From Mytilus galloprovincialis (Eukaryota; Mollusca; Bivalvia; Mytilida; Mytilidae), in the NCBI RefSeq assembly GCF_965363235.1, contig NC_134843.1, positions 95,265,795-95,329,794 on the forward strand: 64,000 nt of DNA. The letters run 5' to 3'. Position numbers and translations under genes: made by a program. Position 1 is the stretch's first letter. The number at the start of each line of letters is the position of its first letter. Below, piece by piece: positions 1-64,000 of this stretch. A model generated the notes under the pieces. That model did not search any database. It worked only from the letters and a program-made list of their open reading frames with translations, and was not told the DNA's origin.

Positions 1-169
1 CAACATGTTACATGGGGGACAAAAAGAGTATTTTTGCTTTGTTTTGATCTTCCCAGCAACCCCTCTTAGAAGACTCACATACTAAAAATCAGCTCAACAT
101 ATGAAGATGTGAAGAAATAAATGGAGATTGTGTCCATGGGGCACAGATGAAGCCCTTGCTTTCATATCA

Positions 170-605
170 TTATAGTGACTCAAGAACTGTAAAAGTGATT
201 CTACCCAAATTTGTACTTGACCTGAGTTTTGTAGTATTAATAAGCATTGTGTATATGTTTGAAAACATTTAGTAGAGGCAAACTAAAGTTAGAGAACAGA
301 AATGTAAGTCATCTTTAATCCATACTCTAGAACAGTAAAAGTGAAACTACCAAAATTTGAACTTGACCTGTGTTTTTTAGTAATAAGTATTGTGTATAAG
401 TTGCATAATGTTTGGTGGAGACAACTACAGTAAGACATGTAAGAGAACATAATAACAAAAATCAGCAATTTTTCCATTTGTAGAGGGGCATAACTCTAGA
501 ACAGGAAAAGTGACACCACCAAAATTCAAACTTGATCTGTGTTCAGCTTCTGGGTAATGAGCATAGTGTTGAGGGAGTCTAAAGTACTGTTAGAGAACAG
601 AAACA
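170..605 (+). repeat. Diverged ~155-bp tandem repeat, three units
   Basis: Units share CTCTAGAACAGTAAAAGTGA, then CCAAAATTTGAACTTGACCT and a TTAGAGAACAG end. They begin near 178, 325 and 485. The GGGCATAACTCTAGAAC type is, as I recall, common in mussel genomes. Confidence 0.6.
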
Positions 606-1011
606 AAACATTTGTTATAGATATTATATTAAAGTTCAACATGTTCAAGCAACACAGGTTAACTGGTGCAGATTTCCACATAGCGATTAGGTGTATGCAT
701 AATGATTTGATTTAATAACTAAACTTTCAAGTGTTGGGAGTAATTTCAGGATAAACACAATATATGTACATTGGAAGAAAATATAAAATTTATTATTTTT
801 GCTAGAGAACAATTAATTGTTTTCCAAAATTAGCAAAATAATTCCCTCTTTTTTAAATATGACTAATGAAGCAAGATTAAAATTTTTGTATACGTGCGGT
901 GAGACTGATATAATTAGAATTATTGTTAAATTCATAAGCGACATGTACAATTCTAGAAATGCTTTATTGAGTACTAAATAACTTTTTGGTACCACCTCCT
1001 CATATATATAT
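606..1011. other. No gene seen
   Basis: A+T-rich flank; the frames are short and low-complexity. Nothing supported. Confidence 0.6.
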
Positions 1012-1172
1012 AGATTCCACCACTGCATCAGGTGAGATACGATATTTATCCACTCAAGACAGTTAAATTTTTAAATTTAAAACGCAAGGCTCGCCGAACG
1101 TTTTAAATATTTAAAATTTTACTGTCGAGAGTTGATAAATATCGTATTACACGAGATTTGGCGGTGGAATCT
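1012..1172. repeat. Inverted repeat (hairpin), arms about 70 bp
   Basis: AGATTCCACC at 1012 pairs with GGTGGAATCT at 1163. Inside, ATACGATATTTATC pairs with GATAAATATCGTAT, and an A+T-rich stem flanks a short CAAGGCTCGCC loop near 1085-1096. The shape is that of a small foldback element. Confidence 0.75.
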
Positions 1173-1429
1173 TTTTCTCTAATGATTTTCAAACAATGTG
1201 CAGGCAAACTTATTCCTTCTTTGCAACTGATCTGTTCTTTCTATGTGACATCATCAGGCATGGTCGCCTTTTTTCATGCCGTCACAATTCAGAGGAAAAC
1301 AAGAAAATTGACGTCATAATCGGATTTTAACCAATGAAGAACTGAGATCAAACGAACCACATGTGGATTAAACTTTTTTTAAACAATGGGTGCAGAAAGG
1401 GATAAATTGAGGAGGAATTGAGAAATATA

Positions 1430-1635
1430 TATATTTATACAATTCGTCTAAACATTAGCCCAACAATGTTAGATCTGTTAAATTGCGTTCACAAATTTTT
1501 GTTTTTCCTTCGCCGGGATTCGAACTCATGCTACTGGGATATCGTGGCACCAAATCGCCTTGCACTGTATCCAACCTGCTAGACCACTCGACCACCTAGG
1601 CTTATAAAAAATAAGCTTTCGGTGGCCAGGTGTTA
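1430..1635 (-). mobile_element. tRNA-derived SINE
   Basis: On the - strand 1600-1507 has a tRNA-like head: an A-box-like TGGTCGAGTGGTCTAGCAGG near 1593-1574 and a B-box-like GAGTTCGAATCCCGG near 1526-1512. A body with CAATTTAACAGATCTAACA follows, reaching about 1430. The tRNA fold is degraded and the sequence continues well past a tRNA's length, so I call it a Pol III retroelement rather than a tRNA gene. Confidence 0.65.
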
Positions 1636-1639
1636 CCTT

Positions 1640-2266
1640 TCCTCGTCAGTTTTAATCTAGCTTTGTAATAAAATACATGATATATAAGACATGAAGATGG
1701 AATTGTTACAGATCAGCTAAATTATCTATTGTAAAGGATCCTACAAATTAATGCAAGATGCAGTCACAGAAATAATTATATTATAAGTACGTCTGAACCA
1801 GTGACGACTCTACAACAGATTTGATCCATCGGATCACCAGCAGTGATGGTGATACAAGGCTGACAATACATTGAAAACTACGTTCAAACCTATGATTGCG
1901 TTGGATAAAAACTGCAATTTTTATAAGTGTGCATGGTAAACAAATTTCGTTGAAGAAGGGTCTAAATACAGCACAAACAACATTTTCCAAAAGACAAAAA
2001 AGTGAAAAAGTACATTTTAACAAAATGCATTTGACTAACAGGTAGAACAACTGATGTTCTTAAACCCTGAGGACTGCCATTGGCGATTGCCAAATAAATT
2101 GATCACAAGATGTAACAAAACGGATCCTAAAGTTATCTATCATGAATATATAATAATATTTATATACAATGTTTATGAATGTGGTTAGATATATGTTTGT
2201 GTATAACCAATGTGTATTGTCTTGGTATAAATCCTGTAATATTGTATTTCAAACCAATAAAAATAT
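1640..2266. other. No gene seen; probable repeat piece
   Basis: Contains GTCTGAACCAGTGACGACTC, which I recall as repeat-like in mussels, and an AATAAA at 2257 next to the LTR-like element. An 89-codon - strand frame lacks recognisable features. Confidence 0.4.
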
Positions 2267-3277
2267 TGTAACGAAATGGGGGTCCCTTGGAATGGAACTT
2301 GTTTTCCCTAAAATTGTGTGATGATTTTGTTTAAACCTTACCGTTAATTGACTGTTTTTATTATTTATTTCTCACATAACTATGTTTGTTAACTTTTATT
2401 ATTCTTGTCCATGTTTTTACAATCGGAACACCTGTGAATTGTTTACTTCATATGTCGTACAACACGATGACGTCATAACCTATTGTTGTTATGACGATGG
2501 CTTTGGATTGGTAATTTCGGTAAATGGTAAGCCGAAATGGTAAATGGTAAACCAAATCGGTAGATTGGTTTACCAAGTATAAATACGGCGGAGAAAACCG
2601 AAAAAACTTGAGTACGACTTTACCCTGGGCAAGTTACACACGCTTATTCCAAGCGATTTAAATTATACATGTACCGTAACCATTTACCAGACTAAGAAGT
2701 AACCAGACTACTTCAGTATAATGTGGGCTTGTTAATTCCTTAACAAGTTGCATTTAGAGAATAACTTCTCGAGGGAAACGTTATCTTTTGACATTGATTT
2801 TGATTTACCATTTGCCGATAACAAAACTAAACTTTCGAGGTATTTATATTTCCGCTATCCATTTTCTTTATGATATTCTAAAAAAAAGTAAGGTATTTAT
2901 TTGTTAGAATTGAATACTGCTGAGAAACATACTATTTGTATGAATTGTAGATATTTAACGCATCTTAAAGTTAATACAAGTTGATTTTTATTTAACGAGT
3001 CTGTTATTCTTACAAAAACCTAAACAGAATCAAACTAAGATCTACCAGAATACCACTAAGTACCACAAAACCTATACAGAACCAACCTTAGATCTACCGG
3101 AATACCACAAAATACCACGATACCAAGAGTACCACGCTACCAAAGAAGGGTCGCCAGTATATAACTTTAGTTCGTATATACTTATACATTGTTATAAAAC
3201 ACATTCTTATAGCAACACACTAAGGGTTACACATATATAATTTAACATCATAGCCTGACTGCTCGGTTTTCGTTACA
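2267..3277 (+). mobile_element. Probable solo LTR (1011 bp)
   Basis: It starts TGTAACGAAA and ends TTTCGTTACA, so the ends are TG..CA with a 10-bp inverted terminal match. ATAT flanks it on both sides, a 4-bp target duplication. TATAAATA at 2578-2585, a TGACGTCA at 2468 and a transcription-start-like region after it are consistent with LTR promoter function. There is no internal gag/pol, so it would be a solo LTR. A non-autonomous TIR element cannot be excluded. Confidence 0.55.
2578..2585 (+). promoter_or_regulatory. TATA box inside probable LTR
   Basis: TATAAATA followed by GC-richer sequence 25-40 bases downstream. It could also act as a promoter for the zinc-finger gene whose first known exon is at 5663. 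Confidence 0.3.
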
Positions 3278-3433
3278 ATATCTTATCTTATTTTATCTTA
3301 TCCCTATGAAACAGGAGAAAAGCTCGGTGGAGCCTTGCTTTTTGTCATGTTTCTAAAGCTTATACAAATTAATTTTATATTTTCAGACAACATATGTTAA
3401 AATTTCACTGGAACCTGAGTGATGTCCAGTTAA

Positions 3434-3662
3434 ATGGGGGTCTCTTTGGGGGTTCTGATCCGAATCCCGCTTACTGTCTTGTCAGATTCCGGTATCCCGC
3501 TTACACTATGTACCCAAGTAATTTCTTATTTTTTTTTGGAAATTCCCATGTCCCGCTAGCCGTCATTTCCCGTTTTCCTGGCATAATAATTTGACTTTCA
3601 CGTGTCACGCTTACAAAAAAAACGGCAATCCCGCATCACGCTAACACCCCATTGAGACCCAC
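3434..3662. mobile_element. Small piggyBac-like MITE
   Basis: 229 bp between two TTAA sites (3430-3433 and 3663-3666), with imperfect terminal inverted repeats (ATGGGGGTCTCTTTGGGG versus GTGGGTCTCAATGGGG). The flanks, when compared with related copies at 33600-33680 and 34600-34690, join across a single TTAA, as expected for insertion there. The 66-codon frame inside it is not a gene. Confidence 0.6.
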
Positions 3663-4413
3663 TTAATTATGTCGCTATTGTCGGACAAATAGCATGAATA
3701 GCAATAAGGTGTATCTTCCTTGAAGGTCTTGGGTTGTTTTTTTATTTGACACATTCCATGTTTCTATTCACAATTTAAACTTTAAAAAAAATTATAACTG
3801 AAGATATGAGAGTCCATGCCGCACTATCATTGTAAGAATATCGACGTTAATGTCGAGGAAAACTAGAAAGATGTTCCGAACATAAATACCACATCCATCA
3901 CATTTTTATGTTGGTTTCCCTAATAACAAAATATTGTCAGCGACAAATTCTGTCAGCAGATTAAATGTAATAATGGCTATTATAACACTTTGATATATTA
4001 CCTAGCAGAACTATGTTATCTATTCAATCTGTTCTGCAAGTTCTGGTCACGTTTCCAAAATGCAAATGGCAAGAGGCGTTCCGAATGAAGGCACTTCCGT
4101 CATTTCGGTTTGTTTGAGGGCAAGAGGTTTTATATTATAATAGATCGTACCTTATGATTCATCAAAACAAAACATAGATGAATATTTGAATTAAGTGTAA
4201 ACAAAATGAAACTCTTCCTTTCGCCACTGTTTTTATTAAACGATGATTATATATTTTCCATTAGACTTTTCTCAAGGATAACAAATCGAGTTTCACGAAA
4301 CCGATATAAATTTCTGTTATGATGAAACAGCTATAAAAGAGGAGACCCTTTTTCTTTTTTCGACATTCGTTAAAGCTCGAATCGAATTTTAAAGTAGTTA
4401 TTTGGGAACATGG

Positions 4414-4420
4414 TTTGTGT
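4414..4420 (+). CDS. Possible first coding exon of zinc-finger gene (very tentative)
   Basis: An ATG at 4411-4413 followed by GTTT and then a GTGTAAG donor-like site would leave the phase 1 needed to join the exon at 5663. It would place only Met-Val and part of one codon upstream. Nothing else supports it, and the basic N-terminal repressor motif of vertebrate BCL11 proteins is not visible anywhere upstream, so the real first exon may lie before this window. Confidence 0.1.
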
Positions 4421-4504
4421 AAGGTTGCGTACCCTCAGAAAATCAGAACATCGGATTCACATTTTGCACACGCTTTAATGTGAACCCTTCTGTAAAAACT
4501 TCGG

Positions 4505-4596
4505 TGCCGTGTGCTACTGGGTGCAATGTGAAAAATCGTGAAGCCACATCACACATTACATATATTCATAAAGCACTAAAGACAACGTGTAACTAG
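4505..4596 (+). pseudogene. Possible THAP-type zinc finger fragment
   Basis: The frame reads VPCATGCNVKNREATS and then HITYIHKAL before a stop. This resembles the start of a THAP domain (C-x3-C, Asn-Lys/Arg, then a His-containing strand). It is short, with stops on both sides, and may be a remnant of a transposase or a chance match. Confidence 0.2.
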
Positions 4597-4735
4597 TAAG
4601 TTTTATATAGCAGACTTAACAGCTAAACATAGAGAGATCAAGATTTTCTCTATATCATTAGACACCCTTTGAATTTGGTTAGATCACAGATCAGATGGGG
4701 GCTTATATTAAAGTGTGATATGTGATAAGATCAAA

Positions 4736-4777
4736 TCAAGGATTTGTATAGTTAGATCTAACTATACAAATCCTTGA
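4736..4777. repeat. Perfect 42-bp palindrome
   Basis: TCAAGGATTTGTATAGTTAG and its exact reverse complement meet at AGATCT with no loop (centre between 4756 and 4757). Partial pairing continues outward (GATCAAA / TTGATC). Confidence 0.9.
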
Positions 4778-5044
4778 TCAAATTGAAGCAAGAGGAGATA
4801 ATTTATATGTATCACATTATATAATGGTCAGTCTACAATGGTCTATATAGTGATGTTCCAATGATTGGAATAAATAAAAGTGGTTGGGATTTAGATAATT
4901 GATTGGGCTTTCATGTCAATCCAATCCCAGTTTGATCTGTCCTAAGTTGATCAGGCCCCATGTCTATCTGGTCCAATGTTTAAAATAAATCTGGCCCCAA
5001 TAAAAAATATATTTTTTTTAAAATATGGAATAATAATGAAGATA

Positions 5045-5110
5045 TACTGTGGATTCATTATTTATATACATGGATACCAATTTTCGTGTCCGTTCGTTGA
5101 CAACATTAAC
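5045..5110 (+). repeat. End fragment of the GTGGATTCATT foldback family
   Basis: ATACTGTGGATTCATTATTT followed by TGGATACCAATTTTCGTG matches the ends of the element at 24039-24850. Related pieces are at 5871-6075 and 56330-56480. Confidence 0.5.
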
Positions 5111-5662
5111 TCAAAAATGCTTTAGCCAATATGCATGAAACTTTGGTGGCTTATTTACAAAATGTATCTCTATTGACGTGATCTCCTTTTGGTTTTTTAT
5201 AAATTTCAAATTTACCATTTGAGTTTTGGAGTTTTATATATTAAAGTCTGACAACAGATTGCTAAGTCATGTAAGTATTGCGCAATAATATATTCATTAT
5301 TTTGGTATGTGGGGCCGGATCAACTTTGGGTCGGATTGACTTAGGGCGGGATAGGTTTGGGACTGGGACAACCAGATACCTTGATTGGGATTTTGTTCAG
5401 TAATTGCATATCAACATCCGGTCTGTTTCCTGTTTGCATCTTTACATTTTGTACATGCAGGGACAAACAAATTGTAACGAAAAATATCAGTAGATGACAA
5501 TTCCGTTGTTACATTGAACTTAGTGCTAACTGCTTTTATTTGTTGGGCTCAACTTTCCTGAATGTAAAAAGAAATAACTTTATCATATTTAAAAAATGAA
5601 AAATATTTCAAGAGTAAAAATTGTTCGTACAACTAAGATATAAATATTTTTTATAATTTCAG

Positions 5663-15660
<9,998 letters not shown>

Positions 15661-18600
15661 ACTTAAACAGATGTAAATATCATATGCAGGTGCTCAATAA
15701 AGGGACATAACTTACGGAACATCATCATGGGAGTAATCATAACAGACTACCATTCAAAGTTACAGAACTCTGGTAATAAACCAAGATCACAAAATAGATG
15801 GAGAGAAAATTATCAAGCAGATGTATTTTAATATAGAAATTACCTTGACCATTGATTGTTACGAAATTTTTAATTTAAATTACATATATTTAAATTTGAT
15901 ATGAAATTATCAATTTTAATACTTTGTTATTTCTCCAGATTGGGTTGAATCCTGAATTTAAAGCATATTGAAGCAGTTGAAATTCATTAAAACGATACAC
16001 AGTTTGAAAACTTGAAGAACATATACCACACCCTTTTAATCCTCTGCCTATAATCTTTCACTTGTAATTAGTCCATATATGAAAACATAAGAAGCCGATT
16101 GAGCCAAATTTTTAATCAAAAGACTTGCATATATTTAGTAGAAAATAAAAGATCTCTATATATATGAATTGAAATAAAAAGTAAAGATATCATTTTCCAA
16201 CATTTAATAAGAGATTATGATAGTTTCTATCTATCTTATGGTTGTTGAAGGAATGTAATAAAATTCAGTACAACCTGCATCCTGTACCCTCGATATCAGT
16301 TTTAATGTTCACTCCATTTTCAATAAAGGAGAACACATCTTAAAAAAAAAAATTTAGAAGTTTCTACAGTACATCTTCATGGCACTAGAAAAAAAAGATT
16401 ATTTATGGATAAGAAACATCCTGTTAGGAATGTTGCCATATGCTTTTATGGTAATGGGCTGATTCTAAAATTGAAATTTGCAGTTACTAATTGTTGTTGA
16501 TTTTCTTGTATGTTATTACAAACTTATCCATAGCCATAGTTAATTGGGCTTTAAGTTAATGGATATCAATTGTTAGATATAAACTTTTCTATGTAACTTT
16601 GTTTAATGTCAAAATATGACAAGGCATTTATGTGTATAACGTGTTCAACTACATGACAATTATTTGTTATTTTATGTCATCATTCTATAAATTTTTAATT
16701 CCAAACATTTTTTTTGCCTGCTTTATAAATAGGTATAATGCATGTGATCATCATAGACAATTCCAATATGTGCCAATTCATATAATTTGAACCACTGCTT
16801 GGATAATAATAATAACAAGAAATAAGTAGAAGAATGTTTGTGTATTTGTTTACTGAACTTGTCTACTGTACCTGACAAAACTGACGTGTTTCTATATTTT
16901 GTACTCAGGTCAAACAATATCAATATTCAGAAAGTACCTTATCATTGTTAAAACAAATATCTAAAGATCTGAACAAAGATAGATTTCCTGTTATATTATT
17001 TTGTTCTTGAATTGTCTGTAAAACTATTTGTCATCTCATGTACCCATAGTTTTATTTGTAATAGCAGTTTGCAGTAAAGTTTTTTGTTCAAGCATATTTT
17101 TTTTAAAAGCTCCCTACTTAAAATTTACTTTAATTACTGGCTTTTGACTTGACATTGTCAGAGCTGAGGATTTATTTACTTAATCAACTAACAAAAACAT
17201 ATATATTGTAATACCTCCATTCCTTTTCATGAATAAATACTTCAGCCATTAATAATATCATAAATATTGTCCTATTAGGAAGGAAGAACCTATGGATTTT
17301 GAGGTCAACAGTCAAGGTCACAACAGCTATTTTGGTCAAAATTTTGGTTGTTGATATTTTCTAACAATTTGTTGAACTTTTGCAAATCTTAATTAAGAAT
17401 AATCCTTATTTAGAACAAAAACTTTATTGAATTGGTGGTCAGTAGGTCAGTCTTACAGTACAATGATCATACAGAAAAAATAATTTTGAGGTTACTAGAT
17501 AGAGATCAAAGTCACATCAGAAATTGATCTACTAAAATAACAAGTTTTAAAAGTTTACTCCAATAATGATTTTGTAACTCAGAAATAAATCAAACATACC
17601 AGCAGGAAAAAAGAAATTTTGTGATAACTAATCATAAGTTGTTAACTTATTTTATGTTTGAGTTGTGTAAAATGTTAGACAATTGACACAATATGTAGCC
17701 TATTTATTAATGTGTGGTCTTAAAGACTTGGTATACAGAACACAGACGAGATTTTAAAAATTTTCCTTGCAATTTTGATGTAACATCCTTAATATTATTC
17801 ATTCAATTGTAAAAAATGTAAATGGAGATTTCATTTCCTTTGTTTTGGGCTCTAAATAACATTGCAGTTTATTCCAAATGTAACTTTGGTGTACAGCCAT
17901 TTCTGGCTTACTTCACAATGTTTTACAAATTACTGTCATAAATTGCATATTATTAATGACAAAGGTCAAATAGTCGTTATTTTCCTTGAAAACTTTGTCA
18001 TTATTTTAGATTTCATGTGTTTCAAGATACAGCATGCTTGTTGTCCTTTGTAAATGCTTTCAAATCTCAAAATAATTTTGTGGATAATTTTGTAAGCTAA
18101 TCATTTGCAATTTTGCAAATAAAAACATAACATTTGAATATTACTGAAAATGGCATTTTTATTTTACATTTTTTGGGGTCATTTATTCAGAAGTACTCTG
18201 TATTTAGGAGACTAAATATATGTAATATATAACAGCTTTAACACTTTCATTATTTAATGATTATAAATCTGATTTATAAGTAATGAGACCATATTTATTT
18301 GTTGATTTTATTGCATTTATATTAATTTATTTTGTTGTCTAATACTATATAAATACAAATATGATTTGTATTCATTCAATAATTGAATTTATAAATTATT
18401 ACTTTTATCAAAATGTTGAGTTTGTTTTTAATAATTGAAAAATAAATAAAAAATACTTAAACTTTTTCTTGATTTCTTTTATATCATATAATATGTTTGT
18501 ATATTTTGGCAATTTTCTGTTAAACTTTATTCATGATTTGCTCCAGCCATCCTAAGAAGTTTCTGCCTTTATTTAACCACTGCTATCCTAGCAATAACAC

Positions 18601-18690
18601 GGGGAGAAAGTACTGTCATGTCCACATGTCTGTTTGTCTTTCTGTGTCAACAACTAGCATCTCCTTGTTCACCAGTGTATGAAGACATAA
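15661..18690. other. 3' flank of zinc-finger gene, no further gene
   Basis: A+T-rich, with several AATAAA hexamers; probably 3' UTR then intergenic DNA. Short frames here lack composition or motifs of coding sequence. Confidence 0.5.
15696..15701 (+). terminator. Candidate polyadenylation signal of zinc-finger gene
   Basis: AATAAA 36 bases after the stop. This would give a very short 3' UTR; later hexamers (for example 18118) are equally possible. Confidence 0.25.
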
Positions 18691-18925
18691 AGGATTCACA
18701 TGTAAACAATTACAATGTGTAAAAAGTAAACAATTATAGGTCAAAGTATGGCCTTCAACACCGAACTTTGGATCACATTGAACAGCAAGCTATTAAGGGC
18801 CCCAAAACAACTAGTGTTAAACAATTCAAACAGGAAAACCAACAGTCTAATCTTATTACGGTATAAAAAGAGAAATACTTATGAACCACACAAACAAACA
18901 CCAACAGTGAACACGCTGAAATGTC
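18690..18925 (+). repeat. Dispersed repeat (GGTCAAAGTATGGCCTTCAA family)
   Basis: Shares AATTATAGGTCAAAGTATGG and AGCAAGCTATTAAGGG with 54975-55180. Related pieces are at 30600-30790 (-), 31190-31395 (-), 38000-38140 (+) and 46770-47035 (+). It carries no credible gene. Confidence 0.7.
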
Positions 18926-19009
18926 TCGCCTTTTTTAATAACAATTGATATTATGTTGATAGTCCTAAATATAAAGCTTTACTAAAACTATCACAAAAAC
19001 TTAACATGA

Positions 19010-19800
19010 TCCAAGAAAATGAGGTCAAGGTCAGATAAACCAAACTGGAAATACATGTACACCTTACAATCTAAATATACTTTAAATATAGTTGACCTAT
19101 TATTGCACATCGAAGAAACAAACTAAATCCTGGAAAACTTGAGATTGACCAATGAACCATAAAAATGGGGTCATGGCTAATCAGACATATACACCTTATA
19201 ATCACTTCATACACCAAATATAGTTGACCTATTGCCAATAGTATTAGAAAAACATACCAAAAATATAAAATTTTACATCAAGTAATGAACCATAAAGATG
19301 AGGTTAAGGTAAAAAAAATAACATACCAGACTGACCTGTGCATTGTAAAATATTTTCATACAAAAATATAGTTGACATATTGCATATAGTATTAGAAAAA
19401 CAGACCAAAACACAAAAACTAAACTATAACCATACAACCATGAAAATGAGATAAAGGTCAGGTGACACCTGCCAGATGGAAATGTACACCTTACAATCAT
19501 TACATACAACACATATAGTAGACCTATTGCATACAGTATTAGAAAAACAGACCAAAACACAAAAACTTAACTATAACCACTGAACCATGAAAATGAGGTC
19601 AAGGTAAGTTGACAGTTGGACATGTAAACTTTACAATCATTCCATACACAAGATATAAGACACCTATTGTTAATAGTATCTGAGATATGGATTTAACCAC
19701 AAAAACCAAACCTTGTTCACTGATCCATGAAATGAGGTCGACGTCAAGTGAAAACTGTCTGATGGGCATGAGGACCTTGAAAGGTACGCACATACCAAAT
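19010..19800 (+). repeat. Diverged ~150-bp tandem repeat, five to six units
   Basis: Each unit carries GAACCATGAAAATGAGGTCA, then TACACCTTACAATCATT, then ATATAGTTGACCTATTG and TTAGAAAAACAGACCAAA. Frames on either strand here are repeat artefacts. Confidence 0.8.
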
Positions 19801-19854
19801 GTAGTAACTGTTTTCCTTGTACTTGTAGTTAGAGTTAAGAATGCTAAAAATCTT

Positions 19855-21495
19855 ATCTTTTTTATACGACCGCAAAATTTTTGCGGTTGTATATATTGGT
19901 ATCACGTTGTCATCGTCAGTGTCGTCCGAAGACGGATGGTTTCCGGATAATAACTTTAGTATAAGACCCCGTTCACACTAGGACATTTTTATCGATTTAA
20001 ACTAGACCGGTTCACTTTAGATCGATTTAAGGGCCAATGTGAACAATTTAAATCGATCTTCAAATGGTTTAAACTAAAACACCAAAAGAGGTAGTTTAGT
20101 TTGAATCGATCTAAAGTAAACCGATTGTACTTTAAATGTGAACGCAGAGATCGGTTCAAACTAGTACGATTGAATTGAAAATAACGTATGCGCATGTAAA
20201 GCGCCAAAACTATCTCAAAGGTTTGTTGTTTAACCCATATTTCTCTGTTTACAGACATTTAAAACAAACTGAAAACATTTTGTCTTCGCCATCCTATAGA
20301 TTTCTGTGTCTTCTTTTCTTATGATTTTTTTTCTTTTCAGGAACCGCAATATTTCCTCGTGTTGTAACTTCGTTACTACAGATATTTTTTTCAAAATTAA
20401 AGAAAACGGCAATAACACCTGTACCAAAATGTTAACTTCTGATTCAGGAGAAACAATAACTTTATCAATTTTTTTCAAGTGTGTGTCAGAGTATCAATAG
20501 GTGAATTTAATAAATCAGTTCTATTTATACACAATGTTTACAGTTTTACGGGTAAAAAGGTTAGATCGATTGCGTTTTTAATTGTAGTGTGAACGCAGTG
20601 GATCGGTTTACACCGATAGAGATCGTTATGATTAAAGATAATGTGAACGCTAACTGGTTTTATTTAGATCGATTCAAATTAGATTGATTAAAAAAAAATG
20701 CTAGTGTGAACGGGGTCTTAGTAAATAGAAATCAATTAAATTTTAACACCATGTTTATAACCACAAAAGGAAGCTTGGGATTGATTTTGGGGGTTATGGT
20801 CCCTAAAGTTTAGGAATTAGGTGCCCAAATGGCCTAAAACAAGCATTTATCTAGTGTCAGGACAATAAGTTGTGTATAAGTATTTCAGTTGTTCTGAAAT
20901 TGTACCACAATGTTTAATACCATAATTAGAAGGTTGGGATATATTTTAAGGGTTAAGGGGCAAAGAGTCTAGGAATAAAGGGCCAGAAAGGGGCCAAAAA
21001 CAAGCATTTTTGTAGTTTCAAGACAATAAATTGGAGTTATCTTTCTTTGTCCAGAATGGTTGTTGAATCACCTTAAACCAATGCTTTATGGAATATTTTT
21101 TGAAATTTGTAGTTATCTTTCTTTGTCCAGAATAGTAGTTGAATCAACTTAAATCAATGCTATTTACAATATACAATGCAATATTCACTTTTACTACCAA
21201 CTAATAAATTAAGGTCTTTACCATTCAGTGATTACAAGCACTTTGATTACCATTCTAAGGTTATGCCCCTGTACAAGTGGAAAAATTGAAGAATTTTTTC
21301 GTTTCTGTTCTCTTAACTTAAGTTTGTCTCAACCAAATTTAATGAAATTTGTATAAAATGCTTATTACCTCTAAACTCAGTTCAAGTTCAATTTTTGGCA
21401 GCTTCACTTTTACAGTTTTTGAGTTATGTCTCTTTATAACGTTATATGCTAGTGAGGGCATCATCTGTGTCCCTTTGGACACATTCCCCATTTAT
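19855..21495 (+). mobile_element. Dispersed element with 5' hairpin, interrupted by a TIR element
   Basis: It starts with a hairpin TATACGACCGCAAA..TTTGCGGTTGTATA; the same start occurs at 43535-43590. Its 3' part (21297-21495, CTCAACCAAATTTAATGAAA to TCATCTGTGTCC) recurs at about 39870-40050. The segment 19962-20720 is a later insertion. Confidence 0.55.
19962..20720. mobile_element. TIR element nested in the preceding element, ~759 bp
   Basis: Ends TAAGACCCCGTTCACACTAG and its exact complement CTAGTGTGAACGGGGTCTTA, a 20-bp perfect terminal inverted repeat. TTAGTA occurs at both junctions. Inside, ATCGATTTAAA- and GTGAACGC-type motifs recur many times in both orientations. No transposase. 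Confidence 0.85.
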
Positions 21496-22370
21496 TTTTT
21501 TAGAAGTTACTATTAATAAATAATAATTTAAACCATGACTATATGACATTTTATATTTTAATATTTTATGATGTATTTAAATGAGTAGTTATTGTTGCAA
21601 ACTCCATTAGAAATTTGAATTAAGATCAGCTTTGGAATAAGGGAAAGGGGGAGGTGAAAAAAAAATTGTGGGAGGAGGGGGTCAATTTTTCTCATTTCAG
21701 ATTTCAGAAATAAAAAGAAAATTTCTTCTAACTTTTTTTTTTGAGAGGATTAATATTCAACAGCATAGTGAATTGCTTAAAAGCAAAAAAAAAATTTTTA
21801 AGTTCATTAGACCACATTCATTCTGTGTCAAAAACCTATGCCGTGTCAACTATTTAATCACAATCCAAATTCAGAGCTGAATCCAGCTTGAATGTTGTGT
21901 CCATACTTGCCCCAACCATTCAGGGTTCGACCTCGGCGGTCATATAAAGCTCCGCCCTGCAGAGCATCTGGTTTTCCAAGTAGTCACTGAACCATGAAAA
22001 TGAGGTTAAGGACAATTGACATATAATAGAGGGAAATTTCCAAACATAAGGCATCTATATACAAAGTATAAAGGATCCAGGTCTTCTACTTTGTGAAATA
22101 TTAAGCCTTTAAGAGGTTAGCTAATGCCCTGGCTGCTGCCGTATCACTATCCCGATGTCAAGCTTTCTGCGACAAAAAATGCAGGCTCCACAAAAAGCAC
22201 TGAACAACAGGCTCCTTAGTTTGCTCTACAACAAATATTACATGCGTGAAAAGTAAACAATAATTTATATGGTAGTTTCAGGCCAAATAATCTTGTTAGA
22301 AGCATGGATGGGGAATTATTTCCTTGATAGGAAAAATGGAGTATTTTATAGGATCTGAAATTTTGCAATA

Positions 22371-22585
22371 CTTAAAGGCAACAGTAGTATACTGCTGTTA
22401 AAAAGTCATAAATCGATTGAGAGAAAGCAAATCCGGGTTACAAACTAAAACAGAAGGAAACACATCATATATAAGAGGAAAACAACGAAACAACAGATCA
22501 ATGAAGTGCAACAAAAAACAAACGACAATGCAACATACACAGAAACGAACAATTACATACACCAGACATGAGTTTGGGGAATGTT
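22371..22585 (+). repeat. Dispersed repeat fragment
   Basis: AAGGCAACAGTAGTATACTG, CATAAATCGATTGAGAGAAA and ATAAGAGGAAAACAACGAAA form a block that I recall as recurring in mussel sequences. No gene. Confidence 0.4.
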
Positions 22586-22649
22586 AACAAATTCAAATTA
22601 CCTTTCTTTGCAATGCATGTTCCTAATCTAAAAGCAGTGTGCCTGTTCC

Positions 22650-23370
22650 GGACCATATCAGTATTTTGACCATACATGTATGGTCATGACCCTATGGGTA
22701 TATACTCATATGGTCAGGGTAATTAAGAAGTTTACAGTTAATACTCATCTCTTTATAAGGTAAGACCCTAAAAAAAAATAAGCAGTTACTGGTCTCAACA
22801 ATAGTAAACACATTTTATACCTATGGTCATTATCGATTTGTTATTACACAAGTTGAATGGCAACATGACGACTTGGTAAGATATTTCCAAAATTTCTAAA
22901 GAAATGTTATGGAATTCCCAAGGCCTCAGTATTACTGCACAAAGCTGCTAAGAAGGTTATAACTTTTCACTCGAAAGCAAAAAGTGTACCTGCGACACAT
23001 CGTGCTCAACCAAGACGTGCAAATGCAGAAAAGCTATGGTACTGATTCTACCGTGTGAAAATAAATTTCACTCAACGCATAAATACAAGAATACAATTAG
23101 TGATGATATTTATTGTTTATTTAGCCTTTGAATTATAAAGTTTATTGTATTTTTGAAACGGTTCTAATGCATATTTGAAAAAATACCAAATATGGTTCAA
23201 ATACTCATATGGTCTAGCCTGTTAATAACCAAACGAGTAAATACTCATATGGTCCGACCATACGCATAAAGTTGGAGCATCGGCATATGGTCCAAATACT
23301 CATATGGTGTGACAATAGGCGTAAGGTTGGACCATCCACATATGGTCCAAATACTCATATGATCTGGATT
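22650..23370 (+). repeat. ACTCATATGGTC motif array
   Basis: TACTCATATGGTC-type motifs occur at about 22707, 23204, 23246, 23297 and 23346. The last four are roughly 40-50 bases apart, separated by GGTTGGA(G/C)CATC and CATATGGTCCAAA. A CCATACATGTATGG palindrome is near 22671. Confidence 0.7.
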
Positions 23371-23631
23371 TTTTCTATACGTGGATGGGATTTATTACAT
23401 GCATATTCAGGACAAGATCCTATTCATGTGATACAAATCCTTGCTTAGACTGACATAGTGATACTGACCAGGATTTTTTTACAGTGCTAGTTCTCAGAAC
23501 TACAGATGGCAAGAAATATCAGGAAGTTATATGCTTCAATGTGAAATATAATGTTTTTGTTCACAGCTATCTCGGCCATTGCTATATAATAACTGAGCAG
23601 AAATAATAAATAAATCTTTCAGTAGATAAAT

Positions 23632-23637
23632 TTTATT
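23632..23637 (-). terminator. Polyadenylation signal of WDR88
   Basis: AATAAA on the - strand (TTTATT on +) about 50 bases downstream of the TGA stop at 23685-23687. This is the usual position for a cleavage/polyadenylation hexamer. Confidence 0.6.
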
Positions 23638-23684
23638 AAAAATAAATAAATGTATCACAGATAAGAGATAATTTCATTCATGGC

Positions 23685-25076
23685 TCATCCTTCATCAACC
23701 ATATTCATTATTTCTAACATAGTCTGTTCTCTGTTCTGCATCCTACAGAACACACATACTGAAACATCTTTGTAAGTTTCCAGTGAAGTTAATGAGAAAG
23801 GCTTCCCACACATAGAACACTGCAAATACAAAATACATAGGTTATCAATATGCAGTATACATATTGATGCATCATGAAAATGTGTTTATAGTATACATTT
23901 AAACTTTATACAAAAGCTAAAAAAAAATCTAACAAATCTATATATGTGGTACATAATTAATAGTCTAACCACAAATATTTTTTGAATATTCAGACCTAGA
24001 CATTGATTATTAAGGATCTTGTAGGAACTGAAAAGTTAGATACTGTGGATTCATTTTTATTCGTGGTATACCAATTTTCGTGGGTCACAGCGAACCACGA
24101 ATTTAAGAATTCAACGAAGAATAATCCCGAGAAATGTGTAGAGAGTCGGATGTTTATTTCCGGTTATGTTAGGCAGTTCTAGTATAGTGTTGACTAGCGA
24201 TAAACATTGTAACATAACACGTGTTTTTTATTGAAAGATGATACAAGTATTTGATTAAATCTATAATAAATTTATCGAATATCAGTGATAATTTACTTTT
24301 TAAAATTGATTAAAACTGCAAGTTGTTAATTACCATGTCATAGTTTGGTTTACCAGTGATTAAAAATCAATAGGATTAAGTACGGAGATATTGCCCGTAG
24401 GTAATATTGTTTATGACAGGAACATTTATTTTCACACCTTATACTTATATCACTGTTTATTATATCGCGATTAGGGAAATGAGCTTTCAATCATAAAGTT
24501 TTGAATGCCTTATAGAATTCAGACAAGAATTTATAAATTGTAAAACAAACAATTAATTAGTTGTCTCTGTCCATTATTGTAATCGAAGTTATCAATGAGC
24601 ACTTTAACCTAGAATGGCCAAGCGAGGATTTTGACAATTCAATGAATTCCTTCTTTTTTGTTTTGTTTTATTATTGATCAAACCAAGGAGGTTATTTGAT
24701 CTCCTAAATCAAAAGGAAATCCACGAATTACGTATCTAATTTTTTGGTGTTGTAATCAGCAATCCACGAATTTACGTATACCACGAAACGTCTTTTTTTT
24801 CTCTATCCACGAAAATTGATACCCACGAAAATAAATGAATCCACAGTATCTGGATAGGCACATGAGAATGGATAATATTTACATGTGCAAAATGAGATGT
24901 TGGTAAACTTAATGGGACAGTAACCCAATGACACAAAAACCATAAGACATCTAGAGTCAACAACCGAAAAAAAATGGTCCTTCATGGCTATTTATGAGAC
25001 ATACTCCATGACATGTCATTCCTCCATTGTTAAGTCTTTCCACTTTTCTGTGGAAAGACTTATTGTTTTTCTTCTG

Positions 25077-25118
<42 letters not shown>

Positions 25119-28100
25119 TTTTTTTTTTTCCGCCAACTTTTGTTCTTGCGATAAATGTTTGTTTCGCAATATGTCGCTTAGATATTTCTCATAAGGTATC
25201 GTATAGTTTATGCGCTTTTAAATTTTACCCTGCTAAGCCGAACCATTTTCTTTGTAAGAGTTATCTCCCCATTCACTGTTTATCATCTGTGTGCATCTCC
25301 TTCGTAACAAAAAAAGATAGCGACAAAATTCTTTTTACAAATTGTTCGTTACATCCTCAGTAATTTTTAGCGCATTTGGATCGAAGCGATTCGATGAAAT
25401 TTTATAGGAGTTATCTACCTTTACAAAATAAATTTGTCGGTATGTTTATATAACTCATCAACAGTTAACCGTATAACCCTAGAATGTTTTTATTTGAGTC
25501 CCCTAGGTCCCAACTTAGAAAATGAGGTCAAGGTCAAAGGTCAAGGTCAAGTTCTCAATTGTGACTTTTGCTTGTTTTTGCATTTTCTCCGACACTTTGA
25601 GAGATACATGTAAAAGAACAAGTGCAAAATGTCAGCTTTATTGGAATGAAGATATGCTACATTTAGTCTTATACAATTAAATGGCATCTTATAGGAGTTG
25701 GTGCCCCTGAAATGTCTTGATATGAAGTTATTTGATTATAACTTCAATTAAGTTCATTATAAAGACATTTGACCTTATACAAAAGGTTAAGTGACAAATG
25801 ACCTTGAAAAATGGCTACCGGAAGTGACCTTTAGAAAACCGGAAGTAGCTTTTTTTGCAACTTTTTCACATAAAAGTACTCAGAATCCATAATATTTGTC
25901 ATATAGATACATGAACAGATTACTGAAGACTAAAAATGACTTTCAACAAACCGGAAGTGGCCAATTATCTCCCATTCTACATACAAAAGTATATAGAAAC
26001 TATATATTTTTGGAATCAGTGTGAAAGAAGCTATCATATGAGACCGGATGTGACATTCATTTCACCGGAAGTAGCATATTATCTCCCTTATATCACTCAA
26101 AAAGATAATTAATCCATCATTTATCGCATCAGTATAAAGAAACTACCTTCTTATCCAAATTGCTTTGGTTTGGAAAGACTTTCAATTGTTCTCTGAACAA
26201 TTGGTTTTTAATTTGTATATGTAGTTGCTTTTATCAGCAAAGTCATTCATAAGTAAAAAGTAGGTTGTGGTGACTTAATTCTAAATAGACCTTCTGTATC
26301 CTTAAGACATAATCATTTTTAAAACATGATTCCTCAATGAATTCTTTTAATGGTGTAAAATTTATTTTGGTTGGAAGGAAAATCATCAAAAACAATGTAT
26401 AAACTAATAAAAGGAGTGGGTCCGGTAAGGGCCAATTTTGGCCTCAAATTTCAGGTTCATCTGATGAAAGATTTTGGACTCTTTTTAAACACGTAAGTGT
26501 CTATTTCAGTTGATACAATTAGTTAATGTGAAAGATTTTAAATGATTCACTCATTAAAAACACTCTGATTCTAGCTTAAATATGAAAAATCTATCAAAAA
26601 TGCCAAAAAAATGTCACTTTTCAGATGGTTTTTGTCAAAAATGAAAGTGGCCGCATCCCTATTCATCCTCAACCTTTATAAATGTTATGAATTATCATTA
26701 AATACAACTTACATTTCAATATTAAGAATGAATAAAGGGTTGCGCTTTAGCGCATGATACACCCGTTGCTCTTTTAACTTGTCTTTATGCTTTAAATGAA
26801 TTTATATGATCAACTAGAAATATATATACAAATCAAAAGGGATGTTACATTAATATATTCACCAAAGTTTCATAAAATCCCCCTTTTTTAAGTATAAAAA
26901 TTCATTACTTAAGAAAACGTAAAATCTAAAATTTATAAGAATGGAAAGGGAGCTTATGTCAATAGATATAAACAATTTATCAAAGTCGCATAAAATTTTG
27001 TGAAAGTGTTAGTTATTGTCCCAAAATTGGAAAATCCCCCCTTTTTTAAGCATAAAAATTCATAACACGGAAATGTAAAATCTGAAATTTATAAAAATTG
27101 AAAGGGAGCTTACATCAATAGATATAAACAATAAAAATTGAAAGGGAGCTTACATCAATAGATATAAACAATTCACCAAAGTTTCATGGACATTGGTGAA
27201 AGCCTTTTTGAGTTATTGTCCGAAGTGTTGAAAATCCCCCTTTTTTTTTATGAATAAAGCCCCATAAATCCAAAACTTAAAATCTGAAATTTATAAAAAT
27301 TGAAAGGGAGCTTACATCAATAGAGTGTTGAAAATCCCCCTTTTTTTATGAATAAAGCCCCATAAATCCAAAACTTGAAATCTGAAATTTATAAAAATTG
27401 AAAGGGAGCTTACATCAATAGATATAAACAATTCACCAAAGTTTCATGGACATTGGTGAAAGCCTTTTTGAGTTATTGTCCGAAGTGTTGAAAATCCCCC
27501 CTTTTTTATGAATAAAGCCCTATAAATCCAAAACTTAAAATCTGAAATTAAAAAAAAAACGAAAGGGAGCTTACGTCAATAAATATAAACAATTCACTTA
27601 AGTTTCATGGAAATTGGTGAAAGTGTTTTTGAGTTATTGTCCTAAGTGTGGACGACGGACGGACGGACAGACGGACGGACAGACGGACGGACGGAAAACG
27701 GTATACCATAATACGTCCCGTCTAAAAGACGACGGGCGTATAAAAAGAATGCGGCCACATTCATTTAAGTCGGAAACCGTCTAAAATTTAACTGTAATGC
27801 TATAATTGTGAAGATTTCAGTAATTTAGCATGACTTAATGTTGCTAGTACCCAATATATGTGCATTGTATTGTCAAAAACAGCCCATATTAAGATAGTAG
27901 AAGCATTTTACTTTCCAATTAATAACTTAAAGTTTACAGTTTATCAATTTTTGTAAAACTGCTATATTTGGGGGCCAAAAAGGGGTCTTACTGGACCTAC
28001 TCCTTTCATATCCCTTGGACTTTTCGGAGTGAGGTGATAATGAATTACCTTAATGATTTTTAGACCAATAGCTTTCCTTCTTTCTAATACAACAGGTAAT

Positions 28101-31100
28101 TTATCAGCTTCTTCTACATTCCATATTCTTATTGTTCTATCCTGTAAAAAAATATTTACCATATTAGGATCTCACAGTATAATTAACATACAGTTAATTT
28201 CCTATGGCCCAATTTGAACAAAATCTTGTTCTCAATAGTCAAATATTGGCCTAATTGTTAACATACTAGCTTTAATCTTCTTTTCAATAATTAAATGTAA
28301 GTAAGTTATGTAATGGAAAACAGTCTAATTTGACTTAATCTTTACCATATCAACAATAAACTACAATTTAATTTTAAGCTGCAGTTATGGGTAAATGTCA
28401 TAAGCTAAACACATTGACATTCCCTAGAAACATTCACTTGCATTTGTAAAACATACAGGTATACCAAAAGATTCACAAAATATAATTAATTATGATGAAA
28501 AAGACAAATTATCTAATCATACATACTTTAGAACATGATAAAACAGTTTTCTGATCACTACCAAAACACACATCTTCTACCCAGTCGTCATGACCCTGTA
28601 AATAAATTATATCATTCACTATAAATACATCAATGAAGAGTCTTTATTTTGATATAATGGTAAGCTATAAATCATTGACTCAACCCATATGTTGAGAAAA
28701 CAGCAGCAAAAGATCAAAAGAGAGTACACATGTTAAGCTATCACATGATACAGTTAAGTGATAGGATTTCTCATAGTATGAATTACAGCAAACCTCTAAA
28801 AAAAACTTTTTCTATGGAATGCACCTGGAATAAATTAGATCATCACTTAGCTGGTGCTCATTTTTTGCATTGCTAAGCTGTCATCAGGTACAGAGTTTAA
28901 GCTTTATACAATTTGGGACAGAGATTCATCTGTTAAGTGAACCCTTAAAATAGCCATATCTAAGGGAAATGGAACAATATATCTTTACACTTAGTGTAAT
29001 TACTTCCCCTTCTCAATAAAAATCACCTTTGAGAAGATTTATATGATTCAGTCTAATTTTAGTTCTTTTTGAATTTTACTTCTAATAAAATATGTTTTCT
29101 ATCTTTATTGATCACTTGTTTATATCAGTAAATGTACCTGAAGTTTGACTTTCTGCACTCTGTTATCAACATCCCAAACACACACTGTGGAATCGTAAGA
29201 CCCTGTAACTAACTGTAAACCTAAAAATAAACACAATTTATCAAGGAAAACCAATAGGAAAATATTATTAATCATATATAGGCTAATAATGGTTAACCAT
29301 TACCTCAAACTGATATTTTATGCTAAGATTTTTTCCTATGTAACTACATTTGAAAATTTACAGATTTATCTCCCTTTACCTATATTTTCACTTTATTTTT
29401 ATACATTTGGCATAAAAATTATTTCACCTACTTCATAATTTCTTTCCTTTTCTGTTTTTAATCTCCTTTAGATATTGTTTTTTTTTACAAAAAATAATTA
29501 TATTTTCCAGTATTCTGAGTTTAATGGAGTGAAAAATGGTGACCTACCATCCGGACTAAATGAACACGAACTAACAGAACCATCATGGCTGCCACATAAT
29601 TGTCCAGGGCCTTTTGATCTATAAATAAAAAAAGTAGAATTTAAACTATATGATCTTGGGCAAAGAGTGGCTGTCCTTCTTCTGCAGTCAACTCTCACTT
29701 AATCATAAGTATGACTGAACATTCATTAATTGAGAATAAGCAATTTTGGGGAAAAAAAACCTTTCATTTACGGTATGCCGATTAATGTGAATTCTTCAGT
29801 AGTTTACATAGAACATAATAAGAAACAGACCTGATGTACTATCCGATATTTCATGTTGTTTTGTTTATATATCACAAGCAAGTGGCTCACCTCCTGCTTC
29901 AATCCAGTTTTATATTGTCACATGACTTGTTAATATATCTATTTGTGAATAGTATATATTACATATGATACATTCATCAAAATTCTTTTAAAGAATCTCC
30001 CATTGCCACACAAGATCACTTAACAGGAACTTTTATCTCAGCAACGCTGGGGATGTTTTTCTGGGCCATGGTTTACAAATCCAAATTGACCATTTACTTC
30101 CCTTTAGGAGCTTATGAACAACTCACCTCACAAGCTTTATACGATCCTTAGTTTGCTAGCCAACCTTTTCTAATCATAATTGAATTTGAAGGTTTTAATG
30201 AAGATATATAGGAATAGATTACCTGTAACTTCCTGTAGCTATATCCCAGATATTAACAGTTTTATCCCAGGAACCAGTCGCAAACTTTCTCTCATCATGA
30301 CTGATATCACAGCATGATATAATATTGATATGTCCTCTGCAAGAAAAGTAACAATGATAAATTTTACTATTTATTTTTAATATTTTAATACAGTATCATA
30401 TATCAAATACACTTGAATTAACATCATATAGTTCTGATAAAATCATTTTATTTTACTCTGATATGTAAATTCTAAAACTGCCTTACAGTATCAGAAATAC
30501 AATCAGTAAAAACAAAACTCAAGATTTCATACCTGCATGGTCACATTAAAATACTTATTTCAAAATAGATTTTAGAAAACTTTCGCCTGTGCCAAGTCAA
30601 GAGCCTTTAATTCAGTTGTTGTTGTTTGTCCTATTGGGGCATTTTATTACTTGTTGTGTGGTAAGGGTTTTGCCTATTGTGAAATCTGTACATGTACTGT
30701 GAGTTACAGACCTCTAGTTGTTAACTTCTATCTCATTTAGTCTTTGGTGGAGAGTTGTCGTATTGGAAATTACATCACACATACTAATTTTATATAATTA
30801 TATATTAGACTATTACATAATACTTAGTTCAATTCATCTGTCTGAAATCAATGTCAATGATTTAGCAACTTTTTACTACTTACTGTACAGTAATAGTGAC
30901 TTTTAAGGTCTTTAGATCATAGAATTTGGCAGTTTTATCCATGGAGGTTGTAATAATCTTATCATCACCAGGAGCAAACATACACTTGGTAATGGTACTG
31001 GTATGAATGTCTGAAATAAAATTAAATGTAGGTTGGATTATCTTAAGCTTGTACCAAAGCACATAATAATGTTCATGTCACTACTTTAAAGAATCCTAGG

Positions 31101-34100
31101 ATAAACTTGTAGAAATCAATCTTGGTCTTCTGTATAGAGCAAGTTTGGCATCTTAATAAGATTACATAATTTCTACACTCTCAATAGTTTAATTCAAATA
31201 TTCAACATAAATAAGGCTGTTAGTTTTCTTGTTTGAATTGTTTTTCATTGTCATTTCCGGGCCTATATAGTGAACTATGCAGTATGGGCTTTGCTCATTG
31301 TTCAAGGCCGTGCAGTTACCTATAGTTGTTAATTTTTGGGTCTTTTGGTCTCTTGTGGAGAGTTGTCTCATTGGCATTCATACCACATCTTTTTTTTTTA
31401 TATTGGCAAGCCAAACACTAAAATAAAAAAAATAAAGGGCTTGATACACACACTCTCCTTTTCCTTAAAATAAGACAAGCTAATTGCATAAAATATTAAC
31501 TGTTTCTTTGTTGGATTTATAGATGACATATCTTTTACATTCATTTTACTTGTTATCATGGTTATTTTAATTTAACATTTCAACAAAATAGTAAATACAA
31601 TCATTAACTAGATACTTGTCCAACTCAGATATCCTGGGTAATTTTGAGATTCAATCAATTTCAATGAGTAGTTAACATTCTGAATTGTCTTGAATCAAAA
31701 TGAATTACAGATTTTTTGGTACATACCGTCAACATTATGTATGAGATCTCCTGTATTAGAGTCCCAGATTTTAACCGTGTTATCCAAGTCTGATCCAGAA
31801 ACCACATATTTTCCATCATGTGAAAAATTACAACTTGTCACAATACCAGCATGTTGTCCTGACCACTGCAAGAAATTAAAGTTTTCATATTTTTCTTTTC
31901 TTTTGTAGTACCTACTCAATAATTGCAATCTTTCAGAAATAGGCTGATTAAAAGATTGGGGATGAACACCACTTTCAGCACCATTGTGCTATTTTGTGGC
32001 AGTCATTTTTTATTGATAGACCAGGAAGACAGAGTGCCTGGAGAAAACCACAACCTTTAGTAGATTTTGGAATAAGGTGGAGATACTTAAGTAGTCCACA
32101 TTTACAAACAAGATAATTACTTAACTACATTTCTTCGTACTCAAAATAGAAATATATTAAATCATAGTGACATTTATTTTACAGCACCTCTAGCTGATTC
32201 AGTTTGTTTACTATTATAACCCAGATCGTGGTGACATTTAGCCTTACAGAGCCTCCAGTTAATTCAGTTTATTTTAAAACCAGTTAACTCACCACACAAT
32301 TTCCTGATTCAATATCCCAAACAGCAACTTTCTTATCCCATCCACAACTAACAAATCTGGAAATAATGAATAATCTTAGTAACATTCAATATCCCAACAT
32401 ACAATGGTTATTATGATTGATAGGTATTCCTTCACATTTATAAAATTTAGATAAGATCATCATATCTAAAAATATGTAAAGATTTTGTTATTGCTATTTT
32501 TGTTGTGTGGTTGCTGTCAGATTAATGTATACTCTCCTTTTATTTATATTCTAATCAGTAAACTATATCTATGCTACACCACTCATGTTTGATTGTGTTG
32601 ATGGGTTGCTGTCTCAATGATATATACTACACTGTTCACATCTACTTTAACTCATAACTATAAAAATATAGCTAACTCCATGTATTTTATAAATTTGTTG
32701 ACGTTGAAATATAATGAACTTTTTCTGTTGAAATAATACTGAACTTTTGCAGTTGCAATATTACTAAACTCATAATAATAAATACATAAAATTGAGAATG
32801 ATATTTTAAAATGCTACGACTCCATGATTATTCAATACTAATATTCTTTTGTTATAAATAATGTAACAGTAGATATAGATTTCATTTGTTACCTTCTTCC
32901 ATTGTCATTGACATTAGCTTGTGATATAATGCTATCATGACATCTTGTATAGTTATGGAGAACTTCTCCTGTCTCTACGTCCCAAATCTTGATTGACTTG
33001 TCATCTGAGGCAGAGAGGATTTTCTTATCATTGTCAATGTATTTACAACTTCTTACTGTGTCTAAATGTCCACGGAAAACTTTTATTCTTAGCTGAAAAA
33101 GAAAATTACATACATGTACATATAAAAATAGGGAGGGCAGTCAGGGGTACTACTTGTACAAGTTATTTTTATTTACTTGAAGAAGTAAAAAAAAACATAC
33201 ACATCTATAAGTAAATAAATAATGTTTAAATAATCTCCCCTTAATTTTCTCAAAAATTTACTTCTATAAGTAAATTTTTCTTACAATCCCACAAAAGTCC
33301 TCAAGTTTTGAGATGTAAATTCATGCCTTCATTGATTTTTCCCAGGTTTGCTCAATTTTTTTTATTAGAGTTCAATGTTTCATCTCGCTAATTCAACAAA
33401 GAGACTGATTGGCAAAGATCCTAAGTATTTCCGCAAGGCCTTCAAAATTGCTCCTTGGGGACTTGTAAATGAGCAGTGTTCTGAAGTTAACAGACAAATG
33501 GGATTTTCAATGTCCTTATCGCTAATCCCGGCTGACCCGGCCGCTTGAACTTTTGACGCATACAACAATCACTTTTCCATTGTGGCGTCAGATATTTTGT
33601 TTTGTGACGTCAAAATTTTACGGGAACCTGTGTGATATTCAGTAATGGCGGACAAATAGCGATAAGGTGTATAATATTGACCGTTACATTTGAGAGATAT
33701 TGTAGAAACTTATTACACTTTTTAATTTTCGGTCTTTTATTTTGATAAAGGTACAGCACTGACGAGAAGATTGCATAAAGTAAAACATGGACATATGTGT
33801 CCCTCCGTCAGGAAGAGACTTAAACTTGGAATAGCCCAAACAAATTATGTTCAAATCAAATTTTGATATCTAAACCTGAGCTAAATCTTCGTGTTCCCAA
33901 GTTGCCGTGGTTCGGCCAGCCTCGCTCTCATCTTGTACTATTTCAACTGATAATTCTTCTTCATCCATTGTCCATATGCAATGTTTTTTTCTCACATTTC
34001 ATAAGTGTGTTTAGAAAATTTTCGCGTCCCTGGTTTCCTATCGGAAATAAGAATAAATATTGACGTAAAATATGTTAATTTTATTTCATTTATATTTGTA

Positions 34101-37100
34101 GCTTTATTTCAAGAATTATCACAAAACTAAAATGAAAATAAAACTGAAATTCTGAATAAAATGTAATTTGACGAATATTATTGTTTACGACAACGACAAT
34201 CTGACCTTGAACTTTCACAAAATCGAAAATGGACGAGCCTCTGGATCCAGATGGACTCTTAGGTGGGTAAAATAAGGATCATGTTTTAATGATAGAAGAA
34301 GAAACAATTATATTTTGCACAAATCAAGCTATATGCTTCACATATCATTTAAGTTTGAAAGGATTGCTGGTACACTACAGCTTTCTTTCTAAATTTGATG
34401 TTTAGTCGGACCAACTCTCAAAGGTGCAGAAATTATCCAGCAAAGATTATTTACAATTTCTTATGTTACAGGTTAAAAGAAATATTAAACAGTTAAAATG
34501 CAGTTATAAATAACAAATTAATATGGTTGGCAATACCATTCTTAACCCATGGTCTTGAATATATAGTAATGTGATGTGAAAACATTTATAATGTTAAAAT
34601 AAGAGATGTGATATAATACACCGTATCACTATTTGTCTGCTATTACTGGATTTCACAAAAGTTCCAGTAAATTTTGACGTCATGATAGAAAATATCTGAC
34701 ACCGCAATAGAAAAGTGACTGTTGTATGAAGTTAACCTTTTCAACGCTATACACGGCATATGCCGCGATGACATACGCCGTCCGCCACTGCTAAAGACAA
34801 TGGATTTTTCATAAGGACTCTTAAAATAAACCATTCGGTTTTCATTCGGGTCCTCTCTAATTTTTCCTTGTATGAATCGAGGATATGCAAGGTCTCATTT
34901 GCGCTTGAAATCCCGGCAATTTTTATTGTAAAATCATGCAGTAGAAGGAAAATTGAAGGAAAATAAAAACAAATATTTTGACAAATGCAAATGGCGGAAA
35001 TCGGAAGCGAAGCTGTAAATATGGAAATATTTCAGCATTTCTATGGCGAAACTGACGACGAGGATTAGTTAAAAGGTTTCTTGTTATCTCAATGTGTGTA
35101 TTACATTCAATTCGTGTGGGAAATATGATTTGATCGATCATAACGAGACGTAGAAAAAGGGGGGAAAACGGAGGTCTACTGAAAATTTTGAGGACTGAGC
35201 CACTGATTTGTGCCACGATTACATAATACGTTGTGCAGGGTTTTCAATAAGTTTTGAAGTAACTGATTATAGGTGAAAACTAGCAGATCAAGCGAGGGGT
35301 CCAGGGGGCCGCTCAGGCTCCCGGTCAGGTCGAGGGCGAAGCCCTGTGTAGGGTCCAGGGGTGCAACGCCCCCCGGAAGCTCCTGGGTTTTAAGGAAAAG
35401 GAGATAGGTCAAATTAATCAAAAATAACTTGTAATGTTGGCATTTTTTTCAATGCTGTACCTTTGATGAGTTACCAGAAAGCATAAAAAAAAAGTTTTGA
35501 AAATGTGTAGTACAAGGATTAAATCATAAATTTCAATCCTCTTGGTTCAGTGTTTTTTCCTGCAAGACACTGACTGTGTCTGTCACAAGAAAATATATTA
35601 TTATATTTCATGAATAAATATTATAATTTAACATAGGCTGCACCCATACATCATACCATATTTTCATTTTGACTGAGATGTTTTTATGTGTAACAGTATA
35701 AATATTTACATTCTAATTTATATTTTTTTATGACTATCAATGAGAAACATTCATGGCTTAGCTCCACTGACAATAAAAAATCTACCCATGTATTTTGAGG
35801 GACAAAAGTTATCATGCTTAACAGGCTCTGTCTATTTTTGGAATAGGATTTTGTTGGTTTATCATTCTACAATTTTGTTTAACTGCAAGTTTCCTCCTGT
35901 GTTTAGTTCCTATCAATGTTTCCACTGCTTTTGGTATAACATTGGATTTTTTAGACTGTCCATATCAGGACCATTTATACAAACATGCATAATTTTCATA
36001 CAGGCTTGGAGCATGTTTTTAGATAATCGATTTCTAAGTACATGTACAAATGTATATACAATTTTTTCTTTTATTTCAAAAGAAGGGCCACTGGGCAGGT
36101 ATACATTTGATTTATGGTAAAAATGAAGAGTGCTTTTAAGAGGCTCTATCACTTGAAAACAAGAAAATGAAAATCACTTGATGAAAATAATGTGATGTCT
36201 GCTTTTACGAGACAAGACATTGCTCCTTATTTCATTTCATGGTAGGACGACGATCATGCACTTCATGAACATTACCTGAAATCACTGATCTCCAGACCTA
36301 TAAAGGAGGTGAAGATCATATACAGAATTACCCAGGAGGGTGTCTCAATATTTGATTACAAATGTCATAGAACAAACCTTTTTTTCGCTTTGTTGTTGAT
36401 TGAAAAAAATCTGAAAACTTTTTCTTTATTGACTGGTTACAAAATTTCGTTATTACTACAAATGCATACATTTCCTGGTTTCAGTACAAAATCTTATAGT
36501 ACTTTGCAGCTAAATCTATATTTTACCGGAAATTCAATTTTATAAACCAATCAGAAATGCCGTTATATATCTCTCTAGATTGTCCTAGATAGTGACCGAC
36601 GATCTAAAACTAAAAGTATATTTTTTTGACATCAGAAAAACAACCGATGGGGATTTGATTATAAACGACCATTTCAATCGGCAATCGGCTCTTAATGAAT
36701 ACGCTGGTTGTGTATGGTACAATACGCTATGGAATTGAGCAATAGGTGTCTTCTTTATTATATGGCAGATAAAAAACAAAATAGATGAAGACTAAAAGTA
36801 GTTTTTATTCAAAATTCAACACAAATGTAATAAATTACACCTTTTACCTGTTAATTACCTGAAAATGCAGGTAACCTGATAGAAATTTTACTGAAATAAC
36901 TGTCTAACATTACAGTTTATACTCTCCTGAGCATTTTTCATGCAATAACTTTCTCTGTATCTCTTATAATAAAAAAGATACAACAGTCTGAAAAGGAAAA
37001 TACTGTTCTAATGAATGAACACAAAAAAAATGCAGCAGCAGCAGCCATTTTTCTATTTTTTTGTGTAGCGTTGAAAGGGTTAAGTTCAAGCGGGACAGAT

Positions 37101-38978
37101 TTCGAAATAGCAGTAAGCCTACTTAAGGTGTACATGTAGAGATCACTTTCTATTTCGTCCACTTTCCCCTCAATTTCCCATGTCACAGAAAGAACCTAGG
37201 ATCTCCTGTAGTTGGTGATCGCAATACTGGTACACTAGTATTGGGCACAATACTGGTATAAAAAATGTGTACCAGTATTGTATTCCAATATTGTACCAGT
37301 ATTGTGTTTTTTTTAAAATAAACAATACATATAAGTAGTTAATCTTTTATTAAAGGTGTCAAATATATATGCATAATGATATTAACATATGACATGACAA
37401 TTTGATAGGGAATAATTGTACATATGTGTTTAACTGATGATGCCATAGATGGTACACTGTGATTGTACATATGTAATCAAAGAAAGTTTTAAATCTGATG
37501 TTTTTTTCTAAAGGGAACCGTACTGTCTCAACAAACTCTTGACTTTTCTTCCAGTTCTTGCTTTCCAAGACTCAATAGTATATTTTAGCGAATTTTATAT
37601 TGACATTAATGCTGTTATAGCTTCTGTATCATCAGCAGTTCTGCAACCCCCACTTCCTATATTGATATTTAGGTATTCAGTCTGTGGACTTTCCCTTACA
37701 CTTATGAGATTTCCAGCTTGTTTAGATAGCACCTGTATGGCTCTCTTACTGTAGGAGTGCTTGTCTAGTATTATTATTTGAGTATTTGTACCAGTAGATA
37801 TATCTGCTACAAATTGTACAGTAACAAACCAGTATTGCTTTTTTTGTTGTAAAAGTTACAATACTAGTATACCAGTATTGCGATCACCAACTACAGGAGA
37901 TCCAGAACCTATTGTTCAATAATGTTGTTTAGGCAGATTGACCGTGGTTCAACCGATTATGAAAAAAAAATTGTGAGGTTGGCGTATTTCCAATGCCTGA
38001 ATGTAAAAAAAAGAAGTTGTTGTATGATTGCCAATGAGACAACTCTCCACAAGCATTGACGAGAGACCAAAATAACACAGAAATTAACAAAAATAGGTCA
38101 CTGTACAGCCTTCAACAATGGTTACTCTGGTACATATATGTCCTCAATCTTATGGCACATGTACCTGTTCTCCTTGGTGAGTTTTATATACTATGTGGAC
38201 CTTCCTCTGTGTAATTTCCTCCTGGTCATTTAATTTGGTTTCCTGTATCTGGAAAAACAAATAATCAAATTCATACATGTACATGTATATAAATTGTATC
38301 CCAGATTCATGTTCACACTCATTCATTTGACCAGATTCCTGTCCATGCTTGGTAGTTTAGCTCCCATTTAACATGTTTTATGAATTTGTGTTTTTTTGGT
38401 CATGAATAAAACTAAATCTTGTTTTAACCAGAAATTAAAAATAGAAAAAAGGAATAGAATAAAGTATTGTTCTTATGATTGACTTTGTCACATTCAAATT
38501 ACCCGGTTTACTGTTGAAGGAATACAGAATTTTGTTTTTATGCCCCACCTACGATAGTAGAGGGGCATTTTTTCTGGTCTGTGCGTCCGTTCGTTCGTCC
38601 GTCCGTCCATCTGTTCGTTCGTTCGTTCGTCCGCCTGTCCCGCTTCAGGTTAAAGTTTTTGGTCGAGGTAGTTTTTGATGAAGTTGAAGTCCAATCGACT
38701 TCAAACTTAGTATACATGTTCCCTGTGATATGATCTTTTAAATTTTAATGCCAAATTAGAGGGTTTACCCCAATTTCACGGTCCACTGAACATAGAAAAT
38801 GATAGTGCGAGTGGGGCATTCGTGTACTGGGGACACATTCTTGTTTTACTAATGATTTTTTGAAGGCGAGTCCAGGAGTCGTAAGTTTACTGAATTGTTT
38901 ATGACTTTTAATCAATCTTAGTTGTAAGTTTTTTGGTGAAATCGACTCAAGGGATATATTGATATGATCTGGAAGCAT
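23685..38978 (-). CDS. WDR88: WD40-repeat protein WDR88
   Basis: Exons in gene order (coordinates high to low): 38978-38850 (tentative), 38248-38165, 33092-32893, 32356-32293, 31865-31727, 31010-30884, 30336-30223, 29618-29548, 29220-29138, 28595-28527, 28141-28049, 23819-23685 (stop TGA). Every junction is GT-AG on the - strand with matching phases, giving 435 residues if the first exon is right, near the roughly 470 I recall for human WDR88. Seven WD repeats can be counted, ending in IKIWD, VAVWD, VKIWD, AKFYD, VNIWD, VCVWD and IRIWN, which is one complete beta-propeller. The last exon carries CSMC and CVFC 17 residues apart, a putative zinc-binding knuckle; together with a KAIGLKI-type linker this is the WDR88 signature. 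Molecular function is not established; WD propellers are protein-interaction scaffolds. A polyadenylation signal lies about 50 bases past the stop. The gene overlaps MARCHF6 on the opposite strand. Confidence 0.85.
24039..24850. mobile_element. Foldback/MITE element, ~812 bp
   Basis: Starts GATACTGTGGATTCATTTTT..CGTGGTATACCAATTTTCGTG and ends with its complement (CACGAAAATTGATACCCACG .. AATCCACAGTATC), giving arms of about 50 bp. In the last intron of WDR88. No transposase. Confidence 0.8.
25032..26212 (+). mobile_element. Hairpin-ended element, copy 1 (~1.2 kb)
   Basis: Left end is a hairpin (AAGTCTTTCCAC TTTTCT GTGGAAAGACTT, 25032-25061) and right end another (CAATTGTTC TCT GAACAATTG, 26183-26203). 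An ATT microsatellite (25077-25119) lies just inside the left end. The body has ACCGGAAGT- and GAGTTATCTCCC-type motifs but no coding frame. The second copy, in the opposite orientation, is 48271-49474. Confidence 0.85.
25077..25130 (+). repeat. ATT microsatellite and T-run
   Basis: About 14 ATT units followed by a T-run, inside copy 1 of the hairpin-ended element. Confidence 0.95.
26738..27743 (+). mobile_element. Repeat element with internal ~160-bp tandem units and GACG array
   Basis: Begins near the palindrome TGCGCTTTAGCGCA and ends at a hairpin (TACGTCCCGTC TAAAA GACGACGGGCGTA). Several complete and truncated units contain AAAATCCCCC, TTGAAAGGGAGCTTACATCA and GAGTTATTGTCC. A (GACG)n-type array (27652-27696) precedes the end. 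Confidence 0.7.
27744..33092 (-). other. WDR88 introns
   Basis: Apart from the listed exons and the dispersed repeats at about 30600-30790 and 31190-31395, the introns are plain A+T-rich DNA. Nothing else is supported. Confidence 0.6.
31190..31395 (-). repeat. Dispersed repeat in WDR88 intron
   Basis: The reverse complement has AGATGTGGTATGAATGCCAA, then GAGACAACTCTCCACAAGAG, the same family as 46770-47035 and 38000-38140. A second diverged copy lies at about 30600-30790. Confidence 0.7.
33548..34740. repeat. Inverted repeat pair flanking MARCHF6 exon 1
   Basis: 33548-33680 (ATACAACAATCACTTTTCCA .. TGACGTCAAAATTTTACGGG .. GACAAATAGCGATAAGGTGT) is matched in reverse by 34604-34740. Arms are about 130 bp, spaced by about 920 bp that contains the first coding exon at 34229. 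A third related copy, interrupted by a MITE, is at about 3395-3715. Confidence 0.85.
33605..33612. promoter_or_regulatory. TGACGTCA (CRE/ATF-type site) upstream of MARCHF6
   Basis: Full palindromic CREB/ATF consensus about 620 bases upstream of the MARCHF6 start, within an inverted-repeat arm. A second lies at 34675-34682, within intron 1. Binding is not shown. Confidence 0.3.
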
Positions 38979-41900
38979 TATTAAGGAGATAAGATTTTAT
39001 TGCTATATCATTACTTATTTCATTCCCCATATCAAATCACAGCAAGGAAACGACATTACCTTTAGATTATTTTTTTAATTTTTGTCATAGAATGACTGGT
39101 TTTCTTTGTACAATAATGGACCTGCAATTTCAACACAATTCCTGACAGAAGGAGATAACTCTGTCAGATTTCCCACATTATTACAGTATGCCTGTTGGTT
39201 TCTGGGATCACTTGTGTGCTTTATGGAATAGGAGTACATACATTGTAGATGTGTCAACATGTTTTTGTTGCCCCACCTAGGGTCATTATTTTTTTTGTGG
39301 TCTGTGAGTCTGTTGGTCTGTCTGTCCTGCTTCAGGTTAGAGTTTTTGCTCAAGGTAGTTTTTTTTTTATCATATCCAATCAACTAAAACTTAGTTCAAA
39401 TGCACTCTATGATATGATCTTTCTAATAATTTTAATGTCAAATTAGAGTGTTGACCCCAGTTTCACAGTTCACAGAAGATACAAAATAATAGTGCAATGT
39501 ACCACACCATTGAAAGCTAAATTAATTACAGGTAAATGCCTATAATTATTTTGTTAACTAATTTTTCACATCATAAAAATACTTTATTTTGTAGACATTT
39601 GTCGAGTGTGTCGATGTGAGAGTACACCAGACAAACCATTGTTCCATCCATGTGTCTGTACTGGTAGTATCAAGTTTGTGCACCAAGAGTGGTAGGTTTC
39701 CATCGAATTGTATTTTACTTTAAAATATTTAAGTCTTAAACTGTACATTAATTAGTAAATGTCATGGGTAAACATCATGTACAAAATGCAGGTCAAGCAA
39801 AAACCACAGGAATTTACAGGTTCAGTAAAGTGCGCATTTTTTGTAGGTTTGCAGGTAAAATAAAATATCCTTAAATATAAGTTTTCCTCAACCAAATGTT
39901 ATGAAACTTATACACAATGCTAATTACCACAAAACTTAGATCAAGCATGAACTTGGGTATGGTTTCTTTTATCCATCTTGTGTTATGTCCCTTTATAATG
40001 TTATATTCAAGTGGGGGAATCATCTGTGTCTGATGGAGTCATTCCTTACTTTTTTAAATCATCTGTAGTATATCAATGACAAAAAGTTCTGCTAAGAAGA
40101 TATGTGTGTTTCTTCTTGTTTTCCCAGGGTAATTTAGGTACAAATTTTCTAAATCAAATGGTTACAGGTTATGTGGTAAATGTTCTAATCTCTTACAATG
40201 TATCTGTGTTGATCTATCTGGTTAAAATGTACACATAATATATATTCATGTATCTTCCTTCTGTTACAGCTTGGTACAATGGTTGAAGTACAGTAGAAAG
40301 GAATATTGTGAATTATGTAAACATAGATATGCATTCACACCTAGTAAGTTTATTTTGATAATATTTTACATGTTGATTTATCTACTTATATCAGTATATT
40401 GGTTGAACATTTTAATTCCCCAAAACAAGAAGAAAAAGAGTTAATCCAATACATCTAATTATAAGGCATATGAAGAAATATGAACAATAACTCCTACATG
40501 TTATAATCAAAGTCATATGAAAACATTAGAACCAATAAACCGTTTATCAATAAAAATTACCTATTGATAATACAAAAAGTTTGAGACATTATGAAACAAG
40601 TGATGAATCCAAAATTATTCATTTAATATTCAAATGATTTGCAAAGAGTATTATATGCATGTATATATCTGATTTAAGTTCTAAATATTTTTGGTATTGC
40701 TGATGTAGAAAGAAATTTTTATTTGTATACCCTACACACACAACATTTTTTTTTGGGGGGATGGGGGTAATAAGGGAATTCCCTCTCTGTCTGTCTGTCC
40801 ATTCATTTGTCTTGTAAGTGCAACTGCTACTAAAGCAGTAAAGGGCTGGATTGATATTGATAAATCTTTGCACAGTCATAGATCACTACAAGAGGATGTG
40901 CAGTTCTTCATGTAAAAGTGATGTATTCAATCTTACTTTAATCTTGTTATATGTGGTCTTTTGAAATCTTACTTTACTTGATGGCAGGATGGATATCGGT
41001 AAAATTTACACAGGATGTCCATAATAGATTATAAGATTTATATTTTATACAACTAACAGTATTTCTGGGCTGGGTGTATCCTATTTGTGAGTTCACTTAC
41101 AGTTCTAGTTAACTTCGGTAGATCCTCATGTAAAAATAGATTAACGATGTGACTTGTAATTTCAGTTTATTCCCCTGATATGCCAAAGAGGTTACCGGTA
41201 AAGGACATATTTGGTGGATTATTGAAAAGCATAGGCAGAGCTGTCAGATACTGGTTACATTATACATTGGTAGCTTTTGCTTGGCTTGGAGTTGTACCAT
41301 TAACAGCATGTAAGTTTGATCAAATCGAATACTGCATAATCTTCCTTTCTAGTTAGTTTGAATTAATAAAATCCAAATATCATTTAATGCCCAGTCTAAA
41401 GACTTTTAATTTCTTGAAAAATTTCTTAATGTTGACACTTTTCTTTTTTTTTTTAATGGGGAGAATAAAAGAGAAAAGATACTAATACATACTAATGTAT
41501 GAATTTTTCATAAATCTTTATTTACCACTTCAAAATTCTATTCATATTTTTTTAATGTTACACATTCTGTAAATTTTGCAAACACATTTGCTTATTTATT
41601 GAGGACAAAAAGGACATTATGACAGTTTGAAACATCTATTAATGGAAAGCAAAGTATTATTTATGGCACACATGCAACTCAACAGTGTTAGAAATATCAA
41701 CATTAAAAAACTATGCAAGATGTTATATAGATTGCCTTTTCTGCTCTTATACACCAGAATGTCTTCATGTTTTTTCAGGTCGTATATACAGATGTTTGTT
41801 TACGGGATCTGTCAGCTCTTTGTTAACACTGCCATTAGATATGCTTTCAACGTAAGTAATAGATCTAGAAGTTCGATATAAATATGTTGCCCTAAATATG

Positions 41901-44900
41901 CATGATATATTAACTACAAAATGTGAAAGCAATCACCAATTGCAATTATTTCTTGGATAGAAAATTGTCGTCAGTGTTTCTTGGCTTCTATGAAAGGGAC
42001 TGATTTCATATTTGATCTGTGATTGGATTATGTTGAGTTGTAGAGTTGAATTATACGGTACAGGCTCTTCCTGAAAATTTTCAAATTTAAAATACTCATT
42101 GTACAGGGAATGTTTAAACTTTATCTATTAACAGTATTTCATTCAAGTCAAATTGAACATAGTTTTGGAAATTGTCTTCATCAGTTATGCTTCAGTGCAC
42201 ATGTTACCTCAAAAAATTTCATGCAGTGCCACAGGTCCAACCTGGTATTGTTCGTGTTGAAATCTGATAAATCATGATATACTGTTCATAATACTTTTAT
42301 TTTCAGGGAAAACATAGCATCAGATTGTTTCTATGGGTGTTTTGTTGTCACTTGTACATTATGTGCATTTATAAGTTTGGTATGGTTACGTGAACAGATC
42401 CTTCATGGTGGAGGACCAGAGTGGCTAGAACAAGATGACCAAGGACAGAATCCTCAAAGGGTATACTTTATCAATTAATGTGGTTTGCAAAGATTTACAA
42501 ATAAGTCAACATGACCGAAATGGTCAGTTGACCCCTTTAGGAGTTATTGCCCTTTATAGTCAATTTTTAACCATTTTTCGTAAATCTTAGTAATCTTTTA
42601 CAAAAATCTTCTCTGAAACTACTGGGCCAAATTAATCCAAACTTGGCCACAATCATCATTGAGGTAGCTAGTTTAAAAAATGTGTGGCGTGACCCTGCCA
42701 ACCAACCAAGATGGCCGCCATGGCTAAAAATAGAACAAAGGGGTAAAATGTAGATTTTGGTTTGTAACTCTAAAACCAAAGCATTTTGGAGCAAATCTGA
42801 CATTAAATTTTTAGAATATATTTTCCACTGTAATTACTGGGCCAAGTTCATTATAGATAGAGATAATTGTAGCAAGAAGAATGTCCAGTAATGTAAGATC
42901 TTCAAACACATCATGATCACCAAAACACAATTTTGTCATGAATTTATCTGTGTTCATTGTTTAATATGCACATAGACCAAGGTGAGCGACACAGGCTCTT
43001 CAGAGCCTTTAGTTATGGTTGGCAGTTAAAGCACCTTTTTATTTTAATTTTTATAATTGTATTTTGTAGAATTTCTTGGATGCAGGAATGGTCAATAACT
43101 TAGTTGGAGGTTTTGGAGGTGGAGCTCCTAGAGCAGCACCAGCCAATCAAAATGAAGATAACAACCAACAAGCACCTGCTGGAGAAGTCAATGAGGAAGA
43201 AGTAGAGGATGATGGGATTGAAGGTGGTAACAATGGAAACAATGCTGCTCAAGGTCAGATATTTGCATGATTCATATTGATTTGTTAACTTGATTCATAT
43301 TATTACCTTTACATTTGAACATTATTGTAATCTGTAAAATGAAAATTATGTTCTCTTGTATATTATATGGTTAAATATTGTATAAGAAAGGTTATAATAC
43401 AAAACTAAATTGAACGCCATCAATGTCAATGTTTCAGATGAAATAAACTGGAACCCAATAGAATGGGACAGAGCAGCAGAAGAATTAACTTGGGAAAGGG
43501 TAGGTAACAGTTATTGTCAACTTAGCAGTACTTATGGTTTTTATACGACCGCAAAAATTGAAAATTTTTTGGTCGTATATTGGTATCATTTTCAGATGTT
43601 TGTTGGCACAGCCAATCTTCAAAAGAGGGACAAAAGATACCAAAGGGACAGTCCAACTCATAAATCTAAAACAAACTGACAACGCCATGGCTAAAAATGA
43701 AAAAGACAAACAAACAACAGCACACATGACACAACATAGAAAACTAAAGAATAAACAACAGGAACCCCACTGACAGCTATACCTTCTTGTGTAGAAGGCA
43801 ATATCATGTTAAAATACAATCCAGCCTTGGAACTCATTGGGGTAGAATTTTAAGAATACCGCCTTGTCTGCTTTATAAAAAAAATGATGAATGTTTCAAG
43901 ATAATAAAAAAATCATTCCATTCAGTTTGTAATCCAAAATAGAGCAATAACATTTAAATATATTTATAAAAAAAGATTTGTACTGAATAGTGTGCTTTAA
44001 AACTATTTTTCATGTCATAGTCCAAATGAAACTGTGCTAATTATTTATTTATCACTTTAACAGTTCAGTATAATATAACAAATGTCCCTTTGTGCAGAAT
44101 GGCAGTTTATCATCTCTAACAAATTATAATATGGGCTACAGCTTGGTTTGATCCATATAGTTTTTGGCAGATTTCTGACCAGTCCATGAAGTGCCATATT
44201 GTCCTTATTGCCACACATCTTTTATTAAATATTACATTTGATATATTAATGATATGGCATTATAAAACTTTCATAAAATTTAGCTTTTTCTGCTTTCCTA
44301 TCAGAACAGTAAAATTCTTCAACTTTAAGGCTTGTTTGTTTAGATAGGTATAGGCTTGTTTGTTTAGATAGGTATAGGCTTGTTTGTTTAGATAGGTATA
44401 GGCTTGTTTGTTTAGATAGGTATAGGCTTGTTTGTTTAGATAGGTATAGGCTTGTTTGTTTAGATAGGTATAGGCTTTATTGTAATAATTTATTTTGTTT
44501 ATTGATTTTATTTGGAAGATTTCTTTTTTTTTTAGCTTCTTGGACTTGATGGATCATTGGTATTCTTAGTAAGTATATGTTAGATGTAAAGTTATGTTGA
44601 AAAATCAAGATGTTTAAAATTTAAATACATATATACCTCATGAAACCTCCAAGACTTTTACTATAAGTTTAATATAGAATTATCTACAAGAACAAACTGA
44701 AAGTCATGAAAAACTTAGTAATATGCATGTAAGAACTTTTTTATTATAGTAAAAGTGTATTTGTACACAAAAAAAGAGATCCTGTGCCCAGGTATTGCTT
44801 TGTATGCATCAACAATCTATCGTTTATTTATTAAACACAAACATAATCTAGTGAAGCCCTATCTGAAAAGTAAATTTTCTATTATTAAATTCAATATTAG

Positions 44901-47900
44901 AAAAATACATAATACTCAAAGTCAGGTTGATATCATAATATAGGGTTATTGCATCAATATTGGGGAATATTGTCCCGAGTAGAATTGTATATTGCATGAG
45001 CTTGCGAGTGCAATATATGTTCTACGAGGGACAATATTCAACAATATTCATGCAATAACCCTTTTATTGTATAGCAATATAATATTTGAAAAGTAAAAAC
45101 TGGTTTAAACTAAGATTTTGTCGTTAATGACGTCATGCATTTTGAAGATTTATTGCACTAGTGCAATATTAGAATTTATTGCACGCTAACTTTTCGTTAC
45201 TTTCTGTGGGAAATATTATATTGTTATGCAATAATAAATAATATTTATGTTCTTTTTCAGGAACATGTATTTTGGGTGGTTTCATTGAACACATTGTTTA
45301 TATTGGTATTTGGTAAGTCTTATATCATTGTTTATATTGGTATTCGGTAAGTCTTATATCATTGTTTATATTGGTATTTGGTAAGTCTTACATCATTGTT
45401 TATATTGGTATTTGGTAAGTCTTATATCATTGTTTATATTGGTATTTGGTAAGTCTTATATCATTGTTTATATTGGTATTCGGTAAGTCTTATATCATTG
45501 TTTATATTGGTATTCGGTAAGTCTTATATCATTGTTTAAATTGGTATTCGGTAAGTCTTATATCATTGTTTATATTGGTATTCGGTAAGTCTTATATATC
45601 ATTGTTAATATTGGCATTCAGTAAGTCTTATATCATTGTTTATATTGGTATTCGGTAAGTCTTATATCATTGTTTATATTGGTATTCGGTAAGTCTTATG
45701 TCATTGTTTATATTGGTATTCGGTAAGTCTTATATCATTGTTTATATTGGTATTCGGTAAGTCTTATATCATTGTTTATATTGGTATTTGGTAAGTCTTA
45801 TATTGTTTATATTGGTATTTGGTAAGTCTTATATTGTTTATATTGGTATTCGGTAAGTCTTATATATTCTTAAATATATATTTGTTATTCAGTTAAATGA
45901 CTTGATATCAGTCAATCATGAAAGTTTTGTATACTTATGATAATTATAGATTATCTTTGGTGCTGAAAAGTTGGAGGAGTTACTTGGCTTCATTGTCAAT
46001 GAAAGGGGACAGCTCTGAGATTTAGTATAAAGAGATCATAGATAATATGCATATTGCTATTTTCTGAGGGAACATCAATTACCTAACCTTATGACAACAT
46101 TGCGAATGTTTCTCTAATGGATTCAGAAAAATCAGTTTCAATCCTTTAGCTTGAGATTGAAAATAAGGACACAGAGAGAACAAAGAAAAACATAATAAAA
46201 AAACCCCAATAAGTATGTGGATAGTATCTATACTATTAAACGAGAAGACCTCATTTTTGGTGTCGCTTCTCTTCTTTCCAGAATAAATTAATCAACATGC
46301 CTCTGTATCCTATAGGTACAGTGCATAGTCGCATTTGTCATCCATTCATATGATTATTCAGATTGAGTTATTTTAGGAGAAAAACGAGAAAAAAGGCATC
46401 CGGATATTGTCCCGTCATTGTACGAAATTTTAAGTCAGATTAGACTTCCGGTTTGCGTTTTTCTGTATACTTTGAACATACATATACTACGAATAAAGTG
46501 TATTTTCAGAATTTTATCTGCTATCATTTTCAAGTTTACTATCCACGGCGGTCACAGAGTTTATTAAATAGAGAGGGTCTGTATAGTATATCAATGATCA
46601 CCATGGATCGATTAGTAAACTTAGAATTGAAAGTAAATACGCTTTATTTATATAGTAATGAATGTTCATAATATACAGATAAGCGCTAAAATTATTCATG
46701 TGAACTTTTGATACTTTTTCTGAAATTCTCCAGTCATTATATCTTTTACAAAATTCATTGATTACATAAAAAAAAGAAGATGTGGTATGATTGCCATGTT
46801 AAGACAACTCTCCACAAGAGACCAAAATGACACAACTATAGGTCACCGTACGGCCTTCAACAAAGAGCAAAGCCCATACCGCATACTCAGCTTCAAAAGG
46901 CCCGAAATGACAATGTAAAACAATGCAAACGAGAAAACTAGCGGCCTTATTTATGTACAAAAAATGAACGAAAAACAAATATGTAACACATAAACAAACG
47001 ACAACCACTGAATTACAGGCTCCTTACTTAAATACATGTTCATAACATACTAAATGTATGTTCATATTGAAATTGATAGAAAACCAAAAATTGGGAACTT
47101 TGGAAATAAAGGTGGAGGGTAAAAAACATTTTCCTGTCCCCAATAACCTATGACTTATGATACTTTTGCTGAAATTCTCCAGTCATTCTGTATTTTACAA
47201 AATTCTTCCAACAACACTTTACATACTTTAAACTACGCTCTGAATGCCCGCGATTTCGCGGGTGTGTTCTAGTAGTACTAATAGTAGTAACATACACATA
47301 TAATTAAACAATTCTAATGAATTAATTTTCTTTACTTCTACGTTAAGTTATTACTATCTTCTAATAATTTAATTTTGGATGTAACACGTCTTCTGATTGG
47401 CTGACGTTATTTTGTTATGAGCCCATAGACATAATTTAGTCATGTGACCGTGACGTCATCAACGTTTCTCATGGTTTTCTACGGTTTAAAATGGAATTTA
47501 GAATTAAACTGTAAGAAATGACTAATATTTTTTCTGTCTATTCGAAATAACATGAAAAATGTGGTGCACACTGTTAAATAACCCGCTACGCGCGTTATTC
47601 AGTGTGCACCAAATTTTTTATGTTATTTCTTCATAGACAGAAAAAATATTACAGTCATTCCTTAATTAGATGAAAAACATTACATATATATGCATATCAA
47701 AAGAATATTTTGTTTACAGCTGTTCATATTTAGTCACCTTAATGTATTTATAATTATTATAAAAACACCAATTAAAATATTTTTTAGTTGTTTGAAATAT
47801 GTTTTTATATTTTGATATATATATTTGATTGCAGCCTTTTGTCCTTTCCATATTGGACATTTTACGTTAGTTGGACTTCGTCTAGATGACATTGTAAGTT

Positions 47901-48017
47901 ATTTCTATTATAGTTTCAGAACATATATGCCTGCATTTATTTCTGTTCAATTTCTGAATGTAGAAGAGACCATATTATTTGATAATTGGAAAGTAACAGA
48001 TACCATGGCTCTTGGAC

Positions 48018-48048
<31 letters not shown>

Positions 48049-51000
48049 TTTTAACATAAGCCCGCCAAGCAAACTGAATTTGTTGCAAAAACTATCTCTG
48101 CCATTTTTCGAAATAATGTAACTTATGAAATTATTTCTGAATTAATAGTTGTTCTGTTTAATTTCTTATTTCAACCTATCACCTTGAATGAATTTCATTA
48201 GATCTGGAAGTATTTTGGTCAAATACTATAATCCTATTATAAGAGTAAGATAACAGTACTCCATTCAAAATTAAAAACCAATTGTTCAGAGAACAATTGA
48301 AGGTCTTTCCATCAAAACAATGTATTTTGATATGAAAGTTGTGAAACTAAGTTTAAAATGTCATTTGAATCGTCAAATGATAGCTTCTAGTACGCTGATT
48401 CCAAAAATATTTGGTTTCCATACATTTTTTTTAAATAAGGGAGATAATTTGTTACTTCCGGTTTGAAAAATGTTACTTACGATTATATTTGGATATTTAC
48501 TTGACACTGATTCCAAAAATATCTGGTTCTATATACTTTTATATTAATAAAGTATAAAAAATAGCTACTTCCGGTTTACAAAAGGTCACTTCCGGTTGTT
48601 TCTTTCAAGGTTAAATGGTTTGATACCTTTTTCCAAAAGTTTCATAGCTTTATCATGTATACATATAAAATAAAAGCAAAGGTCAAAATCTAGAACGTCA
48701 AATTAAGCTATGACCTTGAGATCAATTTCAAGGTCATGAACTAAGGACCTCAAATCAAAAGACCATAGGTCTTACTTATATTTGGTTAATGACTTATATC
48801 ACCAAACACGTATTTTTAAATAATAGAGGGGAGAAAACTCCCTTTTACGTTCAACGTGCCCTTGCAATAAAAATTTATGTGTTACGACATGTCGCAACTA
48901 ACAATTTAGTAAAAAAAATGTGTTGATATCTTATACGGTCTTTGGATATAAGTGAAAATAAGCCAAATTCAAATATTAAAATATGACCTTGACCTTTGAC
49001 CTTGACCTAATTTTCATTTTTTTGGACCAAGGACCTCAAATCAAAAGATCCTAGGTCTCTATCACTTATGGTTTATAAGATAGAAATGCATATCACTTAT
49101 ATCAGATGCATAAGGGGAAATAACTCTCATATGGAGCGGTCATATTGCTTCGGTCAAAATAGGACAAATCATGCAAAGGATATAACGAGCAATTTTGTAA
49201 AATAAATTTGTCGTTATCTTTTACGGTTGCGAAGGAGTTGTGAGCACAAGGAAAACAGTGTTTGGGGAGATAACTCCTACAAAGAAAAGTATTCAGTTAC
49301 GCAGGGTAAATTTCAAAAGCGCATAAACTGTTCGATATCATATACCAAATATCAAAGCGACATATTACGAAACAAATGTTTATCGCAAGAACAAAATTAG
49401 GCGGAAGAAAAAAAAAAAAAAAATAATCAGAAGAAAAACAATAGGTCTTTCCACAGAAAAGTGGAAAGACCTAATTAAGATTGTTTATTATATTATAACA
49501 TGATTATAATAACCCATATATTTATTTTAAAAATTTTCAGATGGAATCTACGCATTATGAGGGACTATTGACGACTATGATTGGCTATATTGTGATAGCA
49601 TTTTCTCTGGTAGTTTTATACATGTTGTGTGCCATTGCCAGGCTTAAAAAGTAAGTAATTACTGCTCTGGTTATTGGAATATTATTTGAATTGAAAAAAT
49701 GAAGAAATGAATTCTGTCTTTGGTTTGCAGGGAATAAAACATCAAGCATTTTTCATGTTGTAAAGTTAGACAATTTTCACTTTAAGAACCTGAAATTTAT
49801 TTTAAGTAATTAAAAAATCTATAAAAAAATTCTGTTTCATGATGTTTGTTGTTGACCTGAACAAAACAATATCTTATCTTTTCAATTGCAATGAAATATG
49901 TACATAAAAGGTACAGCGTGTATCACCAAAAATAGTGGACAGTACAACAGAACCACTCAAACCATGAAACTCTAAAAAAAAAAGGATGAAAGAAAGGTAC
50001 AAACATAGACAAATATCATGCGATCTAAATAAACTTTTGTTATACCTTAACTCTCATTAAACAGGAAGAGAATGTTACAATTGCTGTAAATTTGTAGAAA
50101 AAAATTGGATTTCATTTTAAAATTTATATACTGATTGTTAACATTTTGTAGGTTCAGACGAGTCCTAGGATTATGTTATATTGTAGTTAAAGTGATGTTA
50201 CTGGTAGTTATAGAGATTGGAGTCTTCCCTCTTATCTGTGGGTGGTGGCTGGATATATGTTCTTTGGTATGTAGCACAACTATTCTAAATCTTATGTTGT
50301 TAATGTAAAAAGCTGTGTATAATTTCATATGAAATGGAACATGTATGTAATAATTCATGACACAAAATTCCTACTTGTTATTGAAAAAAAAAAAAATCCT
50401 ATAGAATTGTGTTGATGTGAATATAATTTTTCTTATGATTTAAACATTGATCTCTATATACATGATATATGTTTATGAATAAATAGCTTAACGGTAGACA
50501 CAATATCTCAAAAACATTGCTGCATTAGACATTTTCCTTCTAATATTTATGTAGACAAAATATAATGGTACAGATGCAAGAGTGAAGACAGTTTTTATTG
50601 TTCTAATGTATTTTTCAGTCCATGTTTGATGCTACCCTGAAGGACAGGAAGAATAGTTTCCACCTAGCACCAGGAACCTCCATGTTTATCCATTGGTTGG
50701 TGGGAATGGTTTATGTTTTTTACTTTGCTTCCTTTATTTTGTTACTGAGAGAGGTTCTCCGACCAGGAGTGTTGTGGTTCCTGAGGAATTTGAATGACCC
50801 AGAATTTAACCCTATACAAGAGGTAATGTTGTGATACCTTAAGAAATATATTATTTTAAACGTGCATATTAATTGCTTTTTATTTTATAAGTTTGAAGTA
50901 TTATTTGTCAGGCAAAAAATAAGAAGGTGCTGTTTTAATTTGTTTAAACTACAAGAACAGTTATTCAATATTCATGGAATTGTTATAAAATAAGATAAAA

Positions 51001-54000
51001 AATATATGAGGGAAGACTTGGAAAAACTAATCTTAAAAAATTACAATTTATTGTCATTATTCTATATTAATATGATTTGTGATTTTCAGATGATTCATCT
51101 TCCAGTATACAGACATGCCAGAAGATTTACAGCTTCAGTGGTATGTTCATTCTTTCACTATAGATGGAGATAATTTGTTAGTTATTTGTATTCGTTATAT
51201 GTATTTTTATCGGAAAATGACTATATATGAAAGGGATAGTTTCACATTTTTTTTTTTTACCATTTAAGAACTTTTTTATCTAGGCTATACAGATCAAAAT
51301 TAAGCAAATTGAACAAAAATGTAATTCTTTGTTTTTTGCAGATTATATTTGGGAGTACAGTACTACTGATGTTGTGGTTACCAGTTCGAGTTGTCAGGAA
51401 GATATTTACTGGTTTCCTGCCTTATCATGTCATGTTATCTAGGTATTATGAATACATATATCCTTGGAGTCATGTGACTACAATACTGCATTAAACATTA
51501 AAACATTGTGATTTATTCAACAGATATACTTGTACTGTGGTACAGATGTAAGAAGTTACCAAAAAAACAAGTATTTGTTAAAGTGATGTAAAGCTAACCC
51601 AAATTTGTAAATATAAAGAATGCTATCATGTAATGATTTATATATTCACAGAGTAATATATTCATGGATTCACTTTGCAATAAATTTTTATGAACTCTAC
51701 CTATTCTTGATATGTTTCTATTATTCAACATCTTCAAACTTCTTTTTTCTGTGTTGTAGAATATTTTGACCATTTGTTTGATTGCTGTATTGTATTACTG
51801 CCTTTATTTTTTTTACCATAGTTGATTTTAAAATTGTGTTTTTCCAGTGCAGGAGAGAACAGGCTAAAATAAAATTAGTCCATCATTATCAACAATACTG
51901 AGGATGAATAATTTATATGTATTTTTCAGTGATGCCCCAGTTAGTGAGTTATCTTTAGAGTTATTGTTACTACAAGTTGTACTACCAGCTTTACTGGAAC
52001 AAGGCCACACAAGGATGTGGCTGAAGGGTATGGTCAGAGGATGGACGCTGGGCATGGCTTATATTCTTGGCCTGAGATCATATCTACTCGGGGATGTACC
52101 AATAAACAATGCAGTAAGTATTTAATCAAGTGCCTGAAGTTGAATTATAATAGGGTTAAGGTTGTGATTTTATAAACTTTGAATTTAAAGAAATATGAAG
52201 AAGTATAGAATCATACAGAAGTTGGGTAATCCAGTCAGAGAAGATTACAAAGTGATACATATTTCATGCATACATTTTTATATTCTGTCCTGTTTCTTAT
52301 CTCATTAACATATGAAATTGAGAATGGAAATGGAAAATGTGTCAATAGAGACAACAACCCGACCAAAGAGCAAAAAACAGCAGAAGACAATTGGTCTTCA
52401 ACATAGCGAGATAATTTTGCTTTATATTTTTTGTAGTAGAGTTTATAAAAATGAAATCTATATTTGAAAAATATATATTTTTATCATTACTACTAAATAA
52501 AAGAGAAATTAAATGTTGAAGCTATTTAACAAAAGTTTTGTCTGTCCCATTTTATTCACTTGGACATACATTTTATTACATCTGTACAATATATTTTAGG
52601 ACAATGTGGTAGAGGGTGACCAGCCTGTACAGCATCCTGCCCCAGCTAACCTGCCCCAACCTCAGCCAGGAGGATTAGGAGCTGCTCACCAAGCCATGCT
52701 CCAGGGAGGTGGGCCAACTGGATTCCAGGCCTATAAAAGACCATCAGTATTCCATTTTAGAGTATGTGAAATATGATTTTGGATGAATCTATAATAACAA
52801 AAAATAGTGTGAAAGATACCTATCGTAGAATGGTTGTATCAGACACAAATTAAGGCTTAGTAAAAAGATACCTATCGTAGAGTGGTTGTATCAGACACAA
52901 ATTAAGGCTTAGTAAAAAGATACCTATCGTAGAGTGGTTGTATCGGACACAAATTAAGGCTTAGTAAAAAGAACGTCTGTTTGCAATGATACTTGTATTG
53001 GAACTCTGAATAGCTAACGTCACAACAATGGTGACGTCATGTACATGGAGAGCGGTAGCAGGAACACCTCATGTGCAATTCTTATCAATACCAAAGGAAT
53101 ATTTAACCATCTCAAGTCAAATAGTAAACTGAAAATGTCATGGCAAAATACAAAAAAAGGGGAAAAAAGACAAACAACAGTACACAAAACACAAGATTGA
53201 GCAACACGAATCTCACCAAAATCCAGGGGTGATCTCCTACTCTAGAAGGGTAAGAACATCCTGTTCCGCATGTAACACCCATTGGAATTGGTAGCTGTAA
53301 TATAAAAAAAAAATAATCTCGCACCAAAAAAAACATAACAAAATCATATTTAAATCAGAACCACTATAATTTGAAAGTAATGTTTTCAACATTATACAGC
53401 AATATTTTCGGCTATCAATATTTTCATTCTTAGTATATTTTTTTTTTTTTGTTTTAATCTGAAGTTTTGAGTGATTCTTTAGGAAATAGTTGCTGATGAA
53501 AACAGATGCAACATTTTAGTAGATTGTTGTAACCTTGTATAATTTTCTAATTTCAGATTGTTCTGTTGGTATTGCTGATGTGTTTTACCCTATTCTTCTG
53601 TAGTCTTTTGTCTTTGGTTTTACCTGGTAAGTTTTAATAATGGTGGCCAAGGGAGCTAATATTCATGTATTTTACCAGCGTTAAATTTTTCAAAAATTTT
53701 CAAACACCAGTTTGAATGCAGATATGATTTGAATGTTTGTTTTCATATATATGCTAGACTCAATATGTAAAAAACCAATAGAGACTTTGATCTCGTAAAA
53801 TATGTTGACATTTGCTGAAAAAAATCTATTTTGATGTTGGTTTCATAATTATGGTATGAGACATGTGCTTGCCTATCAAATTAATTGCTATAATATGCCA
53901 CTGTTTGTTAATGACAATTCAGCCTGAGATTGGATATACCTTTAAACCAGGTTATATTTAACATTCTGATATTATTCTAAATAAAATAGGATCATTGAAA

Positions 54001-57000
54001 AATTTCTATCAACAAGGAATTATTTATCAGATGTTTCTAAAACTGAAATGTACACTTCACTGCATTACAGTATGGTGTGGTCGTCAGTTGATGGCCCTGT
54101 GGATGGGAGAGGCTATGGTCCATGAGTTATATACAGCAGCTTGTGGTCTGTACATCTGTTGTTATCTATACTTCTTTGTATTACAGTATGGTGTGGTCGT
54201 CAGTTGATGGCCCTGTGGATGGGAGAGGCTAGGGTCCATGAGTTATATACAGCAGCTTGTGGTCTGTACATCTGTTGTTATCTATACTTCTTTGTATTAC
54301 AGTATGGTGTGGTCGTCAGTTGATGGCCCTGTGGATGGGAGAGGCTAAGGTCCACGAGTTATATACAGCAGCTTGTGGTCTGTATATCTGTTGGATGTTC
54401 CTACGTATTGGTACTGTCATGTACAACTGGATACCCCAGGGAACAGTAGCCATACTGAATAAAGTCAAAGAATGGTTCCTTCTTGTAAGTCTGCATATCT
54501 TAGTATTTTAACCTCCGTTCTATTATTATCCAGCAAATGTTCTCTTTTTGATAGATTTCTGTAAAATTTCATAATCTTTATATGCTGTATAAAAATGTGC
54601 ATGAAAATATGATCCTTGTCAAAAAAGTACTTAAAATTTTCTTTTGCAATGAAGGTATTTCTTTGTAAATAAACTCATCATAGATATCAGGACTAAATTT
54701 TGTATATAGGCCAGACGCGGGTTTTGTCTACAAAGGACTCATCAGTGATGCTCGAATCCAAAAAGTTGAAAAGGCCAAATAAAGTACGAAGTTGAAAAAG
54801 TACCAAAAAATTGTAATATTTTTGCACCTTTTCTTGAAAAATAACAGTACAAAGCATACCTAAATTTATTCACAAACAAAATATTAAAAGTATAAATCAC
54901 ATGAATATGTAGAATGCACAAATTTTGTTTGCCACAGTTGTATTTGAAGCAATATTGAAGCTAAAATGTATATAGATATAAGAAGATTTGGTGTGAGTGC
55001 CAATGAGGCAACTTTCCATCCAAGTCATAATTTGTAAAAGTAAACCATTATAGGTCAAAGTATGGTCTTCAACACAGAGCCTTGGCACAAACCAAAGCAA
55101 GCTATTAAGGGCTCCTAAAAAATTACTAGTGTAAAACCATAGACAGGTGCAAACAACTGCAGCAGGTTTAAACATTTTGATAGGTATTAACTTTCACCCT
55201 TACCTGGAACACTAGTGTAACATCACAACATAGAAAGACACACTATAAAATATCAATTGAATTGGCTTAACTCAATCAAAAGACATTGAAAATAAACAAA
55301 GTGAATATACACTAAACGAATAAATTTGATCTATGACACAATGTAAATTCAACATCAATAACATAAAGGGTGAGATTGATAGTTATTACTACTTACTACA
55401 ATACTCAAATAATTTAACTTTTGAACATTTTTAAAATCACTTGTTAAAAAATATTATTTTTCAACATTAACTCCATACCATATTGTAATAAAAGAATGCA
55501 GATCCATAATTTGTATGAAAGGTGTGTGTTGCTAATTTCTTTTCTTTATCTTACAGGCCATGAAGTGTTTCATAGTAGCAGCTTTACTGATAGGATTTGT
55601 TCCTTTACTCCTGGGGCTGTTGTTTGAATTAGTCATAGTAGCTCCCCTCAGAGTACCTCTTGACCAATCTCCTATTTTCTTTCCTTGGCAGGTGAGTTTA
55701 TTGAATTTTACACCTCATCACCTAATGGGAAATGATTGGAAATTAAGAAAACATTAATTGCCACACAATATTTAAGAGATATACAACATGTACAAGCATA
55801 ATGATAAGTTCATGTTCTGTTTATACATGTATTTAGTGAATTGGAAACACTGATGAACGAATATTAATTTACAACAAACTATATTTTTGTATTTTTTTTC
55901 ACACAGGATTGGGCTCTAGGAGTTCTCCATGCCAAGATAGTTTGTGCAATAACAATGATGGGACCACAGTGGTGGTTAAAACGAGTCATAGAACAGGTAC
56001 ATTTTTTTTATAACAGCCAAATTAGTTTTTCATATATTTATCATGTTAATCATTTCTTTAAGATTTATTAAACTGCATAATAGCTGGGTCAGATGGAAAT
56101 CGACCTTTCACGCAAATGAATATCAATAGATCTGTTAACCTTTTTTGAGGGGGGAGGACCTTTTTTTGGGATGACTGGATCAGGTTTTTTTTTAAGGATT
56201 TTGGGATTGATCCTTTGGGGATCCAGGAATTCTTGTTTTAAATTTAGGTATGTCAGCATTTGAATTTCTTTAAATGCGGGATTTCAGGATTGGGACCCCT
56301 CCAATACCATTTTTAATGGATTTTGTGGGTATAGGACTGGTGAACCACGAAATTATATGTTCAACGAATGACAAATTTTTCTAAAGGCTTTTATAAAGAC
56401 TTAGGCAAAACCATGAAATATATACTGTCCACAGACATGCAAGTTTTCCTTCCACCACGAAAATAAATGAATCCACAGAATGTATAATTCTGGGAAAAAA
56501 TTCTGTTAAAAAGGAAATAGGTTCTGTTCAAATTATCAATATCCATTAAGGAAATGTCTCATATTATAATGATAAATCAAGTTTAAAAGAGGGACAAAAG
56601 ATACCAAAGGGACAGTCAAATTCATATATCTAAAACAAACTGACAACACCATGGCTAAAAATGAAAAAGACAAACAAACAACAGCACACATGACACAACA
56701 TAGAAAACTAAAGAATAAACAACGCGAACCCCAACAAAAAACTACGGGGTGATCTTAGGTGCTCCGGAGGGTAAGCAGATACCTGACTTTATTTCAAATG
56801 ACCATTCAGATACCTGTGTTTATTTTCATATAAAAGACGAAAAAAGTATTGAAAAAGATTTTAAAACATAGTCGTATTTAAATTTATGAAGGTAAAATTT
56901 ATTTGATATTTTATTGTTGCCACTAAAACTCAAATTGTAACATTTAAATTAATAATTTATGTCACATGGTATATAAATAGTTAAACATTTTTGCACTACT

Positions 57001-60000
57001 GTTTGGAAGCAAAGCCAAATATTTCAAAAGTATTGAAATTTTATTTTTTATGCCCCACCTACGATAGTAGAGGGGCATTATGTTTTCTGGTCTGTGCGTC
57101 CGTTCGTTCGTTCGTCCGTCCGTCTGTTCGTTCGTTCGTTCGTCTGTTCGTTCGTCCGTCTGTCCCGCTTCAGGTTAAAGTTTTTGGTCAAGGTAGTTTT
57201 TGATGAAGTTGAAGTCCAATCAACTTGAAACTTAGTACACATGTTCCTTATGATATTATCTTTCTAATTTTAAAGCCAAATTAAACTTTTGACCCCAATT
57301 TCACGGTCCACTGAACATAGAAAATGAAAGTGCATGTTTCAGGTTAAAGTTTTTGGTCAAGGTAGTTTTTGATGAAGTTGAAGTCCAATCAACTTGAAAC
57401 TTAGTACACATGTTCCTTATGATATTATCTTTCTAATTTTAAAGCCAAATTAAACTTTTGACCCCAATTTCACGGTCCACTGAACATAGAAAATGAAAGT
57501 GCATGTTTCAGGTTAAAGTTTTTGGTCAAGGTAGTTTTTGATGAAGTTGAAGTCCAATCAACTTGAAACTTAGTACAAATGTTCCCTATGATATTATCTT
57601 TCTAATTTTAATGCCTAATTATATTTTTTATCCAATTTCACGGTCCATTGAACATGGAAAATGATAGTGGGAGTGGGGCATCCGTGTACTTTGGACACAT
57701 TCTTGTTACTGAAAGTTTTAATGTTGAGTAGATATAAGAAGATGTTTTTAGGAATGCATTCGTTGTCCGAATCCCTTATTATGAATTTGTAAAACTGTAT
57801 TTTAAATTTGATTAAAAAATTGATTATATTGCAGATATATAATGATGGAATACGTAACATCAACCTGCGATTCATCATTACAAAACTGTGTGCTCCTGTG
57901 ATAGGTGTTCTGGGCATGTCCTTGGCTGCCCCTTATGTTGTTGCCAATAGTATTGTACCATTTTTAGGTGAGGTATTTTTATATCATTCATTATTCTTTC
58001 AGTGTTAAATAGGGGGGGGGATATTTCCTCTTGTAAACAGTTAATTATCTTTAAATTAAAGCAAAAAGGAGTTGTGTGTAATCGTTCAATGAGACAAACA
58101 AACAAATGACATCAAAACATTTAGAGATCAACAAAACATTGAAATGTAAAAAGAAATCATGTGACTGCCAAAAAGACCTTGATGTCAAAGCAAAATGTAA
58201 ATAAAAATACTAATGTAATATTTTCATGGTAACCATTGAAAAATCTTAAAGAAGTAAACATAAAAAAATGACGTCGTATAATTTATTGTGGAGATTTTAT
58301 GCCCAACCTACGATAGTAGAGGGGCATTATGTTTTCTGGTCTGTGTGTCCATTTATTCCATCGTCCGTGTGTCTGTTGGTACTGCATTAAGATTAAAGTT
58401 TTTGGTCAAGGTAGTTTGATGAAGTTGAAGTCCAATCAACTTGTCACTTCGTACACATGTTCCCCATGATATGATCTTTCTAATTTTACTGGCAAATTAA
58501 AGTTTTTACTCCAATTTCACGGTTCACTGAACATAGAAAAAGATTATGCGAAGCTCAGGTTAAAGTTTTGGTTAAAGTTTTTGGTCAAGGTAGTTTTTGA
58601 TGAAGTTGAAGTCCAATCAACTTGAAACGTAGTACACAGGTTTCCCATGATATGATCTTTCTAATTTTAATGCCAAATAAAAGTTTTGACCCCAATTTCA
58701 CAGTCCACTAAACAAAGTAAAAGATAGTGCGAAGCTCAGGTTAAAGTTTTTGGTCAAGGTAGTTTTTGATGAAGTTGAAGTCCAATCTACTTGAAACTTA
58801 GTACACATGTTCCCTATGATATGATCCTTCCAATGTTAATGCCAAATTAAAGTATTGACCCCAATTTCAGGGTCAACTGAAGAAAGAAAAAGATAGTGCG
58901 AAGCTCAGGTTAAAGTTTTGGTTAAAGTTTTGGTCAAGGTAGTTTTTGATGAAGTTGAAGTCCAATCAACTTGAAACTTAGTACACATGTTCCCTATGAT
59001 ATGATCTTTCTAATTTTACTGCCAAATTAAAGAATTGACCCCAATTTCACGGTCCAGTGAACATGTAAAATGGTAGTGCGAGTGGGGCATCCGTGTACAA
59101 TGGACACAAACTTGTGTATTCAGGTATTTATATTTCTACAGGTTTTGGTTATGAAGCACAAGTTTTAGTACTAAGACGAATTTACCCATGCCTGTTGGCC
59201 TGTTTAATTATTGTGTTATTTGGAGTATTCCAAGCTAGACAGTTCAGGAGATTGTATGAACATATTAAGAATGACAAGTAAGTACTAGACAGTTCAGGAG
59301 ATTGTATGACCATATTAAAAATGACAAGTTAGTATAACTGTACAGGAATTATTTAAATGCCCATTTTAAACATACACAATAAAGACCACATAAAGTAAAC
59401 ATGATTTCTACCAACCCGGTTTTATAGTATTGCAGCAGGACAGATATTTTGTTTAAGGTACACAGTGATATGAGTTAGACATTAATCATCATACTGGGTT
59501 GTTGAAAAATGTATACTTAAAACAATGTTTTCAAGATTATCTTGTTAATCAAACAATATGGCTGCTGTTTTATGCAAAAACATTAGGGATGAATGGGAAT
59601 GTGAAGAAAAACTTAGAATTAAGCAAGTTCTAATTCGGTTATTGTCAAATTAAATTAAAAATATATATTTTCACAAAAAAGGATGTTAATTATCCACTTC
59701 ATGTAACCAGGAATAGTTTCAAGCAAAATGGAGACAGAAGATAATTTAAATCTTTCACAAACAGCTGCTAGCATAGATTATATCACGATATGGCTTTCTT
59801 TGTAATTGAAACACAAAAGACAGAACTATATTTTAATTAATCATACATAGAAAATAACTTATTCTTTTTTATTTACACCATTTATAATTTTGTGCTGATG
59901 TTGTAATTTTATATTCATGTAAAATTATATGATTCTATAATTTTTTGTTTAAATACAGCAAATTTTACTCCAATATCAGCAGTTGACACATTAATAGATG

Positions 60001-60132
60001 ATACAAGATGTGCAGTATTTTGAAATAAGTTTGATATTTTGTTTCAGATATCTGGTAGGTCAGAGATTGGTGAACTATGATTCAAGAAGATTAATTAAAC
60101 TCCCTACTCAGAGTTTGCAATCATCATCATAG
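34229..60132 (+). CDS. MARCHF6: MARCHF6 (TEB4/Doa10) ER E3 ubiquitin ligase
   Basis: Twenty-five coding exons: 34229-34262, 39595-39691, 40270-40343, 41166-41309, 41779-41851, 42307-42460, 43070-43253, 43438-43499, 44536-44568, 45261-45312, 47835-47893, 49541-49650, 50152-50266, 50619-50822, 51090-51140, 51342-51442, 51930-52113, 52600-52761, 53557-53626, 54303-54484, 55557-55691, 55907-55996, 57835-57967, 59142-59277, 60048-60132. Total 2724 nt, 907 residues (human about 910). The start [11 protein letters not shown] precedes a RING-CH domain with all eight zinc ligands (C14, C17, C31, C33, H41, C44, C57, C60). Many hydrophobic segments follow, with an acidic loop encoded by exon 7 and the conserved TEB4/Doa10 core (for example [20 protein letters not shown]). 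The C-terminus keeps GQRLVNY with Asn889, matching the conserved C-terminal element of Doa10/MARCH6. The family ubiquitinates ER membrane and lipid-synthesis proteins for ERAD. All introns are GT-AG. Exons 10, 20 and 24 have tandemly duplicated splice sites. Confidence 0.95.
34741..37190. other. Shared intron, no gene seen
   Basis: A 126-codon + frame at 35740-36120 has an overlapping 79-codon - frame and no recognised domain. The only standout is the GC-rich block at 35281-35400. Confidence 0.5.
35281..35400. repeat. GC-rich island in the shared intron
   Basis: GGGGTCCAGGGGGCCGCTCA .. CGAGGGCGAAGCCCTG .. GGTCCAGGGGTGCAACGCC stands out sharply from the A+T-rich surroundings. It looks like a repeat fragment rather than a CpG promoter. 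Confidence 0.4.
37199..37903. mobile_element. hAT-type MITE with perfect 8-bp target duplication (705 bp)
   Basis: AGAACCTA occurs directly before (37191-37198) and after (37904-37911). The termini are GGATCTCCTGTAGTTGGTGA and its exact complement, extending to ATCGCAATACTGGTA. CAATACTGGTA- and CCAGTATTG-type subterminal motifs recur at both ends. No transposase. Located in the WDR88/MARCHF6 overlap. Confidence 0.9.
38538..38846 (+). mobile_element. GGGGCAT-family element, copy in MARCHF6 intron 1
   Basis: Starts with a small hairpin (ATGCCCC..GGGGCAT), then a CGTTCGTCCGTC microsatellite and CAGGTTAAAGTTTTTGGTC. It ends at GTGGGGCATTCGTGTACTGG plus GGACACATTCTTG. Its end abuts the putative WDR88 exon 1 donor. 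Confidence 0.9.
38850..38978 (-). CDS. WDR88: Candidate first coding exon of WDR88
   Basis: An open frame of 43 codons starts at ATG 38978-38976 and ends at a TTA|GTAAAA donor in phase 0, the phase needed by the next exon at 38248. The peptide begins [12 protein letters not shown] and is not repeat-derived. The donor sits only a few bases from the end of a dispersed repeat (38538-38846) inserted in the intron. It is a weak donor and no homology to a known WDR88 N-terminus was recognised, so this exon is a prediction from phase and position only. Confidence 0.4.
39265..39490 (+). mobile_element. GGGGCAT-family element, degraded copy
   Basis: GCCCCACCTAGGGTCATT, a shortened CTGT array, CTGCTTCAGGTTAGAGTTTT and CCCAGTTTCACAGTTCACAG align with the family. 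It lies just upstream of MARCHF6 exon 2. Confidence 0.75.
42490..43015 (+). repeat. Dispersed repeat in MARCHF6 intron 6
   Basis: ATGACCGAAATGGTCAGTTG, GGCCAAATTAATCCAAACTT, AAGATGGCCGCCATGGC and the ending GGCTCTTCAGAGCCT (itself a palindrome) form a block I recall as a common bivalve repeat. No coding content. Confidence 0.5.
43535..43790 (+). repeat. Composite repeat in MARCHF6 intron 8
   Basis: A hairpin start TATACGACCGCAAAAATTG is joined to GAGGGACAAAAGATACCAAA plus CATGGCTAAAAATGAAAAAG. The latter block recurs at 56583-56775 and, diverged, at about 53118-53300. The frames of 79-89 codons here are repeat-derived. Confidence 0.6.
44331..44476 (+). repeat. 24-bp tandem repeat, about six copies
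   Basis: The unit is GGCTTGTTTGTTTAGATAGG plus TATA, nearly perfect, in MARCHF6 intron 8 and ending about 60 bases before microexon 9. The high identity suggests recent expansion. Confidence 0.95.
44536..44568 (+). CDS. MARCHF6: MARCHF6 exon 9, 33-nt microexon
   Basis: It encodes [11 protein letters not shown] in frame between WER (exon 8) and [11 protein letters not shown] (exon 10), matching the conserved segment before the third hydrophobic region of MARCHF6. Acceptor TTTTTTTTAG and donor GTAAGT are good. At 33 nt it is in phase 0 at both ends, so skipping it would keep the frame. Confidence 0.9.
44943..45062. repeat. Hairpin, arms ~53 bp
   Basis: GGGTTATTGCATCAATATTG at 44943 pairs with CAATATTCATGCAATAACCC ending at 45062. 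The loop is a short GAGCTTGCGAG. In MARCHF6 intron 9. Confidence 0.85.
45291..45862 (+). repeat. 34-bp minisatellite made from MARCHF6 exon 10 end plus donor
   Basis: The unit is the last ~20 bases of exon 10, the donor GTAAGT, and 8 intronic bases. I count 17 GTAAGT sites: the authentic one at 45313 and 16 behind it, mostly spaced by 34 bases. Copies vary at one position (ATTTG/ATTCG) and the last two units are shortened. In the frame of exon 10, extension into the next unit meets TAA, so downstream donors would truncate the protein. Confidence 0.95.
46227..47272 (+). mobile_element. Non-autonomous Helitron-like element, copy 2
   Basis: Same TCTATACTATTAAACGAG start and TTCTAG end. It keeps an intact 3' hairpin CCCGCGATTTCGCGGG 11 bases from the end. 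A dispersed repeat (about 46770-47035) is nested inside. In MARCHF6 intron 10. Confidence 0.8.
47514..47661. repeat. Hairpin, arms ~60 bp with inner stem
   Basis: AATATTTTTTCTGTCTATTC pairs with TAGACAGAAAAAATATT, and GTGGTGCACACTG pairs with CAGTGTGCACCA. The loop holds AATAACCCGCTACGCGCG then GTTATT, an inner stem. In MARCHF6 intron 10. Confidence 0.85.
48271..49474 (-). mobile_element. Hairpin-ended element, copy 2
   Basis: Reverse-orientation relative of 25032-26212, with both terminal hairpins present (CAATTGTTC AGA GAACAATTG and AGGTCTTTCCAC AGAAAA GTGGAAAGACCT). It has poly-A where copy 1 has the ATT expansion. In MARCHF6 intron 11. Confidence 0.85.
52815..52975 (+). repeat. 52-bp tandem repeat, three copies
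   Basis: Units start with GATACCTATCGTAGA at 52815, 52867 and 52919 and differ by a couple of substitutions. They lie in MARCHF6 intron 18. Confidence 0.9.
54071..54302 (+). pseudogene. Two decoy partial copies of MARCHF6 exon 20
   Basis: Two 116-bp units, starting at 54071 and 54187, repeat the acceptor (ATTACAG) and first part of exon 20 almost exactly. Each unit has a few substitutions relative to the real exon at 54303. Neither has a donor at the end of its coding part. Reading through from either acceptor shifts the frame at the next unit (116 is not a multiple of 3) and reaches a TGA inside CAGTTGATG. They look like local tandem duplications. Confidence 0.85.
54303..54484 (+). CDS. MARCHF6: MARCHF6 exon 20 (the functional copy of a triplicated exon start)
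   Basis: It encodes a segment from [20 protein letters not shown] to EWFLL and joins exon 19 (phase 1) and exon 21 (phase 0). Two upstream partial copies begin at 54071 and 54187. Only this third copy continues to a proper donor (GTAAGT at 54485), and only it keeps the Lys found in human MARCHF6 ([13 protein letters not shown]); the upstream copies have Met and Arg there. Confidence 0.9.
54975..55180 (+). repeat. Dispersed repeat in MARCHF6 intron 20
   Basis: ATAAGAAGATTTGGTGTGAG, CCAATGAGGCAACTTTCCAT and the same internal blocks as 18690-18925. Confidence 0.7.
56583..56775 (+). repeat. GGGACAAAAGATACCAAAGG repeat, second copy
   Basis: Nearly identical to 43609-43760 over about 150 bases, including CACATGACACAACATAGAAA. 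In MARCHF6 intron 22. Confidence 0.85.
57048..57708 (+). mobile_element. GGGGCAT-family element with three internal 169-bp units
   Basis: Same start hairpin and CGTTCGTCCGTC array. The segment from TTCAGGTTAAAG is tandemly present three times (57169, 57338, 57507; period 169), then the usual end. In MARCHF6 intron 22. Confidence 0.9.
58298..59115 (+). mobile_element. GGGGCAT-family element with four internal units
   Basis: The internal GGTCAAGGTAGTTTTTGATG block is repeated at roughly 170-180-bp spacing, with short GGTTAAAGTTTT stutters. It ends 27 bases before MARCHF6 exon 24. Confidence 0.9.
59235..59334 (+). repeat. 50-bp tandem duplication of MARCHF6 exon 24 end
   Basis: The last 43 bases of exon 24 with the donor GTAAGT (59235-59284) are repeated at 59285-59334. 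The second copy has a few substitutions, and its donor is changed to GTTAGT. Fifty is not a multiple of 3, so using the second donor would shift the frame. Confidence 0.9.
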
Positions 60133-60370
60133 CATTATCATGTTTTTCTGACAACCACCAAGTTGTATATTGATTATATTACCAACAAGACTGATACATC
60201 TGTAAGGTTTTATACATTGTAAGGGTATATAATTTAAAAGTGCTGATGATTTCTTGTGTATGGCTTTTATGTAGTTCATAAATCAGATAATGTGATCTGT
60301 CGAATGATGCTTTCCCAGCATAATAGAATTAGAATTACATAAACCGCTTTAATGCAATTTAATATTTACC

Positions 60371-60376
60371 AATAAA
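60371..60376 (+). terminator. Candidate polyadenylation signal of MARCHF6
   Basis: First AATAAA downstream of the stop at 60132, 240 bases away. Other hexamers follow in this A+T-rich flank, so a longer 3' UTR is possible. Confidence 0.35.
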
Positions 60377-61444
60377 AAAGGAGTCTATTCAAACTGAAAA
60401 TTAATAGAAGTCATTGTATTAACCTGTAGCCATGGTACTGTAGATAAAAATCACAAGGAAATGATGAATTATTTGTTAAATGGGTGAATAGTCATTGATA
60501 TCTAGTCTAATGAACAATGATATTAGAGCTGTTTGTTCATTGTAGGGTCAATTGTAATTTTAATTGACAATTTCCAACCATTGGCATTTAAATTAATGGA
60601 TGATAACAGTACATTTTTATTTTCTATTTAAGTGCAATATTGCATTGTAGAATATCTAATTACTTGATGTGATAAAAGTTGTAATTTTTTGGTAAGAATT
60701 TGTTGCATAGTTTTATTGTATTTGAAAAAAATGAAACTTTTCAAATTTTTTTTATTTAAAATACCAAACTTGATGTTGAGGATTGTATTATGTCAATTAG
60801 ATTATGTAATAAGTGATTTAGTATCAGTAGTATATGATGGACCTTGAAATAATCTATTTTAATTGCAATCAGCATTATATACATGTGTGTTTGCCAAAGA
60901 TGGAAGCATAATACCTATGAAAGTAGATCTTTTCTTCAATTGGTGCTCATAAACTGATGTATTTACGTTAAAAACAGGGAAACAATAGAATACAAAATTA
61001 CTGCTAACTGTTACAAAGAGGATTGCTAATCAGAAGAGGGCCACCGCTGGGTGTTGATGGGACAATTTTATTTAGGCTTCTGATCGGACGATTAATCTCT
61101 TGAAGATCAGTGTGTCAAACTATTAAATTAGGGGGAAACAAAGAAAAGTTAGCTTTCAATTCTTTTAAATACATTTTGTTTTCACAACTTTGAAGTTATG
61201 AGTTATATTCCGCTTTTATTTATGTATTGTTGTGACATTTTCATGGAAAGCAAGTGCAATCATGAATGTTACCTTTTATTGGGAAATGTGATTTTGGAAT
61301 GCCTTGCGGTTGTTGTCTATCGATCAAAATAAGTGATTCCAATAAGACTTACATGTATCATGATTATAAACAAATTAGGTAGATTTTGATGAGAGTATAT
61401 TAAAATTTGTTGTCCCTTACACCCTACATTTTGTGTACATTTGT

Positions 61445-61762
61445 TATGCCCCACCTACGATAGTAGAGGGGCATTAAGTTTTCTGGTCTGTGCGTCCGTT
61501 CGTCCATTCGTTCGTTCGTCCGTCCGTTCGTTCGTTCGTTCGTTCGTCCGTCTGTCCCGCTTCAGGTTAAAGTTTTTGGTCGAGGTAGTTTTTGATGAAG
61601 TTGAAGTCCAATCGACTCCAAACTTGGTATACATGTTCCCTATGATATGATCTTTCTAATTTTAATGCCAAATTAGAGATTTTACCCCAATTTCACGGTC
61701 CACTGAACATAGAAAATGATAGTGCGAGTGGGGCATTCGTGTACTGAGGACACATTCTTGTT
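61445..61762 (+). mobile_element. GGGGCAT-family element, single-unit copy
   Basis: Complete simple copy (hairpin start, CGTT/CGTC array, one body unit, GGACACATTCTTG end) in the MARCHF6 3' flank. A useful reference for the family. Confidence 0.9.
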
Positions 61763-64000
61763 TTAAATTTGTAATGCTATATTAATATTCTTTAAAGAAG
61801 ATGTTAATCAGTAATCTTTTGTATTACAGAGATTTGTTTCTTATGAGGAATTATTGTTTCATTGTTATAAAAGAGAATGAATCAGACTTGAGATGTATGA
61901 TATGATAAATTCATTAGTTAAATTCCATTAATTTAAGCATATACAAAAAAGTAAAGTCAATTGTATAGGATGATATTTTGTTTTTGGTAATTGCATTTAC
62001 CAATATTAACCAGAATTCCTATAAATGTGAATGATGATAGATAAGAAATATGAATTTCCCATTGACTGATAATATTTATCCAACATTTGTGGAAGCTGTG
62101 ATATATCATGTATGTACCTGATGTTTGTATGTTGTGTGTGCAGTACATTACTGAAACCATTATTTTCTAGTTAGAATATCTGTACAGACTTTTAAAATTT
62201 CTAACCTGTGAGTTATGGTGTTTACTGTTGTTATTGTTTATTGTTTAGACTACTTTGAACTACAAAATGTTTTTAAATGATATATATATAGTAAAGCAAA
62301 ATGATGTCATTAAAAATGAAGTTGGATACATGTATGTCAATACACAAAATCTTCTTTCTATTTAAAAAAAAATATGGACTTTCAGGGGTTTTGTGGTACA
62401 ATGTATCAGTAATTCATCTTTAATATCCCTAAAAATTTGCTAAAAAATCCGAAGTGTAAAGAGTTTTTTAAACTTTTTTAGTTATAAAGATTTATACATT
62501 ATAAAATATAAAGCATTCGTGATAATATTCTATGTATGTAAGCATTTACAGTCACTTAACAGTAGAAATTTTCACATGCTTAAACATTTAATTTTCATTT
62601 TTGTTCTAGTAATTTAATGGTTTGGATGTTTGGTTGACACTTATTTAATTTACAAAGTAATATGAAATGCATTCAGTTATCATATAAGCATATTGAAAAG
62701 AAATCAGTAATATGGTATTGAATATCAAATATCATTATGATTTCCTTGAAAAAAAGTTCTACGCAGGTGACTATTATTTAAATGCAAGAGCAACATCGAG
62801 GCACAAACAAATTTAGATTAGATTACAGGCTTCAGATTTTAATGATATAAAAGTAGCTAGGTAACTAGGTTATTTATGTAATTGCTGTATTTATTTTTAA
62901 TAGAAGAATATATTTAATGGAATGGGTGGGTATGTGTCTGAAAGATATGTGTGTTGTAGAACATTGTGCATAGATATGATCGTGTGGTGAAAACCTGGTA
63001 TAGTTGTGTTTCACATCGACTATTGAATGAATGAGTGCTTGGTTAAAGAGTAAATTGAGGTAATTAAATTAAATTTCATGTGAAGTGTTTCTTGAAGAAA
63101 CTAATAATGATTTGCATTTAATTTCTGAAACATTCATGTTTGAAAAATTATAATTTAAACATTTGGTTATGATCATGATTTCTAAGAAAATTATTGTCAA
63201 TCATAAATTTTACTTTTACCAAATATTTTGTCACCATGTTCATTATTTTTTTTTATCATAAAATACAAAAAAATCTGTAAAGAATATGACCTGCAGATAA
63301 TATTTGTTAGATATTTTCTGCATGTCTGTATAGTATCTTCCTTATTTACTTAAACATGTGTCATATTGTCATTATGTTAAGAGACCAAACCTAACCTATA
63401 TTACTTAAATCTATTTATCATATTAACTCAGATGTACATCATCGAATCAAAAATTAGAACTTAAACTTTCAATGAAAGTTACTCTAATTTAGTGGTGCTT
63501 GTTCATTGATGCTTCTGAAAATCAAACGAAAAAATTAAAACTTTCTTCCCTTCTGTTAAAAGTATTGCTTTCGTGATCTGTATTCCATGAAGAAAGCTCA
63601 TGACTGTAAATTCAAAAATTAATGTGTGCATTTATTTTTGTTAATCATTGACCATAGACAAAAATTCACAATCTAATTAATTGTTTGCAAAAATTTATGA
63701 AGAAAAATCACTGTTGAAATCATAAACATAAGTTTTTATCAATGCCAACCTTAAACTGCAGCACATCAGCATCAATAAAAACATCACAATAATTTTTGAA
63801 TTTATTAAATTATTTGTCATGGTGAAACAGTATGAGTTTGTTGGAGATCCTTAAAGTTAATTATTTTTAATTCAATGTTTTGTCTCTGTAAGAAAAGATG
63901 TAAAAGTTAAAGGTATTTGTTCTTGTTTATTTTATGAAAGTAAATATTTGTACCTTTGTTCAGTGTTTTGTTATTATTACACAGCTAAGAATACTAGGTA

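Follow-up and report, generated by a model that had tools for sequence, protein, structure and literature searches.

A 17-unit splice-donor minisatellite in a MARCHF6-type gene is likely to be a tolerated mutational by-product

What does it mean for a gene when the end of one of its exons, together with the splice donor, is repeated 17 times in tandem, and do the additional donors serve any function? The question is raised by a locus in a stretch of 64,000 nt from the genome of Mytilus galloprovincialis (contig NC_134843.1), which was analysed as a whole and is referred to below as the window; its low GC content (31.6%) and its repeats look like those of a bivalve mollusc, and the GC content does not point to amphioxus. 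Tandem Repeats Finder (TRF) reported a minisatellite at 45292-45865 on the forward strand (574 bp, period 34, 17.0 copies, 95% matches, score 1004), in which a 34-bp unit is repeated head-to-tail, each unit corresponding to the last 21 nt of a coding exon followed by the first 13 nt of its intron. The exon itself (45261-45312, + strand) is 52 nt long and comprises 17 codons plus a G, and its last 21 nt (45292-45312) are the exon-derived part of the first unit and open the array. The donor hexamer GTAAGT is intact in all 17 units, the first at 45313-45318 (donor 1) and the other 16 (donors 2-17, same strand) within 45347-45858, the last of them starting at 45853. Thirteen of the 16 spacings between hexamers are 34 bp, one is 36 bp, and two, the last of the array, are 31 bp. 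A splice-donor minisatellite with 17 GTAAGT sites had been placed at 45291-45862 by an earlier, sequence-only reading of the window, and this was correct to within three bases. The exon, which that reading called exon 10, is the ninth of 24 joined exons in the present model, and the higher number would apply if a single upstream 5' exon carrying the start codon exists. Counting both strands, the window contains 49 copies of GTAAGT, a modest excess over chance (mean of shuffled sequences 36.6, sd 6.3; 49 or more in 3 of 100), and what marks the array as non-random is its regular spacing together with the common 34-base unit, not the raw number of hexamers. No other copy of the unit was found on either strand of the window at up to 9 mismatches in 34.

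The host gene was modelled by joining exons by hand, using AG/GT rules and reading frame, across 39595-60132 (+ strand). The 24 joined exons encode 895 residues in an open frame that ends with a stop at 60130; a start-codon exon was sought for the model and was not found, and the model stands without it. The predicted protein carries the Pfam domains RINGv (E = 1.1e-15) and MARCHF6_C (E = 2.7e-55), and the best solved relative of its first 559 residues is the yeast DOA10 chain (E = 5.9e-27), so that the name MARCHF6, already assigned in the sequence-only reading, appears to be right at the family level. Since the gene looks like an intact MARCHF6/Doa10-type E3 ligase gene, a working exon boundary would be expected at the array. 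The intron that follows exon 9 is 2522 bp, the longest in the model, and leads to exon 10 of the model at 47835-47893 (+ strand).

The reading frame distinguishes clearly between the donors. Donor 1 forms an in-frame junction with exon 10 and keeps the frame open to the end of the 895-residue model, and as the only one of the 17 to do so it is identified, by reading frame, as the real donor, in agreement with the earlier assignment to 45313. Use of donor 2 adds 34 bases and shifts the frame, so that translation would end after 319 model codons at a stop in exon 10 (47887). Donors 3-17 would all retain a TAA in the exon 9 frame (45348-45350, + strand, within donor 2) and would stop after 302 model codons. 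The proposal that every downstream donor is non-productive therefore holds by frame for 16 of 16, with the refinement that donor 2 fails by frameshift and the remaining 15 by the retained TAA.

The units are not identical. They carry private changes and a common T/C variant site 2 bases upstream of the donors (clustering across units, P = 0.11); the most altered of them is unit 10, which is internal, and a 2-base insertion follows unit 9. These private changes, the T/C site and the spacings of 31, 34 and 36 bp are unlike the stutter of a single unit, and 574 bp is short relative to long reads, so that multiplication of one unit by the assembly is highly improbable. The exact copy number could still be wrong, and in the accessible text of PMC3902484 lancelet boundary arrays are described in which repeats number 2 versus 7 and 3 versus 6 between sequence versions. 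Selection on the donor hexamer was also assessed. Changes were found at none of the 102 hexamer positions and at 8 of the 476 other unit positions, a count from which the T/C site was excluded among the eight changes while its 17 positions were kept in the 476, in which two of the eight changes are due to the final units being spaced at 31 bp, and from which the insertion after unit 9 was left out. The chance of observing no hexamer change is 0.18 to 0.28 (0.17 to 0.26 without the 17 T/C positions), and there is thus no significant deficit of change in the donor hexamer across the 17 units.

The additional sites match the donor consensus well, and donor 1 does not stand out from them in U1 pairing. 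In a simple calculation of duplex energy with the 5' end of U1, donor 1 scored -9.1; within the array six donors (donor 1 counted) scored -9.1, ten scored -9.3, and that of unit 10 scored -5.6. Fifteen of the 16 extra donors accordingly pair as well as donor 1 or better, the excess being slight, and of the gene model's 23 donors three pair more strongly than donor 1 and one equally. The idea that RNA structure favours donor 1 by hiding the copies was rejected, as its accessibility in a local folding estimate is 0.031 and 9 of the 16 others are more open. Recursive-splicing ratchet sites were likewise rejected, since no unit has an AG immediately before the GT. Exons of 86-154 nt should be no harder to define than one of 52 nt. 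When equal donors compete in vitro the intron-proximal site is reportedly favoured, a result attributed to Eperon and colleagues, and this rule applied to the array would select the worst donor. Given that the copies are neither weaker nor more hidden, and that the intron-proximal rule runs the other way, something must favour donor 1. Short sequences placed between competing donors can change the choice of donor, according to the accessible portion of PMC1877881; what is accessible of PMC8724738 and PMC5389562 has no direct bearing on donor choice.

That competitors so well matched to U1 are non-productive without exception, and that choice can be altered by short intervening sequences, speaks for leaky or regulated unproductive splicing, in which the extra donors would divert transcripts to decay and so lower or tune the level of the ligase, the more so with more units. 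We consider this unlikely, because no selection on the donors is evident and because published boundary arrays of the same type are reported, in the accessible text of PMC3087553 and PMC3902484, without aberrant mRNA. A length-variable and heritable rheostat, in which 16 near-equal non-productive donors take a share of exon 9 splicing that depends on unit number and on U1 or SR-protein levels, so that individuals differ in their amount of this ER ubiquitin ligase, is very unlikely. The 17 U1 sites also stand at the start of an intron with nine AATAAA/ATTAAA signals, and U1 shielding of introns has been described (PMC5499120, PMC10404622, in their accessible parts), which suggests telescripting, that is, protection of a long AT-rich intron from premature cleavage and polyadenylation by the U1-binding array. 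However, the density of such signals here (3.57 per kb) is unremarkable for the model's 23 introns (0 to 8.21 per kb), the nine introns with denser signals each have at most one GTAAGT, their own donor included, and the array donors again lack any sign of selection; we regard this role as extremely unlikely.

Two further boundary duplications occur in the same gene. At exon 19 an acceptor-side triplication (54048-54395, + strand) has a 116-bp unit made up of the intron end, the AG and the exon start; with the copies evaluated as read into one exon, only the third is productive, and the productive exon begins at 54303. At exon 23 a 50-bp unit containing the exon end and its donor, with only 7 intron bases, is present in two copies (59235-59334, + strand), of which the first donor (GTAAGT, 59278) is productive and the second (GTTAGT, 59328) is non-productive. 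In all three boundary arrays the productive site, as judged by reading frame, is the copy contiguous with the non-repeated part of the exon, that is, the first of the donors and the last of the acceptors, and this is the pattern expected if harmless duplications survive.

Whether arrays are drawn to splice sites was assessed in two ways. Merging the 13 TRF rows within 39595-60132, with overlapping and adjacent rows joined, gave ten arrays for the gene; those that touch coding sequence, three in number, each cross a splice boundary, as compared with a mean of 3.5 crossings when ten arrays are placed at random in the gene. Separately, 30-base probes centred on each of the 47 boundaries of the model were searched within 1.5 kb, allowing 4 mismatches, and local copies were found for two of the 47 (exon 9 donor and exon 19 acceptor), or three of 47 if the exon 23 donor known from the repeat search is added, a copy that escapes the probe because its unit has just 7 intron bases. 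Probes taken elsewhere, every 5 bases, had local copies at 468 of 3434 positions inside introns, at 16 of 399 inside exons and at 14 of 275 straddling positions. By this test the duplication frequency of boundaries does not exceed that of intron positions, and neither the probing of the 47 boundaries nor random placement within the host gene revealed any targeting of arrays to splice sites. The roles that the sequence-only reading had suggested for the array, namely competition for U1, a U1 sink, or the production of graded truncated transcripts, are unsupported: the conservation of the hexamer and the number of crossings are both compatible with chance, and arrays of the same type are reported, in the accessible parts of PMC3087553 and PMC3902484, not to disturb splicing.

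Those arrays are the 'mirages' of amphioxus. According to the accessible text of PMC3087553, they occur at both 5' and 3' boundaries with units of 10-72 and 150-160 bp, their lengths are unstable (haplotypes of the BflGb6 mirage have 6 and 3 units), and the data suggest that regular splicing is undisturbed. They are known, from what is accessible of PMC3087553 and PMC3902484, in the Adh (Adh3), globin (BflGb6 and BflGb9) and troponin C genes, and in the latter paper repeats of lancelet PGBD5 are likened to mirages, with troponin C mentioned. The mussel arrays share with them a minisatellite-like tandem duplication across an exon-intron boundary, on the donor or the acceptor side, with copies that carry splice signals and one authentic boundary, here assigned by reading frame, at the exon; unit sizes (34, 50 and 116 bp) are also comparable. 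In this gene the repeated unit spans the boundary, both sides are represented (donors of exons 9 and 23, acceptor of exon 19), and in all three arrays an authentic boundary is retained while the copies are dispensable for the protein as read from the frame. As to a homogenised core with divergent edge units, another mirage feature, the donor array gives mixed signs, its last two spacings being 31 bp and its most changed unit being internal. Unlike the amphioxus examples, the donor array has 17 units, every donor hexamer is intact, and the gene is of the MARCHF6 type. It looks like a member of this already described kind. In the literature searched, which was mostly open-access and included the accessible portions of PMC3045353 and PMC12783039, no clear case of a donor array in another phylum was found, and no priority is claimed; the duplications of earthworm metallothionein exon 4 in PMC12783039 bear a resemblance only, and in its accessible text a donor array is not described.

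We therefore think it likely that the array is a mirage in this sense, a mutational by-product that is tolerated and has no dedicated function. A stretch spanning the exon end and its donor would have been duplicated in tandem by chance, and the duplicated unit would then have expanded to 17 copies by slippage or unequal exchange. To judge by the reading frame, most transcripts probably use donor 1, which is anchored to the exon; it would be the first to be synthesized by the polymerase and is the sole donor that bounds the short natural exon. Removal of the 2.5-kb intron would take the 16 copies with it, and transcripts spliced at any of them would presumably contain stops and decay. The array can persist because one intact boundary remains beside the exon. 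Variation in copy number among individuals is expected from the amphioxus precedent.

Tandem duplication is also a reviewed route to intron gain, with ATP2A1 and potato RdRp among the examples; in the latter, according to the accessible text, the duplicated piece spanned an intron-exon boundary, and a duplicated boundary can become a new intron (PMC4974935). The mussel array resembles these cases as a local tandem duplication affecting splice signals, but it brings in donors alone, so that an old intron is lengthened and no new intron is needed. Intron gain by the Rogers model was rejected for the donor array, as its units contain no AGGT, the bases before GTAAGT being TG or CG and once CA.

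If donor 1 is used cleanly, the cell selects the exon-adjacent donor among 17 near-identical ones, contrary to the intron-proximal rule from in vitro work, and this contradiction, with 15 competitors that pair with U1 as strongly as donor 1 or slightly more so, is the main point of interest of the locus. Order of synthesis, exon definition and silencing between sites each make a different prediction here, and the locus offers a clean natural test of choice among near-identical splice sites. The presence of three boundary duplications in a single gene suggests that events of this kind are common, and do no harm while the exon-anchored copy survives; it also suggests that boundary duplications are a source from which new introns and splice forms can arise.

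Other repeats were seen in the host gene and elsewhere in the window. At 44328-44477 a 24-bp unit (6.2 copies, 100% matches) ends 58 bp upstream of a 33-nt microexon (44536-44568), and contains TTTGTTTAG and ATAGGTAT, an acceptor-like and a donor-like string near each other. A 52-bp unit at 52812-52972 (3.1 copies, 98% matches) begins about 50 bp past the exon 17 donor, the boundary itself being excluded. Two arrays in successive introns (57169-57669 and 58393-59081) belong to one 169-bp family and have flanks in common, which suggests an interspersed element that has tandem units within it. Outside the gene, a 28-bp unit in four copies lies at 11937-12049, with GTAAG on the minus strand of its consensus, and a long degenerate array of units of about 40 bp (6072-7428) lies about 0.5 kb upstream of a 699-residue ORF (7943-10042) with a C2H2 zinc finger at its end (E = 9e-7). 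On the minus strand, 27962-33140 contains coding segments of a WD40-repeat protein, two of which were examined and matched WD40 (E = 1.5e-9 and 4.6e-9), and the single TRF array in this interval, at 32703-32770, lies outside the open pieces taken as coding.
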